Of a DNA stretch of 64,000 nucleotides, positions 1 to 64,000 are shown in pieces. A program made the position numbers and the translations under genes. Source of the stretch: Streptomyces erythrochromogenes (GTDB lineage: Bacteria > Actinomycetota > Actinomycetes > Streptomycetales > Streptomycetaceae); assembly GCF_036170895.1 (NCBI RefSeq), contig NZ_CP108036.1, forward strand, positions 7,537,501 through 7,601,500, written 5' to 3'. Under the pieces are notes generated by a model. The model was not told the DNA's origin. It did not search any database and saw only the letters and a program-made list of their open reading frames with translations. How positions within the stretch are numbered: position 1 is the first letter of the stretch; each line of letters starts with the position of its first letter.

Positions 1-324
1 CAGATTTCAGGGAGCGTTGACATCCCGGCCTCACCGAGCCCAGTCCAGTCCGAGGGTGGCCAGTATTCTTGTCCATGAGCGGTCTTTGTGATCAGTGGCT
101 GGTGTGGTGGCCTGGGCTGATCAGTTGCCCTGTGGTTGTCCTGGGGTGGCGTGGGTGCGGTGTGTGGGCAGCCTGAGTGGGTGTCTGGTCTGCGGTTTGT
201 CAGGCAGGCAGCTGGGTGATCAGGCAGCTTGGGCAGTTGATCAGATTCAGTGATTGCTGGTACGGGGGGTGCTCCGCGCTACGTGCCCCCCAGGCCTGTC
301 ACAGGCGGTCAGTAGCCTCTCGTC
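1..324. other. Non-coding lead region with TGATCAG words
   Basis: No convincing gene is seen in either strand. The stretch is visibly richer in T and lower in GC than the rest of the window. It carries four copies of the palindromic word TGATCAG (starts at 89, 118, 217 and 238), which is far more than expected by chance in DNA of this composition. An 11-base palindrome, CCTGTCACAGG (295-305), sits just before the first gene. The stretch may be a regulatory region or the edge of a mobile segment. Confidence 0.5.
295..324 (+). promoter_or_regulatory. Candidate leaderless promoter with palindrome
   Basis: TAGCCT (313-318) fits the actinobacterial -10 pattern TAnnnT. It lies six bases before the ATG at 325, where no ribosome binding site is visible, so a leaderless transcript is plausible. 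The palindrome CCTGTCACAGG (295-305) would lie between the -35 and -10 positions, as an operator would. This is inferred from spacing only. Confidence 0.3.
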
Positions 325-972
325 ATGCAGACAGCGCTGATGATCTACGACGGCTCCGCACCGGCCGATTCCGACGTCCCGCGCACCGGGGGCGTGCCGC
401 TGGCTCCTGCTGGCTTCGCCTGGCCCCTGTGCGGCTGCGGGGGGCCGCTTCAGTTCTTTGCCCATCTCCCCGTCGAGGACTGTGTCCTGTCGGTGTTCCT
501 GTGCCAGAACGACCCCGGGGCGTGTGAGTTCTGGGACGCGAGTTCCAGCGCGAACAGGGTCTACCTGTTTCCCCGGGAGGAACTGCGGCCGGTAGCCGTA
601 CCCGAGGCTGGACTGACGCTGCTGCCTGCCACCTCGGCCATCCGCACCCACGTCGTGACGATCGACCCCGAAGAGGCCTGCGACGAAGAAGGGATCGAGC
701 CCGACGCCTACGACCTGGCCCGCTCGGGATGGAAGCGGGAACCCGAAGAGCGATTCGGGGAGCAGCGCGAAGTGCTCGGGTCACTCGGAGGCAGCCCCTC
801 CTACCTTGAGGACGACCGCCTGCCCGTGTGTCCCTCCTGCACCGGCACCATGGAGTTCGCGGCACACCTGGAGGAGGGGAGAACCCGGGAGACCGCGATG
901 AACCTCGGCGGTCAGCTGGGCTACGTCTTCGTCTGCCGCCCTTGTCGCGAGGGAGCCTTCCTCACCGGCTGA
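325..972 (+). CDS. DUF1963-like (YwqG-type) hypothetical protein
   Basis: A 215-residue cytosolic protein. Residues 21-50 (GGVPLAPAGFAWPLCGCGG, then leucine/phenylalanine-rich text) resemble the start of DUF1963/YwqG-type proteins, which have no firmly assigned biochemical role. Several CxxC-like pairs (CGCG near 36; CPSC near 172; CRPC near 205) suggest a bound metal such as zinc. No signal peptide or membrane segment is present. The ATG has no clear ribosome binding site but a good -10 hexamer lies six bases upstream. Third-position GC is lower than in the genes to the right, consistent with acquired DNA. Family assignment is tentative. Confidence 0.55.
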   Translation: MQTALMIYDGSAPADSDVPRTGGVPLAPAGFAWPLCGCGGPLQFFAHLPVEDCVLSVFLCQNDPGACEFWDASSSANRVYLFPREELRPVAVPEAGLTLLPATSAIRTHVVTIDPEEACDEEGIEPDAYDLARSGWKREPEERFGEQREVLGSLGGSPSYLEDDRLPVCPSCTGTMEFAAHLEEGRTRETAMNLGGQLGYVFVCRPCREGAFLTG

Positions 973-1125
973 GGGCCACCTGCGAGGGGTACTGACGGTG
1001 ACGCTGTCGCCGGTTCGAGACGCCGCAGAGCGCCCCTGGGGCGGAGGCGGTGCCGGCCGTGTGCGCGGCGCTGCGCCGGAAGTCTCGGCCCTGGTTGAGT
1101 CTCCCGTGGGGGGAGACATCAAGCT

Positions 1126-2091
1126 GTGGGCATGGACAGCGACACGCTCTATTCCATCGGAGAACTATCCCGCCGGACCGGCCTGACGGTGAAGACCATC
1201 CGGTTCTATTCCGACAAGGGCATCGTCCCGCCAACCGAACGGAGCCCGGCGGGATACCGGCTCTACGGCCTCGACGCACTCGCACGCCTGGACCTGGCCC
1301 GCACACTGCGTGATCTTGGGCTCGACCTGGCGACCGTGCGCAAGGTGCTGGACCGGGAGGCGTCCGTACCGGAAGTCACGGAAGCACACGCCAACGCCTT
1401 GGACGTGCAGATCCAGACTCTCCGCCTGCGCCGGGCAGTACTCCGCGCAATCGCCAGACGCGGCCCCACCACCATGGAGATGGACCTCATGCACCGACTC
1501 GCCACGCTCTCCCAGGCCGAACGACGCCGTCTGGTATCCGGCTTTGTCGACGTCACCTTCAAAGGCCTTCACGCCAACCCGGAGTTCGTGTCCCTGATGC
1601 GAACCTCCATGCCCGAACTCCCCGACGATCCCACGCCCGAACAGGTCGAGGCCTGGGTGGAACTCGCCGGACTCTGCCAGAACGCAGACTTCCGTGTCAC
1701 GATACGCCGCACAGCTGAGGACCAGGCGGAAGAGCCTTCCCCGCAGGACGTCAGCACCCTGCACGACGCTCTCAACCAAGCGATGCGTGAACGAATCGAC
1801 GAAGCGGAATCCTCCGGCCTCCTGCCGGCCTCCGCCGAGGGCGCATCCCTTACAGACTCACTGGGCGGCCTCTACGCCCACGCATTCGAGCGTGCCGGCG
1901 AAAGCGATCTGCGCCGCTGGCTCCTCGCCCGCCTGCAGACAACCGCCGACCCACACGTGGAGCGCTACTGGCAGCTCCTGGCAATGATCAATGGATGGCC
2001 CGCATCACCAACGCTTGCTCCCGTTTACTCCTGGTTCACCACCGTCTTCGCCAAGAGCGATGACGACGATCGCAAACGTCTGATGCGATGA
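1126..2091 (+). CDS. MerR family transcriptional regulator
   Basis: A DNA-binding regulator of 321 residues. The N-terminal winged helix-turn-helix is clear at residues 6-75 (YSIGELSRRTGLTVKTIRFY, then the PAGYRLYG wing). The remaining 245 residues form a helical C-terminal part with no cysteine cluster, so a metal-sensing MerR is unlikely and an effector-binding or TipA-like sensor is more probable. The GTG at 1126 is preferred over the ATG at 1132 because a GGGGGAG sequence lies about 11 bases upstream of it. The stop codon overlaps the start of the next gene (ATGA), so the two are translationally coupled. The ligand is unknown. Confidence 0.85.
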   Translation: MGMDSDTLYSIGELSRRTGLTVKTIRFYSDKGIVPPTERSPAGYRLYGLDALARLDLARTLRDLGLDLATVRKVLDREASVPEVTEAHANALDVQIQTLRLRRAVLRAIARRGPTTMEMDLMHRLATLSQAERRRLVSGFVDVTFKGLHANPEFVSLMRTSMPELPDDPTPEQVEAWVELAGLCQNADFRVTIRRTAEDQAEEPSPQDVSTLHDALNQAMRERIDEAESSGLLPASAEGASLTDSLGGLYAHAFERAGESDLRRWLLARLQTTADPHVERYWQLLAMINGWPASPTLAPVYSWFTTVFAKSDDDDRKRLMR

Positions 2092-2444
2092 GGACGCGCG
2101 AGCTGAAGTTCGGCCTGTACGCAGACGAGCAGGGGCTGGCATGGGTCAAGAAACTCGTTGAGGACGCTGTGGGCTCCCGCAGCGCCCGGATCAGCGGTGA
2201 GACCGTCGCACACACTTTTCCCAGGAGTGGGCTGTCAACCGATGACGTGTACGACTTTCTGGCGGAACAGTGGGCCGTGGAACATCCTGCTCAGAGCAGC
2301 GACGCACGGGAACTGATCGAGCTGCGCGTCCACTTGGTGTGTTCCCTGCGGACATGGCGGGCGATCCGCAAGACAGTGATCAAGACTTTGTGTCCAGAGG
2401 GAATGACCCCCCACACCTGCCGTGTTCCATGGATGGCTGCCTGA
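2088..2444 (+). CDS. Hypothetical protein coupled to MerR gene
   Basis: A 118-residue protein that I do not recognise. Its ATG overlaps the MerR stop codon by four bases, so it is read from the same transcript and is probably functionally tied to that regulator. It is soluble, of mixed charge, with no membrane segment or known motif. The last 15 residues run into the damaged region to the right, so the C-terminus may have been altered by an insertion event. Codon use is less GC-biased than in the main part of the window. Confidence 0.55.
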   Translation: MRTRELKFGLYADEQGLAWVKKLVEDAVGSRSARISGETVAHTFPRSGLSTDDVYDFLAEQWAVEHPAQSSDARELIELRVHLVCSLRTWRAIRKTVIKTLCPEGMTPHTCRVPWMAA

Positions 2445-2574
2445 AATGGTTCGCGGTGCCCGGTGGCGCACGAGATGGCCGCCGTGTAGATCGCGGCCAC
2501 ACCGATTCCGGACCCGCAGGCCGTATCACCGCGGGGCAGGACCGCAGGCCACCCTCGGCCCGGTCCGCCCGGGA

Positions 2575-2668
2575 CTGCTTCTCATCGGCGGCTTCGACGA
2601 GCTCGTTGACCAGCTTGGTCGCCAGGACGTACTTGACCCGATAGCCAGCCGTCGCGGCCTCGGTCCCC
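2575..2668 (-). pseudogene. IS21-family IstB helper fragment
   Basis: About 27 residues on the minus strand (GYRVKYVLATKLVNELVEAA and the next few residues) match the segment after the Walker A region of IstB-type ATP-binding transposition helpers common in actinomycetes. The frame continues into unrelated sequence on both sides, so neither the Walker motifs nor the istA gene is present. This is a short scar of a former IS21-like element, recognised from memory of the family. Confidence 0.6.
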
Positions 2669-2790
2669 CCGCGGCGACCGGCGCCGAGCGCTGGGCCGCC
2701 TACCTGGAGCTCGACGGTGTGCTCGGGGAGGTCGCCGAGGGGGCGGACGGGCGGCTCGGGTTCCAGGCGGCCTTTCCCGTGCACCGCTGA
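2659..2790 (+). pseudogene. 3' remnant of a truncated gene
   Basis: A plus-strand frame of about 43 residues ending GRLGFQAAFPVHR and a TGA at 2788-2790 has strongly GC-biased third positions, as real genes here do, yet has no plausible start or upstream domain. It begins just where the IstB fragment ends, so it is probably the tail of a gene cut by the insertion. The original function cannot be told. The rest of the gap (2445-2880) shows no other supported feature. Confidence 0.3.
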
Positions 2791-2880
2791 GCGGGCGGTC
2801 GTGTCCGACCGGCCGGGGCGCCGTGCGCGTGGTGGGATGGGTCGGGGCGGGGTCCACCAGCACACGGAGAGGTCGGGTAC

Positions 2881-3831
2881 ATGTCCGAGTCGGGCCGGAG
2901 CGGCCAGGAAACCATGCGGGCGATGGCGTACGAGACGTACGGCGGGACGGAGGTGCTCTCCGAGACCCGGCTGCCACGGCCCAAGTTCGGCCCCGGCGAG
3001 GTCCTCGTCCGGGTCAAGTGCGCCGCAGTCAACCCCGTCGACTGGAAGATCATGGCGGGCGGCCTCGACCCCCTCATGGACGTGGTCTACCCCGTGGTCC
3101 CCGGCTGGGACGTCGCCGGCACGGTCGAGAAGGTCGGCATCGACGTCCCCGAGTACGCCGAGGGCGACGAGGTCATCGCCTACGCCCGCAAGGACTACGT
3201 CCACGGCGGGACCTTCGCCGAGTTCGTCACCGTGCCCGTACGCGCGCTCGCGCACAAGCCCGCCTCGCTGAGCTGGGCGGAGGCGGCCGGACTGCCGCTC
3301 GCCGGGCTCACCGCCTACCAGCTGCTCACCCGCCTCGGCACCGGCAAGGACGACATCGTCCTCATCCACGGCGCCGCCGGCGGCGTCGGCTCCCTCGGTG
3401 TGCAGATCGCCCGCTCGCTCGGCGCCCGCGTCATCGGCACGGCGTCCCCCCGCAACCACGACCGGGTGCGCGAACTCGGCGCCGAGCCCGTCGAATACGG
3501 CGACGGGCTGGCCGACCGCGTCCGCGCCCTCGTGCCCGACGGGCCCACCGTCGTCGCGGACTTCGTCGGCGGCGTCGGCGCAGTCACCCGGGAGGTCCTC
3601 CACGACGACGGCCGGCACGCGTCCATCGCCGACCCCAGCGTGCTCGGATCCGGCGGCGAATGGATCTGGGTCCGCCCCGTCGGCAGCGACCTGGCCGAAC
3701 TGGGCCGGCTCGCCGACAGCGGGCAGCTGAAGGTGCCCGTCGCCAAGACCTTCCCGCTGTCCGAGCTGGCGGCCGCCTTCGAGCTCAGCCAGGGCGGCCA
3801 CACCGCGGGAAAGATCATCATCGAGGTCTGA
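2881..3831 (+). CDS. NADP-dependent quinone oxidoreductase-like enzyme
   Basis: A zinc-independent medium-chain dehydrogenase/reductase of 316 residues. The N-terminal GroES-like domain (residues 12-130) carries the AVNPVDWKIMAG signature of the quinone reductase branch, followed by a Rossmann domain with the nucleotide-binding turn HGAAGGVGSLGVQIA near residue 164. The zinc ligands of alcohol dehydrogenases are absent. It should reduce a quinone or enone with NADPH in the cytosol; the physiological substrate is not evident. The ATG at 2881 has GGAGAGG upstream. It stands alone and converges on the RNA-repair operon. Confidence 0.85.
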   Translation: MSESGRSGQETMRAMAYETYGGTEVLSETRLPRPKFGPGEVLVRVKCAAVNPVDWKIMAGGLDPLMDVVYPVVPGWDVAGTVEKVGIDVPEYAEGDEVIAYARKDYVHGGTFAEFVTVPVRALAHKPASLSWAEAAGLPLAGLTAYQLLTRLGTGKDDIVLIHGAAGGVGSLGVQIARSLGARVIGTASPRNHDRVRELGAEPVEYGDGLADRVRALVPDGPTVVADFVGGVGAVTREVLHDDGRHASIADPSVLGSGGEWIWVRPVGSDLAELGRLADSGQLKVPVAKTFPLSELAAAFELSQGGHTAGKIIIEV

Positions 3832-3873
3832 CCCCTGGACCGTCTCCGCGAAGCAGCGCCGCCGGCCTGCGGT

Positions 3874-6747
3874 TCAGGCGCCCAGGTCCGGCACCTCACC
3901 ACCCGCCGCCCAGGACACCTCGACCCCCCGCAGGCCGGCCCGCCAGTGGTCGGCCGGCCCGGCCAGCCGCGCCGCGTCCGGCGGCGCGGCACCCAGGCCG
4001 ATCACGTACCGGGCCAGGCCCGGCCCGGACTCGAAGGGACGGGGCCACGCGTGCGCGCCGGTGACGCCGGCCTCCTCCAGCGCACCGAGGAGCGCCCGCA
4101 ACCGCCCGCGCATCCGGCCCCGTACCTCCTCGAACTCCGCCTCGGACGTCCGTACGGTCACCACCGCCCAGGCGGCGTGCCGGCGGTGCGGCGGCGGTGC
4201 GGCCGCGGCCAGGGCGTCCGCAGCGAGCCCCGACTCCAGCAGCTCCCAGGCCCCGTACAGCTCCTGCACCAGGAGGTCCCGCAGACCCGGTGTCACCTGG
4301 GCCGTGCAACTGCGCACCGGCTCCGACGGGGTGAGGACCGTGACCGGATCCGGCCCCGCGGCGGACGCCGCCCACGCGACCGGCTCGCGCCAGTCCCAGG
4401 CGGCCCACCGCCCGAAGAACTCCCGCACCAGGGCGTCCGGCGGCAGGGCCCCCGCCTCCCGGACCGTGCGCGCCGCGAGGACCGACCAGGCCAGTCCCGG
4501 CAGCCCCCCGAACGGTGCCGAGTCCAGCCCCCTGGCCCGCGCCCACGCCTTCACCCGCCGCGCGAGTCCGGCGAACGCGGCATGCTCCGCACCCACCGCC
4601 TCCCGTACGGCGTCGGCGTCGCTCACCGCGCTCAGCGCGACGGAGGCGGCCTCGCCCAGCTCCGCCCGGCGCGCCACCGCCAGCGCCGGATCCAGATCGC
4701 CGGTGGGGACCACCACCAGATCGACGGACAGCGCCCCGACACTGAAGCGCAGGCCCGGCACGCGGGCCCCCGTCACCTCGCGCAGCCCGCGGGCCTGCGG
4801 CAGCGCGGCCGCAACCCGCTCGCGCACCGAGGCCGCGTCGACCGGTCCCGGCAGCGCCACCACCAGGTCCAGATCGGCCCCCGGCAGGTCGCAGCCCATC
4901 CGGCGGGAGCCGGCCACGTGCACCCGCGCACCGGGCAGCGCGGCCCCGACGCGCGCGGCCACCGACTCGGCGTGATCCGCCTCGGCCCCCGACCGACGCT
5001 CCGCCGGGTGCCCCGGCAGGTGCCCCGGCAGGGGTTCGGGCAGCGGCTCCGGGGTCCAGCGCACCTCGCCCGTCCCCAGTGCCACCGTCGCCCGGACCCG
5101 CATCGGCCCGTCCCCGCGCCGCGAGAGCACGGCGAGCTCCCCGACCCGCGCGGACACCGCCCCGCCGAGACGCGCCGCGAACTCGGCGACCGCCCGCTGC
5201 GGGTCGCGGCTGCGCCCCAACGTCAGATGCGGCGTGTACCCCCCGTACGCGCCGGAACGCCCCCGGCATCCGGGGAACCGCTCCGCCAGCGCGCGCCGGA
5301 GCTCCTGCCACGGCGCCTCACCGGCCGCCGCCGGATCCAGCCAGACGGTGGCCTCCTCACGGTGCCCGAAGCTGTGCACACCCTCCAGCCGAGCCTCGAA
5401 CGGAGCGCTGTCCGCGGCCACTTCGGCCAGCAGCGGAACGGCCTCGGCGAAGGAGGACTCCGGCACGAAACCGAAGAGCAGGTTCACGTGCGCGGGCCAG
5501 CGCGCGTCCGCCGGGTCGTGGTCCCGGCGCACCTCCCGCACCGCGTCCGGGAGGCGCGGCGGCAGCCACGCCACCGCCGTCCGCACGGTCGCCGGCACGT
5601 CGAGCCGCGTCGGCCCGTCGCCGGGCGTCCCGAACTCCACCGTCGCCTCCACCCCGAAGTGGTCCGAGACGAACAGTCCGTCGGGGGCCGGGGAGTCGCC
5701 GCGCAGCGCCGCCCGTGTCACCCGGGCCGGGGCGGAGCCCAGCAGGATCCGGTCCAGCCGCCCCGCGCGGCCCGTCAGCGAACCCACCGCGGCCAGCGGA
5801 TTGGCCACCGGGTCGAAGGTCGGCGTGGCGTCCGCCGCCCCGTGCACCTCGCACCAGGCGTCCCGCATGCCGAGCGCGGGCGCCGGCCCCTCGGCCCCGT
5901 GGCGGCCGTCGTTGAAGTCGCCCAGAAGGGCCACACCGGCGTCGACGCCGCCCAGGCCCTCCGCGAGCCGGGCCAGTTCGGCCTCCCGCCGCTCGTGCCC
6001 GTTCTCGGTGTGGTCGCTGGTCAGGTGGGTGGCGGCGACGACCAGCGGCCCGGCCGCGGTGTCCACCGTCACGGCGGTGACCGCCTTGTGCGGGCGGAAC
6101 ACGTGCAGGCCCGCCTCCCGTAGCGGCAGCCGGCTCAGCACCAGCAGCCCGCACTCGGCGACGTCCCGGCCGCCGGGATCCGTGCCCAGGGTGTACCCGG
6201 CCCGCACCCACGGCGCCGCCAGCAGCATGCCGAGCAGCTCCGGCTCGACCTCCTGGAGCGCGATCACGTCGGCGTCCGCGACGGCCAGATCGTCCAGCAG
6301 GAGCGGCCTGCGCCGGGCGGTGGCGATGCGCGGGGCGTCGTAGCGGTCCCACAGGGTGTTCCAGGTCAGCAGCCGCACCGAGGACGGTGCCGCCGCAGTG
6401 TCCACAGGGCCGGCCTGGGCGGGACGCCACGCGCCGCCGCCCGCCGGATCCCACGCGTACGGGGTCCGCGCCGTGAAGAAGGGCGCCCGCAGCAAGCGCG
6501 GATCACGGACCCGGCCCGCCGCGGTCACGTCGATCAGGTCCACGCCGGTGGCCCGGTCCCACACCAGCTCGCCGTCCGCCTCGACGAACAGCACCCGGTG
6601 CCAGGGGATGTCCCCGCCGGGCACGAAGGAGGGCAGCGGGACCCGCTTCGGCGGCGCTCCGCGCTGGAGCAGGCCGAGCACGAACCGCGCCGGATCGAAC
6701 CGGGGGTCCCAGCGGACCTGGTGGTAGAGCTGCTCACTGGTGCGCAT
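3874..6747 (-). CDS. MJ1316-EEP-2H-poly(A) polymerase RNA repair protein
   Basis: A 957-residue chain of RNA end-processing domains. Residues 1-75 form an MJ1316 (DUF504) domain, thought to recognise cyclic RNA ends. Residues 123-372 are an endonuclease/exonuclease/phosphatase domain with its expected motifs (TWNT 128-131, QE 165-166, GDFND 276-280, SDH 361-363). Residues 405-565 are a 2H (LigT-like) phosphoesterase with HVN at 420 and HLT at 507; the first motif has Asn for the usual Thr/Ser. Residues 590-840 are a eukaryote-like poly(A) polymerase with GS at 613-614, DLDL at 625-628 and a third Asp at 676. The start overlaps the ligase gene by 14 bases. The chain suggests recognition, trimming, cyclic phosphate opening and nucleotide addition on broken RNA. 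Confidence 0.85.
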
Positions 6748-8518
6748 CGCGACCTCCGCCCGCCGTGACCGGGCCGGCCGCGAGGGTGCCCGCCGTGTCC
6801 TCCACGTCCCCGCCCGCGCCGACGTACCACGTACGGTGCGCCCGGCCCGCGCACGGCGGGCTGAACCGGCGCAGCTGCGCGGCCAGCACCTGCGGCGGCA
6901 CCGGATGCGGGCGCACACCGTTGCGGCGCTCCAGTTCCGCCTTCTCGACCAGCACCACGGCATGGGTGACCAGCGCGTCGCGGCGGCGCGCCACCGCACC
7001 GGCCAGCCCGCGCTGCTGTCCGGTGAGCGAGGTGGCGTCCCACACCACCGTGCCGCCGCGGGCCAGGGCGGCGTCGAGCCGGTCCAGGCCTTCGCGGAGC
7101 ACCTCCTGGTTGGCCCGCTGGTCCGTACGCGAACCCCGTGCGGTGCGCAGGTCGTCGAGGGAGACGTACGCGTCCACGCCGGGCAGGCCGCGGCCGAAGG
7201 TGCTCTTCCCGCTGCCCGAGGGACCGCACAGCTGCACCAGTCGGGGAAACGATCCGTCGCGCCACTGCCACGTCGCCGCCACGGCCTCCTCCACCGAGGA
7301 TCCGGAGATCCTGCCGTCCGCGAACGCGCGCCGGGCCTCCGCCCAGCAGCGGTCGGCCGCGGCCGCGTCCAGCCCGGCGAGTGGCTCCCGCAGCGCGGCG
7401 CGCAGGGACTCCAGCGGATCCGGGCCGCCGAGCAGGCCCGCCTCCTCGGCCCACAGCGCGGACCACGCCACGTACTCACGCGCCTCGGGCCCGTCGGCCA
7501 GTGTCCCGGCGAGCGCGTGCAGCACCCCGAGATCGGCCGCCGCGGCCATCCGTACGAGCCCGGCCCGCCGGTCCGCGTCGGGGAACGGCCGCTGGAGGTA
7601 CGGGTACAGCCCGAGCAGGTCGCCCACCCGCCGGGCGAGTCCCATCCCGGCAGGTCCCGCGGCGAGCCGTGCGGCGACCCGGGCCCGCGGTTCGCGGCGC
7701 AGCGCGGCGGCGAGCACCCCGGCCAGCCGGTCCTCGCCGGTCCGCCCCGAGGCGTCGATCCGGGCGGCGGCCTCGGAGACCTCGGCGACCGTGCCCGCGA
7801 TCGGGACCGCGTCCGTGTCTTCGCCCCGGTCCGTGCCGACGGCGGCCGACAGGGCCGCGACATCGGGCTCGGCGCCCGAGCGCACCGCCCACAACGGGGC
7901 CGCCCGACCGAGCCCGTTGGGCACGACCTCCGCGTACATCCAGTGGGTGTCGGTCTGCACGTGGCCGCCCCGCACCCACTTGGCCACGCAACTCCCGAAG
8001 TCCGCACGGGTGAAGGCGGCGGCCGTGCGCACGACGTAGCCCTCCTGACGGGCGGTGTCGAGCCTCAGCCTGCGCAGCGCGCGCTCGTCGAAGGTGCCGC
8101 GCCACAGCACGCGCGGGGTGGGCACGCCCAGGCCGCGCAGGAACCCTACGGTCCGGTCCCAGTCGAGACAGTGCTCCCCGTCCCAGACCGAGAACCCGTA
8201 GAACCAGCTGTCCAGGTCCTCGTAGGGGATCGAGTGCCGGGCGTAGAGGTTCTCCCCGCACACCCGCCATCCGGCCGGGATGCCGGGGCCGATCCGGCCC
8301 TGGAGGCCCTTGACCCAGGCCCGTGAGGGGTGGTGTCCGGAGTCGAGCGAGCGGGCGTGCAGCCCGTCCGCGTACAGGGTGGTGTTCTCCCCGTCGAGCT
8401 TCTCGGTGACCACGACCTCCCGCCCGGTCAGCCCCGCCGACCCGACGGCCCGGACGTCGTCCGCCGAAGCCCCGGGCGACCAGGGCAGATGAGGCGTACG
8501 GGGATAGTGGGTGCGCAT
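6734..8518 (-). CDS. RNA ligase fused to P-loop polynucleotide kinase
   Basis: A 594-residue repair enzyme. The N-terminal half is an Rnl2-like nucleotidyltransferase with motif I EKLDGEN (K40 is the adenylated lysine), GENLYARHS near 88, WFYGFSVWD at 105-113, motif IV EGYVVR at 159-164 and motif V VAKWVR at 178-183. Residues 425-560 form a P-loop kinase with GPSGSGKST at 432-440 and D455-D456 as likely catalytic acids. Together they could phosphorylate a 5' end and seal RNA. The ATG at 8518 has GGAGCGG upstream. It is the promoter-proximal gene of the operon. Target RNA is unknown; a nuclease-damaged tRNA is the usual proposal for such systems. Confidence 0.85.
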
Positions 8519-8588
8519 GGTCCGCTCCGGCTCGACGACGTGGTTCGCCGTCACTGTAGGTATCGGGGAGCGGGTGGATCCACCCAAT

Positions 8589-9074
8589 TCAGCGGCAGAG
8601 GGCCACGATGGCCGGTGACACCGTGCCCTTGGCCGCCTCGCACAGGGGAGCCATGTCGTACGAACGGCCCGGGGCGGGGCGGGACTTCGCCGGCGCCGCC
8701 GGCTGTCGGCGGGCCTTCGCCCGGGGCGCGGGCTTCGCCGGCTTCCCCGGCTTCGCGGTCCTGGGGGGCTCGGCCCTGCGCGGCGGACGCACCGGCCGGG
8801 CCGGCTGCTCGGCGGCGGCGGCCGGCCGCTGCGGCGCCGACGCCGGTACGGACACGGGTTCGTCCGGCTCCGGCGCGGGTTCCGCGGCCCCTGCGGACGG
8901 CAGCAGGACCAACGGCCCGGCCGCGACCATGGATTCACGCTGCAGCCCGCGGTTTCCGGCGGGCGCCGGCTGCGGCGGGTCCGGCGCGGGGACGGGAGCG
9001 GGATGCACCGTCACGCATCCGGAGGCCATGACGAGCGCGGCGAGTGTCAGGGGCAGGGCCCGGCGCAGCTGCAT
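8589..9074 (-). CDS. Putative lipoprotein
   Basis: A 161-residue exported protein. The first 20 residues form a lipoprotein signal peptide ending in the lipobox LVMASGC, so the mature protein should be lipid-anchored outside the membrane. A long proline/alanine/lysine-rich linker (about residues 28-135) would span the wall, and a short C-terminal domain with two cysteines (PLCEAAKGTVSPAIVALC) could form a disulfide. The function is unknown. It ends 70 bases before the RNA ligase start, so some read-through into the RNA-repair operon is possible, though the two are not obviously linked in role. Confidence 0.75.
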   Translation of the reverse strand: MQLRRALPLTLAALVMASGCVTVHPAPVPAPDPPQPAPAGNRGLQRESMVAAGPLVLLPSAGAAEPAPEPDEPVSVPASAPQRPAAAAEQPARPVRPPRRAEPPRTAKPGKPAKPAPRAKARRQPAAPAKSRPAPGRSYDMAPLCEAAKGTVSPAIVALCR

Positions 9075-9341
9075 CCGACCACCCTGCCGCACCCGCGCCG
9101 CGGGGGCCGCGCCGATCACACGGTCGGGTGACGGCGGCCCTCCCACCCGAAACCCTTCGGCGACCGCACCGGCGGCACCGGTCACGCCCGCTCGGCGTGC
9201 ACCGGGCGCGCACGCTGCGTGACGGCCCGGAGCGGATCCGGAGCTGCGCCGGAGCGGATCCGGGCGATCGAACATACGATGGGCGGGAACCGGCGCGGGC
9301 GGCTCGCCGCGCCGCCGGACCGGGCCGCCCCTGGGAGACGC

Positions 9342-11018
9342 ATGACACAGGCCGCCGAACCGGCGCGGACCGTCATCCTGACCGTGGACGACGATCCCGG
9401 GGTCTCCCGTGCCGTCGCCCGCGACCTGCGGCGCCACTACGGCGCCGGGTACCGGATCGTGCGCGCCGAGTCCGGCGAGTCCGCGCTGGAGGCACTGCAC
9501 GAGCTGAAACTGCGCGGCGACCTGGTGGCGGTGATCCTCGCCGACTACCGCATGCCGCAGATGAACGGCATCGAGTTCCTCGAGCAGGCCGTGAACGTGT
9601 ACCCGGGCGCCCGGCGCGTGCTGCTGACCGCCTACGCGGACACCAACGCGGCGATCGACGCGATCAACGTCGTCGACCTCGACCACTACCTGCTCAAGCC
9701 CTGGGACCCGCCCGAGGAGAAGCTCTACCCGGTAGTCGACGACCTGCTCGCCGCCTGGCGCTCCAGCGACTACCGCCCCGTCCCTGCCACCAAGGTCGTC
9801 GGGCACCGCTGGTCGGCCCGCTCCTCGCAGGTGCGGGAGTTCCTGGCCCGCAACCAGGTGCCGTACCGCTGGTACTCCTCCGACGAGCCCGAGGGGAGGC
9901 GGCTGCTGGAGGCGGCCGGGGCCGACGGACAGCGGCTGCCCCTGGTCGTCACCCCGGAGTGCACCGTGCTGATCGAGCCCGAGGCGGCCGACCTGGCCGC
10001 CCACGTGGGGCTCGCGACGACACCGGCCGCCGACTTCTACGACCTCGTCGTGATCGGCGGCGGCCCGGCCGGGCTCGGCGCGGCCGTGTACGGGGCCTCC
10101 GAAGGACTGCGGACCGTACTGGTCGAGCGGTCGGCGACCGGCGGGCAGGCCGGGCAGAGCTCCCGCATCGAGAACTACCTCGGCTTCCCCGACGGCGTGT
10201 CGGGTGCCCAGCTCACCGAACGCGCCCGCCGCCAGGCCGGCAGGTTCGGCGCCGAGATCCTCACCGCGCGCGAGGTCACCGGACTCGAGGTCAACGGCCC
10301 CGCGCGCGTCGTCCGCTTCTCCGACGGCTCCTCCGTCGCCGCCCACAGCGTCATCCTGGCCACCGGAGTGTCCTACCGGCAGCTCCGGGCGCCCGGCTGC
10401 GACGACCTGACCGGCCGCGGGGTGTACTACGGCTCCTCGCTGACCGAGGCCGCCTCCTGCCAGGGCCACGACGTGTACATCGTGGGCGGCGCCAACTCCG
10501 CCGGCCAGGCGGCCATGTACCTGTCGCGGGGCGCGAAGTCGGTGACGCTGCTGGTGCGCGGGCAGTCCCTGACGGCGTCGATGTCGTACTACCTGGTCCA
10601 GCAGATCGAGGAGGCGCCGAACATCTCGGTGCGGACCCGGACCGTCGTCGAGGCCGCGCACGGCGAGGAGCACCTGGAGCGGCTGGCCCTGCGCGACGTC
10701 GACAGCGGGGCGACGGAACTCGTCGACGCGCAGTGGATGTTCGTCTTCATCGGCGCGGCCCCGCTGACCGACTGGCTGGACGGCACGGTGCTGCGCGACG
10801 ACCGCGGGTTCATCCTGGCCGGCCCCGACCTCACGCCGGACGGGCGGCCGCCCGCCGAGTGGGCGCTGGACCGGCCGCCCTACCACCTGGAGACCAACGT
10901 TCCCGGCGTGTTCGTCGCGGGCGACGCGCGGGCCCAGTCCGCGAAACGCGTCGCCTCCGCGGTCGGAGAAGGAGCCATGGCCGTGATGCTCGTCCACCGC
11001 TACCTGGAGCAGTCATGA
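9342..11018 (+). CDS. Receiver-glutaredoxin-thioredoxin reductase fusion
   Basis: A 558-residue redox-signalling fusion. Residues 8-130 are a response-regulator receiver (VDDDPG acids, phospho-Asp in VILADYRMP, lysine in LLKPWD). Residues 145-220 look like a glutaredoxin-fold insert without a CxxC. Residues 230-555 are a thioredoxin-reductase-like FAD/NAD(P)H oxidoreductase (GGGPAG and GGQAGQSSRIENYLGFP; a second nucleotide site at VGGANSAGQAAM). The CxxC of true thioredoxin reductase is missing, only AASCQG remains, so it cannot reduce thioredoxin in the normal way. The ATG at 9342 follows GGGAG. The stop overlaps the kinase start (ATGA), so the kinase is its likely phosphodonor. Confidence 0.85.
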   Translation: MTQAAEPARTVILTVDDDPGVSRAVARDLRRHYGAGYRIVRAESGESALEALHELKLRGDLVAVILADYRMPQMNGIEFLEQAVNVYPGARRVLLTAYADTNAAIDAINVVDLDHYLLKPWDPPEEKLYPVVDDLLAAWRSSDYRPVPATKVVGHRWSARSSQVREFLARNQVPYRWYSSDEPEGRRLLEAAGADGQRLPLVVTPECTVLIEPEAADLAAHVGLATTPAADFYDLVVIGGGPAGLGAAVYGASEGLRTVLVERSATGGQAGQSSRIENYLGFPDGVSGAQLTERARRQAGRFGAEILTAREVTGLEVNGPARVVRFSDGSSVAAHSVILATGVSYRQLRAPGCDDLTGRGVYYGSSLTEAASCQGHDVYIVGGANSAGQAAMYLSRGAKSVTLLVRGQSLTASMSYYLVQQIEEAPNISVRTRTVVEAAHGEEHLERLALRDVDSGATELVDAQWMFVFIGAAPLTDWLDGTVLRDDRGFILAGPDLTPDGRPPAEWALDRPPYHLETNVPGVFVAGDARAQSAKRVASAVGEGAMAVMLVHRYLEQS

Positions 11019-12514
11019 GCGGGCAGTTCGTGCACTGCGACCCGCAGGAGATCGCCTCGCTGTTCCTGTTCGAGAAGCTCACCCCGCAGCAGCTCGGGCA
11101 ACTGTGCGCCGAGGGCGGGGTGGAGCGCTTCGACACCGGTCCCGTGTACGCCGAGGGCGACCCGGCCTCCTGCTTCTACGTGATGATCGAGGGCACCGTC
11201 GTACTGTCCCGCCGGGTCGGCGGCGACGACGTCGAAGTGAGCCGGACCTCGCAGCGCGGCGTGTACGCGGGGGCCATGCAGGCCTACCTCGGCGACCGGG
11301 TGCCCCAGACGTACACCAACTCGATGCGGGTGACCGAGCCGACCCGTTTCTTCGTGCTGCCCGCGCAGGCGTTCTCGGACTTCATGCAGGAGTGGTTCCC
11401 GATGGCCGCGCACCTGCTGGAGGGGCTGTTCTTCGGCGCGAAGAACACCCAGCGGGCCATCGGGCAGCGGGAACGGCTGCTGGCCCTCGGATCGCTGTCC
11501 GCCGGTCTCACCCACGAGCTCAACAACCCGGCTGCGGCGGCCGTCCGGGCCACCGCGACCCTGCGCGAACGCGTCGGCAAGATGCGCCACAAGCTCGCCG
11601 TCATCGCCCAGGGCCACTATTCCCGCGAGGCGATCGCCGACCTCATCGAGGTCCAGGAGCGCACGGTGGAACGCGTCGCGAAGGCGACGGCGCTCAGCCC
11701 GCTGGAGGCCTCCGACCGGGAGGACGAGCTCGCCGACTGGCTCGACGACCACGGCATCGCGGAGGGATGGCGGATCGCACCGACCTTCGTCCAGGCCGGG
11801 CTGGACGTGGACTGGCTGGAGCAGGTCGCGGCGGCCGTGGACGACGACATCCTCCCCGGAGCCATCGGCTGGCTCAACTACTCGGTCGAGACCGAGCTGC
11901 TGATGGACGAGATCGACGACTCCACCACCCGCATCTCCCACCTCGTCGACGCCGCCAAGCAGTACTCGCAGCTCGACCGGGCACCGACCCGGGTCGTCGA
12001 CGTCCACGAACTCCTCGACAGCACCCTGCTGATGCTGTCCGGCAAGATCGGCCCCCGGGTGCAGGTGGTCAAGGACTACGACCGCTCCCTGCCGGACGTA
12101 CCCGCCTACCCGGCGGAGCTCAACCAGGTGTGGACCAACCTCATCGACAACGCCGTCTTCGCCATCGGCAGCACCGGAGGCGACGGTACCCTGACGGTCC
12201 GCACGGCACGCGAGGGGGACCGGCTGCTGGTGGAGTTCCGCGACACCGGGCCCGGCATCCCGGCCGACATCCGCGGCCGCATCTTCGACCCCTTCTTCAC
12301 CACCAAACCGGTCGGCGAGGGCACCGGCCTCGGCCTGGACATCTCCTGGCGCATCGTCGTCAACAAGCACCACGGCAGCCTCCAGGTCGAATCCGCCCCC
12401 GGTGACACCCGCTTCCAGGTACTGCTGCCGCTGACCGCACCGGAACCCGAACCCGAGAACGCCCCCGGAACCGGAACCGCGCCCGCAACCGAGACCGCCG
12501 AGGAGCCCGCATGA
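11015..12514 (+). CDS. Sensor histidine kinase with cNMP-binding domain
   Basis: A soluble 499-residue kinase. Residues 5-140 form a cyclic-nucleotide-binding-type beta roll (YAEGDPASCFYVMIEG). The dimerisation helix carries the phospho-acceptor histidine in SLSAGLTHELNNPAAAA near residue 167, a NtrB-like H-box. The C-terminal ATPase has N, G1 and G2 boxes (NLIDNAVFAIG; FRDTGPGIPADI; GEGTGLGLDISWRIV). The tail is a proline/glutamate-rich linker. No membrane segment is present, so the input is cytosolic. It overlaps its neighbours by four bases on each side, and presumably phosphorylates the upstream receiver-reductase fusion. Confidence 0.88.
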   Translation: MSGQFVHCDPQEIASLFLFEKLTPQQLGQLCAEGGVERFDTGPVYAEGDPASCFYVMIEGTVVLSRRVGGDDVEVSRTSQRGVYAGAMQAYLGDRVPQTYTNSMRVTEPTRFFVLPAQAFSDFMQEWFPMAAHLLEGLFFGAKNTQRAIGQRERLLALGSLSAGLTHELNNPAAAAVRATATLRERVGKMRHKLAVIAQGHYSREAIADLIEVQERTVERVAKATALSPLEASDREDELADWLDDHGIAEGWRIAPTFVQAGLDVDWLEQVAAAVDDDILPGAIGWLNYSVETELLMDEIDDSTTRISHLVDAAKQYSQLDRAPTRVVDVHELLDSTLLMLSGKIGPRVQVVKDYDRSLPDVPAYPAELNQVWTNLIDNAVFAIGSTGGDGTLTVRTAREGDRLLVEFRDTGPGIPADIRGRIFDPFFTTKPVGEGTGLGLDISWRIVVNKHHGSLQVESAPGDTRFQVLLPLTAPEPEPENAPGTGTAPATETAEEPA

Positions 12515-12864
12515 CCGACATCAAGGGGATCGAACCGACCGTCCCGCCGACCGGCACCGGCTGCACCGACTGCGACGCGGTGGGCGGCTGGTGGTTCCAC
12601 CTGCGGCGCTGCGCCCAGTGCGGCCACGTCGGCTGCTGCGACTCGTCGCCCGCCCAACACGCCACCGCCCACTGGAAGGCCACCGGACACCCGCTGGTGC
12701 AGAGCTTCGAGCCGGGCGAGGGGTGGTTCTGGGACTACGACGCCAACGAGATGTACGAGTCCGGGCCCCGGCTGGCCCCGCCGGGCGAGCACCCCGCGGA
12801 CCAGCCTGTCCCCGGACCGGCCGACCGGGTGCCGGAGGACTGGACGCGCCGCCTGCACCGCTGA
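12511..12864 (+). CDS. UBP-type zinc finger protein
   Basis: A 117-residue protein dominated by a UBP-type zinc finger (residues 18-75: CTDC, CAQCGHVGCCD, then HATAHWKATGHP), with the usual Cys/His ligands. In eukaryotes this fold binds the ubiquitin C-terminus; in bacteria its partner is unknown. Its start overlaps the kinase stop (ATGA), making it the third gene of the redox-signalling operon, so it probably acts with the kinase and the receiver-reductase. The arrangement of these three genes is, to my knowledge, repeated in other actinobacteria. Confidence 0.88.
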   Translation: MTDIKGIEPTVPPTGTGCTDCDAVGGWWFHLRRCAQCGHVGCCDSSPAQHATAHWKATGHPLVQSFEPGEGWFWDYDANEMYESGPRLAPPGEHPADQPVPGPADRVPEDWTRRLHR

Positions 12865-12901
12865 CCTGCCGGAGCGCGGGCACGGGTGGCTGCGCGGCGG
12901 G

Positions 12902-13963
12902 CTACCGGGCGGGCTCCAGGGCCTGGCCGTGCGGGTGGCCGGCGCGGCGCAGGGCGGCGGGCGTGGTGCCGTACCAGCGCTGGACGGCCCGGCGCAGGGC
13001 GCGGGCGTCGGCGTAGCCGCTGCGGGCGGCGATCGCGTCGATGCTCAGCCCGGTGGTGTGGAGCAGCCGTGAGACGTGGTCCCGGCGTACGGCCTCGGCC
13101 TCGGCGCTCCAGGTGGTGCCGTGCTCGTCGAGGCGGCGCTGGAGGGTCCGCGGGCTGACGGCCATGCGCCGAGCGACGGTGGACAGGGCCGGGGCTGCTT
13201 CGTCCTGTACGGAGGCGAGCGCGCCGCGGAAGAGGTCCAGCCAGTCGCGCAGCGGGACGGCCGTGGCGAGCGTCTGGTCGGCGTGCCTTCGGAGCACGGC
13301 CGACAGCCCCGGCTGGGCGTGCGGTGTCGGGGCGGTCAGGTCGGCGGTGCGGAAGGTGATCGAGCTGACCGGGGCGCCGAACTCGATGGCGCGGGTCCCG
13401 TAGAGCTCGATCAGTGCGTCGTGCCGGCGGGGCGCCTCGGCGGCCAGGGCCACGTGGAGGGGGACGAGCGGCCGCTGCGCGGCCTCGCGCAGGCGGCGCA
13501 GGTACAGGCCGAGGGCGCAGGCGCGGACGGCGCAGGCCGCCTCGTGGGCCAGATCGGCCCTGTTGAGGTGGCTGAGGGTGACGCGGTTGCCGTCCTCGGC
13601 GATCCGGAGGTCGTCCGTGCTGGTGTCGACGACGGTGGCGAGGTAGCCGGCGGCGTCCCGGATCCCTTCGAGCGGAGTGGGCGCGGAGGTGATCAGGTAG
13701 TCCCAGACCCCGAGGCTCCCGATGGCCGACTGCTGTGCCAGCAGCAGGGACACCTCGGTCCAGGGGGCGTGGACGGTGGCCAGTTCCGCGATGCGGATGC
13801 TGGTGACGGCGGGGGGCCGGCACAAGTCGTCGTTGAGGTGCTCGGGCGCCATGCCCAGCAGGTGCGCGTACCCGGTCGGGGGTATCCCGAGCAGACGTGC
13901 GGCATTGACGTTCAGGCGGGTGAGGGCGGAGGACGTCGTCCCCGGGTGCGCGTGCGAGACCAC
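12902..13963 (-). CDS. AraC family transcriptional regulator
   Basis: A regulator of about 353 residues. The N-terminal part resembles the arabinose-binding-like domain (PF12625 type) found in OruR/ArgR-like AraC proteins. The C-terminal 100 residues hold two helix-turn-helix units (VARRMAVSPRTLQRRL and IAARSGYADARALRRAVQRW). The GTG at 13963 is chosen because codons upstream lose their GC bias and a TATGCT -10 hexamer ends about eight bases before it, implying a leaderless transcript. A longer form from 14089 is possible but less likely. Target genes are not evident; it converges on the zinc finger gene. Confidence 0.75.
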   Translation of the reverse strand: MVSHAHPGTTSSALTRLNVNAARLLGIPPTGYAHLLGMAPEHLNDDLCRPPAVTSIRIAELATVHAPWTEVSLLLAQQSAIGSLGVWDYLITSAPTPLEGIRDAAGYLATVVDTSTDDLRIAEDGNRVTLSHLNRADLAHEAACAVRACALGLYLRRLREAAQRPLVPLHVALAAEAPRRHDALIELYGTRAIEFGAPVSSITFRTADLTAPTPHAQPGLSAVLRRHADQTLATAVPLRDWLDLFRGALASVQDEAAPALSTVARRMAVSPRTLQRRLDEHGTTWSAEAEAVRRDHVSRLLHTTGLSIDAIAARSGYADARALRRAVQRWYGTTPAALRRAGHPHGQALEPAR

Positions 13964-13980
13964 AGGTGGTGAGCATAGAC
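13964..13980 (-). promoter_or_regulatory. Leaderless promoter of the AraC gene
   Basis: On the minus strand TATGCT (13977-13972) is a near-consensus -10 element. Transcription would begin about seven bases downstream, at or next to the GTG start at 13963, where no ribosome binding site exists. The -35 region is not obvious. Confidence 0.4.
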
Positions 13981-14307
13981 GAGCACGAAATGCCAGCTCA
14001 TTGCCGTGATTTGGGTCCTGATGTCCCCAATTCGGCGTGGCGGGTCCCTCCTTGGCGCGTTCGGTCCCCTTGCTGACGTCCGCTGCCATGGGTCGATCAG
14101 GCCTCCCCGGCCTAGCGTTGTGATCGTTCTCGCGGGTGCCCCGGCACCCGGAGACGAGTACGGGAGCGCCCGTCCGGATCGGAGTCCCCCCACGGGGGTG
14201 GGGGGCTCGGACCCATGACGCGCAGTCGCCTCCCGTCCCTCGCTGCGGACCCGCTGTTTGACCCTCGACCTGGTGGAGGGCGCAGAGTTCCGGGTGTGGA
14301 GAACGAC

Positions 14308-15387
14308 ATGCGCAGCATCGGTGAAATGGCCAGGGACAGCGGCCTGAGCGTGAGCGCGCTCCGGTTCTACGACGGTGCCGGCGTGCTGGTTCCGGCCCGG
14401 GTGGATCCGGTCACCGGCTACCGTTGGTACGGACCCGAACAGCTCGACGAGTCCCGGGTGCTGGCCCGGCTGCGCCGTGCGGGCATGCCGTTGGCGGACA
14501 TCCGGCTGGTGCTGGCGGGTCTGTCCGGTGCGGACACCGACCTGGTGCGGGGGCTCCTCCAGGCGCACCTGCGCCGCCTGGAGCAGGGGCTGAACGATGC
14601 CCGCGGCGAGTTCTCCACGGTCCGAGCGCTACTCGAACGCAGGGAGAACCCCATGACTTCGCTCCGCACCGCCACCGTCCGGCTCACCCTCCGCGCACCG
14701 GAGCTGGCCGAAGCCCTGGACTCGGTGCGCTTCGCCGCCGGCGCCGACCCGGAGTTGCCGATGCTCGGGGGCGTCCTGTTCGACGTCGACGGCGGCACGC
14801 TCCGGCTCGCGGCAACCGACCGCTACCGGATGGCCGTCGCCCGGGCCGGGGCCGCCGGGTACGACGGACCGCGTGTGCAGGCGGTCGTGCCCTCCCGGCT
14901 GACGGACGCCATGCGGGCCCTGCTGAGTGAGGACGCGTCCGTCCTGCTGACCCTGGACGGCGGCCGCGTGGCCCTGCGGGCGGGGGACCACGAGGCGGGC
15001 GGCCAGTGCCTCGACCAGGAATTCCCCGACTACCGCCGCCTCGTACGCCTGCCCGCGGGGCGCCGGGCCCTCGTCGACGTCGCGGCCCTCCGCCACGCGG
15101 TGGAGACCGGCCCCGTCCGGGAGAGCGAGATGCACGGGCCGGACGGCCCGCTCTTCGACCTCAGCGTGCTCCAGGTGGCCGACGGCGCGGTGACCGTCTG
15201 CGAGGACGGCCACGGCGCCCCGGACCGTGTCGCCGTCAACCGCGCCTTCCTGCTGCAGGCCCTCGCGGCCGGGGCCCGGGACGAGCTGATCGTCGAGGCC
15301 GGCGCCCCCACGGCGCCGCTGGCCGTCCGGCGGACCGACACCGAGGAGACGTTCTCGATCCTGATGCCCGTCCGCCTGGACGACTGA
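14308..15387 (+). CDS. MerR regulator fused to beta-clamp-like domain
   Basis: A 359-residue fusion. Residues 1-70 are a MerR winged helix (MRSIGEMARDSGLSVSALRFYD, then GYRWYG), with a coiled dimerisation helix to about 110. From about 117 to the end the protein resembles domains 2 and 3 of the DNA polymerase III beta clamp (LPMLGGVLFDVDGGTLRLAATDRYRMA; later QEFPDYRRL). A full clamp has three such domains. Such fusions are annotated in other streptomycetes; the job is unknown, and the clamp fold may serve as a ligand or oligomerisation module. The ATG at 14308 has GGAGA six bases upstream and is preferred over earlier starts. Confidence 0.82.
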   Translation: MRSIGEMARDSGLSVSALRFYDGAGVLVPARVDPVTGYRWYGPEQLDESRVLARLRRAGMPLADIRLVLAGLSGADTDLVRGLLQAHLRRLEQGLNDARGEFSTVRALLERRENPMTSLRTATVRLTLRAPELAEALDSVRFAAGADPELPMLGGVLFDVDGGTLRLAATDRYRMAVARAGAAGYDGPRVQAVVPSRLTDAMRALLSEDASVLLTLDGGRVALRAGDHEAGGQCLDQEFPDYRRLVRLPAGRRALVDVAALRHAVETGPVRESEMHGPDGPLFDLSVLQVADGAVTVCEDGHGAPDRVAVNRAFLLQALAAGARDELIVEAGAPTAPLAVRRTDTEETFSILMPVRLDD

Positions 15388-15408
15388 CGTGGGTGCCCGC
15401 CCTGTTCG

Positions 15409-16365
15409 CTACGGCGTGTTGGTGAAGGAGCGGCGGTAGGAGCGGGGCGGCACTCCCCGGCGGCGCACGAACTGTTCCCGCAGGATGGCCGCGCTCGCGT
15501 ATCCGACGCGGTGGGCGATCTCCTCGACGGGCAGGTCCGTGGTCTCCAGGAGCTCCTCGGCGCTGCTCAGACGCAGGTTCCGCAGCCAGGCGTGGGGGGT
15601 GGTGCCGGTCGCGGCGGTGAAGCGGCGGGCGAAGGAGCGTTTGCTCATCAAGGCACGCCGGGCCAGTTCCGCGACGGGAAGCGGCTCGTGGAGGTTCGCG
15701 CCGGCCCACGCGAGGACCTCGGCGAGACGCTCGTCGCTGCAGTCCTCGGGGACGGGGGCGGCCAGGTACTGTGCCTGCCCGCCGTCGCGGTGGGAGGGCA
15801 GCACCACGTCACGGGCAACAGTGTTGGCCACCGCGGCTCCGTACTCCCGCCGCAGCAGGTGCAGGCAGAGGTCGAAGCCCGCGGCGGCTCCGGCGCCCGT
15901 GAGGACCGGGCCTTCGTCGATGTAGAGGGCGTCGGGTTCGACGCAGACTTCGGGGTGGCGGCGGGCGAGCAGCTCGGCGAACCGCCAGTGGGTGGTGGCC
16001 CGCCGGCCGTCGAGCAGCCCGGCGGCGGCGAGTGCGAAAGCACCGACGCAGTGGGCCGCGACCAGCGAGCCGCGCTCGTGTGCGGCCGACAGCGCATCGA
16101 GCACAGCGGGAGCGGGCGGCGTGCGGAAGCCGGCCCACGGCAGGGCGATCACCAGATCGGCTGAGGCGAGCCGGTCCAGGCCGTGCGCGATGGTGAGCGG
16201 CACGCCGAGGTCGGTGGGGACCGGCCCGGGCCGGTCGGTGCACAGGGTGAAGTCGAAGCCCGGCAGGTCCTCGCCGCGCGGGCCGAAGACCTCGCTGACG
16301 ATGCCGACGGCGAGCATGCCGACTCCGGCCGGGGCGTACGCGGCGACGGAGACGAAGGGAGGCAC
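15409..16365 (-). CDS. GlxA-type DJ-1/PfpI-AraC regulator
   Basis: A 318-residue transcription factor. The first 170 residues are a DJ-1/PfpI amidotransferase-like domain with the conserved AAHCVGAFALAAAGLLDGRRATTHW stretch, where the cysteine sits at the nucleophile elbow. The last 100 residues form an AraC double helix-turn-helix (LARRALMSKRSFARRF; EIAHRVGYASAAILREQF). It starts with GTG. It is divergent from the metallo-beta-lactamase-fold gene with 82 bases between them, so that gene is a likely target. The effector is unknown. Confidence 0.88.
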   Translation of the reverse strand: MPPFVSVAAYAPAGVGMLAVGIVSEVFGPRGEDLPGFDFTLCTDRPGPVPTDLGVPLTIAHGLDRLASADLVIALPWAGFRTPPAPAVLDALSAAHERGSLVAAHCVGAFALAAAGLLDGRRATTHWRFAELLARRHPEVCVEPDALYIDEGPVLTGAGAAAGFDLCLHLLRREYGAAVANTVARDVVLPSHRDGGQAQYLAAPVPEDCSDERLAEVLAWAGANLHEPLPVAELARRALMSKRSFARRFTAATGTTPHAWLRNLRLSSAEELLETTDLPVEEIAHRVGYASAAILREQFVRRRGVPPRSYRRSFTNTP

Positions 16366-16447
16366 ACGCGCAGTGTGGCACTAATCCTGCGATCGGTGGC
16401 AGCTGTGCCACTCGTGAACGACCGTCCCGGCCGGAAGGATTGAGGCC

Positions 16448-17041
16448 ATGACAGACGCACCGCTCGGCCGCAGCGCCGTGTACACGATCCTGACCACCGG
16501 ATACGTCGGTTCCACCGGGCCCGGGGTCGCCGCCACCGTCTCCTACATCTCCGACGCCGGCCGACATGTGATCTTCGACCCGGGCATGGTGGCGAGCCCC
16601 GACCGCATCCTTGCCCCGCTCGCGGAGTTGGGGCTCGGACCCGACGACATCACCGACGTGGTGCTCAGCCACCACCACCCGGACAACACCATGAACGTGG
16701 GCCTGTTCGGGCGGGCCCGGGTGCACGATCACAAGGTGGAGTACCTCGGCGACCAGTGGAGGAACCGGGACGCCGAGGGCTACGAACTCACCCCGTCACT
16801 GCGTCTGATCCGTACCCCGGGCCACAGCACCGAGGACATCTCCCTGCTGGCGGGCACGGACGCGGGCGTGGTCGCCTTCGCCGGTGACCTGTGGTGGCAT
16901 GCGGACGGCCCGGCGGACGACCCGGTGGCCCCCGACCGTGAGGTGTTGCGCGCCTCCCGGCTCCGGGTGCTGGCAGCCGCGGACCTGATCGTGCCCGGCC
17001 ACGGCGGCCCGTTCCGGGCCGACGACACCACGCCACGCTAG
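16448..17041 (+). CDS. Metallo-beta-lactamase fold hydrolase
   Basis: A 197-residue cytosolic enzyme of the MBL fold. The metal motif reads HHHPDN near residue 77, where the usual HxHxDH has Asn in place of the last histidine. Other ligands are visible (TPGHSTED near 119; AGDLWWH near 141; VPGHGG near 187). It may bind only one metal or use a variant site. AAGGATTGAGG precedes the ATG. It is divergent from the GlxA-type regulator and probably under its control. Substrate unknown, perhaps a lactone or thioester. Confidence 0.82.
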   Translation: MTDAPLGRSAVYTILTTGYVGSTGPGVAATVSYISDAGRHVIFDPGMVASPDRILAPLAELGLGPDDITDVVLSHHHPDNTMNVGLFGRARVHDHKVEYLGDQWRNRDAEGYELTPSLRLIRTPGHSTEDISLLAGTDAGVVAFAGDLWWHADGPADDPVAPDREVLRASRLRVLAAADLIVPGHGGPFRADDTTPR

Positions 17042-17054
17042 GCCCTGTGACTCC

Positions 17055-18311
17055 CTAGGCTCGGCCGCCCACCCGGGTGGCCAGCCGCAGGGCGTGCTCC
17101 ACCGGGCCGCGGCGCAGTGGGCTGTCGGCCCAGATCCGCTGCCAGACCCAGGTCAGGGCCAGGGCCGCGCCGCTGAAGGCGACCCACGCGGACCAGGACG
17201 CGGCGCCGTGGGCCGGGCCGGCCAGGACCAGCGCGTGGGCGACGTACGCGCTCAGTGCCATCGCCCCCAGCATCGTGAGCGGCCGCAGCAGGCGGGCGCC
17301 CACCGCGTGCCGCGCGGCCAGTGCGCACAGGCCGATGAGGGCGCACCCGACCCCCGCGTTGCCGAGGGTCTCCAGCGGGGTCTGGCTGTAGGGGTCGGCC
17401 AGCAGCAGCCAGTCCCAGGAGGTGCTCGGCACGGCGCCGAACTGGCCGCTCAGCACCTCCCGGACGGGGTCGGCGGCGGCCATGGCCTCCGGATGGTGGA
17501 CCGCTATCGCCTCCAGCAGCCGCTGCCGGGTGCCGAACACATGGGTGGCCAGCCAGGCGGTGCCGTACCCGGCGACCGCGGCCGCCGTGCCCCACACCGC
17601 CATCCGCCGGGCCGTCACCCGCTCCCGCACGTCGCACAGCCGGGCGAGGGCCATTCCGGCCAGGACGTACGGGAAATAGGTGGCCAGCGGATACGCCCCG
17701 GTCAGCAGCAGCTCGCACACCGCCGCGCCCAGCCCCGGCCAGCTGGTCAGGTCCGCGGCCTCGGGGACCAGGCCGCGCCCGGAGGACCCGTACCCGAACA
17801 GCGGGCCCAGCAGGAACGACAGCAGCGGCCCCACCACCACCGACGCGCCCGCGACGGCGGTGAGCACCGGGGTGGAGAGCCGGGTGAAGGGTTCGGCCGC
17901 CAGGAAGTACACGGCGAAGAAGGCGAGGATGACCAGGATCCCGGGCCACAACGAGGCCAGGTACAGGCCGAGTACGGCCAGGACGGCGCAGCGGATCAGC
18001 AGCGGACGCCACCGCGACGCCCAGCCCTCGGGGCGCCGCGCCGGGTCCGTGGCGCGCTGCGCGAGGACCAGGGAGAACCCGGCGAGGAGGGTGAAGAGGG
18101 CCGGGGCGCGCCCGTCGGCCGCGACGAGCAGGTACCCGGCGCCCTCGGGCTGCGGGCTGGGACCCACGTGCACGGCGAACATGCCGAGGACGGCTATGCC
18201 GCGCACGGCGTCGACCCCGGCCAGCCGGCCGGGGCCGCCGCCCCGCCCGTCCGCCCCCGCTCCGTTTCCGGCACCCGTCCCGGCCCCTGTTCCCACCGCT
18301 GTCCCCGCCAC
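17055..18311 (-). CDS. DUF418/heparan N-acetyltransferase-like membrane protein
   Basis: A multi-pass membrane protein of 418 residues. After a glycine/threonine-rich, low-complexity N-terminus (residues 1-28), LAGVDAVRGIAVLGMFAVHV begins a set of about 10 to 11 transmembrane helices. The opening helix is typical of the HGSNAT/DUF1624 acyltransferases and the last quarter of DUF418 proteins. Such proteins may move an acyl group across the membrane, but activity is not established. The GTG at 18311 has GGAG ten bases upstream; a start at the end of the glycine-rich segment cannot be excluded. It stands alone and converges on the MBL gene. Confidence 0.72.
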   Translation of the reverse strand: MAGTAVGTGAGTGAGNGAGADGRGGGPGRLAGVDAVRGIAVLGMFAVHVGPSPQPEGAGYLLVAADGRAPALFTLLAGFSLVLAQRATDPARRPEGWASRWRPLLIRCAVLAVLGLYLASLWPGILVILAFFAVYFLAAEPFTRLSTPVLTAVAGASVVVGPLLSFLLGPLFGYGSSGRGLVPEAADLTSWPGLGAAVCELLLTGAYPLATYFPYVLAGMALARLCDVRERVTARRMAVWGTAAAVAGYGTAWLATHVFGTRQRLLEAIAVHHPEAMAAADPVREVLSGQFGAVPSTSWDWLLLADPYSQTPLETLGNAGVGCALIGLCALAARHAVGARLLRPLTMLGAMALSAYVAHALVLAGPAHGAASWSAWVAFSGAALALTWVWQRIWADSPLRRGPVEHALRLATRVGGRA

Positions 18312-18525
18312 TGCCGTTCCGCTCCGCCCCGAAGTTGGTCGGACCGGCGGTGTTCATGCCGCCAGCCCGCTCCCGCACCGTACCAACGAAGACATAACCA
18401 GGTAATAAGGAGGTATAGCGGTGGCAAAGCGGGTCTGCCGGTTCCGGCTCCACGGCCCGCCGTAACCCGGGGGCCGTGCCCGCTGTTGCACAGGCGGCGG
18501 GTCCACCCAGGTGAACGGAGTCCCG

Positions 18526-19554
18526 ATGCCGCAGCTGACCGACCACGGCGCGACCGACGACCGTGAGTGCGCCCCGGGGACCTGGATGACCCCCGAGGAG
18601 TACGGAGCCTCGCGCGCCGCCGTCTGGACCGCGGCCGTCGTCCTCGTCACCGACACCGACGGCCGGATCCTCGTCCAGAGCGTCGACTACCGCGCCGACC
18701 GGCTCCTGCCCGGCGGGGCGATCGACGCGGGCGAGGCTCCCTCCGCGGCGGCCGCCCGCGAGCTGCGCGAGGAGCTCGGCGTCGACGGCCGCTACCCGCG
18801 CGGCCTGGCCGTCGACTGGATCCCGGCCGACACCCCCGGCTTCCCGCCCGAGATGCGCTTCCCCGGCGAGATCCTGCACGTCTACGACGGCGGGACCTGG
18901 ACACCGGACCGGATCGACGCCGTCCGCCTCCCGGCGCAGGAGATCACCGGCATCCACTTCGCCGAGCCGGCCGACCTGCCCGCCCTGATGGACCCCGGCG
19001 ACGCCCGCCGCGCCCTGTCCGCCCTGCGCGCCCGCATCAACGGCTGCGGCGCCGCCCTGCTGGAGGACGGCCGGCCCACCGCACCGACCGCCCTCGACCG
19101 GCTCGGCGTGCTCCGCACCCCCCGGATCCCGCAGCGCGGGGCCTGGCACTGCGGCCCGGTCCCCGCGCAGGTGCCCGTACGGGACGTCTCCGCCTGGCTG
19201 TTCGCCCCCGACGGCCGGGTCCTGCTCCTCATCGCCCGGGCCACCGGCGCCGCCCACCTCCCGACCCCTGCCGCCGCCGCGGCCGCCGGGTGCTCCGTCC
19301 CCCTCGGCTACCGGTACGGCACGGAGGGCGCCCACGCCCGCGTCGCGGCCCGCCTCACCGGGCTCCCGCCGGCCGCGGACCCGGCGTACGCCCGGCTGCT
19401 GGCCACCCCCGAGCAGGTCCGCGAACTCAGCGACTGGGGCCGGGCCGGCGAGGACGAGGTCGCCGCGGTCCACGCGGCCCGCGCCCGGCTGGGCCTGCCG
19501 GCCCCCGCCCGCACCCCGCTCGCGGAGCTCCCGGAGGAGGGCGTGCGCTGGTGA
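18526..19554 (+). CDS. NUDIX hydrolase with extra C-terminal domain
   Basis: A 342-residue protein. The N-terminal half (residues 30-165) is a NUDIX pyrophosphohydrolase with a complete Nudix box (GGAIDAGEAP, then RELREELGV), so it should cleave nucleoside diphosphates linked to another moiety. The second half (residues 210-300: VSAWLFAPDGRVLLLIAR) begins like another Nudix fold but lacks the box, suggesting a degenerate duplicate. The ATG at 18526 is chosen because GGAG lies five bases upstream; the GTG at 18511 has none. It stands between a membrane protein and an AHSA1 gene. Confidence 0.82.
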   Translation: MPQLTDHGATDDRECAPGTWMTPEEYGASRAAVWTAAVVLVTDTDGRILVQSVDYRADRLLPGGAIDAGEAPSAAAARELREELGVDGRYPRGLAVDWIPADTPGFPPEMRFPGEILHVYDGGTWTPDRIDAVRLPAQEITGIHFAEPADLPALMDPGDARRALSALRARINGCGAALLEDGRPTAPTALDRLGVLRTPRIPQRGAWHCGPVPAQVPVRDVSAWLFAPDGRVLLLIARATGAAHLPTPAAAAAAGCSVPLGYRYGTEGAHARVAARLTGLPPAADPAYARLLATPEQVRELSDWGRAGEDEVAAVHAARARLGLPAPARTPLAELPEEGVRW

Positions 19555-19632
19555 CCCGGCGGCGAGGCCGCCCGCCACCGCCGTGATCGGGAAATCCCTC
19601 GTCCGCGGTCCGCGGTCCCGCAGCATGGGGCC

Positions 19633-20181
19633 ATGAGCGACAGTGCGATCACCTACACCCTCTACATCCAGGCCGACCCGTCCCGGGTCTGGCAGGCCCT
19701 CACCGACCCCGCCCTCACCCGCCGGTACTGGGGCCTGAGCTTCGAGACCGACTGGTCGGTGGGCTCGGCGATGGACTGGGTCGAGCGGGGCACCCGCACC
19801 AGTGACCCCGGCCAGCTGGTCCTCGGCTGCGTCCCGGACCGCCTGCTGTCCTACACCTGGCACACCTTCAGCCCGCAGTGGGCGGCCGCGGTCGGGATCG
19901 ACGAGGAGCTGCGGTCCGAGCTGGCGCAGGAGCCCCGCACGAAGGTGACGTACGAGATCGAGCCGGTCGGCGACACCCTCGCCCGGCTGACGATCCGGCA
20001 CGAGGGTTTCGTGCCGGGCGGCACCCTGATCGGCATGTGCGGGCGGGCCTGGCCGATGCTGGCGTCGAGCCTCAAGACCCTGCTGGAGACCGGGGCGCCG
20101 CTTCCCGAGCCGCAGCACGAGACGAGCCAGGGGGCCGGCGGATACGAGGCACACGAGAGCCGCGGGACCCGCGAGGGCTGA
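19633..20181 (+). CDS. SRPBCC/AHSA1-type protein
   Basis: A 182-residue cytosolic protein of the START-like SRPBCC fold, AHSA1 branch. The opening beta strand and helix (TYTLYIQADPSRVWQALTDP) and the later RLTIRHEGF strand are characteristic. These form a hydrophobic cavity for an unknown ligand. The C-terminal 25 residues are a polar tail. No operon partner is close: 78 bases separate it from the NUDIX gene. Confidence 0.8.
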   Translation: MSDSAITYTLYIQADPSRVWQALTDPALTRRYWGLSFETDWSVGSAMDWVERGTRTSDPGQLVLGCVPDRLLSYTWHTFSPQWAAAVGIDEELRSELAQEPRTKVTYEIEPVGDTLARLTIRHEGFVPGGTLIGMCGRAWPMLASSLKTLLETGAPLPEPQHETSQGAGGYEAHESRGTREG

Positions 20182-20320
20182 TCAGGGGGCACTGAGATCC
20201 GGCGGGCGCCGCGGGCGGCCGCCCGGAGCCCGGCCCTCCGCACTCCTCGCCCGCCCCATCCGAACTGCCGCGCACCGCACCTGAGATCATGTGTACGGAC
20301 CACGAACCAGGAGCGCAGAC

Positions 20321-21055
20321 ATGGCACTCGAACACCATCGCGTCGTCATCACCGCCGCCGGCCGCGACTTCGGGCGTACCCTCGCCCTCCGGTTCGCGAG
20401 CCGGGGGGCCGAGGTCCACCTCTCCGCCCGGACCCTCGAAGCCGCCGAACGCGTCCGCGGCGAGATCCGGTCGCAGGGCCACGCCGCCGACCGCGTCCAC
20501 GCCTACGCCTGCGACCTCACCGACCCCGCCTCCGTACGGGAGTTCGCCGCCGCGGTGGCCGCGCGCACGGACCACGTCGACGTACTCGTCAACAACGGCT
20601 CCCGCTACCAGCACGGCACCGACCTGCTGTCCGCCTCCGACGAGGACGTCGTCGACACCCTCGCCTCCGGAGCCACCGGCACCGTACTGGCCACCAAGGC
20701 GTTCCTCCCGCTGCTGCTGAAGTCGGCCAAGCCGGACATCGTCACCATGGTGTCCGGCTGCGGCGAGACCGGCCACCACCGCTCCGACGCCCACGACGCC
20801 TTCTACGCCGCCAAGAGCGCCCAGGCCGGTTTCACCGAGATCCTCTCCCGCAGGCTGCGCGACCGTGGCGTCCGCGTGATCTCGCTCTACCCGCCGGACT
20901 TCGACAACCACGACCCGCTGTCGCACGCGTGGGAGGGCGCCCCGCGCACCGCGAAGGACCCCCTCACCGCGCAGTCGCTGGTCGACTGCGTCTTCTTCGC
21001 GATAGGCCAGCCCCGCGACTGCTTCATCAAGTCCTTCCACTTCGAGCAGGTCTGA
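20321..21055 (+). CDS. Atypical short-chain dehydrogenase
   Basis: A 244-residue SDR-fold protein. The nucleotide-binding turn reads TAAGRDFGR where TGxxxGxG is normal, and NNG stands for NNAG. At the active site the helix reads FYAAKSAQAG: aligning the lysine puts Phe at the catalytic Tyr position, with a Tyr one residue later. Activity may be altered or lost. The ATG at 20321 follows AGGAGCG. A GNAT gene starts four bases after its stop, so the two form an operon. The substrate is unknown. Confidence 0.78.
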   Translation: MALEHHRVVITAAGRDFGRTLALRFASRGAEVHLSARTLEAAERVRGEIRSQGHAADRVHAYACDLTDPASVREFAAAVAARTDHVDVLVNNGSRYQHGTDLLSASDEDVVDTLASGATGTVLATKAFLPLLLKSAKPDIVTMVSGCGETGHHRSDAHDAFYAAKSAQAGFTEILSRRLRDRGVRVISLYPPDFDNHDPLSHAWEGAPRTAKDPLTAQSLVDCVFFAIGQPRDCFIKSFHFEQV

Positions 21056-21059
21056 CGGC

Positions 21060-21707
21060 ATGGGCCGCACCCTGAGCGAGATCCTGGACGCGGCGGCCGA
21101 AGGGCTCTTCCCGCCCCCCGACGGCGGCATGACCGTGGTGCCGCAGGAACACCACCGCGACGCGGGCGTCATCGCCTTCACCGCGCACTCCGTCGTGTTC
21201 ACCGACGAGGACCCGGACTGGGTGCTCGCCACCCTCGCCTTCCTGGACTGCGACCCGCTGGCCGCCACCATGAACCCGCACTTCCTGGCCGCGCTCCTTG
21301 ACCGCACCGGGCGCCGGACCGACACCATCGACCTGCTCACCGTCGCCGGCCCGCTGCCCGGCGGGCCCGCGTTGGAGCTCCGCGAGACGACCGATCCCGA
21401 TCACCCGCGCGTACGCCGGGCCCTGCGCCGCCGTCACGACGTACGGGTCTGGTCGGCCGACGGGGGAGTCCTCGTCCTCGGCCGCGGCCTCGCGGGCCGC
21501 TGGGAGGCGGCGATCGAGGTGGACGAGGACGTCCGGCACCGCGGGCTCGGCAGGCAACTGGCGCTCGCCGCCCGCCACCTCGTCCCCGACGGCCGGCCGG
21601 TCTGGTCCCAGCAGGCCACCGGCAACGCGCGCAGCATCCGCGCCTTCCAGGCGGCCGGATACCGGCCGGTCGGCGCGGAGGCCCTGATGTGGCCGCCCGG
21701 ACCCTGA
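21060..21707 (+). CDS. GNAT family N-acetyltransferase
   Basis: A 215-residue protein whose C-terminal half is a GNAT acetyltransferase: IEVDEDVRHRGLGRQLALAAR (residues 159-179) holds the acetyl-CoA pyrophosphate-binding loop RHRGLG, and NARSIRAFQAAGYRPVG is the following helix. The N-terminal 100 residues form an extra domain without clear similarity. It lies four bases downstream of the atypical SDR and should be co-translated with it. The acceptor amine is unknown. Confidence 0.82.
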   Translation: MGRTLSEILDAAAEGLFPPPDGGMTVVPQEHHRDAGVIAFTAHSVVFTDEDPDWVLATLAFLDCDPLAATMNPHFLAALLDRTGRRTDTIDLLTVAGPLPGGPALELRETTDPDHPRVRRALRRRHDVRVWSADGGVLVLGRGLAGRWEAAIEVDEDVRHRGLGRQLALAARHLVPDGRPVWSQQATGNARSIRAFQAAGYRPVGAEALMWPPGP

Positions 21708-21789
21708 GAACGCCCCCGGGACGCCCCTTGAACGCCTCGACGGCACCCTGACCACCGGCCCGCCGCGGTGATCGTGTGGAATGGGTGCC

Positions 21790-21930
21790 ATGCGGAAGGG
21801 CAAGAAGCAGCGGCGACCCGCCATGGGCATGCCGCCGGAGGTGCTGGTCATACCGGTGGGGGCGGGCCGGGCGATGTCCGTCACGGGTGTCGGCCGGACC
21901 GGACACGTCCGCGAGGGGGCCGCCCGATGA
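21790..21930 (+). CDS. Small basic protein, 46 residues
   Basis: A short open frame (MRKGKKQRRPAMGMPPEV at its start) with GC-biased third positions and an ATGA overlap with the next gene at 21927. The overlap and codon bias argue that it is translated. The N-terminus is very basic, so it may bind nucleic acid or act as a leader for the downstream gene. I do not recognise it. Confidence 0.5.
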   Translation: MRKGKKQRRPAMGMPPEVLVIPVGAGRAMSVTGVGRTGHVREGAAR

Positions 21931-22403
21931 GCCTTCCCGACGCCGACACGCCCTCCGAGCACTGGCGCTACGCCCGCCACCTGGAGTCGCTGGCCGCGGT
22001 GCCGGGCGGGAACGCCGAGGCCGAGGCCGAGGTCGTGACCGCCGTACTGGGCGATCCCGACCGGGTGATGGCCGAGGCCGCGGTGGTCACCCACCTCGAC
22101 CGCCGGGCGGTGGGCCTGCTCGCCGACGACGGGTTCACGGTCTGGGCGCGGGCCATGTCCGGCGTGCTCGCCGACCGGGCCTTCCCCGAGCGCCGGCTGC
22201 GGGAGTGGAGCCTGCTCAAGGCCGTCACCCGGGGCGAGCCCTGGTCCGCCGCCGAGCTGACGGGCGCGTCCGACTGGTGCCAGCGCACCGCGGTCCGGCT
22301 GCTCGGCTCCCACGAAGCCCTGGAACTGCTGGCCGCCGACGCCCGCACCCGCCGCGTCCGCAACGCCGCCGCCGAGCGCCTGCGCCGGGGCACGGTCGCC
22401 TGA
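21927..22403 (+). CDS. Hypothetical helical protein
   Basis: A 158-residue soluble, mostly helical protein rich in Ala, Arg and Leu. No known motif is evident, though the repeated helical hairpins and the end LLAADARTRRVRNAAAERLR look like HEAT-type or adaptor helices. Its ATG overlaps the stop of the small basic gene, so the two are coupled. The function is unknown. Confidence 0.65.
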   Translation: MSLPDADTPSEHWRYARHLESLAAVPGGNAEAEAEVVTAVLGDPDRVMAEAAVVTHLDRRAVGLLADDGFTVWARAMSGVLADRAFPERRLREWSLLKAVTRGEPWSAAELTGASDWCQRTAVRLLGSHEALELLAADARTRRVRNAAAERLRRGTVA

Positions 22404-22445
22404 ACCCGGGTGACCCGCCGTCGGCCCGCGGCTTAGGCTGCCCGG

Positions 22446-23207
22446 GTGACCAGCGAACACCTCTCCAGGATCAACGGCTTCATGGCGTCCTTCGCCCGCC
22501 GCCAGGCCGCCCGTACCGTCCGGCTGCCCGGCGGGTTCGCCGCCTACGACGACGCCTTCGCCCACTCCCGCGGGAACAACCAGGTCGTCATCGACGGGGC
22601 CGTCGACCCCGAGGCGCTGCCCGCCCTCACGGAGGAGGCCCTCGGCCACCTGCCGCACCGCCTGGTCTCCGTCCTCGACGACGAGACCGCCCGGGCGTGC
22701 GCCGGACCGCTGGTCCGTGCCGGCTACACCCACTCCGCCTACCTCGTGATGCTCCACACCGGACCGGTGCCGGCCCCCGCGGACGCGCAGGAGGTCGACC
22801 TGGACGCACTGCGCGGCCCGCTCACCACCCGCTGGCGCGGCATCCTCCCGGACGTCGACGACGAAGTCGTGCGCCATCTCGTCGACCGGCGCGAGGCCCG
22901 CCTGCGCGGCGCCGACGACGTCCGCTTCATCGGCTCCCGCGCCGAGGGAGGGGAGGTGGCCTCCTGGGCCGACCTCTACCTCGACCCGGCCGCCGGCACG
23001 GCCCAGATCGAGGACCTCATGACCTCGGAGGCGCATTTCCGGCGCGGCCACGCCGATGCCGTCGTGGCCACCGCCCTGAGTCTGGCCGCGGCCGCGGGCT
23101 GCGACGCCCGCTTCCTGACCGCCGACGCGACGGACTGGCCGCGCCACTGGTACGAGCGGCGCGGCTTCCGCGTCATCGGCCACTCGCACGCCTTCGAACG
23201 GGGCTGA
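22446..23207 (+). CDS. GNAT family N-acetyltransferase
   Basis: A 253-residue protein with a C-terminal GNAT domain. IEDLMTSEAHFRRGHADAVV (residues about 190-209) corresponds to the acetyl-CoA binding strand and loop, with RRGHA for the usual RGxGxG/A, and WYERRGFRVIGHSHAFER is the closing segment. The N-terminal half is a divergent second GNAT-like lobe. The start is GTG. It follows the unknown gene by 42 bases, in the same direction. Acceptor unknown. Confidence 0.8.
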   Translation: MTSEHLSRINGFMASFARRQAARTVRLPGGFAAYDDAFAHSRGNNQVVIDGAVDPEALPALTEEALGHLPHRLVSVLDDETARACAGPLVRAGYTHSAYLVMLHTGPVPAPADAQEVDLDALRGPLTTRWRGILPDVDDEVVRHLVDRREARLRGADDVRFIGSRAEGGEVASWADLYLDPAAGTAQIEDLMTSEAHFRRGHADAVVATALSLAAAAGCDARFLTADATDWPRHWYERRGFRVIGHSHAFERG

Positions 23208-23240
23208 CCGGGTGGGCACCCCCAGGGTGTGGCCAGTCGG

Positions 23241-24728
23241 TCAGATGCCGCGGCGCACCCTGGCGGCGCGGCGCGCCTCGGCCTGCTGACGGGCCTCCAG
23301 CGTCTTGCGGGACTCCTTGCCCTTGCCGGGCCGGCCCGGCCGCGTGCCGATGCCGCGGAAGCCGAGCTCCGTCCCCGACGGCCTGCCCTTGGCATCGGTC
23401 GGCGCGGAGCCGGCCAGCGGCACGCCGGAAGGGGCCTTCGCGCCGGTGATCCGGCTGAGCGCCGCCTCACCGGACCGCACCTGCGTGATCGTCGGCCGGA
23501 TCCGGGCGTCGGACAGCAGCCGCACCATGTCCCGGCGCTGGTTCGGGGTGACGAGCGTGACGACCCGGCCGGACTCGCCGGCGCGGGCGGTCCGGCCGCC
23601 TCGGTGCAGGTAGTCCTTGTGGTCGGCCGGCGGGTCGACGTTGACGACGAGGTCGAGGTCGTCGATGTGGATGCCGCGCGCGGCGACGTTCGTCGCGACC
23701 AGCACGGTGACCGCCCCGGTCTTGAACTGGGCCAGGGTCCGGGTGCGCTGCGGCTGCGACTTGCCGCTGTGCAGTCCCTCAGCCCGTACGCCCATCGCGC
23801 GCAGGTGCTTCACGAACTGGTCGACGCCGTGCTTGGTGTCGAGGAACATCAGCACCCGGTTGTCGCGGGCCGCGATCTCGGTCGCCGCCGAGATCTTGTC
23901 GGCCGCGTGGATGTGCAGGACGTGGTGGTCCATCGTCGTCACGGCGCCCGCCTGCGGGTCGACGGACGACGAGACCGGGTCCTTCAGGTACCTGCGCACC
24001 AGCTGGTCGACATTGCGGTCCAGGGTCGCCGAGAAGAGCATCTTCTGGCCCGCGTGGTGCACCTGGTCCAGGATCTCCGTGACCTGCGGCATGAACCCCA
24101 TGTCGCACATCTGGTCGGCCTCGTCGAGCACGGTGATCCGTACCCGCTCCAGGTGGACGTCGCGCCGCCCGACCAGGTCGCTGAGGCGCCCCGGGGTGGC
24201 CACGACGACCTCGGCGCCGGTCCGCAGGCCGCTCACCTGCCGGCCGATGGACAGCCCGCCCACCACCGTGGCCATCCGCAGCCGCAGGGCCGCCGCGTAC
24301 GGCTCCAGCGCCTCGGTCACCTGCTGCGCCAGCTCGCGCGTCGGTACGAGGACCAGCGCCAGCGGCCGCTTCGGGTCGGCCTGCTGTCCCGCCGTGCGCG
24401 CCAGCAGGGCCAGGCCGAAGGCCAGCGTCTTGCCGGAGCCGGTCCGCCCGCGCCCGAGGACGTCGCGCCCGGCGAGGGCGTTCGGGAGGGTCGCGGCCTG
24501 GATCGGGAACGGCTGCGTCACCGACTGGGAGGCCAGGGTCTCCGCCAGCTCCACGGGCAGGTCGAGCTCCGAGAACGACTCCACCGGCGCGAGCGCCGGC
24601 GCCTTCGGCTCGGGCATCGCGAACTCACCCTGCGGCCCGAGGCTCCGGGGGGCCTTGGCGGCGGTCTTGGAACCGGCCTTGGCACCGCCCTTCACACCGA
24701 AGCGGCCATGAGCTGACGGGTTCCTCAT
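23241..24728 (-). CDS. DEAD-box RNA helicase
   Basis: A 495-residue ATP-dependent RNA helicase with the full set of motifs: Q motif (FPIQAATLP), motif I GRTGSGKT, Ia PTRELAQQV, Ib TPGRL, II DEAD (VLDEADQM), III SAT, V VAARGI and VI HRGGRTARAG. The basic, disordered N- and C-termini probably bind RNA. It should unwind structured RNA during ribosome assembly or decay, as in RhlE-like proteins. It lies 43 bases downstream of the MarR gene, so it may share its promoter. Confidence 0.93.
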   Translation of the reverse strand: MRNPSAHGRFGVKGGAKAGSKTAAKAPRSLGPQGEFAMPEPKAPALAPVESFSELDLPVELAETLASQSVTQPFPIQAATLPNALAGRDVLGRGRTGSGKTLAFGLALLARTAGQQADPKRPLALVLVPTRELAQQVTEALEPYAAALRLRMATVVGGLSIGRQVSGLRTGAEVVVATPGRLSDLVGRRDVHLERVRITVLDEADQMCDMGFMPQVTEILDQVHHAGQKMLFSATLDRNVDQLVRRYLKDPVSSSVDPQAGAVTTMDHHVLHIHAADKISAATEIAARDNRVLMFLDTKHGVDQFVKHLRAMGVRAEGLHSGKSQPQRTRTLAQFKTGAVTVLVATNVAARGIHIDDLDLVVNVDPPADHKDYLHRGGRTARAGESGRVVTLVTPNQRRDMVRLLSDARIRPTITQVRSGEAALSRITGAKAPSGVPLAGSAPTDAKGRPSGTELGFRGIGTRPGRPGKGKESRKTLEARQQAEARRAARVRRGI

Positions 24729-24771
24729 GCAGGACCTTTCGAAGCAAGGGGAGAAGAAGAAAAGAAGATGG

Positions 24772-25293
24772 TCAACCGCCCATGGTACCAGCGGGGGGCA
24801 GGGCCCCGGGGGCGTCCAGCTCGCCCGAGCGGACCTGGGCGCAGTGGGCGCGGACCTCGGCCGCGGCGCGCTCGAAGAAGTCGGCGATCACGGCGGTCTC
24901 GTCGGGGGTGTAGTCCGCGAACAGCGTGCCGAGCCGGTCGTAGAACGGCTGGTAGACGGCGAAGACGCGGGCCGCCGCGGCGGGCTCGGCCACGACGCGC
25001 ACCCGGCGCCGGTCGGCCGGATCGGGCCGGCGGCGCGCGTAGCCGGCCTTCTCGAGGCGGTTGAGCACGCCGGTGACGGCGCCCGTGGTGAGGTCCACCA
25101 GCTCGGCCAGGTCGCCGGCGGCGAGGGGGTTCTCCCCGGCGCCCAGGACGTGCCCGAGGCAGGTCAGGTCGGTGACGTTGAGCCCGAGCCGCTGCGCCAC
25201 CTCCTGCTGGCCGACGATGCCCAGGGCGACGAACTGGTCCATGCGCGAAAGCGCCTCCGCGGCCGTGGCCGCGGGGCGGGGCTTGCCCTGCAC
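24772..25293 (-). CDS. MarR family transcriptional regulator
   Basis: A 173-residue winged-helix repressor. The DNA-binding part reads AAGDLAELVDLTTGAVTGVLNRLEKAGYARRRPDPADRRR (residues 80-125), with the wing DPADRRR, flanked by dimerisation helices. The GTG at 25293 has AAGGAG seven bases upstream. This ribosome binding site lies inside the overlapping palindromes at 25305-25324, so the protein probably represses itself. The divergent HGxxPAAW gene and the DEAD-box gene downstream are the likely regulon. Ligand unknown. Confidence 0.88.
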   Translation of the reverse strand: MQGKPRPAATAAEALSRMDQFVALGIVGQQEVAQRLGLNVTDLTCLGHVLGAGENPLAAGDLAELVDLTTGAVTGVLNRLEKAGYARRRPDPADRRRVRVVAEPAAAARVFAVYQPFYDRLGTLFADYTPDETAVIADFFERAAAEVRAHCAQVRSGELDAPGALPPAGTMGG

Positions 25294-25300
25294 GCAAATA

Positions 25301-25340
25301 CTCCTTAGCATCTAAGTTACTTAGCTGGTGAGATACTTAC
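25301..25340. promoter_or_regulatory. Palindromic operator for the MarR regulator
   Basis: Two overlapping perfect palindromes, TTAGCATCTAA (25305-25315) and CTAAGTTACTTAG (25312-25324), lie between the divergent MarR and HGxxPAAW genes, in AT-rich sequence that contrasts with the surroundings. They cover the ribosome binding site and start region of the MarR gene. A binding protein there would block both genes. Assignment to this MarR is inferred from position. Confidence 0.65.
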
Positions 25341-25401
25341 CTCGCGAAATAAGAATCTCCTTGTCCTGAGCCTACTGCTGCCCCTTCGACCAGGGAGAAC
25401 C

Positions 25402-25767
25402 ATGAGCGCGCACGGTCACGTCGATCTCGGCCACACGGTGGCCGGCTGGACCGGAACCACGTTGGCCCTGCTGGGCTTCGCCGGGGCGGGCGCCGCCGTC
25501 TGCGCGGCCTGGCCGCCCGGGATCCTGATCGGCCTCGCCGTCGTCGTCCTGGCCGGGGTCGTCACCTGGCTGCTGCACCTGGCCGGGTGGGGCAAGCCGA
25601 GCGGCCCCCGCCCGGAATCCGAATGGGACTGGCGCACCCGCGACACCGCGGCCGGTGCCGGGCACGCCGACTGCCTGGGCTGCCGGGCCGGTGGACCCCG
25701 CCGGGCCGTCGCGGCCGCCCGGCCCCGCCCCGCGGCGCGGCTGCCGGCCGCCGGGGAGGGCGCGTGA
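25402..25767 (+). CDS. HGxxPAAW-type small membrane protein
   Basis: A 121-residue membrane protein. The N-terminal HGHVDLGHTVAGWTG resembles the HGxxPAAW family signature seen in actinobacteria. Two transmembrane helices follow (LALLGFAGAGAAVCAAW; ILIGLAVVVLAGVVTWLLHL). The C-terminus is a basic, proline-rich cytosolic or external tail with CLGC, possibly metal-binding. AGGGAGAACC precedes the ATG. It is divergent from the MarR gene and shares its operator region. Role unknown. Confidence 0.75.
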   Translation: MSAHGHVDLGHTVAGWTGTTLALLGFAGAGAAVCAAWPPGILIGLAVVVLAGVVTWLLHLAGWGKPSGPRPESEWDWRTRDTAAGAGHADCLGCRAGGPRRAVAAARPRPAARLPAAGEGA

Positions 25768-25938
25768 GCCCGTGGCGGGCGGGCCCGATCCCTCGTATCG
25801 CGGACAAGGCGAGCGCAAGTTCGAATGCGCGACGCGCCCCGGTTGGCCGCGTCCGGCGTGTGCTCTGAGGGACTGTTGGGCAGGATCGAGACGGCCGCGC
25901 GTGCGGCCCGCAGTGGACCATTGTGAAGGATCAGCAAG
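25768..25938 (+). other. Probable untranslated leader of the cold-shock gene
   Basis: No gene is seen in this stretch, which ends with the ribosome binding site GAAGGA upstream of the cold-shock ATG. It is of lower GC than its surroundings. Leaders of this length are usual for cold-shock genes, where they can control translation, but no conserved structure could be assigned. Confidence 0.3.
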
Positions 25939-26145
25939 ATGGCAACAGGTGTCGTGAAGTGGTTCAACTCGGAGAAGGGGTTCGGCTTCATCCAGCAGGA
26001 CGACGGCGGTCCTGATGTGTTCGTGCACTTCTCCGCGATCCAGACCCAGGGATTCAAGTCGCTGGAGGAGAACGCGCGAGTCGACTACACCGTCACCCAG
26101 GGGCCGAAGGGCCCCCAGGCCGAGAACGTGGTCCCCATCGGGTAG
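25939..26145 (+). CDS. Cold-shock domain protein (CspA family)
   Basis: A 68-residue protein that is a single cold-shock (OB-fold) domain. The RNA-binding motifs RNP1 (KGFGFIQQ, residues 13-20) and RNP2 (VFVHFSAI, 27-34) are both present. It should bind single-stranded RNA or DNA and melt structure in mRNA. The GAAGGA ribosome binding site lies about eight bases before the ATG. A strong hairpin terminator follows 30 bases after the stop, so it is a single-gene unit. Confidence 0.95.
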
Positions 26146-26175
26146 CCACCACCACGAGCCGCGTGCCGTGAACGA

Positions 26176-26203
26176 AGCCCCGCCGGTCCGCCGGCGGGGC
26201 TTT
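26176..26203 (+). terminator. Intrinsic terminator after the cold-shock gene
   Basis: AGCCCCGCCGG, loop TCCG, then CCGGCGGGGCT forms a perfect 11-bp stem followed by a short T run. It would stop transcription from the cold-shock gene and possibly the converging TetR gene. Confidence 0.85.
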
Positions 26204-26222
26204 CGGCGTCCCGGACCCGGCC

Positions 26223-26792
26223 TCAGGCGGTGGGGGCCCGGTGCAGGGCCAGGAGCAGCTGCCACAGGTGATCCGCAAGGGCCGTCGGGTCCGCCGGGAT
26301 CTCCTCGTGCAGCCAGTCCGCGAGGACCCCGGTGAAGGCCGCGGCGACCGCCGAGGCCACCAGCTCGGGCCGGGGCGCGCCCACCGCCGCGCGCTCGGCG
26401 CGGGCGCGGGCGCGCAGCTCCCGGTGCAGCCGGTCGCCGAGGGGGCCGCCGCCGCCCGGGAGGAGCAGGGTGCGGTAGAGCGGTGCGCGGGTTGCCGCCC
26501 CCGCCAGGAACCCGGCCAGTGCGGCCGGGGGCTTCACCGGGGGGAGCGCCGAGGGGCCGGTCTGCCAGGCGTGCAGGGCGTCGACCGCCGCGTGCACGAC
26601 GTCCGCGCAGGCGTCGACGGCGAGCGCGGTGAGGTCCTCGTAGTGCAGGTAGAAGGTGGCCCGCCCGACGCCGGCCCGGCGGACCACCGCCGAGACGCTG
26701 ACCTCCGCGAGCGTCCGGCCGGCGCACTCGGCCAGCAGGCTCTCCCGCAGCCGCCCCTTCGTCCGGGCCGTACGCGGATCCTCCGGGCTCAT
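26223..26792 (-). CDS. TetR family transcriptional regulator
   Basis: A 189-residue repressor. The N-terminal helix-turn-helix reads LLAECAGRTLAEVSVSAVVRRAGVGRATFYLHYEDLTAL (residues 20-60), typical of TetR. The variable helical C-terminal domain would bind a ligand. Its ATG overlaps the stop of the DUF1304 gene by four bases (ATGA), so the two are one operon, and the operator at 27185-27210 upstream of that operon is its likely binding site. The ligand is unknown. Confidence 0.88.
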   Translation of the reverse strand: MSPEDPRTARTKGRLRESLLAECAGRTLAEVSVSAVVRRAGVGRATFYLHYEDLTALAVDACADVVHAAVDALHAWQTGPSALPPVKPPAALAGFLAGAATRAPLYRTLLLPGGGGPLGDRLHRELRARARAERAAVGAPRPELVASAVAAAFTGVLADWLHEEIPADPTALADHLWQLLLALHRAPTA

Positions 26793-27142
26793 GCGGCCAG
26801 CAGTGCGGCACCGAGCGCGAGGGCGCCCGGTACGGCCTGGGCGACGAGGATCCGGCGGTTGGCCGTCGCCGCACCGAACGCGCCGGCCACGATCACGCAG
26901 ACGAGGAAGAACACCTGCGTGGCGAGCGAGTCGATGACCAGCCCCCAGACCAGACCGGCGGCGAGGAAGCCGTTGTACAGGCCCTGGTTGGCGGCGAGCG
27001 GCGCGGTCAGCCGGGCGGTGTCCGCGTCGAAGCCGTGCAGCGCCCGGCCCGGGGGCCGCTGCCACAGGAACATCTCCAGGACCAGGAAGTACGCGTGCAG
27101 CGCGGCCACCAGGCCGATCAGGATCTGAGCGACCGCATGCAT
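26789..27142 (-). CDS. DUF1304 membrane protein
   Basis: A 117-residue protein of the DUF1304 family, with four membrane segments (AQILIGLVAALHAYFLVLEM; LVWGLVIDSL region; FFLVCVIVAGAFGA; LALGAALLA). Its function is unknown. The ATG at 27142 is preferred because GGAGG lies five bases upstream; the GTG at 27154 gives four more residues. It is the first gene of the TetR operon, so its product or substrate may be the process sensed by the regulator. Confidence 0.85.
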   Translation of the reverse strand: MHAVAQILIGLVAALHAYFLVLEMFLWQRPPGRALHGFDADTARLTAPLAANQGLYNGFLAAGLVWGLVIDSLATQVFFLVCVIVAGAFGAATANRRILVAQAVPGALALGAALLAA

Positions 27143-27184
27143 GGCCGCCTCCACTTCTCGGGAGAAGGAACGGGTATCGGGGCA

Positions 27185-27210
27185 ACTTCCTGGACAACTG
27201 TACAGGAAGT
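27185..27210. promoter_or_regulatory. TetR-type operator
   Basis: ACTTCCTG (27185-27192) and CAGGAAGT (27203-27210) are perfect inverted repeats spaced by ten bases, and the right part contains the self-complementary CTGTACAG. It lies between the divergent DUF1304-TetR operon and the BtrH-like gene, so it can control both. The binding protein is inferred to be the adjacent TetR. Confidence 0.65.
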
Positions 27211-27242
27211 CCGCTGTCCGGCCCCACGGCTACCCTGGCCGC

Positions 27243-28226
27243 ATGCTCCTGTACGAGGACTTCGGCACCGGGCGCCACCGCGAGAGCTCCCTCGTCCGGC
27301 ACGCCCTCGGCAGCACGCACGACGAGGCGCTCGTCGCAGGCCTCGCAGGCGGCGTCGGCTTCATGTACTTCGTCTTCGACTACGCCGGCCGCCCGCCCCG
27401 GCTGACGATCGTCGCCCAGGCCCACCCCGATCCCTGGATCCGCTCCGCGCTCGACCGGCTCCGCGTCCCCTACGACGTGACCCACAGCGCCGGGCCGCGC
27501 TGGGACCGCGTGCACGCGGCCCTCGACGCCGGGCACCCGGTGTTCTGCACCGTCGACCGGTCCGGGCTCCCGTGGCACGGCCCCGGCGACGAGATGGCCG
27601 GCGCCGATCCGTACACCGTGGTCCTCGCCGGGTACGACGGCGACACCCTGTACGTCGAGGACGCGGCCCGGACGCCGTACCGGATCAGAGAGGAGGAGTT
27701 CGGCGCCGCCTGGTCCGGGCACCGCAAGGGCCGCCACGAGATGATCGTGCCCACCGGCCCCGCCGCCGGGGACCCCGACGTCGAAGGGGCCCTCGCCGCC
27801 ACGGCCGCACGCCTCACCGGACCCGTGCTCGGCAACCGGTTCGACGTCAACTTCGGCTTCTCCGGCATGGAGAAGCTCGCCGCGCACCTGCGCGACACCC
27901 GCACCAGGACCGGCTGGGAGCGCCGCTTCGCCGCCCCGGAGGCCTTCCTCGCGGGAACCCGCCGGCTGTACGCCTGCCTGGAGCAGGAGTGGACCGCGCC
28001 CGGAGCCACCCGGCCGCTCTACGCCGACTTCCTCGACCTCGTCGGGCGGCCAGGGGCGGCCGCGCTGTTCCGCGAGTCGGCCGGGCACTGGTCCCGGCTC
28101 GCGGAGCTGGCCCGCACCGCCGGGCCGGACCAGGGCGCCACGGCCCGGCGCGCGCTCTTCGACGAGTTCGCCGCCCTCGTGGAGCAGGCGCTGGCCCTGG
28201 AACGCCGGGCCGTCGCCCTCCTGTGA
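27243..28226 (+). CDS. BtrH-N/DUF4872 domain protein
   Basis: A 327-residue protein with the BtrH N-terminal fold (residues 1-130: ALGSTHDEALVAGLAGGVGFMYFVF, then DAGHPVFCTVDRSGLPWH) and a helical DUF4872-like C-terminus. In butirosin synthesis BtrH is a papain-like acyltransferase, but many relatives have other or unknown roles. The Cys in HPVFCTV and a His near VTHS could be active-site residues. TACCCT lies six bases before the ATG, suggesting a leaderless transcript. It is divergent from the DUF1304-TetR operon and shares the operator. Confidence 0.75.
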   Translation: MLLYEDFGTGRHRESSLVRHALGSTHDEALVAGLAGGVGFMYFVFDYAGRPPRLTIVAQAHPDPWIRSALDRLRVPYDVTHSAGPRWDRVHAALDAGHPVFCTVDRSGLPWHGPGDEMAGADPYTVVLAGYDGDTLYVEDAARTPYRIREEEFGAAWSGHRKGRHEMIVPTGPAAGDPDVEGALAATAARLTGPVLGNRFDVNFGFSGMEKLAAHLRDTRTRTGWERRFAAPEAFLAGTRRLYACLEQEWTAPGATRPLYADFLDLVGRPGAAALFRESAGHWSRLAELARTAGPDQGATARRALFDEFAALVEQALALERRAVALL

Positions 28227-28252
28227 GCCGGCCGGGTCCGCAGGGCCCGCAG

Positions 28253-28591
28253 TCAGAGGCGGGCGTCCAGGAACGCCCGGAACTCCTCGACGTCCATCGG
28301 GCCCGCCTGGCTCGCGACCGCCTCGCCGTCCTCGATGAGTACGACGGTCGGCGCACCGGTCACCCCGTACCGCTTCGTCGGCCCGGGGCAGCGCGTCATG
28401 TCGGTGCGGACGGCCGTCAACCGCGTCCCGTACTCCCGCACCAGCTCGCCGACGACCGCGTCCATCGCGCGGCAGGCCTCCACCGCCTTGGGCCAGGTGC
28501 CGCAGAAATAGGCCAGGACGGGCCCCTTCGCCATCGACAGGACGAAGTCGAACTCCTCGTCCTCCTGTGGCCGGTGCACCCCGTGTGCCAT
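28253..28591 (-). CDS. Thioredoxin-fold protein with altered active site
   Basis: A 112-residue thioredoxin-like protein. The fold is shown by GPVLAYFCGTWPKAVEAC at residues 22-39, followed by the cis-proline loop GAPTVVLIEDGEAV. The usual WCxxC is not intact: a Cys precedes GTW and the next Cys is nine residues later, so a disulfide of the normal kind is not possible. It may be a non-catalytic or peroxiredoxin-like variant. GAGGAG precedes the ATG at 28591. It converges on the BtrH-like gene. Confidence 0.75.
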   Translation of the reverse strand: MAHGVHRPQEDEEFDFVLSMAKGPVLAYFCGTWPKAVEACRAMDAVVGELVREYGTRLTAVRTDMTRCPGPTKRYGVTGAPTVVLIEDGEAVASQAGPMDVEEFRAFLDARL

Positions 28592-28706
28592 GCGTGTCGC
28601 TCCTCGCTCGTGCGCCCCTCCGCCGGGAGCGCGGCCTCCATCATCGCCGCCGGCCCGGCGGGCGGCCGCCGGGCCGTTGTCAGTGCTGCCTGTGAAGCTG
28701 ATCGAC

Positions 28707-28976
28707 ATGGACGACAGGATGCTCCGGCGCCGGGTCTACGGCGCCGACCACGAGGACCCCGACCCCGGCCCGCGCCCCGGCCACACCTACGGCGAACTGG
28801 TCGGCGGCCCGCTCGACGGGCTCCTCCTGGACATCACGGGCTGGAGCGCGCCCCAGCTCGACGAGGAGGCCCGCCTCCCCACCGAGATAGGGCGCTACGG
28901 GGCGGGCGGCCGCGCCCACTACCGCCGCCGCGCGGGAGATCCGGGCCACTGGGACTGGACCGGCGACAGTCGCTGA
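28707..28976 (+). CDS. Small conserved-looking hypothetical protein
   Basis: An 89-residue soluble protein with GC-biased codons. The middle reads HTYGELVGGPLDGLLLDITG, a Gly/Leu-rich segment, and the end is aromatic and basic (HWDWTGDSR). No domain is recognised. The ATG at 28707 is chosen because sequence upstream is proline-rich and looks untranslated; the GTG at 28692 is an alternative. Confidence 0.5.
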   Translation: MDDRMLRRRVYGADHEDPDPGPRPGHTYGELVGGPLDGLLLDITGWSAPQLDEEARLPTEIGRYGAGGRAHYRRRAGDPGHWDWTGDSR

Positions 28977-29083
28977 GCTGCCGCGGACCTGCCGGTGACC
29001 CCGCCGTTGGCCTGCCCCGCCGGGCACCCGGCGGAGCCCCCGGTGGCCGCCCCGAAAAATTCCTCGAAGTATTTCCGGAGAGC

Positions 29084-29110
29084 TGTCGATCCGGGCGCCT
29101 CCCGTTCGAC
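29084..29110 (+). promoter_or_regulatory. Candidate ECF42-type promoter
   Basis: TGTCGA (29084-29089), a 17-base spacer and CGAC (29107-29110) match the target pattern I recall for ECF42 sigma factors (TGTCGA at -35, CGA/TC at -10). It lies 52 bases upstream of the DGPF gene, whose neighbour encodes such a sigma factor. Recognition is inferred from similarity and context. Confidence 0.65.
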
Positions 29111-29161
29111 GCAAGGGTGAGAGGCGGGGAAGGACCCCGCCCCCGCGACCGAGGAGTCACC

Positions 29162-29518
29162 ATGCCGCGCTTCCTGACGATGATCCGCATCAACGAGCAG
29201 GACCTTCCCCCCAACGAGTTCCCGCCGGAGTTCGAGCAGCGCATGGGCGCCCTGCTGGAGGAGATCACCAAGGCCGGCGTCATGCTCGACACCGCGGGAC
29301 TGCTCCCCACCTCCGAGGCCACCCGCCTCAGCTGGTCCGGCGGGAAGATCAGCTACACCGACGGACCCTTCACCGAGACCAAGGAGGTCGTCGGCGGCTA
29401 CTCCCTCAGCCAGTGCAAGGACAAGGCCGAGGCGATCGAGTGGACCCGGCGGTTCCTGGAGATCCACCCGGCGGAATGGAACGTCAGCGCCGAGGTCAGG
29501 GAGATCCAGGAGATGTGA
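29162..29518 (+). CDS. DGPF/YCII-related protein
   Basis: A 118-residue protein of the DGPF (YCII-related) family. It contains the signature DGPFTETKEVVGGYSL (residues 67-82). Such proteins are ferredoxin-fold and of unknown activity. Genes of this family regularly accompany ECF42 sigma factors, and the next gene encodes one. A candidate ECF42 promoter lies upstream and GAGGAG (CCGAGGAGTCACC) precedes the ATG. It ends 66 bases before the sigma gene. Confidence 0.9.
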   Translation: MPRFLTMIRINEQDLPPNEFPPEFEQRMGALLEEITKAGVMLDTAGLLPTSEATRLSWSGGKISYTDGPFTETKEVVGGYSLSQCKDKAEAIEWTRRFLEIHPAEWNVSAEVREIQEM

Positions 29519-29584
29519 TCCGGGAGAGGTGATCCCGCCCGCTCGTGCCGCGTTTGCCCTGCCTCGTCACGGCTGCTCTGATGG

Positions 29585-30820
29585 GTGGCCGTGACGGCAG
29601 TGGATACGGCCCGGGCGGTCGAAGCGGTGTTCAGGATCGAGTCGGCGCGGATCATCGCCGGCGTCACCCGCATCGTGCGGGACGTCGGCATCGCCGAGGA
29701 GATCGCGCAGGACGCCCTCGTCACCGCACTGGAGCAGTGGCCGGAGTCGGGTGTCCCGGACCGACCGGGCGCCTGGCTCATGGCGACCGCCAAGCACCGC
29801 GCGATCGACCTGGTCCGCCGCAAGGAGACGTACGCGCGCAAGCTCGCCGAGGTCGGCCGCACCCTGGAGGACGAGCCGCCGCCCGCCGAACCGGCCGAAC
29901 CCGACGACATCGACGACGACCTGCTGCGCCTGATCTTCACCGCCTGCCACCCCGTCCTGGCCACCGAGTCCCGCATCGCGCTCACCCTGCGCCTGATCGG
30001 CGGACTGACGACCCAGGAGATCGCCCGCGCCTTCCTCGCCTCCGAGAGCACCGTCGCCCAGCGCATCGTGCGCGCCAAGCGGACCCTCGCCAAGGCCGCG
30101 GTGCCCTTCGAAGTCCCGTACGGGGCCGACCGCGGCGCCCGGCTGTCGTCGGTCCTCGAGGTCATCTACCTGGTCTTCAACGAGGGCTACTCGGCCACCT
30201 CCGGCGACGACCTCGTCCGGCCCGCCCTCTGCGAGGACGCCCTGCGCCTGGCCCGCGTCCTGGCGTCCCTCATGCCCGAGGAGGGCGAGGTGCACGGTCT
30301 CTCCGCGCTGCTGGAGTTCCAGGCGTCCCGGATCGCCACCCGCACCGGCCCCGACGGCGAACCGGTGCTGCTCGCCGACCAGAACCGGGCCAGGTGGAAC
30401 CGCCTGCTCATCGCCAGGGGCGCCCGGGCTATGAGCCGCGCCGGCAGCGGCCCGTACTCCCTCCAGGCCGCGATCGCCGGCTGCCACGCGGCCGCCGTCC
30501 GCTACGAGGACACGGACTGGGCCAGGATCGCCACCCTCTACGGACGGCTGGTCCAGCTGACCCCCTCACCGGTCGTGGAACTCAACCGGGCGGTGGCGGT
30601 CTCCATGGCCGACGGACCCGCGGCCGCCCTGCCGCTCGTCGACGCCCTGGCCCGCGAACCGGCCCTGAACTCCTACCACTTGCTGCCGAGCGTACGGGGC
30701 GACCTGCTGGAGCGCCTCGGCCGGCCGGACGAGGCCCGGGCCGAGTTCGAACGCGCGGCCTCGCTCACCCGCAACGAGCAGGAACGCACCCTGCTCCTGC
30801 GGCGTGCGGCCGCCCTCTGA
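29585..30820 (+). CDS. ECF42-type RNA polymerase sigma factor
   Basis: A 411-residue extracytoplasmic-function sigma factor. Region 2 is seen at residues 17-85 (FRIESARIIAGVTRIVRD, then WLMATAKHRAIDLVRR) and region 4 at 135-180 (TTQEIARAFLASESTVAQRIVRAKR). The long C-terminal extension of about 220 residues, TPR-like and rich in Ala/Leu/Arg, is typical of the ECF42 group and probably senses or controls activity. No anti-sigma factor is adjacent, as is usual for this group. The GTG start at 29585 lacks a clear ribosome binding site. It follows the DGPF gene and is probably co-regulated. Confidence 0.9.
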   Translation: MAVTAVDTARAVEAVFRIESARIIAGVTRIVRDVGIAEEIAQDALVTALEQWPESGVPDRPGAWLMATAKHRAIDLVRRKETYARKLAEVGRTLEDEPPPAEPAEPDDIDDDLLRLIFTACHPVLATESRIALTLRLIGGLTTQEIARAFLASESTVAQRIVRAKRTLAKAAVPFEVPYGADRGARLSSVLEVIYLVFNEGYSATSGDDLVRPALCEDALRLARVLASLMPEEGEVHGLSALLEFQASRIATRTGPDGEPVLLADQNRARWNRLLIARGARAMSRAGSGPYSLQAAIAGCHAAAVRYEDTDWARIATLYGRLVQLTPSPVVELNRAVAVSMADGPAAALPLVDALAREPALNSYHLLPSVRGDLLERLGRPDEARAEFERAASLTRNEQERTLLLRRAAAL

Positions 30821-30841
30821 TCCGCGCTCCCCAGGCCCCGC

Positions 30842-32323
30842 TCAGCCGCGACGCGCGAAGGCGGCCACGTCCAGCGGGGTCATCCGTGCCGGCCGGCGCT
30901 GCGGGGTCAGGGCGACGGGCCGGCGGAAGCCACCGCTGCGGGCGACCTCCTGGACCGTCAGGCGCAGCGCCTCCTGGAAGTCGCGCATGGTGCGGCGGGC
31001 CGCCGGGGTGTCGACGTAGATGGAGTTCATGTGCAGGCCGTCCGTGTCGCGCTGGAACCACGAGCAGGCCCCGTTGGCCCGCGCCGACCACACGTGGGTG
31101 GTGGGCCGCCAGTCCTCGTGGCGCTCGGCGCCCGGGCACTTGCGCATGTCGATGTACGAGAAGAAGTTCACCGGGTACGGCCAGGAGCGGGCGGCGAACT
31201 CCTCGGGCGCCAGCAGCTCCCACGCGCGCACGAACGGAATGTCGAGATGGGTCATCATCTCGCCGAACCCGGCCCGGACCGAAGCCATCACCTGGGCGAA
31301 GTCCCGGCCGGGCGAGGCGTCGAACTCGATCGGCAGCGTGTTGACGAACCAGCCCACCGAGTTCGTCCAGGTGCTCCGGCCGCGCTCGCTGACCGGCATG
31401 AAGCCCCGGTAGACGCCCGGCCCGCCGGCCTCGCGCAGACACACGGCCACCGAGCCGAGCACGCCCATGAAGGGCTTCCCGCCGACCGCCAGGCAGGTCT
31501 TCTCGAAGACCTCCGCCTCACCGGCGTCCAGCAGCATCGACGCCTCGTTGACGATGGGGTACATGCGGCCCGGCTCCACACCGAGATCGAGGGGGAAGCG
31601 CGGGAAGAACTCGCCCGCCGGCCCCATGAACGCCTTCCAGTAGTCCAGACGGCCGTCGCCGGCGTCGATGGACAGGTAGCGGCGGCGCTGCTCCTCGGCG
31701 AAGTCGAGATAGCTGGGCGCCGGGGGCAGTTCGGCTGCTTCGCCGCGGCACAGGCCCTCGTAGGCGGTCAGCACCTCGCGGGCCACGATGGGCATCGACA
31801 TGCCGTCGCAGACGATGTGGTCGAAGGCCAGGTAGACGGTCGCCGAGTCCTCGCGGACCACCGCGCCCATGATGAACAGCGGCCAGGACAGGGTGTCGAT
31901 GCTCCGCTTGAACCGTTCGACGAGGAAGTCGCTCAGCACCCCGGCGTCCTCGAAGGTGCCCACGAGCTCGGGATCGAGGGTGAGCGTGGCGGGGGCGAAC
32001 GGCTCGCAGGCCACCTCACCGGCCAGCCGCCGGAACGCGCAGCGCAGGACCTCGTGCCGCTGGACGAAGGAGAGCAGCGCCTGGGCCAGGGCCCGTTCGT
32101 CCAGAGGGCCGGTCACCTCGAAGGTGACTGCGACCCAGGACGCGACGGGGTCGTCGGCGGCCCGGCTCTCCTCGGCGACGGTGAAGTGCTTGTCCTGGTT
32201 GAAGGACGCTTTCCGGCTCGCCGGGTCACCCGGCCCGTCGCCCTCCGCCGCGGTGGACCTGAGCCGCCACTCGACCACCCTGCCGGGTGCCACGTGGTGC
32301 ATCTCCAGAGGAAACTGCCGCAT
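30842..32323 (-). CDS. Stand-alone condensation-domain enzyme
   Basis: A 493-residue single condensation (C) domain protein. The active-site motif reads AFDHIVCDGMSM near residue 179, matching HxxxDG; the paired-CAT fold spans the rest (DFAEEQRRRY; VGWFVNTLPIEF). Stand-alone C domains such as those in C-1027 or PapA-type acyltransferases join an acyl-carrier-bound acid to an amine or alcohol. No NRPS, carrier protein or activating enzyme is near, so donor and acceptor are unknown. The ATG at 32323 has AAGGGA seven bases upstream. Confidence 0.82.
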   Translation of the reverse strand: MRQFPLEMHHVAPGRVVEWRLRSTAAEGDGPGDPASRKASFNQDKHFTVAEESRAADDPVASWVAVTFEVTGPLDERALAQALLSFVQRHEVLRCAFRRLAGEVACEPFAPATLTLDPELVGTFEDAGVLSDFLVERFKRSIDTLSWPLFIMGAVVREDSATVYLAFDHIVCDGMSMPIVAREVLTAYEGLCRGEAAELPPAPSYLDFAEEQRRRYLSIDAGDGRLDYWKAFMGPAGEFFPRFPLDLGVEPGRMYPIVNEASMLLDAGEAEVFEKTCLAVGGKPFMGVLGSVAVCLREAGGPGVYRGFMPVSERGRSTWTNSVGWFVNTLPIEFDASPGRDFAQVMASVRAGFGEMMTHLDIPFVRAWELLAPEEFAARSWPYPVNFFSYIDMRKCPGAERHEDWRPTTHVWSARANGACSWFQRDTDGLHMNSIYVDTPAARRTMRDFQEALRLTVQEVARSGGFRRPVALTPQRRPARMTPLDVAAFARRG

Positions 32324-32392
32324 ACCGCCATCCCTTCGCCCCCGAGTCAACCCCCAGGCCCTAACGACCCCCGGCCCGGGGAAGTGACGGAA

Positions 32393-32806
32393 TCACTCCT
32401 GCGGGGCGGGCGGCGGGCCGGCGGGGTCCTTCCGCCTGCGGAGGGCGGCCTCGAAGAGGGTCCAGCCGTCGATCTCCAGGCCGGACGGGCCGTCGGGACG
32501 CCACCCCCGGTCCCGGGCCTCCTCCATCAGGGCCCGGACGGTGCCGGGTTCGTGCAGGTACAGGGACTCGGTCGTGGTGAGCGACACCTCCCCGGAGACC
32601 ATCGGGTAGCCGGTCGGGACGAGCCTGCCGGGGCCTTCCCGGAAGACGATGCGCAGGGCTCCGCGAGCCCCTGCCAGGTGGACGGTGAGCGACTCGCAGC
32701 AGTCGCGGTCGGGTCCGCCCGGTCTGCTGTGGGAGTGGCGCACCGACCGCGTGTAGGTGTGCCCGTCCACGACCAGACGCCGGGCCTTGTTCGGATTGCG
32801 GGGCAT
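32393..32806 (-). CDS. Hypothetical protein
   Basis: A 137-residue soluble protein. It has a basic N-terminus and a central beta-rich part, and its C-terminal segment (WRPDGPSGLEIDGWTLFEAA) is shared, to my memory, by other streptomycete hypotheticals. No domain is recognised. It is read in the same direction as the condensation gene, about 70 bases upstream of it, so the two could be one unit. Confidence 0.6.
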   Translation of the reverse strand: MPRNPNKARRLVVDGHTYTRSVRHSHSRPGGPDRDCCESLTVHLAGARGALRIVFREGPGRLVPTGYPMVSGEVSLTTTESLYLHEPGTVRALMEEARDRGWRPDGPSGLEIDGWTLFEAALRRRKDPAGPPPAPQE

Positions 32807-32900
32807 CAGGGGCTCCTTTCCTGGATGTCCGGGTGCCGGGGGAGCAGCCTACGAAGCCCCGGACGCCGGCCGCATCCGCAATTCCTCCCTGTTCGAGGGC

Positions 32901-35207
32901 CTATTCGGTGTGCAGGGCCGCCGCGATTGTCGTCCGGGCCGCCGCCCGGGCCGGAACCAGCGCGCCCACGACGGCGATCGCCACCCCCGCGAGCAGCAGG
33001 CCGGACAACTGCGGTGCGTCCCATACGTCCTTCATCGACTCCGGGAACGAGACCACCCCGACGTTGTCCACGACCAGCCGGTGCGCGAGGATCCCGAGCG
33101 GGATGCCCAGCAGCCCGCCGACCGCGCCCACCCCCGCCACCGAGGTCAGGGTCATCGCCACCACCTGCCGTGGTGTCATCCCGATGGACTTGAGCATGCC
33201 GAGGTCCCTGCGGCGCTCCCGGGTGCCCAGGAGGACGGTGTTGAAGACGCCGAGCGACGCGACGGCGCTCAACAGGACCGTGAACACCGTGGAGAAGGCG
33301 ACGACGGTGGTGGTGGCGGTGTTCCCCCCCTCCGACACCGAGGCGCGCAGCCCCGGGTCGGCGGCCTCGGCCGCCGCGGCGTACGCCCCGGCGTCGGCTC
33401 CGGGATCCAGCCGCACCTCGTACTCGACCGGGCGGGCGTCCGGTGCCAGCGGCAGGAGGGTCGGCCAGGAGGCCTCCAGGGCACGGGCGTTGCCCTCGAT
33501 GAGCTCGCCCACGACGGTCGCGGAGGTCTGCCTGCCGTTGAGCGCCAGGGTGACCCGGTCGCCGAGCCGCAGTCCGTTCTGCGTCAGGAAGGCCGGCCCG
33601 GCCACGAGCTCGCCGGCCGCCTCGGGCAGCCGTCCCTCGGCGATCCGACCGGCGGACGAGGCGTCGTCCCCGCGGTAGAAGTCGGCGAAGGCGGGCCGGC
33701 TCTGCCCGACCAGGGTCACCTGGGCCAGCGCCCGGGCCCGTACCCCCGCCGCACCGGGCAGGGACCGCAGCCGTTCCTCGATCTGGGCGTCGCCCAGCAG
33801 GGGAGCGGACCGGCCGTCGGCCGGACCCCCGGCGTCCACCCTGACCAGGGCGCCGCCGCCGCGTCCGGCCTGGCTGTACGCGAGCATCGTGCTGGTCAGT
33901 CCGGTCGCCAGGGTCACCGTGGTGACGCCGAGGAGGACGGCCGCCAGGGTCAGCAGCGTGCGGCCGGGGCGGGCGAACGGCTGGCCCAGGCCCATGCTGA
34001 CGGCGCGAGGCAGCCGGCTGCCGCCGAGGACGCGCTGGACGCGCAGCCCGCGGCCGGTCAGCGGGGCGCTGCCCGCGCTGATCGCCCGGGCCGCCGGCAG
34101 CCGGTGCGCCCGCAGCGCGGGAACCAGCGCGGTGAGCAGGACGAGCGCGGGCATCCCGAGGAGGCAGACGGCCGACACCCACGAGGAGACACCGCCTACG
34201 GCGGCCCGGCCGGTCTCGATGCCGGAGAAAGCGATCCTCAGGATGGGTTCGGCCAGCGCGTTGCCGAGCAGGGTGCCGGCCGCGGAGCCGACGAGGGCCG
34301 GCACGGCCGTCATCGCCAGGTAGACGGCGACCACCTGGTTCGGGGTGAAGCCCAGGGCCTTGAGCACGCCGATGTGCCGGTAGCCGGAGACGACCGCGCC
34401 ACTGACGACGTTCCCGACGATCAGGGCGGACACCAGCAGGCCGAGCACGCCGAAGAGCGTCATGAAGGGGAGGTAGGCGTCCGCCAGCGACGAGAAGGCC
34501 TTCCTCAGGTCGAGGTGGGTGTGCGCACTGGTCAGTGCCCCCTCGGGCAGCCCGGCGGTGGCCCGTGCCAGTGCGGCGCCCAGCTGTGCGTCCGTCGAGG
34601 AGTCGGTGAAGCGGTACAGCATCTGCGCGGTGGCCGGACGCAGCGTGGCCATCTGCTCGGGCGAGACCCAGGCGTCCGCCGACTTGCCCATGCCCGCGGC
34701 GAATCCGACGACGGTCAGCGGCGCCGATCCGGGGACCTCCAGCGCGGTTCCGAGCAGTTTCGTTCCGGGCGTGCCCGCGGACGGCCAGGCGACGACGATC
34801 TCGCCGGGCGCGGTCGCCCAGCGGCCCTCCAGGACCTGGACCCGGTCGACCGGGCCGCCCGGGTCGGCCCGTCCCACCACTCTCAAGGAGCCGCCGGGCA
34901 TCCAGAGCCAGCCCTTGGGCACGTCAAGGACGCTCTGCCCGAACGGCCCGGCCGCGGCCGTGACGCCGGGCTGCCGGGCGGTCTGCGCCAGCTGCTCCGG
35001 GGTGGCCTTCGCCGTGTCGAACGCCGCCACGGTGTGCGGGCCGCGCTGGGCGGCGTACGCCTTGTCGAACGGGCTGGTGGCGACGTCGAGCAGCCCCAGG
35101 GCGAGCAGGACGGTCGTGGTCGAGCAGAGCACGACCAGCCCGATGACGAAGGTCTGGAGCCTGCGGCGCTTCACGGCCGCGCGGGAGGCCCGCCACACGG
35201 CGCTCAC
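32901..35207 (-). CDS. FtsX-type ABC transporter permease
   Basis: A 768-residue MacB/FtsX-like permease. After a first membrane helix (residues 18-40) and a large external domain, two FtsX cores with three to four membrane helices each are seen (about 255-385 and 640-760). Such proteins transduce ATP hydrolysis to the outside, often for antibiotic or peptide resistance. The GTG start overlaps the stop of the ATPase gene (GTGA), giving a coupled pair. It is probably controlled by the two-component system on the opposite strand. Confidence 0.9.
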   Translation of the reverse strand: MSAVWRASRAAVKRRRLQTFVIGLVVLCSTTTVLLALGLLDVATSPFDKAYAAQRGPHTVAAFDTAKATPEQLAQTARQPGVTAAAGPFGQSVLDVPKGWLWMPGGSLRVVGRADPGGPVDRVQVLEGRWATAPGEIVVAWPSAGTPGTKLLGTALEVPGSAPLTVVGFAAGMGKSADAWVSPEQMATLRPATAQMLYRFTDSSTDAQLGAALARATAGLPEGALTSAHTHLDLRKAFSSLADAYLPFMTLFGVLGLLVSALIVGNVVSGAVVSGYRHIGVLKALGFTPNQVVAVYLAMTAVPALVGSAAGTLLGNALAEPILRIAFSGIETGRAAVGGVSSWVSAVCLLGMPALVLLTALVPALRAHRLPAARAISAGSAPLTGRGLRVQRVLGGSRLPRAVSMGLGQPFARPGRTLLTLAAVLLGVTTVTLATGLTSTMLAYSQAGRGGGALVRVDAGGPADGRSAPLLGDAQIEERLRSLPGAAGVRARALAQVTLVGQSRPAFADFYRGDDASSAGRIAEGRLPEAAGELVAGPAFLTQNGLRLGDRVTLALNGRQTSATVVGELIEGNARALEASWPTLLPLAPDARPVEYEVRLDPGADAGAYAAAAEAADPGLRASVSEGGNTATTTVVAFSTVFTVLLSAVASLGVFNTVLLGTRERRRDLGMLKSIGMTPRQVVAMTLTSVAGVGAVGGLLGIPLGILAHRLVVDNVGVVSFPESMKDVWDAPQLSGLLLAGVAIAVVGALVPARAAARTTIAAALHTE

Positions 35208-35914
35208 GCGGTCGCCTCCAGCAGGCTCTGCCGGGCGACGCGGCCGTCGGCGACCTCGACCAGACGGCTGGCGCAGCGGGTGGCCAGTTCCGGGTCGTGC
35301 GTGACGATCAGCAGTGTCTGGCCGATCTGGTTGAGGTCGATGAGCAGGTCCATCACCTGCTCGCCCGACCGGCTGTCGAGGGCGCCGGTCGGTTCGTCCG
35401 CGAGCAGCAGCGCCGGACGGTTCATCAGGGCACGTGCCACGGCGACCCGTTGGCGTTCGCCACCGCTCAGCGTCGCCGGATAGTTGTTCCGGCGGTCGGC
35501 CACGCCGAGCTCGTCGAGGAGTTCCAGGGCCCGGCGGCGCGCCTGACGGGCCGGGGTGCCGGTCAACTGGGCGGCCAGCGCCACGTTGTCCAGGGCGGGA
35601 AGGTCGTCGATGAGGTTGAAGAACTGGAAGACCATGCCGATGTGCCGGCGCCGGAACAGCGCCAGCCCCGTCTCGTTGAGCCCGCCCAGGTCATGCCCCT
35701 GCACCTCGACGGTGCCCGACGTCGGCCGGTCCAGCCCGGCCACCATGTTGAGCAGAGTGGACTTGCCGCAGCCGGAGGGTCCCATCACGGCCACCGCGTC
35801 GCCCGCCCGGATCTCCAGGGAGAGGCCGTCCAGGGCCTTCGCGTCGCCGTACTCCTTGTGCACGTCGTCCAGTCGTACGACGACCTGACGTGCGCTGTCC
35901 TGATCGGTTGTCAT
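35204..35914 (-). CDS. ABC transporter ATP-binding protein
   Basis: A 236-residue ATPase of the MacB/LolD type. Walker A GPSGCGKST (residues 45-53), the Q-loop region, the signature LSGGERQR, Walker B LLLADEPTG and the THD switch are all present. With the FtsX permease it forms an ABC exporter or mechanotransmission complex. A TAGGTT hexamer lies seven bases before the ATG, suggesting a leaderless transcript. It starts close to, and opposite, the histidine kinase gene. Confidence 0.93.
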   Translation of the reverse strand: MTTDQDSARQVVVRLDDVHKEYGDAKALDGLSLEIRAGDAVAVMGPSGCGKSTLLNMVAGLDRPTSGTVEVQGHDLGGLNETGLALFRRRHIGMVFQFFNLIDDLPALDNVALAAQLTGTPARQARRRALELLDELGVADRRNNYPATLSGGERQRVAVARALMNRPALLLADEPTGALDSRSGEQVMDLLIDLNQIGQTLLIVTHDPELATRCASRLVEVADGRVARQSLLEATA

Positions 35915-35954
35915 GGCCCCGAACCTAAGGCGGAGGCCGGGGGCGGGGCGTCAG

Positions 35955-35998
35955 CCCCCGGATGTAAAGGCCGGTGCAGGTCATCCCGGGGATGTACA
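35955..35998. promoter_or_regulatory. Direct repeat between ABC and two-component genes
   Basis: GGATGTA occurs at 35960-35966 and again at 35990-35996, exactly 30 bases apart (three helical turns), each flanked by C/G-rich text (CCCCGGATGTAAAGG; CGGGGATGTACACG). It lies about 46-82 bases upstream of the ABC start. This is the spacing of two dimers of a response regulator bound on one face, so the neighbouring LuxR-type regulator may bind here. Confidence 0.5.
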
Positions 35999-36047
35999 CG
36001 CCCGTCCGGCACAATGGCATCCGGGCTTGCAGGGTGGGGAGTTGAGG

Positions 36048-36908
36048 GTGGGACAGATCATCGCCACGGCCGCCGCCTGCGTCGCGGCGGCAGCGAGCGG
36101 GGTACTGGGCACGGCCCTGCTGCGCGCCCGGCGCGCCCACCGGGCGGCGATCGAGGAGCGCGGCTGGCTGCTGGAACGGGAGCGGGAGAGCGCCGCGCGC
36201 AGCGCGGTCGACGCCGAACGGGCCAGGATCGCGGCCGAACTCCACGACATCGTCAGCCACAACGTCAGCCTGATGGTGGTCCAGGCCGGAGCCGCCCGCG
36301 AGGTGCTCGCCACCCTGCCGGACGAGGCCGCGGCGGCCATGGGCGAGGTGGAACGGGCCGGGCGGAACACGATGACCGAACTGCGGCACCTGCTGGGGCT
36401 GCTCGCGCCCGCGCAAGACGGCGCGGACGCCCCGTACGAAGAACAGGTGGCCGCTGCCACCCGGCTGGCGCCGCAGCCGAGCCTGACCCGGCTCAGCGCG
36501 CTCATCGACCGGTTCGCTTTCGCCGGCCTGCCGGTGGAGGTGCGCGTGTCCGGCGACCCGCGCCCGCTGCCGGCCGGGATCGACGTCACGGCGTACCGGA
36601 TCGTCCAGGAGGCGCTCACGAACGCGCTCAAACACGGAGAGGGAGGCAAGACGCAGGTGACGGTGCGGTACGCGGAACACGCGCTGCGCGTGGAGGTGCT
36701 GAGCGGCGGAACGAGCGTGCTCTCGGGAGGTGCGCCCGGGCCCCGTCCGCGCACCGCGGGCGGCAGCGCGCCGAAGGCCGAGGGAACCGGGCGGGGCCTG
36801 CTCGGCCTGCGCGAACGGGTCGCCGTCTACGGCGGAGACCTCGACGCCCGCCGCCGCCTCGGCGGCGGCTACCGGGTGCGCGCCCGCCTCCCCCTGGACC
36901 GGCCGTGA
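36048..36908 (+). CDS. NarL-type sensor histidine kinase
   Basis: A 286-residue histidine kinase with a single N-terminal membrane helix (IIATAAACVAAAASGVLGTALL) and almost no external part, so it senses within the membrane or through the transporter. The phosphorylated histidine lies in AELHDIVSHNVSLMV, typical of NarL/DesK kinases, and the ATPase ends with GTGRGLLGLRERV. The GTG at 36048 has GGGGAG six bases upstream. Its stop overlaps the response regulator start (GTGA). It is divergent from the ABC transporter it probably controls. Confidence 0.9.
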   Translation: MGQIIATAAACVAAAASGVLGTALLRARRAHRAAIEERGWLLERERESAARSAVDAERARIAAELHDIVSHNVSLMVVQAGAAREVLATLPDEAAAAMGEVERAGRNTMTELRHLLGLLAPAQDGADAPYEEQVAAATRLAPQPSLTRLSALIDRFAFAGLPVEVRVSGDPRPLPAGIDVTAYRIVQEALTNALKHGEGGKTQVTVRYAEHALRVEVLSGGTSVLSGGAPGPRPRTAGGSAPKAEGTGRGLLGLRERVAVYGGDLDARRRLGGGYRVRARLPLDRP

Positions 36909-37627
36909 CCGCGCCCGCGGCCCCGGCCGCCCCCGCCGCGGCCGACGGGCCGGCGCCCCGCGTGGTGATCGCCGACGACCAGGACCTGGTCCGCACCGGC
37001 TTCCGGCTGATCCTGACCGCCCGCGGGATCGACGTGGTCGGCGTCGCCGCCGACGGCGCGGAGGCCGTCGCCCAGGTGCGCCGGCTGCGCCCCGACGTCG
37101 TGCTCCTCGACATCCGCATGCCCGTCATGGACGGCCTGGAGGCCGCCCGGCGCATCCTCGCCGACGCCCCCCACTGCCGGGTGATCATGCTGACCACCTT
37201 CGACCTCGACCAGTACGTGTACGCCGCCCTCGCCGCCGGGGCGAGCGGCTTCCTGCTCAAGGACGTCACCCCCGAACACCTCGCCGCCGCCGTCCGCCTG
37301 GTCGGCACCGGCGACGCGCTGCTCGCCCCGTCGATCACCCGCCGCCTGGTGGAGCGCTGCGCCCCCGGCGCGGCGGCCCGCGACCGCCTGAGCACGGCCG
37401 GCAGCCACCGCGAGCTGGCCGCCCTGACACCGCGCGAACGCGAGGTGCTGACCCTGATGGGCCACGGCCGCTCCAACTCCGAACTGGCAGCGGAGCTGAC
37501 GCTCAGCGCAGCGACGGTGAAGACCCATGTGGCCCGCATCTTCGCGAAGTTGTCGCTGCGCGACCGGGCCCAGGCCGTGGTCCTCGCCTACGAGACCGGC
37601 CTGGTGACACCCGGTTCGGGGGGCTGA
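36905..37627 (+). CDS. LuxR-type response regulator
   Basis: A 240-residue NarL-family response regulator. After an Ala/Pro-rich lead, the receiver domain (residues 19-135) has the DD pair VIADDQDLV, phospho-Asp in VVLLDIRMPVMDG and the lysine in FLLKDV. The C-terminal LuxR helix-turn-helix reads LTPREREVLTLMGHGRSNSE, then LSAATVKTHVARIFAKL. The start overlaps the kinase stop (GTGA). Candidate target: the direct repeat upstream of the ABC operon. Confidence 0.93.
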   Translation: MTAPAAPAAPAAADGPAPRVVIADDQDLVRTGFRLILTARGIDVVGVAADGAEAVAQVRRLRPDVVLLDIRMPVMDGLEAARRILADAPHCRVIMLTTFDLDQYVYAALAAGASGFLLKDVTPEHLAAAVRLVGTGDALLAPSITRRLVERCAPGAAARDRLSTAGSHRELAALTPREREVLTLMGHGRSNSELAAELTLSAATVKTHVARIFAKLSLRDRAQAVVLAYETGLVTPGSGG

Positions 37628-37634
37628 TCGGCCG

Positions 37635-39197
37635 TCACGGCACCCGCTGGGCCATCACGGCGGGCGGCAGCGAGGGGTTGCCGGCCGCGGCCTCCACCAC
37701 CTCCGGGTCCGGATCGTCGAGCAGTCCGACGACGACCGCCGCCGGGAGCGCCGGATGGGCGGCGGCGCGCACCCGCGACCTGCCGCCGCCCAGGCAGGGC
37801 AGCAGCGCCTCGGCGGTCGCGTTGGAGTGCGAGGCGATCTCCCGCAACGCCCGTCGTACGGGCGGCTCGTGGCGGGCCAGCTCCGCCAGCAGGTCGCCGG
37901 GCGCGTCCGGGTTGGCCGCGACCCGAGCGAGGACCTGTCGGCCGTGCAGCGCGACCATGGCCCGCAGCCGCTCAGGGGACAGCCCCGGGTGCGGGGCCAC
38001 GGCCTTGGCCACCGAGGCGTCGGGATCGGCGGCGAGCCGGTCGCGCAGCTCCGGCGGCAGATCGTGCCGGTGCGCCACGAGCATCCGTACGCGCGGGTTC
38101 GCCGACGCGGCCCCCTGCGCGAGTTCCTCCGGGGTGGCGCAGGAGATCCGCGGCAGCGGCTCCGGGCCCAGGCGGGTCGTGGAGGTCAACCGCTCCAGTA
38201 CGTCGAACGGCACCCGGGGATGGTGTGCCACGGCCCGTCGTACCTCGACCTCGGGGTCGGTGGCCGGCACGCGGCTCACCTCCGGGCCGCTCCCCGGGTT
38301 CCGCGCGACCGAGGCCCGTACCCGGGGGTCGGGATCACCGGCGAGGCGGGCATAGACCTCCGCCGGCAGACCGGGGTGCTCGGCGACCGCCCACCGCAGC
38401 AGCACAGAGGGGTGTTCCGCGAAGGCCGCCACGGCTTCCGGGGGAGTGGCCGGGTTGGCCAGGGCCCGTTGCCGGGTGCCGTGGACGGTCGAGCCGTGTG
38501 TCCCGTCGCATGCGGCGTCGGCCGGCAGATCGCAGTCGGCGTCCGGGCAGTGCGGGTCATGGATGAAGGGGATCTCCCGGCCGTCGCACACCAGGCAGGA
38601 GCGGGCCGGTGGCAGACCGGCTCCGGTGAGCAGAGCTGCCAGCGCGGCGGGCGGCACGGCCTCGTTGTAGGCGACCGCCCGCCGGACCTCGGCGTGCGGG
38701 TGCCGAGCGAGGCGGTCCGCCACCGGGGCGGACGTCGTCCACAGCGCGAGCTCGGCTGCCACCTCGGGGTCCGGGTCCGCGGCCAGGGCGTCCTCGACGT
38801 CCGCGGGCAGCCCGGGGCAGGAGGCGAGCCGCCAGCGCAGCGACGGGTCGGGGTCCGCGGCGAACCGGCGGGCCCACTCCGGGAGGCCGCGACCCTCGTC
38901 GAGGAGGGCGAGGGCCGCGAGCGGCCACACGGCCGGGTCGACGTCGTCGGCGCCCAGGTGCCCGTCGCGGGCGAGCCGTGCCGGGGTGTCCTCGTCGAGC
39001 GCGGCCAGGGCCGCCACCTGCGCGGGGCCGAGGTCGGTGCGCTCGCACAGGTGCCAGACCAGCACGTCGGCGAGATAGTCGAAGGGGTCGGCGGGGTCCG
39101 ACGGGTCGGGCGCCGCCGTGGCAAGCGCGATCAGCCGGTCGACCAGCTCGGGCGGCAGTGCGGGATTGGCGGCGAGGCCGCACAGGAGGCGGTTCAG
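37635..39197 (-). CDS. LRV-repeat protein with cysteine cluster
   Basis: A protein of about 520 residues made of 24-residue leucine-rich-variant (LRV/HEAT-like) repeats, each with the pattern LAxDPDPxVRxxVAxNPxxP, forming a helical solenoid. In the middle a 33-residue insert holds a cysteine/histidine cluster (CLVC, HCPDADC, then C), which could bind zinc or an iron-sulfur cluster; the Azotobacter LRV protein has such a cluster at its N-terminus. The CTG at 39197 is the best start, overlapping the LysR stop (CTGA) with GGAG seven bases upstream; no other start gives all repeats. Partner unknown. Confidence 0.65.
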   Translation of the reverse strand: MNRLLCGLAANPALPPELVDRLIALATAAPDPSDPADPFDYLADVLVWHLCERTDLGPAQVAALAALDEDTPARLARDGHLGADDVDPAVWPLAALALLDEGRGLPEWARRFAADPDPSLRWRLASCPGLPADVEDALAADPDPEVAAELALWTTSAPVADRLARHPHAEVRRAVAYNEAVPPAALAALLTGAGLPPARSCLVCDGREIPFIHDPHCPDADCDLPADAACDGTHGSTVHGTRQRALANPATPPEAVAAFAEHPSVLLRWAVAEHPGLPAEVYARLAGDPDPRVRASVARNPGSGPEVSRVPATDPEVEVRRAVAHHPRVPFDVLERLTSTTRLGPEPLPRISCATPEELAQGAASANPRVRMLVAHRHDLPPELRDRLAADPDASVAKAVAPHPGLSPERLRAMVALHGRQVLARVAANPDAPGDLLAELARHEPPVRRALREIASHSNATAEALLPCLGGGRSRVRAAAHPALPAAVVVGLLDDPDPEVVEAAAGNPSLPPAVMAQRVP

Positions 39198-40120
39198 GGA
39201 AGGGCTCCGATCGGTGTGGCGCCGGCGGTGGCGGCGGCGGCCGTGAGGGCATCGGCCAGCGCTTCGGCACAGCGGTTCGCGTGGCGGCGGCGCGGCAGGA
39301 CCAGGCCGATGTGCCGGGCGGGACGCGGGGGTTCGACCCGGACCGCGACCGCCTCCGGGACGCCGGCCAGCGCGACCTGCGGGACGAGGGAGACCCCGAC
39401 CCCCGCCGCGACCAGTGTCTGGGCGAAGAAGTAGTCGGTGGTGGAGGCACCCACGCGCAGGTCGAAACCGGCGAGCTCCGCATAACGGCGCAGGAAGGCC
39501 TCCGTCTTGAGGCAGCCGAGCACCCACCGGTCGCCGGCCAGCTCGCCGAGGTCCACCGAGGGCCGGCCGGCCAGGCGGTGGCCGCGCGGCAGCACCAGCC
39601 ACAGCGGATCCTCCGCCAGCGGCCGCCAGGCGAGGCCCGGACGCCCATCCGGACGCACCGGCGGCGGCCCGTCGAAGTGGTAGGCGAGTGCGAGGTCCGC
39701 CGCCCCGCCACGCACCATCGGCACGGCGTCCTCCGGTTCGCTCTCCAGCACCGTCAGCTCCACCTCCGGGTGCGCTTCCACGAACCGGGAGAGCGCCGCC
39801 GGCAGCAGATGCCGGCCCCCGCTGGTGAAGGTGGCGACGGTCAGCCGCGGCCGATCCTGCGCCAGCCGGTCGATCGCCCGGCGCACCTGGTCCAGTTCCG
39901 CGGAGATCGTCTCCGCCGCCTCCACCAGCAGCCGCCCCGGCTCCGTGAGCGTGACACCGCGCGTGCTGCGCACCGCCACCGGCTGGCCGAGCGTGCGCTC
40001 CAGCGCCGCGATGTGCTGGGAGACGGCCGACGGGGTCAGCAGCAGTGCCCCGGCCGCCTTGTTGAAACTGCCGTGCTCGGCCACCGCCCGCAGGACGCGC
40101 AACCGCTGCACATCGATCAT
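39194..40120 (-). CDS. LysR family transcriptional regulator
   Basis: A 308-residue LysR regulator. The winged helix is at residues 3-62 (AVAEHGSFNKAAGALLLTPSAVSQHIAALERTLGQPV), followed by a linker helix and a two-lobed effector domain. It is divergent from the epimerase-like gene with about 70 bases between them, the usual arrangement for a LysR target. Its stop overlaps the likely start of the LRV gene, so those two may be co-translated. Effector unknown. Confidence 0.92.
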   Translation of the reverse strand: MIDVQRLRVLRAVAEHGSFNKAAGALLLTPSAVSQHIAALERTLGQPVAVRSTRGVTLTEPGRLLVEAAETISAELDQVRRAIDRLAQDRPRLTVATFTSGGRHLLPAALSRFVEAHPEVELTVLESEPEDAVPMVRGGAADLALAYHFDGPPPVRPDGRPGLAWRPLAEDPLWLVLPRGHRLAGRPSVDLGELAGDRWVLGCLKTEAFLRRYAELAGFDLRVGASTTDYFFAQTLVAAGVGVSLVPQVALAGVPEAVAVRVEPPRPARHIGLVLPRRRHANRCAEALADALTAAAATAGATPIGALP

Positions 40121-40191
40121 CAGTTTTCCTTACGACCCGTTCAGCAGCTGGTCGGTTCCGCTGGGGACGATACAACGCGAGAGTCGGACGC

Positions 40192-41124
40192 ATGAAGCGG
40201 ATTCTTGTCATCGGCGGTAGCCGGTACTTCGGGAAGTCCCTGGTCACGCAGCTGCGCGACGCGGGGAGCACGGTCACGGTCCTCAACCGGGGCTCCAGCC
40301 CCCCACCTCCCGGCGTGGGCCTCCTCCTGGCCGACCGCGACGACGAGGCCGGGCTGCGGGCGGCGCTGGGCCGGCGCGACTTCGACGTGGTCGTCGACCA
40401 GGTCTGCTACACACCGCTCCAGGCCGCCGTCGCCCGCCGGGTGTTCGCCGGAAGGACCGGGCGCTACGTGATGACCTCGACGATGGAGGTGTACGACCCG
40501 GCCACCCTCCCCGCCGGCTCCGCGCCGCACACCGTACCCGTCGCCGAGGAGTCCCTGGACCCCACGCGCCCGCCGCTTCCGCTCGGGGAGGAGCCCGGCA
40601 GTCCCTCGCGGGCCGACGCCGCCCACGCCTACGCGGAGGGCAAGCGTCGGGCCGAGGCCGTCTTCCTGCACGAGCCGCCCTTCCCCTACGTCAGCGTGCG
40701 GACCGCGCACGTCCTCGGCGGCGGCCGGGCGGAGTTCACCGGACGCCTCGCGCACTACGTGGAGCGGATCGGCGCCGGGACCCCGGTCGACGTCCACCGG
40801 TCCCCGTACGGCACCTCGTTCATCCACCACCTGGAGATGGCCGATTTCCTCCGGTGGACGGCGGGGGAGACCTTCACCGGGCCCGTCAACGCCGCCTCGC
40901 ACGGCGCCCCGGACGTGCTCGCACTCTGTGCGACGGTCGCGGAACAGCTCGGACGGCGGCCCCGCCACCGGGTCGTCGAAGCGGGCGCCGACGCCTCGCC
41001 GTTCTCCTTCGACCGCGCCTACGCCATGGACAACGGCAGGGCCGCGGCCCTGGGCTTCACCTTCGGCCGGGTCGCCGACTGGCTGCCCGGCGCGGTCGCC
41101 GAGACCGCACGCGCCACCGCCTGA
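40192..41124 (+). CDS. NAD-dependent epimerase/reductase-like protein
   Basis: A 310-residue extended SDR protein. The N-terminal MKRILVIGGSRYFGKSLV has the GGxxxxGx nucleotide site, and the segment TSTMEVYDP and the later AYAEGKRRAE (YxxGK) correspond to the catalytic Ser/Tyr/Lys area. It probably acts on a nucleotide sugar, flavonoid or similar substrate; similar proteins are annotated as NAD-dependent epimerases or isoflavone-reductase-like. It is divergent from the LysR gene and likely its target. Confidence 0.82.
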   Translation: MKRILVIGGSRYFGKSLVTQLRDAGSTVTVLNRGSSPPPPGVGLLLADRDDEAGLRAALGRRDFDVVVDQVCYTPLQAAVARRVFAGRTGRYVMTSTMEVYDPATLPAGSAPHTVPVAEESLDPTRPPLPLGEEPGSPSRADAAHAYAEGKRRAEAVFLHEPPFPYVSVRTAHVLGGGRAEFTGRLAHYVERIGAGTPVDVHRSPYGTSFIHHLEMADFLRWTAGETFTGPVNAASHGAPDVLALCATVAEQLGRRPRHRVVEAGADASPFSFDRAYAMDNGRAAALGFTFGRVADWLPGAVAETARATA

Positions 41125-41194
41125 CGGGGCCGGCCGCCGACCCGTCTCGGACCCCTCGCCTGCCTGGAGCGAAACCTGTCGCCGACCTGTCGCG

Positions 41195-41707
41195 TCAGGA
41201 CATCGGCACGCCGAGGATCTCCAGGATGCCCTCCGCGTACGCGGCCGTCCCGGAGCCCGGTACGGCGGCCAGTTCCCGCCGGAAACCGTCTACACCGGTG
41301 CGGATGAAGGCGGCGCACTGCCCGTGCAGCCCCGCCTCGTGCGTGCCGCCGTCGTCCACCGTGCACAACAGGGCCAGCAGGGTCCACAGCAGCGCCTCAC
41401 GGGTCGCCCGCCGGGGCGGACGCGCCGACCACACCGCCATCAGCACGGCGCACACCGCCGGAGCAGGCGGTTTCAGATGCTGTGCGAAGAAGACATGGCC
41501 CTCCAGCGCGTGGAACGCGGCGGGATGCCCCTCGGCGGCGTCGCGCACGGCGTCCACCAGATGGCCCGCGGACCGGCCGCAGCCGCACTCGATGCCCTCC
41601 CAGTCGTGCCGGGCGATCTCCGCCACCACGGAGTCCGGAACCATCGGGCTGCGCGGTAGCGCGTTCTGGCGCCGCAGAGCGTGCGGCTGCTTCTCACTCC
41701 CCCTCAT
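41195..41707 (-). CDS. Hypothetical protein with Cys-rich segment
   Basis: A 170-residue soluble protein. DWEGIECGCGRSAGHLV (residues 36-52) holds two close cysteines, and the rest is helical with two further Cys in AVCAVLMAV and ALLCTVDD. No domain is recognised. CATACT (41720-41715 on the minus strand) lies seven bases before the ATG at 41707, where no ribosome binding site is seen, so a leaderless transcript is likely; the start is chosen on that basis. It points away from the DUF2330 gene. Confidence 0.6.
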   Translation of the reverse strand: MRGSEKQPHALRRQNALPRSPMVPDSVVAEIARHDWEGIECGCGRSAGHLVDAVRDAAEGHPAAFHALEGHVFFAQHLKPPAPAVCAVLMAVWSARPPRRATREALLWTLLALLCTVDDGGTHEAGLHGQCAAFIRTGVDGFRRELAAVPGSGTAAYAEGILEILGVPMS

Positions 41708-41714
41708 GCGCCAC

Positions 41715-41720
41715 AGTATG
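41715..41720 (-). promoter_or_regulatory. Leaderless -10 element of the 41.7-kb gene
   Basis: CATACT on the minus strand, seven bases upstream of the ATG at 41707, matches the TAnnnT -10 rule closely enough to place the transcription start at the initiation codon. No -35 element is convincing. Confidence 0.35.
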
Positions 41721-41792
41721 AGCCAGGGCGGATCGTGCAGCGAGAGGGGGCGGAACCGGATCACCCGGTCGGCCGTCCCAGACCCCGTGTGG

Positions 41793-42923
41793 ATGAAACG
41801 AAGGATCCTGATTCTGCTGTTCGCCCTGCTTGCGACGCAGGTGGGGGCGCTGGTCAACCCCGCCTACGCCTGCGGCTGCGGGGCGATGATCCCCGACGGC
41901 CAGTCCCGCATCGGCGTCGACCGGGAGACCTCCGTCGTGCGCTGGGACGGGCGCACGGAACAGATCGTGATGCGCTTCACCGTCGGCGGGAACGCACAGC
42001 GGGCCGCCTGGATCATGCCGGTGCCGGGGCGCGCCACCGTGGAACTGGGCGACGGGGACATGTTCGACGAACTGCGCGAACTGACCCGGCCCGAGCGCAG
42101 GACCCGCAGCTACTTCTGGCCGCGCGACGGCGACTGGCCCTTCTCCCGCAACACGGGCGACGGCGCGGGCGCCCCGGCGCCGGGCGCCGCCCCGCCCGTG
42201 GGCGTGGTCGGCCGCGAGCAGCTCGGCGACTTCGACGTGGCCCGGCTCACCGCGACCGACCCCGACGCCCTGAAGAACTGGCTGGAGAGCAACGGCTTCC
42301 AGCTCCCCGACCGCCTCGCCACCGAGGTCAAGCCGTACGTCGACCAGCACTGGGAGTACGTGGCGATACGCCTCGCCCCGCGCGACGCCGGAAAGGGCAA
42401 GGTGCTCCGGGGCGACCTGGATCCGCTGAAGATCCGCTTCGACAGCGACCGGCTGGTCTACCCGATGCGGCTCTCCCGCATGGCGAAGACGCCGCAGTCA
42501 CTCGGCCTGTACGTACTGGCGGACCACCGCATGGAACCCGCCACGAGGATCGGCGGCTCCGCACCCAAGGTGACCTTCGCGGGCACCATCGAGCCGGAGG
42601 ACGGCCCGCTCGCCGCCCTCGCCGATGGAAAGCCGGTGTTCCTGACCGCGATCGAGCAGGAGTTCCCGGAGCCGGACCGCATCGACGCCGACCACGAACT
42701 GCGCGCGACGCCGAAGGACACCCCGTACCGCCGGGCCGTCTACCGCAACGAGCTGCTCACGGTGGGCGGCGGCATCCCGGTCTGGCTCCTGACGGTCACG
42801 GCGGCCGCCGCGGCGCTCGCGTCCGCCGCCTACGCACGGACCCGCCGCCGCCGAAGCCGTCGGCTCTCCGGGCTCACGGCCCAGACCGGATCTCACGGTC
42901 ACGGACGCGGCCCGGGAGGCTGA
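41793..42923 (+). CDS. DUF2330 membrane-anchored protein
   Basis: A 376-residue exported protein of the DUF2330 family. A signal peptide (residues 1-27, LILLFALLATQVGALVNPAYA) is followed directly by CGCGAMIPD, the conserved start of the domain, then beta-rich sequence (RAAWIMPVPG). A C-terminal membrane helix (VWLLTVTAAAAALASAAYA) and a basic tail anchor it with the domain outside. The function is unknown. The ATG at 41793 is used; the GTG at 41787 adds two residues. Neither has a strong ribosome binding site. Confidence 0.82.
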   Translation: MKRRILILLFALLATQVGALVNPAYACGCGAMIPDGQSRIGVDRETSVVRWDGRTEQIVMRFTVGGNAQRAAWIMPVPGRATVELGDGDMFDELRELTRPERRTRSYFWPRDGDWPFSRNTGDGAGAPAPGAAPPVGVVGREQLGDFDVARLTATDPDALKNWLESNGFQLPDRLATEVKPYVDQHWEYVAIRLAPRDAGKGKVLRGDLDPLKIRFDSDRLVYPMRLSRMAKTPQSLGLYVLADHRMEPATRIGGSAPKVTFAGTIEPEDGPLAALADGKPVFLTAIEQEFPEPDRIDADHELRATPKDTPYRRAVYRNELLTVGGGIPVWLLTVTAAAAALASAAYARTRRRRSRRLSGLTAQTGSHGHGRGPGG

Positions 42924-43030
42924 GCCGTACGGATGGACTCGGGCCGTACGGAGGCGGGTACGGGCCCTCGCCGTGCGAAGCGTCCTACCTTCGCACTGCT
43001 TCCTCCACCCCTCCACGAAAGGCAGCACTC

Positions 43031-43354
43031 GTGCGTTCGATCCGTTGCGCCCTGACCGCTCTCGCCGCCGGCGGCATCATCCTGGCGGGCGCGTCCGCCG
43101 CCTCCGCCGACGACACCTTCACCGTCTACGCCCCGGTCAGCAACACGTACTCGATCGTCTTCGGCGACCTGACCCAGGTCGCGGGCGACGACGTCTTCAA
43201 CGCCGGCCGCGACAACACGGTCGGCTCCCACAACGGCGCTGCGCCGGCCGGTGACATCGGCATGGCGGCCCTGCCGGGCACCCAGGTCCTGAGCAACGAG
43301 GCCCTGACGCAGGGTGCCGCCGGCCAGTGGACGGGCAACATCCTCGGCAAGTGA
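43031..43354 (+). CDS. Small secreted protein
   Basis: A 107-residue precursor with a clear signal peptide (ALTALAAGGIILAGASAASA, cleavage near residue 26). The mature part of about 80 residues is small, cysteine-free and rich in Gly, Ala, Asn and Val. It shows no known domain; the composition resembles extracellular surface proteins of streptomycetes, but it is neither a chaplin nor a clear rodlin. It starts with GTG, has AAAGG upstream and is followed by a strong terminator. Confidence 0.7.
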   Translation: MRSIRCALTALAAGGIILAGASAASADDTFTVYAPVSNTYSIVFGDLTQVAGDDVFNAGRDNTVGSHNGAAPAGDIGMAALPGTQVLSNEALTQGAAGQWTGNILGK

Positions 43355-43359
43355 GTCCC

Positions 43360-43393
43360 GGCTCCTCCGCCCCCTCACCGGGGCGGAGGAGCC
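43360..43393 (+). terminator. Hairpin terminator after the secreted protein
   Basis: GGCTCCTCCGCCCC, a six-base loop CTCACC and GGGGCGGAGGAGCC form a perfect 14-bp stem right after the stop codon. There is no long T run, as is common for actinomycete terminators. Confidence 0.8.
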
Positions 43394-43705
43394 CCACGCC
43401 GGCCTCACGCCGGCTCAGTCGCACAGTGCCGCGGCCTGTGCCCGGCCCAGCGCCTCGGTGCACGGGACGGGCCGCTCCTTCCTCAGGTTCGCGTCCCCAC
43501 CCGTAACGCCGCTGCCCGCGCCGCTGAATTCATCGGTCTCCCCCGTTCCGGCCGGCTGTGCCCTTTCGCCCCTCAGCCTGCCGGGCCACCGCCCGGACAC
43601 CCATCCCGCTGACGCCCGCCCCGGCCCGGGGGCCACCCCCACCCCGACCGTCGCCTTCGGGCGGCGGGCCGACCGGAACCGACGAGCCGACACTCGGGGC
43701 CGGGC
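43394..43705. other. Gap with no supported gene
   Basis: No feature with a usable start, ribosome binding site and domain is seen. A minus-strand frame ending at 43415 with the text CTEALGRAQAAALCD has GC-biased codons near its end but no supported start. The stretch lies between the secreted protein terminator and the 3' end of the carboxylesterase gene. Confidence 0.3.
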
Positions 43706-45322
43706 TCAGAGGACCCTGGGCGGCTGCGTACGCCAGAACGCGCACTGGTGGTCGGCATCGAAGGACGTGGTCGTCCGCGTCGCCGACGGATGCAGGCTCA
43801 GGACGGTACTGGTACCGGTACCCGTGCCCGCCGTCGGCCACGCGGCCTGGCCCGGAACGACCGGCGCGCCGAACCGCGCGAACGCGCCCCAGTAGCGCTT
43901 CATCCGGTTCCCGAGCGCGACCTGGACCGGGGTCAGCGGGCGCTCGCCCATGGTGAAGTCGTGCAGGTAGGCCAGCTCCGCGCTGTGTGCGTTCGACTGG
44001 TCCAGACCCGGCACCTGCGCACCCGCCAGGGTGGGCGAGCGGGGGTCGTCGAACTCGTAGACGAACGTCGGCACCTGGGACGCGAAGAGCTGCGCGGTCC
44101 ACGCGGTGTGACAGGCGAAGGTCGAGTCCGTCATCAGCGCCGAGAGCGCCAGGTACGGCGAGCCGTGCTCCGCGACCGGATAGCGGGCCAGCACCTCCGG
44201 TCCCGCGGCCCCGTACCCGGCGAGGACCTGCGCCGCGTAGTCCTCGGCCGTCAGCCGCGGCTGCGTCAGCGCGACGAAGAAGCGGGCCTCGGAGCGGGTG
44301 CTCCCGATCAGGACCGGCACCTTGTTCCAGGCCCAGCTGCCGATCGCCCGCACGGGGGCGACGGGCAGCAGCCCGTCACCGGACGTCGGGCCCGGCGTGG
44401 GCAGCGTACGGGCCGCCTCGATCAGGGCCGCTCCGGACGCGCCGCGCAGGCAGGCGGCCACCTCCGCCGGGGCGGAACACCCCGCCCTGGCGGCGAAGGA
44501 CCGCGCGCGGGCCTCCGCGCCCGCGCTCTCCAGAGTGGCCAGCAGGGTGCACGGACCGCTCTGCAGCACGGCCCGGTGGAAGAGGCCGGCGGCCGGCGGG
44601 GCGGCCAGCAGCGCGCAGACGGAGCCGCTGCCCGCGGACTGTCCGGAGACCGTGACGCTTCCCGGATCACCGCCGAAGGCGCCGATGTTCTCCCGGGTCC
44701 ACCGCAGGGCCTCCAGCTGGTCCATCAGCCCGAAGGACCCCGACCGCAGGGCGTTCTCACGCCCCAGTTCGGGCAGCGCCAGATAACCGAGCTGCCCGAG
44801 GCGGTAGTTGATGCTCACCACCACGCTCCCGGTGAGCTCGGCCATGGTGCGCCCGCCGAACTGGGCTCCCGTTCCCTGGCTGTACCCGCCCCCGTGCATC
44901 CAGAAGACCACCGGGAGGCGTGCTCCGGGCCGGGCGGTCCGGGGGCGGTACACGTCCAGGTACAGGCAGTCCTCACTGACGGCCTGCGAATCGCCCAGGC
45001 CGAACGGCGAGAACTGCAGGCAGGCCGGAGCCTGTCGGGCGGCGTCCCGCACCCCCTGCCAGCGGGCCGGCGGCCGGGGCGCCCGCAGCCGCTGCGTCCC
45101 GACCGGGGGAGCGGCGTAGGGGACGCCGAGGAACTCCTGGGCGCCGTCCCGTGCCTGGCCGCGCAGCGTGCCCTGCGCGACGGTCACCACCGGACGCGGT
45201 GGTCCGCCGGGTGCCGCCGCGGCGGGTGGTACCGCGGCGACCAGGGCCGCCAGGGCCAGGGCCGTGCCGAGCAGGGGTCTCACCGAAGACAGCCGCGACG
45301 GCCGCTTCCCGGGCCTCTTCAT
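43706..45322 (-). CDS. Secreted type-B carboxylesterase
   Basis: A 538-residue exported carboxylesterase/lipase of the cholinesterase-like family. A signal peptide (LLGTALALAALVAAVPPAAAA) leads to the conserved N-terminal segment (FLGVPYAAPPVG). The oxyanion-hole motif is FWMHGGGYSQG, the nucleophile lies in SGQSAGSGS, and SEDCLYLDV and the C-terminal SNAHSAEL contain other conserved family residues. It should hydrolyse ester bonds outside the cell. GGAGG precedes the ATG. It is downstream of the SurE-like and MFS genes and probably of the same LacI-type regulon. Confidence 0.9.
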   Translation of the reverse strand: MKRPGKRPSRLSSVRPLLGTALALAALVAAVPPAAAAPGGPPRPVVTVAQGTLRGQARDGAQEFLGVPYAAPPVGTQRLRAPRPPARWQGVRDAARQAPACLQFSPFGLGDSQAVSEDCLYLDVYRPRTARPGARLPVVFWMHGGGYSQGTGAQFGGRTMAELTGSVVVSINYRLGQLGYLALPELGRENALRSGSFGLMDQLEALRWTRENIGAFGGDPGSVTVSGQSAGSGSVCALLAAPPAAGLFHRAVLQSGPCTLLATLESAGAEARARSFAARAGCSAPAEVAACLRGASGAALIEAARTLPTPGPTSGDGLLPVAPVRAIGSWAWNKVPVLIGSTRSEARFFVALTQPRLTAEDYAAQVLAGYGAAGPEVLARYPVAEHGSPYLALSALMTDSTFACHTAWTAQLFASQVPTFVYEFDDPRSPTLAGAQVPGLDQSNAHSAELAYLHDFTMGERPLTPVQVALGNRMKRYWGAFARFGAPVVPGQAAWPTAGTGTGTSTVLSLHPSATRTTTSFDADHQCAFWRTQPPRVL

Positions 45323-45368
45323 CCGTCCTCCAGGAATCTCGCGTGGTCGTCGTTCCGGGCGCTTCGCA

Positions 45369-45420
45369 GGGGCAGGGGCAGGGGCAGGGGGCGGGGCCGC
45401 AGGTCGCTCCGCCCCCTGCC
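45369..45420. terminator. G-quadruplex motif and terminator hairpin
   Basis: On the plus strand GGGG blocks recur at 45369, 45375, 45381 and 45387, spaced by CA, then CGGGG, a textbook G-quadruplex motif. Overlapping it, GGCAGGGGGCGG (45383-45394) pairs with CCGCCCCCTGCC (45409-45420), a perfect 12-bp stem. Both lie just after the SurE-like stop. The G-rich strand is the template for the minus-strand genes, so a quadruplex there could stall polymerase. Confidence 0.6.
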
Positions 45421-45432
45421 GGTTTCCGGGTG

Positions 45433-46356
45433 TTACGGGCGCAGGCCCGAGATGAGGGTGGAGGTGACGGCCTGGTCGGCCGGACCGGTGTTCCAGTCGC
45501 CGTTCATCGGGCTGACGGCGATCCGGCCGGCGCTCACGGCCTCGACGTCGCCGCCCCGGGCCGCGGGCCGCAGGGCCACCTTCACGGTCATCCTCCACGT
45601 GCCGTCGCCCGCGTCGGTGAAGTCCGGCTCCAGGACGGTCTGCGGATCCTGGAAGGTCGCGGACACGCCGGCGGCCTTGCCCTTGCCGTCCGTACCGACG
45701 ACCGGGTGGTTGACGTTCAGACCGACGCCCTGGGGCAGCAGCGGACCGGACCGGGCGCGCGAGCGCAGCCGGTCGATCAGCTTGACCGCGAAGTCGAGCG
45801 TCGGCCCCATCGCGTTGACCGTGGTGACCGGGTCGGGAACGGAAAGGCCGCCCGTGCTCAGCGCGATGGCCGGCACGCCGTGTTCGAGCGCGGCGACGGC
45901 GCCGCCGACCGTGCCGGAGTGGGTGGCGAGCCCGGCGACGTTCGGGCCGAAGTTGGTGCCGGAGACGACCAGGTCGGGCGCCTTGCCGGCGAAGACCTCG
46001 GCGAGCCCGAAGGCGACGGAGTCTCCCGGGGTGCCGTCGACGGCCCAGACCTTCGGCTCGGGGTGCTTCACCGTGACCGAGGGCGCGTTCATCACCTTCG
46101 TGCCGGTGCCGCTCTGGTTGGTGAGCGGGGCGACGATCGTGACGTCGTGTCCGGCGGCCGTCAGGCGCTCGAAGGCCTTGCGGATGCCCGGGGCGTCGTA
46201 GCCGTCGTCGTTGGTGAGCAGGATCCGCAACGGACCGCCGGAGGCGGGAGCCGGAGCGGGCGCGGTCTGCGGCGCGGCGGCCGCGGGCGCCGTGCCGGCC
46301 AGGGCCGGTGCGCACAGCAGCAGGGCGGCCAGCGGCAGAACTCGCTTGCGTCTCAC
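45433..46356 (-). CDS. Secreted SurE-like 5'/3'-nucleotidase
   Basis: A 307-residue exported phosphatase of the SurE family. A signal peptide (residues 1-28, PLAALLLCAPALAGTAPAAAA) is followed by the metal-binding ILLTNDDGYDAPG, SGTNFGPN and HSGTVGGA motifs. SurE proteins dephosphorylate nucleoside monophosphates and short polyphosphates; most are cytosolic, so export is notable. The GTG at 46356 has AAGGAG five bases upstream. It sits between the MFS transporter and carboxylesterase genes, suggesting release of phosphate or nucleoside outside, then uptake. Confidence 0.88.
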   Translation of the reverse strand: MRRKRVLPLAALLLCAPALAGTAPAAAAPQTAPAPAPASGGPLRILLTNDDGYDAPGIRKAFERLTAAGHDVTIVAPLTNQSGTGTKVMNAPSVTVKHPEPKVWAVDGTPGDSVAFGLAEVFAGKAPDLVVSGTNFGPNVAGLATHSGTVGGAVAALEHGVPAIALSTGGLSVPDPVTTVNAMGPTLDFAVKLIDRLRSRARSGPLLPQGVGLNVNHPVVGTDGKGKAAGVSATFQDPQTVLEPDFTDAGDGTWRMTVKVALRPAARGGDVEAVSAGRIAVSPMNGDWNTGPADQAVTSTLISGLRP

Positions 46357-46500
46357 GGGGGCTCCTTCAGAGGGGTGGGAGGAGAGGAAGAGGGTGGGGG
46401 TGAGAGGTGAGGGTGACCGGCGGGCGCGCGACCCTCGGCACGCGCCCGCCGGAGTGCTCGACCGGTCGCGACCGGTTCGGCCGGTCGGCCCGGTTCCGAC

Positions 46501-46517
46501 GGGGCCCGACGGGCCCC
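46501..46517 (-). terminator. Short hairpin between MFS and SurE-like genes
   Basis: GGGGCCC, loop GAC, GGGCCCC forms a 7-bp stem downstream of the MFS stop. It may be a partial terminator that lowers expression of the SurE-like and esterase genes relative to the transporter. No T run is seen. Confidence 0.35.
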
Positions 46518-46547
46518 GGCAGGGGTCTTTCCGGGCCGGGGAGGGCG

Positions 46548-47801
46548 TCAGCGCACGCTGCGGATCGGGAGGATGGCCAGCGCGCCGATCAGGGAGAGCG
46601 CTCCGCCGACCAGGAACAGCGGTGTGTAGCCGCCCAGGGCGGTGACCACGGCCGAGGCGACGAAGGGGGCGATGATCTGCGGACCGGCGTTCGCGATGTT
46701 CAGGACGCCCATGTCGCGGGCCGCGTCCTCGGCGCGGGGGAGGACCAGGGTGACCAGCGCGGTGTCCACGGCCATGAAGCAGCCGAAGGCGAGTCCGTTC
46801 AGCGCGCTGAAGACGAGCATGCCGGTCCAGGTCGGGCTGACCACGGGGACCACCATGACGAGGCCGGCGAGGGCGGCCGACACCCCGACGAACACCTTGC
46901 GGCGGTTCCAGCGGTCGGACAGCAGACCGCCCAGCACGGTGGAGAGGGCCATCGCGACCATCGACACCGGGGTGAGGACCGCCATCGCGGCGGGCGGGGT
47001 GAGGCCCTCGGGGAGCGCGATGTGGTCGCCGAGGATGTAGAGCTGGTAGCCGACGACCGAGAAGTAGCCGAGGACCATCAGGGCCCGACCGATGAAGGCC
47101 CATCGGAAGTCGTGACTGGCCAGGGACGAGAGGAACGCGGCCAGTTGGGCGCGGAAGGGAACTGGCGGCTTGTCGGCCGCCGGCCCGGTGCGCGGTGCGT
47201 CGCGGAAGGAGCCGGTGAGCAGCAGCGCGGCCACGGCGACGATCGCGCCGAAGACGAGGTAGCCGGTGCGCAGGTGCTCGGCGGTCTGGGAGGCGACGAG
47301 TACGCCGACGGTGCCGCCGATCGGAAGGCCCAGTCCCACCAGGGCGGACGCGGTGCCGCGCCGGGCCGCCGGGACCCGGTCGGGCACGATCGCGGTGACC
47401 GCGGCCTGGTAGATGTTCATGGTGGCCTGGACCAGACACCAGCCGATGCCGACGAGCAGCGCGGTGGTCACGCTGCCGAGGAAGGCCAGACCGGCGAGCG
47501 AGGCGAGGGCGCCGCCCAGGATCCAGGGGTTGCGGCGGCCGCTGCGGTCGGAGAGGGCTCCGGCGATCGGGTTGAAGGCGGTCGCGAAGATCGAGCTGAT
47601 TCCGCCGATCACGCCCAGGACGGCGACCTTGTCGTCGGGTGCGATCGCGGCGACCTGAGTGGGCAGGAGGACGGATCCGACACCCATGTAGACCGCCATC
47701 ATCGCGGAGTTGGCGACGAGGAGGAGGAGCATCAGCCCGCGGCGGCGGGCGGGCTCGGGGGCCGGAGGGACGGGTGGATCGACTACTTCGTGCGTGGCCA
47801 T
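46548..47801 (-). CDS. MFS transporter
   Basis: A 417-residue major facilitator with twelve membrane helices. The loop between helices 2 and 3 carries the signature GALSDRSGRRNPW, and its repeat in the second half reads GGLLSDRWNRRK. It should move a small solute by proton exchange; the neighbouring secreted hydrolases hint at a sugar, nucleoside or ester-derived product. The ATG at 47801 follows GAGGAG. The palindrome at 47938-47949, 137 bases upstream, matches the operator of the LacI-type regulator gene nearby. Confidence 0.9.
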   Translation of the reverse strand: MATHEVVDPPVPPAPEPARRRGLMLLLLVANSAMMAVYMGVGSVLLPTQVAAIAPDDKVAVLGVIGGISSIFATAFNPIAGALSDRSGRRNPWILGGALASLAGLAFLGSVTTALLVGIGWCLVQATMNIYQAAVTAIVPDRVPAARRGTASALVGLGLPIGGTVGVLVASQTAEHLRTGYLVFGAIVAVAALLLTGSFRDAPRTGPAADKPPVPFRAQLAAFLSSLASHDFRWAFIGRALMVLGYFSVVGYQLYILGDHIALPEGLTPPAAMAVLTPVSMVAMALSTVLGGLLSDRWNRRKVFVGVSAALAGLVMVVPVVSPTWTGMLVFSALNGLAFGCFMAVDTALVTLVLPRAEDAARDMGVLNIANAGPQIIAPFVASAVVTALGGYTPLFLVGGALSLIGALAILPIRSVR

Positions 47802-48229
47802 GACGACTCCTCGGGGGACGGAGCGGGGAGGTGGCGAAGCGTGGGGGAGAGGGGCGCCGCGCGGGGCGGGCGGGGGCCGGGAACGGTTGTCACCGGGGGT
47901 GGGGTGCCGAAAGCGTTCCGGGAGGACGGCAATGTTGTTACACGTGTCACCAAGTGCGCTGGAGACTGTGTAGCACCCATTTCCGGGCCTCGCCAGGCCC
48001 TGAGATGGGTTGTTGTGCGGATCGTGATGGGCCGCGGTGAACGGTGGCAGGTGTCCCGCCATGACGTGTAACCACCACCGCACGGCCTCTGGGCAGGGGT
48101 GATGTGTCGAAAATCCCTCTTGCTCTTGTGGCGGCCGTCACGCATCGGCAATACTCCGTGCCGCGCCGCTACGACCGGTCCCGACCCGGTGGCGGCGCCC
48201 GCCGTTCGGACCGTCCGGTGCGGCTCACA
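47802..48229. other. Regulatory gap upstream of the MFS operon
   Basis: No gene is seen. It holds the palindrome TTACACGTGTCA (see separate entry) and a lower-GC stretch (about 47930-48060), as expected for the promoter of the minus-strand transporter operon. Confidence 0.4.
47938..47949. promoter_or_regulatory. LacI-type operator, MFS operon
   Basis: TTACACGTGTCA (flanked as GTTACACGTGTCAC) is a near-perfect palindrome in the promoter region of the MFS-SurE-esterase genes. It matches, at 11 of 12 positions, the perfect palindrome upstream of the 55.7-kb esterase gene. Confidence 0.65.
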
Positions 48230-48954
48230 CCGTGCCGCCGGGCGCCCGATTGTGTCCAAGGTGCGGGGTGATCCTCCGCCGATTCGCGGCGCTCGGCCGG
48301 GCGGGCGGGGCCGGTGCAGGGCGGCGGGGTCGTGGCCGCCGACCGGGTGCGTCCGCTACCCCGCTCCACCGATCCACCCCGCTCCTGCTCCGCACCGCCT
48401 CCTTGCGTTCCGCTGTCCTGCCCACCCGGCCGGTCGGCCTGATCCGGCTCAGTCCCGGTCGGGACGTCCCGACCGGCCACGGGTCGCCGCGGCCGGGCTG
48501 CCCTGCCTGCGTCGGGCGGCCTGCCTGCCCGGCCCGGCCTGCTCGTTCCGGTTCGGGCGCAGCCCTGCTTGCCTCGACCTGGTCGACCTGGTCGACCTGG
48601 TCGGCCTGCCCGGGGTCCGTGTCGCCGGCATGTCCGGTTGGCCTGGCCGGCCCGCCGGTTCGACCTGGTCGGCCCGGCTACCGCCCGGTTCTGCCTGCCC
48701 TGCCTGCCTGCCTGCTCGGTCCGGTTCCGGAACGGCCCTGCTTGCCTCGGTCTGCCCGGGCCGGACGGTCCGGTCGGCCTGCCTGGCCTGCTCGGCCTGT
48801 CCGGCCCCGGACTCCGCCCGGTCCGGCGTGCTTCGGCCGTGCGGGCCGCATTCTCCCCGTCCCCGCTTCCTCCCGTCCCCGCTTCCTCCGTCCCCGCTTC
48901 GTGCCGCTCCCCGAGCGCCCCCACCGCCCGCTCAGCGGCGCCGAAAGGCCCGCC
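48230..48954. repeat. Low-complexity region with degenerate repeats
   Basis: No believable gene; both strands read as proline/arginine/glycine-rich text. The plus strand is a mosaic of short C- and G-rich words (CGACCTGGT three times near 48579-48600; GCCTGCC many times). Two imperfect copies of a segment of about 45 bases start near 48540 and 48710 (GCTCG, then TCCGGTTC, then CCCTGCTTGCCTCG). The region separates the divergent MFS operon and the first PAP2 gene. Confidence 0.5.
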
Positions 48955-49689
48955 GTGTTCTCCTCGCACCCCTCCCCGCCCCCGCCCGCGTACGTACCGC
49001 CACCCCACCCGCCCCGGCACCATCTGCCGGCCGCCCCGCCGCGGCGTGCGCTCGCCCTCGGGATCGGGCTCCTGCTCCTGTCGCTCTTGTTCGCCCTGCT
49101 GCTCCGGTGGGACCGCACGCCCTTCTTCCAGGGGGTCGACGACCGCTGGGCCGCCGCCGTCGACCATTCCTCCGCCGGTGCGTCCGGGGAGCCCGGCGGA
49201 TTCCTCGTCGTCCTCGACCGGCTCGGCGGCCCCCTCGGCATGGTCCTTCCGCTGGTCCTCCTCGGCTGCCTCTGCGTCTACGGGCGCTGGCGCTCCGGGC
49301 TGTTCGTCCTCCTGGCTGCCGTGGTCTCCAACGCCCTCGTCGTCCTGCCCGTCAAGCAGCTCGCCGATCGACCGCGGCCGCCGCACCCGTGGGTGCTGGT
49401 CAACGACGGCTCGTACCCCTCGGGACAGGTCTTCGGTGCGGTGACGCTCGTGATCGTGGTCGCGGTGGTGGTGTTCCCGCCCCCTGCGCGACGCTGGTGT
49501 TGGGCCTTCGGGGGTGCGTACGTCCTGGCCATGATGGGCAGCCGGACCTGGCTGCACGCCCAGTGGCTCAGCGACACCGTCGCGGGTGCGCTCCTCGGCG
49601 CCGGAACCTGCCTCGTGCTGTGGCGGATCCTCGCGCCACTGCTGGAGACGGAGGCGCAGCGCATGGCCTCGAACAGCCTGTGGCTGTGA
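48955..49689 (+). CDS. PAP2-family phosphatase with altered motif
   Basis: A 244-residue membrane phosphatase of the PAP2 family. After a proline-rich N-terminus it has about five membrane helices. Motif 1 is KQLADRPRP and motif 3 SRTWLHAQWLSD, but motif 2 reads YPSGQ, with Gln for the histidine that normally assists catalysis (PSGH). The catalytic histidine of motif 3 is present, so weak activity is possible. GTG start with AAAGG upstream. A close paralogue with an intact motif lies at 53.8 kb. Possible substrates are undecaprenyl pyrophosphate or lipid phosphates. Confidence 0.82.
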   Translation: MFSSHPSPPPPAYVPPPHPPRHHLPAAPPRRALALGIGLLLLSLLFALLLRWDRTPFFQGVDDRWAAAVDHSSAGASGEPGGFLVVLDRLGGPLGMVLPLVLLGCLCVYGRWRSGLFVLLAAVVSNALVVLPVKQLADRPRPPHPWVLVNDGSYPSGQVFGAVTLVIVVAVVVFPPPARRWCWAFGGAYVLAMMGSRTWLHAQWLSDTVAGALLGAGTCLVLWRILAPLLETEAQRMASNSLWL

Positions 49690-49737
49690 CGCGCCACCTC
49701 TCGGGGGCGGCCGCCCCTCCACAGATATCTCGACACA

Positions 49738-49767
49738 TTGACGCACGGCAAATTTACGCCATAACGT
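49738..49767 (+). promoter_or_regulatory. Candidate promoter of the cytosolic carboxylesterase
   Basis: TTGACG (49738-49743), 18 bases, TAACGT (49762-49767) fits a housekeeping-type promoter 57 bases upstream of the carboxylesterase ATG. The same TTGACG-18-TAnnnT layout appears before the salicylate-type operon at 56473. Confidence 0.5.
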
Positions 49768-49823
49768 CGGGAGGGTCCGGCGCCCCCGGCGCGCGGCAGT
49801 CACGAAGAGAGAAGGAACGGCCC

Positions 49824-51380
49824 ATGCCCCACTCCCCAGGCCAGGACCAGCCGGAGGTGCAGCTCCCCGCGGGGCGCCTGCGCGGCACGACCGAGGGCGG
49901 GGTCGCCGTCTTCCGCGCCGTGCCCTACGCCGCACCGCCGGTCGGCGACCTGCGCTGGCGGCCCGCGCAGCCGCACCCCGGCTGGAGCGGTACGCGCGAC
50001 GCCACCGCCGACGGCCCCAGCGCACCCCAGATGTACGCGGAAGGCGGCGACCCGGTGCTCGGTGGCCACGGGTCGCCGCCCTTCGACGACGACTGCCTCA
50101 CCCTCAACGTCTGGACCCCCGCCGCCGACGGTGCCCGCCGTCCGGTCCTCGTGTGGATCCACGGCGGCGGCTTCGTGTCCGGCTCGGGCTCGCTGCCCGG
50201 CTACTCCGGCGAGACCTTCGCCCGCGACGGCGACCTCGTCGTCGTGAGCATCAACTACCGCCTCGGCCCCCTGGGTTACCTCAACCCGGACGATGACGAC
50301 GAGAGCGCCAACCTCTGGCTCGGCGACCAGATCGCCGCCCTGTGCTGGGTGGGCGCGCACATCGCCGCCTTCGGTGGCGACCCCGACCGCGTCACGGTCG
50401 CCGGGCAGTCCGGTGGTGCGCTCTCCACCGCCGCCCTCGCCGGACACCCGCTCGCCCAGGGCCTGATCCGGCGGGTGATCCTGCAGAGCCCGCCGCTCGG
50501 ACTCGACCTCCCCGAGCCCGCCGCGTACCGGGAGCGCACCGCCGCCTACCTGGAGCTGGCCGGAGCCAAGGACGCTGCGGAACTGCGTGCGCTGCCCTGG
50601 CAGGAGCTGATCGGAGCGGCCGCCGGCCTTTTCGCCCGGACCGCGGCGTGGGGGTACTGGCCGACCCCCTTCCTGCCCGTGGTCGACGGGACCTCCCTGC
50701 GGACCCATCCGGCCCTGGCCCTGCTGGACGGGGCTTCTGCGGACATCGACGTCATGATCGGCTGGACGCGCGAGGAGGCCAACTTCGGCTTCGCCCTCGA
50801 CGCGGGGTACGCCGGCGCCACCCGCGAGCAGGTCACCGACCGGATCGCCCACACCTTCGGGGCGGAGGCCGCCGCCGACGTGTACGCGGCGTACGCGCGG
50901 GCCCGGCCCGGCTCCCGTCCCGTCGACGTCCTCATGGACCTGATCACGGACGAGCTCTTCCGGGTGCCGGCCGTCCGGCTGGCCGAGGCCAGGGCCGCGT
51001 CGGGCCACCCCGTGTGGGCCTACCAGTTCGACCTGCCCACGCCCGCGTACGAGGGCCGGCTCGGGGCCGCCCACTGCCTCGAACTCCCCTTCGCCTTCGA
51101 CAACTTCGACCAGTGGGCGCACGCCCCCTTCCTGGCCGGGCTGGACCCGGCCGCCCGCGACGGCCTCGCGTACGCGATGCACCGGGCCTGGATCTCATTC
51201 GTCCGCACCGGCGACCCGAACCACCCGGACCTGCCGCACTGGCGCCCGTACGACGCGCAGTCGCGCACCACGATGCGCTTCGACGCGGTCGTGACCGCCC
51301 TCGACGACCTGGCGGGGGCCTCGCGACTGCTGCACGGCCCCGCGCCCACGTCCGCGCAGCCCTGCGCTCCCTTGATTTAA
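49824..51380 (+). CDS. Type-B carboxylesterase (cytosolic)
   Basis: A 518-residue carboxylesterase of the cholinesterase-like family, without a signal peptide. The oxyanion motif is VWIHGGGFVSGSG, the nucleophile VAGQSGGALS (GQSGG for the usual GESAG), followed by later conserved blocks including AHCLELPFAFDN, likely bearing the catalytic His. It hydrolyses esters inside the cell. GAAGGAACGG precedes the ATG. It is upstream of, and in the same direction as, the LacI-type regulator gene, with an operator-like sequence between them. Confidence 0.9.
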   Translation: MPHSPGQDQPEVQLPAGRLRGTTEGGVAVFRAVPYAAPPVGDLRWRPAQPHPGWSGTRDATADGPSAPQMYAEGGDPVLGGHGSPPFDDDCLTLNVWTPAADGARRPVLVWIHGGGFVSGSGSLPGYSGETFARDGDLVVVSINYRLGPLGYLNPDDDDESANLWLGDQIAALCWVGAHIAAFGGDPDRVTVAGQSGGALSTAALAGHPLAQGLIRRVILQSPPLGLDLPEPAAYRERTAAYLELAGAKDAAELRALPWQELIGAAAGLFARTAAWGYWPTPFLPVVDGTSLRTHPALALLDGASADIDVMIGWTREEANFGFALDAGYAGATREQVTDRIAHTFGAEAAADVYAAYARARPGSRPVDVLMDLITDELFRVPAVRLAEARAASGHPVWAYQFDLPTPAYEGRLGAAHCLELPFAFDNFDQWAHAPFLAGLDPAARDGLAYAMHRAWISFVRTGDPNHPDLPHWRPYDAQSRTTMRFDAVVTALDDLAGASRLLHGPAPTSAQPCAPLI

Positions 51381-51389
51381 CTCGTGTAA
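51378..51389. promoter_or_regulatory. LacI-type operator, regulator gene
   Basis: TAACTCGTGTAA lies 56 bases upstream of the LacI-type gene and matches the TTACACGTGTAA palindrome at 10 of 12 positions, with the right half intact. It suggests autoregulation. Confidence 0.5.
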
Positions 51390-51444
51390 CCTGAGAAGGG
51401 AGGAGCACCAGGAACATCGAGCACAAGGAGCGTCGAGGGACGTC

Positions 51445-52452
51445 ATGGCCAAAGACACTCACGTCCCCGCATCGATCACCAGCGCCGACGTGGCCCGCCT
51501 CGCAGGGGTGTCGCGCGCCACGGTCTCCTTCGTCCTCAACGACACCCAGGGGCACCGGGTCAGCGCGAGCACCCGCGCCCGGGTGCTCGACGCGGCCAAG
51601 CAGCTGGGCTACGTACCGCACGCCGCCGCCCGCTCCCTGCGCGCCGGCCGCAGCAACCTCGTCCTGATGCCGGCGTCGATCTCCGCCGCGGGCCGCCTCG
51701 TCAGCGACTGGGTCGACGACCTGCACAGCGAACTCGACCGCCTCGGCTACACGGCCGTGCTCCACGCGGGCCGCTTCGCCGACCCCGTCGACGCCGCCCG
51801 GGCCTGGGCCGAACTGCGCCCGGCGGCCGTCGTCGCGCTGGACGGCGACCGCTTCACCGCCGCCGCGGCCGACGTGCTGACCCGGGCCGGGGTGCGCGGC
51901 CTGCTCGCCTTCGCGTCCCACCCGGTCGAGGGCGTGCACACCATCGGTTTCGACCACACCCACATCGGCGCCACCGCGGCCGAGCACCTCATCGCCCGAG
52001 GCCGCACCGCGATCGGCGTGGTCATGCCCCAGGAGCGGGGCCTGGGCATCATGGCCCGGCCGCGCCTCGCGGGCGCCGAGTCGGTCGCCGCCCGGCACCT
52101 GGCGACCGTCACCCCGCTGGAGCTCGCCTACACCCGGGAGTCCGCCCGCGATCTGGCCCGGCGCTGGCCGAGCCTCGGCCTCGACTCCGTCTTCGCCTAC
52201 AACGACGAGTACGCCGCGCTGCTGCTCCACGCCTTCCAGGCCGAGGGCATCTGCGTACCGGACGAGGTCGCCATCGTCGGCTGCGACGACCTCGTGCTCG
52301 CCGCGCTGCAGCAGCCCGCGCTCACCACGGTCCGGCTGGAACTGCCGTCGGCCGCGCGGATCGCCGAGGCCGTGCACGAGCTGGTCGAGACGGGTACGGC
52401 GGCGCCGTTGCCGGCCGTGGACGCCGTACTGATCCACCGCCAGACCTCCTGA
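51445..52452 (+). CDS. LacI family transcriptional regulator
   Basis: A 335-residue repressor. The N-terminal helix-turn-helix is at residues 11-62 (SADVARLAGVSRATVSFVLN, then RVLDAAKQLGYVPHAAARSL). The hinge and periplasmic-binding-protein-like effector domain follow, ending with the VAIVGCDDLVLAALQQPALTTVRL block typical of the family. It should bind a sugar or similar ligand. TTACACGTGTAA-like palindromes lie upstream of this gene, of the MFS operon and of the esterase/PAP2 operon; these are its proposed targets. Confidence 0.92.
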   Translation: MAKDTHVPASITSADVARLAGVSRATVSFVLNDTQGHRVSASTRARVLDAAKQLGYVPHAAARSLRAGRSNLVLMPASISAAGRLVSDWVDDLHSELDRLGYTAVLHAGRFADPVDAARAWAELRPAAVVALDGDRFTAAAADVLTRAGVRGLLAFASHPVEGVHTIGFDHTHIGATAAEHLIARGRTAIGVVMPQERGLGIMARPRLAGAESVAARHLATVTPLELAYTRESARDLARRWPSLGLDSVFAYNDEYAALLLHAFQAEGICVPDEVAIVGCDDLVLAALQQPALTTVRLELPSAARIAEAVHELVETGTAAPLPAVDAVLIHRQTS

Positions 52453-52544
52453 GCGCCCCTACGGCGACGCCGCCCGCCCCGCAGTCCGGTCGCGCGCCGT
52501 GCGGGTGATCACTACGGTGACGCCACACGCGTCGGGAGCGATCT

Positions 52545-52850
52545 GACCCAAGATCTGCACCGTGATGCCGCGCGCGATGCTCGAGGCCGAGGGCGGCCTT
52601 CATGCGGGTCTTGCGGTCGCGGACCGCGAAGTGGCCGTCGTGGGCGTCGGTGAGGGGGCGCCGTCCGGGCCGCTGGCGTCCAGTCGGGCGAGGAAGGTCC
52701 GGACGGGGAGTCGTAGGCGGGCCGGGTGTCGTCGTCCAGGGGCGCGCGTTCGAGCGCCGCGGCGAAGGCGCCGTGGCGCAGGCGGCGTGGACGGTGATGA
52801 AGCTGCCGGGTACCGTCTGGTGCCGCCGCCCCGCAAGGTCCTCGCAAGCT
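52545..52850 (-). pseudogene. Frameshifted tyrosine-recombinase remnant
   Basis: On the minus strand three short frames read on from each other if single-base gaps are allowed: GAFAAALERAPLDDDTRPAYD, then VRTFLARLDASGPDGA, then LTDAHDGHFAVRDRKTRMKA. In this order they resemble the N-terminal core-binding domain of phage-type integrases of actinomycetes. The catalytic domain is missing. It appears to be a decayed mobile-element gene. Identification is from memory of the family; the rest of 52453-52874 holds nothing else. Confidence 0.45.
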
Positions 52851-52874
52851 TCTTCGCGTACCCGCTCAGATCGG

Positions 52875-53456
52875 TCAACGGCGCACCCGATAGCGCAGGT
52901 GAAGCACCCGGTTGCCCTGAATCACCACGTCAGGATCCTCCAACAGGTGCTGCGCCTGGACCGACCCGAAGTAGCGCTTGCCGGACCCGAACACGACGGG
53001 TACGACGTCCATGCGCACCTCGTCGACCAGGCCCGCGGCGAGCACCTGGCCACCCGCGTCGCCGGCGGCGACCTCGACCATGCGGTCACCCGCAAGCTCC
53101 TGCGCCTTGGCCACGGCTGCCTCGACGCCGTCGACGAAGTGAAACGGCGCCGCGGGGTACCAGCCCTCGGGCTCCGGCCGGTGCGTCACGACGACCACGT
53201 GGTCGATCCCGCCCGGCGGCTTCCCGTCCCAGCCGTCCGTCAGGTCGAAGACGCGGCGGCCGACGATCGTGACACCGATCCGGTCCCAGTACGGCCGGGT
53301 GTAGTCGTAGGACGTCTGCGACACCTTCAGCTCGCCGCTCTCGTCCAACGGGACATCACCGCTGGACAACCAGTCGAACAGGGGTCCGGGCTGGTCGTTC
53401 TCGTCCGCGACGAAGCCGTCCACCGACACCGAGCTGTACATGACCACCTTGCCCAC
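52875..53456 (-). CDS. Dihydrofolate-reductase-like (RibD C-terminal) protein
   Basis: A 193-residue protein of the DHFR/RibD-C superfamily, single domain: VVMYSSVSVDGFVADENDQP at the N-terminus, then TIVGRRVFDLTDGWDGKPPGG with the pteridine-pocket region, HVVVVTHRP, and the C-terminal VVFGSGKRYFG and RYRVRR. Such stand-alone proteins are probably NADPH-dependent reductases of unknown substrate. The GTG at 53456 follows GAGGAG. No operon partner is near. Confidence 0.85.
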   Translation of the reverse strand: MGKVVMYSSVSVDGFVADENDQPGPLFDWLSSGDVPLDESGELKVSQTSYDYTRPYWDRIGVTIVGRRVFDLTDGWDGKPPGGIDHVVVVTHRPEPEGWYPAAPFHFVDGVEAAVAKAQELAGDRMVEVAAGDAGGQVLAAGLVDEVRMDVVPVVFGSGKRYFGSVQAQHLLEDPDVVIQGNRVLHLRYRVRR

Positions 53457-53524
53457 GGGGCTCTCCTCTGCTGCGGGGTGCCCCAAACTAGCGCGTCGTG
53501 AGCGGTCGCTCTCGGAAGGAATCA

Positions 53525-53740
53525 ATGGGCCTGCCGCGGCCGGCCGTCCGGCGCGTGGCCGGGATGTTCGCGCAGGAACCGCCGCCGGACTGCGACGCGT
53601 ACCGGGTCGGCGCCGGCCCGGTGAACGCCCGGAACGCGTGGCCGAAGGGCCTGGTCGAAACAGCCCGCGCCACCGGCGAGGTCGCCCCGGTCCCCGCCAC
53701 TGCGCGGAGTCCCGCGAGCCGGCTCGGGTACGAAGTGGGG
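53525..53740 (+). pseudogene. Possible truncated gene
   Basis: From an ATG with GGAAGGA upstream, about 72 codons on the plus strand have over 90% GC at third positions (MGLPRPAVRRVAGMFAQEPP at the start). The frame then runs into the antisense of the PAP2 gene, so a natural end is missing. It may be the 5' part of a gene cut by a rearrangement. No homologue is recognised. The gap 53457-53799 holds nothing else except the terminator listed below. Confidence 0.25.
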
Positions 53741-53778
53741 CCCGCCCGGAGCTTCCGGGCGGGCCTCCTCCGGAGGCC
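53739..53778 (-). terminator. Terminator of the second PAP2 gene
   Basis: GGCCCGCCCGGA (53739-53750) and TCCGGGCGGGCC (53754-53765) form a perfect 12-bp stem with a three-base loop. A second hairpin, GGCCTCC-TCC-GGAGGCC (53762-53778), overlaps it. Both lie just after the PAP2 stop on the minus strand. Confidence 0.7.
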
Positions 53779-53799
53779 GCGTCACGGCGCCGCGGGCGG

Positions 53800-54636
53800 T
53801 CAGCCGCCGTCGGGCACCGCCGCCGCGCCCGGGTCCGCCCCCGCGGCCGCCCCCCGGCGGTCGTGGGAGCGGAGGCTCTCCCGGGCGAGCGCGGGCTGGA
53901 GGAGCCACCACGTCAGGAGCCCCGCTCCCGCGCCGGCCACGGCCCCGGCCACCGTGTCGGTGAGCCAGTGCGCGTGCAGCCAAGTACGGCTCCACATCAT
54001 GGCCAGCGTGAAGACCGCGCCCCCGTACCACCACGCCCGCCGCCGGGCGGCCGGCACAAGCAGCGCCCCCGCGACGACGACGAGGAGCGCCGCGGTGGCC
54101 GCGTGGCCCGACGGGAAGGAGCCGTGGTCCACCCGCACCAGCGGGTCGGCCGGGCGGGGCCGGTCCACCAGGTGCTTGAGCCCCTGGATGACGAGCATGT
54201 TGCCGCCGAGGTAGGCGGCCAGCAGGAAGCCGGCCGAGGTCCAGCGCCTGCGGAAGAGCAGCAGGAGCAACAGGGAGAGCGGCAGGACGGCGCCGACCGG
54301 GCCGCCGAACCAGTTCAGGACGGTGGCCGCGGCCAGGTACGGCCCGTCGTGGGGGCCTCCCATCCAGCCCAGCCAGCGGTCGTCCAGCCGCTGGAAGGGC
54401 GGATCGGTGATGTCGGAGCGGACGACCAGGGCCGTCGCCGCGGCGGCGGCCAGCGCCAGGAGGCCCGCCGTGAGGAGGCCGGGGCTGCGGCGGACCCGGG
54501 ATGCGTCGGGACGGCGGGATCGCCGGGACCCGTCGGCTCTGCCGGCGCCGGGCCCGTCGGGACTTCCGGGCCCGTCGGGTCTGCCGGGTCTGTCGTGCGG
54601 GGTGAGGGCCGGTTCGGTGGCCGGGTTGGCGGACAT
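53800..54636 (-). CDS. PAP2-family membrane phosphatase
   Basis: A 278-residue integral membrane phosphatase with all three PAP2 motifs: KHLVDRPRP, FPSGH and SRTWLHAHWLTD. About five to six membrane helices follow a disordered, Arg/Gly/Pro-rich N-terminus. It should dephosphorylate a lipid phosphate, for example undecaprenyl pyrophosphate, on the outer face. GAGAGG precedes the ATG. It is clearly related to the 49.0-kb PAP2 protein. It follows the esterase gene by 113 bases in the same direction, so it may share its LacI-type operator. Confidence 0.9.
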   Translation of the reverse strand: MSANPATEPALTPHDRPGRPDGPGSPDGPGAGRADGSRRSRRPDASRVRRSPGLLTAGLLALAAAAATALVVRSDITDPPFQRLDDRWLGWMGGPHDGPYLAAATVLNWFGGPVGAVLPLSLLLLLLFRRRWTSAGFLLAAYLGGNMLVIQGLKHLVDRPRPADPLVRVDHGSFPSGHAATAALLVVVAGALLVPAARRRAWWYGGAVFTLAMMWSRTWLHAHWLTDTVAGAVAGAGAGLLTWWLLQPALARESLRSHDRRGAAAGADPGAAAVPDGG

Positions 54637-54749
54637 GGCTGCCTCTCGCGCCCGCGGGGGCGCCCGCGGGCGTGTGTGCTGTGAAGGGATGCGGGGGAGG
54701 GGGCGGGGGCTGCCTTGAGGCGGCCCCCGCGGTGGAGCGGGTCCGGGCG

Positions 54750-55718
54750 TCAGGCGCCTACGCCGAGGTGGCGGGCGAGGAAGGCGACGCTCTCCTCGAC
54801 GATCGACGCGATGTCCGGGGAGCCGAGGAAGATGTGGTCCGCGCCGTCCACCGGCCGGAGGGTGACCTCGCCCCCGGCGCCCTCGAGGGCGCCGGCGAGG
54901 GCCTCGCTCTGGCTGTACGGCACCAGGCCGTCCCGGGTCCCGTGCACCAGGAGGAAGGGCGGCGGTGGGGTCGAGCCCTCGGTGTACGTGACCGGGCTCG
55001 CCGCCCGTGCCAGGTCCGGGCGCTCGGCCGCGGAAGCCCCGAGCAGGGCTTCGTAGGGGTCGGGGAACTCCACACCGGACGGCATCGGCGGCATCGGCGG
55101 CATCGGGTGGGAAGCCAGGGCGACCAGGTCCGAGACGCCGTACCAGTCGACGACCGCGAGCACGCCGGTCTCGCCCGATCCGACCCCCTGGGTGCCCTCC
55201 AGCGCGACGCCGTCCGTACCGTCCGCGGGCCCGACGAGACCGGCGAGCGCGGCCAGGTGGCCGCCCGCGGACTCGCCCCACACGCCGATCCGGTCCGGGT
55301 CGATGCCCAGGTCCCCCGCGAAGGCGCGGACGTAGCGGATCGCGGCCTTCACGTCGTGCAGCTGGGCCGGGAAGGGCGCCTCGAGGCTGTGCCGGTAGTC
55401 GACGGAGACGAGCGCGAGCCCGGCCGCCAGTACCGCCCCGTGCAGCAGCGCGGCGGGCACGGTCGGCGGCGGGTAGCGGCGGTCGCCGTCCAGCCAGCCG
55501 CCGCCGTGGATCCAGACGACGGCGGGGAACGGCCCTTCGCCGGCCGGCACCTGCACGTCGAGCAGCCGGGGACGGTAGCCGGGCGTCGTCGCGTAGGTGA
55601 TCCCGTCGAAGCGGCGCACTCCGTCCGCGGCCGTCACGGGCGGTACGGGGGGCCGGTACGGCGGGGGCGGCCAGGTCATGTCGGCGATGTCGAACGCGGT
55701 CGGAGGAGATTGCGTCAT
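54750..55718 (-). CDS. Alpha/beta hydrolase (HSL-like esterase)
   Basis: A 322-residue esterase of the hormone-sensitive-lipase-like branch. The oxyanion motif is VVWIHGGGWLDG, the nucleophile WGESAGGHLA, the acid Asp in HGTRDGLVPY and the His in DGADHIF. No signal peptide is present, so it acts in the cytosol. A short PMPPMPPMP run (55082-55107) comes from a 9-base tandem repeat. The ATG at 55718 has GGAAGGG upstream. A perfect TTACACGTGTAA palindrome lies 100 bases upstream. Confidence 0.88.
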   Translation of the reverse strand: MTQSPPTAFDIADMTWPPPPYRPPVPPVTAADGVRRFDGITYATTPGYRPRLLDVQVPAGEGPFPAVVWIHGGGWLDGDRRYPPPTVPAALLHGAVLAAGLALVSVDYRHSLEAPFPAQLHDVKAAIRYVRAFAGDLGIDPDRIGVWGESAGGHLAALAGLVGPADGTDGVALEGTQGVGSGETGVLAVVDWYGVSDLVALASHPMPPMPPMPSGVEFPDPYEALLGASAAERPDLARAASPVTYTEGSTPPPPFLLVHGTRDGLVPYSQSEALAGALEGAGGEVTLRPVDGADHIFLGSPDIASIVEESVAFLARHLGVGA

Positions 55719-55818
55719 TGCGGCCCTTCCAAATCGGCGGGGTCCCGGCGGGGCGGGTGCAGGCTTCGCGTCGTTTGTCCGAAATGCTTGCGCGAGCAGC
55801 CGGGGGAGGCGTAGCGTG

Positions 55819-55830
55819 TTACACGTGTAA
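55819..55830. promoter_or_regulatory. LacI-type operator, esterase/PAP2 genes
   Basis: TTACACGTGTAA is a perfect 12-base palindrome 100 bases upstream of the esterase start, on the minus-strand side. It is the best copy of the motif shared with the MFS operon and the LacI gene. Confidence 0.7.
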
Positions 55831-55895
55831 TCAAGGACTTTAGCGACGCGTTTCCGCTGATGACAAGCCCAGAAACGATCCGACTTCAGGGTCGG

Positions 55896-55907
55896 TAACA
55901 CGAGTCA
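55896..55907. promoter_or_regulatory. Weaker LacI-type operator copy
   Basis: TAACACGAGTCA matches the TTACACGTGTAA palindrome at 9 of 12 positions. It is about 66 bases from the better copy at 55819 and near the start of the divergent anti-sigma-like gene. It may be an auxiliary site for DNA looping, or a chance match. Confidence 0.3.
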
Positions 55908-55948
55908 CTGAAGTGGTCGCGCCGCCTTCCCCCTCCCGGGAGCACCTC

Positions 55949-56407
55949 ATGCTCACCACCACCGGCACATCCGTGATCCCCGCGATCCCCGTGATCCCCG
56001 CGATCCGGCGCTTCGTCCACTGGGTCGCAGACCCGGACGTCACGAGCGTTCCGCAGGTCAGGGCCCGTGTGCGCGCCACGCTGGAAGCCTGGGCGGTTCC
56101 GCTCGACGCCGCGGACGTCCTGCTGCTGGCCGTCAGTGAACTCGTCGGCAACGTCGTCCGCCACGCCGGCGCCGGCCGGATGCGGGTCGGGGTCGCCGCT
56201 GGTGCGGGCTGGCTGCGCCTCGACGTCGCAGACCAGGGGGCCGGTCTGCCGCGGCTGCCGGCTCCCCGCGCCGAGGTCGACCCGGAGTCCGAGAGTGGCC
56301 GCGGGCTGCTGATCGTGCAGCTGATGGCCGCCGAGATGGGCGGTGAACTCTCGGTTGTGGCGCACGAGTTCGGCAAATCGGTCCGGGTGCGCATACCCGC
56401 CGCCTGA
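55949..56407 (+). CDS. RsbW-like ATP-binding (anti-sigma type) protein
   Basis: A 152-residue GHKL ATPase of the HATPase_c_2 type, found in anti-sigma kinases. The N box reads LLAVSELVGNVVRHA (residues 66-80), the G1 box DVADQGAGLP, and the G2 part SGRGLLIVQLMA. Such stand-alone proteins are numerous in streptomycetes and may phosphorylate an anti-anti-sigma factor; no partner gene is near. An 18-base direct repeat in the N-terminus gives VIPAIPVIPAIRR. GGGAG precedes the ATG at 55949. Confidence 0.88.
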   Translation: MLTTTGTSVIPAIPVIPAIRRFVHWVADPDVTSVPQVRARVRATLEAWAVPLDAADVLLLAVSELVGNVVRHAGAGRMRVGVAAGAGWLRLDVADQGAGLPRLPAPRAEVDPESESGRGLLIVQLMAAEMGGELSVVAHEFGKSVRVRIPAA

Positions 56408-56469
56408 GCCGGCCGCCGTGTGGGCGGAAGGCCCTGTCGGAGGGTGTCTCGCCTTCAGGATGTCGCGGA

Positions 56470-56502
56470 ATGTTGACGGCCGCTAAATATTCGACATACC
56501 TT
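56470..56502 (+). promoter_or_regulatory. Promoter and inverted repeat of the aromatic operon
   Basis: TTGACG (56473-56478), 18 bases and TACCTT (56497-56502) fit a housekeeping-type promoter. The arms ATGTTGA (56470-56476) and TCGACAT (56491-56497), matching at 6 of 7 positions, form an inverted repeat that overlaps both elements. A repressor here would block the promoter. The binding protein is not in the window. Confidence 0.5.
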
Positions 56503-56545
56503 GCTCCCGTCTCCCCCCGCTGCTCCCCGATCGAGGTGCCGCCCC

Positions 56546-58789
56546 ATGGAGCTCTCCCCTTCCGCGCATGCCGACTCCTTCTGCAGGGATCGGCTTCCGC
56601 CTTTCGCCCTCTGGCCCGAACTCCACTTCGACCTACCGGAGTTGGACTACCCGGACCGCCTCAACTGCGCCGGTCGCCTGCTCGACGAAGCCGTCGAGCA
56701 GCACGGCCCCGACCGTCCCTGCCTGCTCACCCCGACCGAGCGCTGGACCTACGGCGAACTGCAGCACCGCGCCAACCAGGTCGCCCAGGTCCTCACCGAG
56801 GACTTCGGCCTCCGGCCCGGCAACCGCGTCCTGCTGCGCGGGCCCAACAACCCCTGGCTCGTCGCCGCGTGGTTCGGCGTACTGAAGGCCGGCGGGGTCG
56901 CCGTCACCACGATGCCGATGCTGCGCGCCGGTGAACTCGCCGAGCTCGCCGACATCAGCCGGCCCGCGGTCGCCGTGTGCGACCACCGCTACGCCGACGA
57001 GCTCGAAGCCCTGCGCAGCCCCGGCGCGCCGGAGCCGGCCGGCCCGCCCGTACCCGCGGACCCGGCGGCGGGGTCCGCAGCCCCCGCTCTGCCTGATCTC
57101 CCCGCCCTCCCCGTGATCACCTATGGCGGCACCGGTCCCGCGGACCTGGCCGCGCTCTGCGCGGCCAAGGACGGCCGGTTCGACACCGTGGCCACCGCCG
57201 CGGACGACGTGGCGCTGATCGCCTTCACCTCCGGCACCACCGGCCGGCCGAAGGCGACCCTGCACTTCCACCGCGACGTCCTCGCCAACGCCGACACCTT
57301 CTCCCGGCACGTCCTGAAGCCGCGCCCGGACGACGTCTTCACCGGCACACCGCCGCTCGCCTTCACCTTCGGACTCGGCGGCCTGGTGGTCTTCCCCCTT
57401 TCCGTGGGAGCCGCGACCCTGCTGATCGAGCAGACGACCCCGCTGCAACTGGCCGACCTGGTCGCGGACCACGGAGCGACCGTGCTCTTCACCGCGCCCA
57501 CGGCCTACCGGGCGATCATGGAGGCCGGGGCGGTGGACCGGCTGTCCGGACTGCGCCGCTGCGTCTCCGCCGGGGAACCGCTGCCGGCCCCGGTGTGGCA
57601 GGAGTTCCACGCCGCCACCGGCCTGCGGATCATCGACGGCATCGGCGCCACCGAGATGCTGCACGTCTTCATCTCGGCGGCCGACGAGGACATCCGGCCC
57701 GGAGCCACCGGCCGCCCCGTCCCCGGCTACCGCGCCGCGGTCGTCGACGAGCACGGCGCCCCCGTCCCCGACGGGCAGCCCGGCCTGCTGGCGGTCACCG
57801 GACCCACCGGCTGCCGGTACCTCGCGGACCCGCGCCAGACCTCGTACGTCAGGAACGGCTGGAACATCACGGGCGACACCTACGTCCGCGACGCCGACGG
57901 CTACTTCTGGTACGTCGCCCGCAGCGACGACATGATCGTCTCCTCCGGCTACAACATCGCGGGCCCCGAGGTCGAGAAGGCCCTCCTCGCCCATCCCCAC
58001 GTCGAGGAGTGCGCCGTCGTCGGCGCCCCGGACGAGCGGCGCGGCATGCTCGTCAAGGCGTACGTCGTCCTCGCCGCCGGGGCCGCGGCGGACGGGGCGA
58101 CCGTCCGCGAGCTCCAGGCCCACGTCAAGGCGTCCATCGCGCCGTACAAATACCCGCGGGCCGTCGAGTTCGTCACCGAACTCCCGCGCACCGGCACCGG
58201 AAAGCTGCGGCGCGGCGCCCTGCGCGAGCGTGCCCGCACCGATACGGGGAGCGCACCGCCCGCGCCGTCCGGACCGCAGTCGTCCGGACCTCGGACGTCC
58301 GCGCCGATGCACGCGCCGCACCCGTCGGCGGCGCCGGCCGGCGTCGTCGTCGAACGCCGCGTCGAGTGGACCGACACCGACGCCGCCGGCCACTACCACC
58401 ACTCCACCGTCGTGCGCTGGGTCGAGGCGGCCGAGGCGGTCCTGCTCCACCGGCTGGGCCTGTCCCACCTGTTCGGGAGCACGCCCCGCGTCCACTTCGA
58501 GGCCGACTACCGGGCCCGCCTGTGGTTCGGCGACACCGTCCGTACCGAGCTGAGGGTCACCAGGGTCGGCTCCGCCTCCCTGCACTACGCCTTCACCGTC
58601 CGCGGCGAGCAGGGCGGCGAGGCCGCCACCGGCCGCATGGTCGTCGCGCACTCGGCGGCGCACGCGACCGGGTCGACCCCCTGGCCCGACGACGTACGGG
58701 ACCTGCTGGGCGCGGCCGGCCCCCAGCAACCGGAACTACTCACCACCGCAGAAGCACCAGGAGGCATGCCGTGCGCGTCGCAGTCATAG
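56546..58789 (+). CDS. Aryl-CoA ligase fused to acyl-CoA thioesterase
   Basis: A 747-residue fusion. Residues 1-560 are an AMP-forming acyl-CoA ligase of the benzoate/2-aminobenzoate-CoA ligase group (P-loop TSGTTGRPKATLHFH, then GIGATEMLHVF, the GDTYVRD hinge and the catalytic lysine in GTGKLRRG). After a proline-rich linker, residues 605-720 form a hot-dog thioesterase of the 4-hydroxybenzoyl-CoA type (DTDAAGHYHHSTVVRWVEAA). It could make an aryl-CoA and later release the product from CoA. GAGGTG precedes the ATG. First gene of the operon, overlapping the hydroxylase gene by 19 bases. Salicylate is the likely substrate. Confidence 0.87.
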   Translation: MELSPSAHADSFCRDRLPPFALWPELHFDLPELDYPDRLNCAGRLLDEAVEQHGPDRPCLLTPTERWTYGELQHRANQVAQVLTEDFGLRPGNRVLLRGPNNPWLVAAWFGVLKAGGVAVTTMPMLRAGELAELADISRPAVAVCDHRYADELEALRSPGAPEPAGPPVPADPAAGSAAPALPDLPALPVITYGGTGPADLAALCAAKDGRFDTVATAADDVALIAFTSGTTGRPKATLHFHRDVLANADTFSRHVLKPRPDDVFTGTPPLAFTFGLGGLVVFPLSVGAATLLIEQTTPLQLADLVADHGATVLFTAPTAYRAIMEAGAVDRLSGLRRCVSAGEPLPAPVWQEFHAATGLRIIDGIGATEMLHVFISAADEDIRPGATGRPVPGYRAAVVDEHGAPVPDGQPGLLAVTGPTGCRYLADPRQTSYVRNGWNITGDTYVRDADGYFWYVARSDDMIVSSGYNIAGPEVEKALLAHPHVEECAVVGAPDERRGMLVKAYVVLAAGAAADGATVRELQAHVKASIAPYKYPRAVEFVTELPRTGTGKLRRGALRERARTDTGSAPPAPSGPQSSGPRTSAPMHAPHPSAAPAGVVVERRVEWTDTDAAGHYHHSTVVRWVEAAEAVLLHRLGLSHLFGSTPRVHFEADYRARLWFGDTVRTELRVTRVGSASLHYAFTVRGEQGGEAATGRMVVAHSAAHATGSTPWPDDVRDLLGAAGPQQPELLTTAEAPGGMPCASQS

Positions 58790-61074
58790 GAGGAGGGCCC
58801 GGCGGACTGTACTTCGCGGCCCTCGCCAAGCAGCTCTCCCCGCACTGGGAGATCACCGTCTGGGAGCGGAACGCCCCCGACGACACCTTCGGCTTCGGCG
58901 TCGTCTTCTCCGACGAGACGCTCGACGGGATCGCCCACGCCGACCGGGAGGTCCACCAGGCCATGTCGGCCGAGTTCGCGCGCTGGGCCGACATCGACGT
59001 CCGCTACCGCGGCACCACCCTCACCTCCGGCGGCCACGGCTTCGCCGCCCTCGGCCGCCGGCGCCTGCTGAGCATCCTCCAGGAGCGCTGCGCCGCCCTG
59101 CAGGTCGACGTCCGCTACCGGACCCAGGCCCCGCCCGCCGCCGAACTCGCCGCCACCCACGACCTGGTGGTGGCCTGCGACGGCGTACGGTCGGCCACGC
59201 GCACCGCACACGCCGACGTCTTCGGGACCGAACTCGACGAACGCGCCGGCCGCTACATGTGGCTCGGCACGGACAAGGTCTTCGAGGCCTTCACGTTCAT
59301 CGTCGACGAGCACGACTTCGGCACCCTCCAGGTGCACGCGTATCCCTACGACGCGACCCGCTCCACCTTCATCGTGGAGCTGGAGGAGGGGGCCTGGCGG
59401 CGCGCCGGCTTCGAGGAGCACGCCGCCCGCGACCATCCGCCGGGCACCAGCGACGAGGACAGCATCCGGCGCTGCGAGGAGCTCCTCGCGAGCCACCTCG
59501 ACGGCCACCGCCTGCTGCCCAACAACTCCAAGTGGCTGCGCTTCACCACCGTCCGCAACCGCACCTGGCGGCACGGCAACGTCGTCCTCCTCGGGGACGC
59601 CGCGCACACCGCGCACTTCTCCATCGGCTCCGGCACCAAGCTCGCCATGGAGGACGCCCTCGTCCTCGCCGCCAGCCTGCACGAACACCCGGACGTGCCG
59701 GCCGCGCTCGCGGCGTACGAGGAGGAGCGCCGACCGGTCGTGGAGTCCACCCAGCGGGCGGCCCAGGCCAGCCTCGAATGGTTCGAGCGCATCGACCGCT
59801 ACACGGGCCAGGACCCGCACCAGTTCGCCTTCAACCTCCTGACCCGCAGCCGCCGCGTCACCTACGACAACCTGCGCGTGCGGGACGAGGGCTTCACCGC
59901 CGCGGTCAACCGCTCCTCGGCCGTGCCGCCCATGTTCCGGCCCTTCCCGCTCGGCGGACTGCTCCTGCGCAACCGGGTCGTCGTACCGCCCACCGCCCTG
60001 CACACCGCGCGCGACGGGATCCCCGGCGACTTCGACCTCGTCCACCTCAGCACCCAGGCCCTCGGCGGGGCCGGCCTCGTCCTCGCCGGGATGACGGCCG
60101 TCAGCACCGACGGCCGGGCCACCCCCGGCTGCCCCGGCCTGTGGAGCGACGACCAGGAAGCGGCCTGGCGGCGCATCGCCGGCTTCGTCCACGGCCAGTC
60201 CGACACCTGCCTGGGCATCCAGCTCACGCACGCCGGCCGCCGCGCCGCCGGCGCAGGCCCGCGGCCCGTCGCCGCCTCGGCCCTGGCCTGGGACCAGCGG
60301 AGCCCCGTACCGCGCGAGGCCGACCGCGCCGACATGGACGCCGTCGTACGGGACTTCACGAGCGCGGCCCGCCGCGCCGACCGGGCCGGCTTCGACGCGC
60401 TGGAACTCCAGTACGGGCACGGCCACCTGCTCTCCGGCTTCCTGTCCCCGCTCACCAACCGGCGGACCGACGAGTACGGCGGCGACCTCGACGGCAGACT
60501 GCGCTTCCCGCTCGAAGTGCTGCGCGCCGTACGGGAGGTGTGGCCGGCCGGCAAGGCGCTGCTCGTACGGATCTCCGCCGCGGACTGGGCCGAAGGCGGC
60601 ACCAGCGAGGCCGACGCCGTCGCGATCGCCCGAGCCCTCGCCGGGGCGGGCGCCGACGCCGTCGACGTCTCCACCGGCGAGGTCGTCGCCCACGAACAGC
60701 CCCGGTACGGCCGCAGCTACCAGACCCCCTACGCCGACCTCATCCGCAACGCCACCGGCATCCCCACCATCGCCGTCGGGGCGATCTCCACCTACGACGA
60801 CGTCAACTCGATCGTCCTGGCCGGGCGGGCCGACCTGTGCGGCGTCGGCCGCGCCCAGCTCCACGACCCGCTGTGGACCCTGCACGCGGCCGCCGCCCAG
60901 GGCTACCAGGGCCCGGCCGCGCCGTGGGCGCGCGCCTGGCGGGCAGGCAGCGGACGGCCCCCCTCCGCCCGGACCGACCGGATCCCGCCCCGGCTCCAAC
61001 TCCTGCGGCAGCCCGCCGCGTCCGTCCACCGCCGCTGGCTGCCCCGCGCGGCCGCCGCACCCGCCCGCTCCTAG
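58771..61074 (+). CDS. Salicylyl-CoA 5-hydroxylase/OYE-type fusion
   Basis: A 767-residue flavoenzyme fusion. Residues 1-385 are an FAD aromatic hydroxylase (GGGPGG at the N-terminus; GDAAHTAHFSIGSG and ALED-like end). Residues 390-740 are an old-yellow-enzyme-type FMN domain (FRPFPLGGLLLRNRVVVPPT; LTHAGRRA). This is the architecture of 2-aminobenzoyl-CoA monooxygenase/reductase and of salicylyl-CoA 5-hydroxylase (SdgC type), which make gentisyl-CoA from salicylyl-CoA. AGGAGG lies six bases before the GTG. The gentisate-dioxygenase-like gene in the operon favours the salicylate reading. Confidence 0.87.
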   Translation: MRVAVIGGGPGGLYFAALAKQLSPHWEITVWERNAPDDTFGFGVVFSDETLDGIAHADREVHQAMSAEFARWADIDVRYRGTTLTSGGHGFAALGRRRLLSILQERCAALQVDVRYRTQAPPAAELAATHDLVVACDGVRSATRTAHADVFGTELDERAGRYMWLGTDKVFEAFTFIVDEHDFGTLQVHAYPYDATRSTFIVELEEGAWRRAGFEEHAARDHPPGTSDEDSIRRCEELLASHLDGHRLLPNNSKWLRFTTVRNRTWRHGNVVLLGDAAHTAHFSIGSGTKLAMEDALVLAASLHEHPDVPAALAAYEEERRPVVESTQRAAQASLEWFERIDRYTGQDPHQFAFNLLTRSRRVTYDNLRVRDEGFTAAVNRSSAVPPMFRPFPLGGLLLRNRVVVPPTALHTARDGIPGDFDLVHLSTQALGGAGLVLAGMTAVSTDGRATPGCPGLWSDDQEAAWRRIAGFVHGQSDTCLGIQLTHAGRRAAGAGPRPVAASALAWDQRSPVPREADRADMDAVVRDFTSAARRADRAGFDALELQYGHGHLLSGFLSPLTNRRTDEYGGDLDGRLRFPLEVLRAVREVWPAGKALLVRISAADWAEGGTSEADAVAIARALAGAGADAVDVSTGEVVAHEQPRYGRSYQTPYADLIRNATGIPTIAVGAISTYDDVNSIVLAGRADLCGVGRAQLHDPLWTLHAAAAQGYQGPAAPWARAWRAGSGRPPSARTDRIPPRLQLLRQPAASVHRRWLPRAAAAPARS

Positions 61075-61085
61075 CGGAGACGCCC

Positions 61086-62123
61086 ATGCCCAAGCCCACA
61101 CCCCCCGCCGGGCCCGGGGACGACCTACCCCGGTTCACGGCCGCGGCCGTCCAGGCCGCACCCGTCTACCTCGACCCCGCCGCCACCGTCGACAAGGCCG
61201 TCGCCCTGATCGCGGAGGCCGCGGCGAACGGCGCCCGACTCGTCGTCTTCCCCGAGGTGTTCGTCCCCGGCTACCCCTACTGGAACTGGACGATGAACCC
61301 CGTCCAGGGATCCCCCTGGTTCGAGCGGCTCCAGCGCGCCTCCGTCGACATCCCCGGCCCGCACGTCGACGCCCTGCGCGCGGCGGCCCGCCTGCACGGC
61401 GTCGTCCTCGTCATCGGGGTCAACGAACGCGCCCCGCACAGCCTCGGCGTCCTCTACAACACCCTGCTCACCATCGGCCCCGACGGCGAACTCCTCGGCG
61501 TCCACCGCAAACTGGTCCCCACCTGGGCCGAGAAGCTCACCTGGACCGGCGGCGACGGCAGCTCCCTGGTCGTCCACCCCACCCCGATCGGCCCGCTCGG
61601 CGCCCTGGCCTGCGGCGAGAACACCAACACCCTGGCCCGCTTCACGCTCCTGGCCCAGGGCGAACTCGTCCACGCCTCCTGCTACATCGCCCTGCCCGTC
61701 GCACCCGCCGACTACGACATGGCCGACGCCATCGCCGTCCGCACCGCCGCCCACAGCTTCGAGGGCAAGGTCTTCTCCGTCGTCGCCTGCTCCACCGTCT
61801 CCCCGGAGATCGTGGACGCCCTCGCCGGGGACGACGAGGAACTGCGGAAGCAGTTCACCCGCCCCCGCAGCGCCCTGTCCGGCATCTTCGGCCCCGACGG
61901 CCGCCCGGTGACCGAACCCCTCGTCGACGACGAGGGCATCGTCTACGCCGAGATCGACCTCGCCCGCTGCATCCAGCCCCGGCAGATGCACGACATCACC
62001 GGCCACTACAACCGCTTCGACATCTTCCGCCTCGAAGTCGACAACCGCCCCCGCCCGCCCGTGACCTTCACCGCGCCCGCGGCCCCCGCCGCCGGCACCG
62101 CCAGCCCCGAGGAGGACGCATGA
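61086..62123 (+). CDS. Nitrilase
   Basis: A 345-residue carbon-nitrogen hydrolase of the nitrilase branch. The Glu-Lys-Cys triad is visible in VVFPEVFVPGYP, HRKLVPTWAEKLTW and GALACGENTNTL, the last with the CGEN text typical of nitrilases proper. It should convert a nitrile directly to the acid and ammonia in the cytosol. In this operon it could feed the ligase with an aromatic acid made from an aryl nitrile. It starts 11 bases after the hydroxylase stop and ends overlapping the cupin gene (ATGA). GGAGACG precedes the ATG. Substrate is inferred. Confidence 0.88.
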   Translation: MPKPTPPAGPGDDLPRFTAAAVQAAPVYLDPAATVDKAVALIAEAAANGARLVVFPEVFVPGYPYWNWTMNPVQGSPWFERLQRASVDIPGPHVDALRAAARLHGVVLVIGVNERAPHSLGVLYNTLLTIGPDGELLGVHRKLVPTWAEKLTWTGGDGSSLVVHPTPIGPLGALACGENTNTLARFTLLAQGELVHASCYIALPVAPADYDMADAIAVRTAAHSFEGKVFSVVACSTVSPEIVDALAGDDEELRKQFTRPRSALSGIFGPDGRPVTEPLVDDEGIVYAEIDLARCIQPRQMHDITGHYNRFDIFRLEVDNRPRPPVTFTAPAAPAAGTASPEEDA

Positions 62124-63238
62124 CCATCGAGCAGGACGACACCGCGCTCGGCCGCGCCCGCGTGTCCGACACCCCCGAACTCACCGCCTACTACGACGAG
62201 CTCGGCGCCCTGGACGCGGGCGCCCTGTGGACCGTCGCCAACGACATCGAGCCCTGGTACCCGCACCCCCGGTCCGTACCCGTCCTGTGGCGCTACGACG
62301 ACCTGCGCCCCCTCGTCCACAAGGCCCTCGGCCTCGTCCGGGCCGACGACGCCGGCCGCCGCGTCGTCATGCTCGTCAACCCGGGCCGCAGGGACGTCAG
62401 CGCCGCCGCCGGACTCCTCTACACCGGACTCCAGATCATGGGCCCCGGCGAGGCCATGACCGCCCACCGCCACCAGGCCGCGGCCCTGCGCTTCGTCCAC
62501 GAGGGCACCGGCGCCTGGACGATCGTCGACGGCCAGAAGCTGAAGGTCGGCCCCCGCGACTTCGCCATCACCCCGAACGGCACCTGGCACGAGCACGGCA
62601 ACGACGCCGACGACGCCCCCGTCATCTGGCAGGACGGCCTGGACATCCCGCTGGTCAACGCCCTCGATGCCGGCTTCTACGAGGTCCACCCCGAGCTGTA
62701 CCAGACGCCCGGGAAGGTCATCAACTCCTCGGTCCTCACCTACGGGGCGAACCTGCTGCCCTACGGCGCGCAGAAGTGGACCCGGCCCTACTCGCCGCTG
62801 CTCGCCTACCCCTGGGAGCCCACCTACGAAGCCCTGCGGAACCTGGCGAAGGCGACCGAGGGCTCCCCGTACGACGGGGTCATCGCCGAGTACACCAACC
62901 CGGTGACGGGCGGCCCGGTCATGCCCACCATGGGCGCCCACATGCAGCTCCTGCGCCCCGGCCAGGCCACCCTCGCCCACCGCCACACCGGCTCGGTGAT
63001 CTACACGGCGGCCAAGGGCCGCGGCGTCTCCGTCATCGCCGGACGGCGCTTCGAGTGGAAGCAGGGCGACATCTTCTGCGTCCCCTCCTGGGCCTGGCAC
63101 GAGCACCACAACCTCGACCCGGCAGAGGACGCCTGCCTCTTCTCCTTCAACGACTTCCCCGTCATGCGCTCGCTCGGCTTCCACCGGGAAGAGGCGTACG
63201 CCGACAACGGCGGGCACCAGCCCGTCACCGCCGCCTGA
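62120..63238 (+). CDS. Gentisate 1,2-dioxygenase-like bicupin
   Basis: A 372-residue bicupin ring-cleavage dioxygenase. The first cupin binds the iron through HRH in MTAHRHQAAALRFVHEG (near residue 116) and the downstream His in WHEHGND (near 157). The second cupin keeps LAHRHTGSVIYT and WHEHHN. It fits gentisate 1,2-dioxygenase (SdgD type), which opens gentisate to maleylpyruvate; a close homologue that acts on aminosalicylate cannot be excluded. The ATG overlaps the nitrilase stop. It is followed 19 bases later by a hydrolase for the ring-cleavage product. Confidence 0.88.
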   Translation: MTIEQDDTALGRARVSDTPELTAYYDELGALDAGALWTVANDIEPWYPHPRSVPVLWRYDDLRPLVHKALGLVRADDAGRRVVMLVNPGRRDVSAAAGLLYTGLQIMGPGEAMTAHRHQAAALRFVHEGTGAWTIVDGQKLKVGPRDFAITPNGTWHEHGNDADDAPVIWQDGLDIPLVNALDAGFYEVHPELYQTPGKVINSSVLTYGANLLPYGAQKWTRPYSPLLAYPWEPTYEALRNLAKATEGSPYDGVIAEYTNPVTGGPVMPTMGAHMQLLRPGQATLAHRHTGSVIYTAAKGRGVSVIAGRRFEWKQGDIFCVPSWAWHEHHNLDPAEDACLFSFNDFPVMRSLGFHREEAYADNGGHQPVTAA

Positions 63239-63257
63239 ACCGCAAGGAGCCCCCAGC

Positions 63258-64000
63258 ATGCGCTTGCTGACCTTCACCGCCGCAGCCGACACGTCCGACG
63301 CCGCTGACTCCGCCGCCACAGCCGGCCGAGCGGCCGGACGCCTCGGCGCCGAGACCGACGGCACCGTCCTCGACCTCGCGGTCCTGGCCCGCCACGCCGG
63401 CGTACCGCTCCCGCACGACCTGCTCTCCTTCGTCCAGGCAGGCCCGGCCGCCCGGGAGACCGCCCGGGAACTGCTCGCCGCCGACCCGGCCGGCCGGCCC
63501 GCCGAGGCCGTGCACCGCCTGGAGGACGTGACCCTGCGCGCCCCGCTGCGCCCCGGGAAGATCATCGGCGTCGGCCTCAACTACATCGAGCACGTCGAGG
63601 AGTCCAGCCGCAGCCTCGACACCGACAAGGACCTGCCGCCGCGCCCCGTCCTCTTCGGCAAGCCCGCCACCGCCGTCACCGGCCCCGGAGCGCCGATCCT
63701 GCACAACGCGGACCTGACCACCCAGCTGGACTGGGAATGCGAACTGGCCGTCGTCATCGGCCGCACCGCCTTCCGGGTGAGCGAGGAGGAGGCGTACGAG
63801 CACATCTTCGGCTTCAGCATCCTCAACGACATCAGCGCCCGCGACCAGCGCCGCTCCGGCCAGTGGTTCTTCTCCAAGGGCCAGGACTCCTACGCCCCCT
63901 TCGGCCCGGTGGTCGTGACCCGCGACGAGATCCGCGACCCCATGGCCCTCGACCTCTCGCTGCGCGTCAACAAAGTCACCAAGCAGAAGTCGAACACCCG
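63258..64000 (+). CDS. Fumarylacetoacetate-hydrolase family protein (partial)
   Basis: The gene continues past the window; about 247 codons are present. After an N-terminal domain, the FAH catalytic core begins at GVGLNYIEHVEE (near residue 107), followed by FGKP, LDWECELAVVIG with the metal-binding Glu residues, and DISARDQ, KGQDSYAPFGPVV. In a gentisate pathway it would be the fumarylpyruvate (or maleylpyruvate) hydrolase giving pyruvate and fumarate or maleate. AAGGAG lies eight bases before the ATG. Its C-terminus and any later operon genes are outside the window. Confidence 0.88.
   Translation, partial: MRLLTFTAAADTSDAADSAATAGRAAGRLGAETDGTVLDLAVLARHAGVPLPHDLLSFVQAGPAARETARELLAADPAGRPAEAVHRLEDVTLRAPLRPGKIIGVGLNYIEHVEESSRSLDTDKDLPPRPVLFGKPATAVTGPGAPILHNADLTTQLDWECELAVVIGRTAFRVSEEEAYEHIFGFSILNDISARDQRRSGQWFFSKGQDSYAPFGPVVVTRDEIRDPMALDLSLRVNKVTKQKSNT

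Follow-up and report, generated by a model that had tools for sequence, protein, structure and literature searches.

The window, a stretch of 64,000 nucleotides from Streptomyces erythrochromogenes, carries a two-gene operon which we read, at a probability of about two in three, as an accessory RNA heal-and-seal set that is switched on via WblC/WhiB7 in actinobacteria when translation is inhibited. This reading is built on the gene pairing, the identity of the domains, the invariant active sites, and the conservation and specificity of the promoter. The operon is an accessory RNA-repair set of already annotated and surveyed domains and no new kind of system; what is new here is a poly(A) polymerase (PAP) module like the canonical eukaryotic PAPs, a TDP2-like EEP module, and a promoter laid out on the WblC/WhiB7 plan (Table 1).

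Table 1. Features of the operon and its upstream region, in window coordinates.
Feature	Position	Strand	Residues or basis
Promoter, WblC/WhiB7-type	8553..8591	-	hexamer TGAATT 8591-8586, GGG, -35 TGGATC 8582-8577, 18 nt, -10 TACAGT 8558-8553
Gene 1 (RNA ligase - helical domain - polynucleotide kinase)	6734..8518	-	594 aa; ATG 8518, stop 6734-6736
RNA ligase module	7904..8518	-	residues 1-205; RNA_ligase PF09414 at 33-182, 8e-32, above curated cut-off
Helical middle domain	7259..7903	-	about residues 205-420; predicted all-helical, block pLDDT mostly 80-97
5'-OH polynucleotide kinase module	6791..7252	-	residues 423-576; AAA_33 at 427-555, 8.6e-19, above curated cut-off
Reading-frame overlap of genes 1 and 2	6734..6747	-	14 nt
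Gene 2 (MJ1316 - EEP - 2H - PAP)	3874..6747	-	957 aa; ATG 6747, stop 3874-3876
MJ1316 domain	6553..6747	-	residues 1-65; PF04457, 3.6e-17; 63.3 bits against a cut-off of 26.3
EEP module, TDP2-like	5620..6405	-	residues 115-376; PF03372 at 127-363, 2.9e-15, above curated cut-off
2H phosphoesterase module	5110..5562	-	residues 396-546; PF13563, 1.8e-35, above curated cut-off
Canonical-type PAP module	3877..5010	-	residues 580-957; PAP_central PF04928 at 728-807

Gene pairing and catalytic modules

An earlier note on this DNA had proposed a two-gene operon with a 14-base overlap, a ligase-kinase followed by the order MJ1316-EEP-2H-PAP, and readable catalytic motifs. The coordinates proved exact, every named domain scores above its curated Pfam cut-off, and the catalytic residues checked are invariant in the 32 gene 2 and 31 gene 1 proteins compared. 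The functions of the proposed five-function protein chain are divided between two polypeptides, with ligase and kinase on the separate protein. The overlap suggests translational coupling, and in relatives the junction is an overlap or a gap of a few nucleotides. Among the best 80 of 232 relatives, the ligase-kinase lies directly upstream of gene 2 in 79 loci (gene 1 is cut by a contig end in 8 of these), with locus L043, which lacks it, as the sole exception; the loci are related, hence the counts for pairing and for the promoter are not independent. Across 36 loci, the pairwise distances for one protein correlate with those for the other (r 0.80; 0 of 999 permutations as high), a value expected from shared descent alone as well.

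ATP-dependent RNA ligases are marked by a KxDG lysine, an EGxV motif and a final lysine, and the gene 1 residues K40xDG, E89, N90, E159, G160, V162 and K180 are invariant in 31 proteins. By domain match and motifs, gene 1 belongs to the PF09414 ATP-dependent RNA ligase family, and sealing of 3'-OH/5'-P RNA is predicted, with the ligase part of the structure model being of low confidence and solved structures giving no match to this module at E 0.01. Both modules of the proposed ligase-kinase were recovered, and the helical domain between them, mostly a high-confidence model and free of any match in the Pfam search, had been missed. Since the VIA entries for the gene 1 protein cover the kinase alone, we do not call this domain new. 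The kinase module has a P-loop and the Pnkp kinase fold and is Pnkp-like.

The MJ1316 family of gene 2 is described as binding cyclic-phosphate RNA ends (PMC6514570). This region is poorly modelled; its residues W13, D14, H50, R51, W63, R65 and D70 are invariant in the 32 gene 2 proteins, as are H420 and H507 of the two histidine motifs in the 2H module, which also matches B. subtilis BSU11850 (2.5e-8). The catalytic set of EEP enzymes comprises N, E, GDxN and SDH, and these residues are again invariant in the 32 proteins. A sequence-profile comparison with solved structures placed TDP2 at 6.7e-17, CNOT6L at 1.3e-5 (N-terminal stretch only) and ANGEL2 at 0.011, and the module, which had been named without a role of its own, is TDP2-like. 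ANGEL2/CCR4 was accordingly rejected as the nearest solved relative, leaving ANGEL2 as a role analogy only. The EEP module could supply the terminal-phosphatase step, its substrate assignment being a prediction. With TDP2 as the best solved relative and a KptA family match in the genome, the module might instead remove 5' adducts (protein, nucleotide, ADP-ribose) and not 3'/2' phosphates, so that blocked 5' ends would be repaired too and KptA elsewhere would take the 2'-phosphate. We regard this as doubtful, given that no recurring neighbour hints at a source of adducts and that EEP enzymes act on many substrates with one fold.

The PAP module carries PAP_central at 3.8e-8 (33.6 bits against a cut-off of 27.1), and its G613, S614, D625, D627 and D676 (GS..D-x-D plus a third carboxylate) are invariant in the 32 gene 2 proteins. 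It aligns with canonical eukaryotic PAPs over its whole length (about residues 578-957, 2.4e-66), and more weakly with the TUT/Cid1 side (URT1 1.4e-11, Cid1 2.1e-7), which places it nearer to canonical PAPs, a class of which ATP-specific tailing would be expected. The C-terminal RNA-binding domain of PAPs had no Pfam match here, while the alignments of several PAP chains extend as far as residue 957, at rmsd 8-11. What sets the module apart from the eukaryotic enzymes is its position behind EEP and 2H in a bacterial protein. A review states that Streptomyces lacks PAP I and that the case for PNPase as its tailing enzyme is indirect (PMC5872136), and one S. cavourensis strain is reported to have acquired a PAP I-like gene (PMC8208693); a canonical-type PAP module is now placed in this genus described without PAP I.

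This match to canonical PAPs raises the alternative of 3'-end tailing or processing in place of repair, whereby EEP and 2H would clean 3' ends and PAP would add tails by which RNA is marked or matured, in the manner of ANGEL2 and MTPAP in mitochondria, with the ligase-kinase working on a subset or producing circles. An EEP phosphatase is reported to be required before polyadenylation in animal mitochondria (PMC9525292), and a gene 1 relative is absent both from L043 and from the one cyanobacterial locus examined (14.6 kb). Such a role would leave the 79 of 80 pairing in actinobacteria unexplained, and the closest solved EEP is TDP2 and not ANGEL2, making tailing quite improbable. The domain matches, invariant motifs and solved-structure relatives support the RNA-repair reading that the earlier note had given.

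A conserved promoter on the WblC/WhiB7 plan

About 70 nt upstream of gene 1 lies a promoter composed of an AT-rich hexamer, 3 nt, TGGA, 17/18 nt and TANNNT. The WblC/WhiB7 target pattern is GAAAWY, 3 nt, TKGM, 16-19 nt and TANNNT (PMC7157823), which we relaxed by replacing GAAAWY with a hexamer of at least 4/6 A/T, keeping the rest as in that source. The relaxed pattern fits 56 of 71 operon upstreams (13/16 genus labels), including 17 of 22 outside Streptomyces, compared with 2 of 570 control genes from the same loci, and it occurred in 4 of 3000 shuffles in a comparison with 60 operons; the remaining 15 of 71 fail it. Allowing at most two mismatches, GAAAWY itself fits just 38/71, since TTATT-like sites are common. 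If the AT rule is dropped altogether, the -35/-10 pair by itself occurs at 16/570 control genes. A/T makes up 0.88-1.00 of hexamer positions 2-5, against 0.00-0.39 over the 3 nt that follow.

These observations were complemented by a matrix, which finds the element in 60/60 operon upstreams (the same 60 on which it was trained); 71 of the 79 sites scoring at least 16 are operon promoters. Seven others (L003, L004, L005, L006, L007, L032 and L059) recur near 11.2-11.9 kb in close relatives, have no TANNNT -10 and were rejected, and one further site, in L028, was not accepted as a WblC site either. The palindrome GGGTGGATCCACCC (8572-8585) was discarded as an operator, no perfect repeat being present in 59 relatives examined. 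A sigma-70 and terminator scan of 3600-9400 returned nothing, under a hexamer rule that excludes this -35.

The genome has its own wblC (L094), whose product carries an AT-hook and EPWG. Thirteen wbl genes were found and 9 parsed, and the literature pattern lies upstream of wblC alone, being absent at the 8 others. Another wbl gene (L089) scores 15.5 on the matrix yet lacks the literature pattern, and the promoters of a separate MJ1316-2H gene (L085) and of a lone 2H gene (L002) are likewise without it.

The element could also be a standard HrdB promoter boosted by AT-rich DNA, or a different regulator might bind there, with WblC uninvolved in either case. In keeping with this, many loci carry a hexamer that differs from GAAAWY, the -10 is simply TANNNT, the wblC upstream scores low on the operon-trained matrix (6.1, below the 99% shuffle level of 9.3), and mycobacterial WhiB1 and WhiB3 are reported to have a common sigma partner (PMC6282962). 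We nevertheless consider it unlikely, as the AT patch stops 3 nt short of a degenerate TKGM -35 and the spacing is 17/18, in line with reports on WblC targets, the full pattern is rare at controls, and wblC is the only parsed wbl gene to show it. The promoter thus matches the WblC/WhiB7 regulon plan known from Streptomyces coelicolor and mycobacteria, in both layout and spacing, and WblC binding and antibiotic induction are predicted. The two main texts searched on this regulon contain neither "RNA ligase" nor "RNA repair"; in the S. coelicolor WblC study, "ligase" and "RNA repair" are absent from the main text, for a strain that may or may not carry the operon. M. abscessus spacings between -35 and -10 differ, at 13-14 or 23-24 nt.

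Distribution and the conflict alternative

A search at E <= 0.001 returned 1270 gene 2 relatives, and the 120 listed all carry the four domains, in agreement with the proposed domain order. The 32 proteins compared extend into Cyanobacteria and are 26-81% identical to this gene 2 protein. Presence is patchy: MJ1316 occurs in 33 of the 121 genomes from the genus, in 24 cases within frames of at least 779 aa, and in 2 of 296 genomes of a phylum-wide draw.

This patchiness fits a conflict system that repairs tRNA after cleavage by toxins, by anticodon nucleases or by the colicin-like nucleases that rivals and phages deploy, the promoter merely keeping expression ready. The varied surroundings of the operon and a cyanobacterial relative on a conjugative plasmid point the same way, as do relatives of the ligase among phage sequences: matches fall in 32 records, at 33-52% identity to the ligase module and covering 22-35% of gene 1, and all 30 listed exceed 200 kb. 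Surveys likewise frame repair systems with ATP-type RNA ligases, usually explaining them by toxins and phages (PMC7824862). Against this, none of 50,697 phage records holds a gene 2 relative, PADLOC-DB gave no convincing match for either protein (just mad3, E 0.02, on the P-loop), and no further neighbour cluster occurs in more than 22/80 loci with a crude gene caller and recurrence as the yardstick. Conservation of the promoter plan suggests a signal of translation stress, which an attack on tRNA could itself bring about. We therefore judge conflict as the main role somewhat unlikely. Colicin-type nucleases may be one possible setting, and the promoter points first to WblC translation-stress induction.

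Proposed course of repair and related systems

For the favoured heal-and-seal reading, we infer the substrates, the order of steps, WblC binding and the benefit as follows. Judging by the promoter plan, WblC on the AT-rich patch would recruit HrdB-RNA polymerase to the weak -35. MJ1316, going by its family, would bind the broken RNA, which is most likely tRNA or rRNA bearing 2',3'-cyclic-phosphate and 5'-OH ends. The 2H module would open the cyclic phosphate, the metal-dependent EEP module would take off whatever terminal phosphate or blocking group is left, and the canonical-type PAP module would restore lost 3' nucleotides or tail the end. The kinase would phosphorylate the 5'-OH, and the ligase would then seal.

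A stress-type promoter on an RNA repair operon suggests a place for RNA repair in the response to ribosome-targeting antibiotics. We lean slightly towards the broader view that the WblC/WhiB7 response of operon carriers has RNA end repair as one of its regular arms, in which antibiotics targeting translation would lead to broken tRNA or rRNA that is healed, extended and resealed by two proteins, and a eukaryote-type canonical PAP would thereby act in a genus whose 3' tails are credited to PNPase. The conserved promoter would then provide a concrete trigger and connect RNA repair with the intrinsic tolerance that actinobacteria show towards ribosome-targeting antibiotics. This would parallel E. 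coli, where Rtc is tied to such antibiotics (PMC12606134).

In agreement with the earlier note's remark on how little experimental work exists, none on this architecture surfaced in the literature searched. MJ1316 RNA repair systems that bring together a ligase, end-modifying enzymes and a nucleotidyltransferase were reportedly surveyed by Burroughs and Aravind in 2016; MJ1316 and RNA-repair domains are common to those systems and this operon, and the promoter result belongs to the latter. Fusions of MJ1316 to RNA-repair domains are also described in eukaryotic lineages (PMC6514570). With Pnkp/Hen1 and Pnkp1-Rnl-Hen1 (PMC4411300) the operon shares an RNA ligase and a Pnkp-like kinase. By Pfam, however, the two proteins contain no Hen1 or metallophosphoesterase, with 2H, EEP and PAP instead, and the bacter_Pnkp model scores far under its cut-off (29.8 vs 750 bits). 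Membership was rejected, these two proteins including neither a Hen1 methyltransferase nor a Pnkp three-domain protein.

With tRNA repair by T4 Pnkp/Rnl and with the RNA ligases of jumbo phages, the operon shares a 5'-OH kinase and a PF09414 ligase; it differs in its fused ligase-helical-kinase protein and in a gene 2 without relative in the phage records searched. The RtcR-regulated RtcB/RtcA operon likewise places RNA repair under a stress regulator (PMC7790460), with a different ligase family and regulator type. Elsewhere, the same genome encodes RtcB, a KptA family match and four more PF09414 matches, one of them below the cut-off.

The gene pair and its active sites

The reading frames of the two genes bear out the 14 nt overlap that an earlier note had reported, and its naming of the parts was correct: gene 1 matches RNA_ligase and AAA_33, and gene 2 matches MJ1316, Exo_endo_phos (EEP), 2_5_RNA_ligase2 (2H) and PAP_central, each above its curated Pfam cut-off. 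The domains of both genes are already annotated under Pfam and NCBI names, and Burroughs and Aravind reportedly surveyed these RNA-repair domains in 2016. The operon is a variant of an already known type of RNA repair system; no experimental study of the MJ1316-EEP-2H-PAP architecture was found in the open-licence literature. What is added here is a promoter, which makes the trigger of the operon testable, and a canonical-type PAP module. Streptomyces is described as lacking PAP I, with tailing credited to PNPase on evidence that is indirect (PMC5872136), and in agreement S. coelicolor lacks PAP I, while one S. cavourensis strain carries a horizontally acquired PAP I-like gene (PMC8208693); the retrieved passages of both papers make no mention of the gene 2 protein.

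Coordinates of the operon genes and their promoter in the window
Feature	Position	Strand	Basis or sequence
Gene 1, ligase-kinase, 594 aa	ATG 8518 to stop 6734	minus	reading frame
Gene 2, MJ1316-EEP-2H-PAP, 957 aa	ATG 6747 to stop 3874	minus	reading frame
Promoter site	8591-8553	minus	TGAATT-GGG-TGGATC-18 nt-TACAGT

The 32 gene 2 proteins aligned here comprise 18 from actinobacteria, the window protein included, and 14 from the cyanobacterial match and the search made with it; they share 26-81% identity with the window protein. Residues invariant in all 32 lie in MJ1316 (W13, D14, H50, R51, W63, R65, D70), EEP (N130, E166, H241, D277, N279, D332, S361, D362, H363), 2H (H420, H507) and PAP (G613, S614, D625, D627, D676). 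Across 31 gene 1 proteins K40, D42, G43, E44, N45, E89, N90, E159, G160 and K180 are invariant, as are K438, S439 and D455; the roles of the motifs in both proteins are presumably those known for their families.

The operon that the earlier note proposed proved real and conserved: among the best 80 of 232 gene 2 relatives, found by scanning a single genome of each species, a ligase-kinase gene lies immediately upstream of gene 2 in 79 loci (truncated by the contig end in 8), and L043 holds gene 2 without gene 1. The junction is a 1 nt overlap in 41 loci, a 14 nt overlap in 7, abutting in 3, a gap of 2-7 nt in 27 and of 50 nt in 1, with gene 2 starts taken from the tblastn match and gaps approximate (entered as 5 nt) in L015, L016, L025 and L057, where the match begins at residue 3. 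Over the 36 loci with both genes complete, the two proteins show correlated pairwise distances (r 0.80; 0 of 999 permutations as high), which is expected of genes travelling together and could also be produced by shared descent alone. No other neighbour cluster occurs in more than 22 of the 80 loci by a crude gene caller that itself recovered gene 1 in 67 loci and gene 2 in 63. With the pair kept, its distances correlated and no widely recurring neighbour, the two genes therefore look like a single unit amid varied surroundings.

In 10-11 of the 80 loci (L030, L037, L040, L041 and L048 included) the operon lies beside, and opposite in strand to, genes clustering with those for ribosomal S10, L3, L4 and L2 of L030, the one locus on which Pfam was run. 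In the window, a same-strand gene upstream (8589-9047, minus) encodes a small lipoprotein-like product with no Pfam match, and its TGA stop falls within the AT-rich hexamer of the promoter. A likely operon lies at 9219-12864 (plus); its genes encode a thioredoxin-reductase-like flavoprotein with a fused response regulator, a protein with a cyclic-nucleotide-binding domain and HATPase, and a zf-UBP protein.

The promoter element and WblC-type promoters

Reading the upstreams of relatives revealed a two-part element before gene 1, TTATTCGNTGGA, 17 or 18 nt and CCTACAGTGA. A matrix built from 59 loci plus the window recovers this element in 60 of 60 operon upstreams, a descriptive count since the matrix was tested on its own training set. 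The usual distance from the ATG is about 70 nt (range 45-130), the score is always above the 99% level of shuffles, and 71 of the 79 sites scoring at least 16 in the loci and window (2.41 Mb, both strands counted) are at operon promoters. A perfect palindrome, GGGTGGATCCACCC, lies within the window's promoter (8572-8585) and is not conserved in relatives. Downstream of the operon, on the opposite strand near 11.2-11.9 kb (minus), an element with an inverted repeat, ATAATCGCTGGACCAGCG or a close variant of it, recurs in L003, L004, L005, L006, L007, L032 and L059.

The plan of this promoter is that reported, in the retrieved text of PMC7157823, for promoters activated by WblC in S. coelicolor: GAAAWY precedes by 3 bp a weakly conserved -35, TKGMNN, itself 16-19 bp (best 17 or 18) from TANNNT. 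With GAAAWY relaxed by us to at least four A/T in six, this literature pattern matched 56 of 71 operon upstreams versus 2 of 570 control upstreams, which belong to other genes at the same loci; outside Streptomyces it matched 17 of 22, and it occurs in 13 of 16 genus labels (one reading actinobacterium only). The -35/-10 pair without the AT rule gave 56/71 operons and 16/570 controls, at least five A/T in six gave 44/71 and 0/570, and GAAAWY with at most two mismatches gave 38/71 and 1/570. An earlier, smaller operon set had given 50/60 operons, 4/579 controls and 4/3000 shuffles; adding eleven operon starts removed nine nearby upstreams from the controls, two of them matches. AT content was computed over 56 loci from the most AT-rich match in each: hexamer positions 2-5 range from 0.88 to 1.00, the spacer's three positions from 0.00 to 0.39, and the 12 nt preceding the hexamer from 0.09 to 0.29.

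WhiB7 sites of M. abscessus likewise show AT-rich sequence, 3 nt away from the -35, in passages of PMC10727445, but by those authors' counting the spacing of the -10 from the -35 element is 13-14 or 23-24 nt, unlike the 17 or 18 nt of the operon. Among nine parsed of 13 WhiB-type matches in the genome of the window, only wblC (AT-hook RPRGRPRK) carries the literature pattern, in the 900 nt preceding the cysteine motif. Its upstream fits the pattern but scores just 6.1 on the operon-trained matrix, and the wblC and operon sites therefore share a plan, not letters. Passages of PMC4921905 and PMC6282962 give the wblC gene of Streptomyces a long leader and a putative site of autoregulation, and this match therefore serves as a modest positive control. 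Searching the main texts of PMC7157823 and PMC10727445 turned up no link between the operon and WblC; the WblC regulon includes ribosome rescue and tRNA-processing genes, according to passages of the former, and RNA repair would therefore fit there.

A proposed heal-and-seal scheme

Given the modules and the promoter plan, the most likely mode of action is a WblC-triggered heal-and-seal scheme, for which we infer the substrates and the order of steps. In passages of PMC6514570 the recognition of 2',3'-cyclic ends is ascribed to MJ1316, and in eukaryotes the domain is described in fusions with RNA-repair domains. Inhibition of translation would raise WblC, WblC would recruit HrdB to the operon promoter, and both proteins would be produced together. 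Their target would be RNA cut by metal-independent RNases, with 2',3'-cyclic phosphate and 5'-OH ends: MJ1316 would hold the broken end, 2H would open the cyclic phosphate, EEP would remove the leftover phosphate or block, PAP would add nucleotides, and the kinase would ready the 5' end for sealing by the ligase. LigT-type 2H enzymes leave a 2'-phosphate, and its removal would therefore still be needed. EEP might do this by analogy with ANGEL2, which is described as clearing terminal phosphates ahead of polyadenylation in mitochondria (PMC9525292), or the task might fall to a KptA-family protein whose gene lies at another place in the genome.

Distribution and further RNA-repair genes

The search with gene 2 scored 1270 relatives at E <= 0.001; among the 120 matches listed all carry the four domains, those named are Streptomyces, and database names include 'poly(A) polymerase' and 'RNA repair domain-containing protein'. 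MJ1316 is present in 33 of 121 genus genomes (this one counted), with frames of at least 779 aa in 24 and of 134-479 aa in 9, as judged by frame length and not domain architecture. It occurs in 2 of 296 genomes drawn across the phylum, both of the same genus; despite this draw, other families also carry the operon in the one-genome-per-species scan. Gene 2 relatives were found in none of 50,697 phage records. Among 72,556 plasmid records, tblastn matched gene 2 in 8, and in four of them the match covered at least 80% of the gene. One of these four is a conjugative Calothrix plasmid encoding P0243, a cyanobacterial protein with 30% identity and the same domain order, whose gene (L084:5995-8970) has no gene 1 relative in the surrounding 14.6 kb and has a dynamin-like GTPase gene two genes away. 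The search with P0243 scored 197 proteins; the 120 listed are in most cases about 1000 aa long and, where named, chiefly from Cyanobacteria, and one comes from an Acidobacteria bin.

The window occupies C1:7537501-7601500 of its genome, which has four further PF09414 matches (contig C1:7497307, 420760, 619657 and 730077; one below cut-off), one RtcB match (C1:3713676) and one KptA-family match (C1:4304791). Judged by such matches, one genome holds several predicted RNA-repair routes. At C1:391120-391683 (L002) it encodes a stand-alone 2H protein that shares 56% identity with the corresponding module of gene 2 and has no MJ1316 match, and a short MJ1316-2H fusion with no entry in the gene table lies on a linear Streptomyces exfoliatus plasmid (L085:4001-4810).
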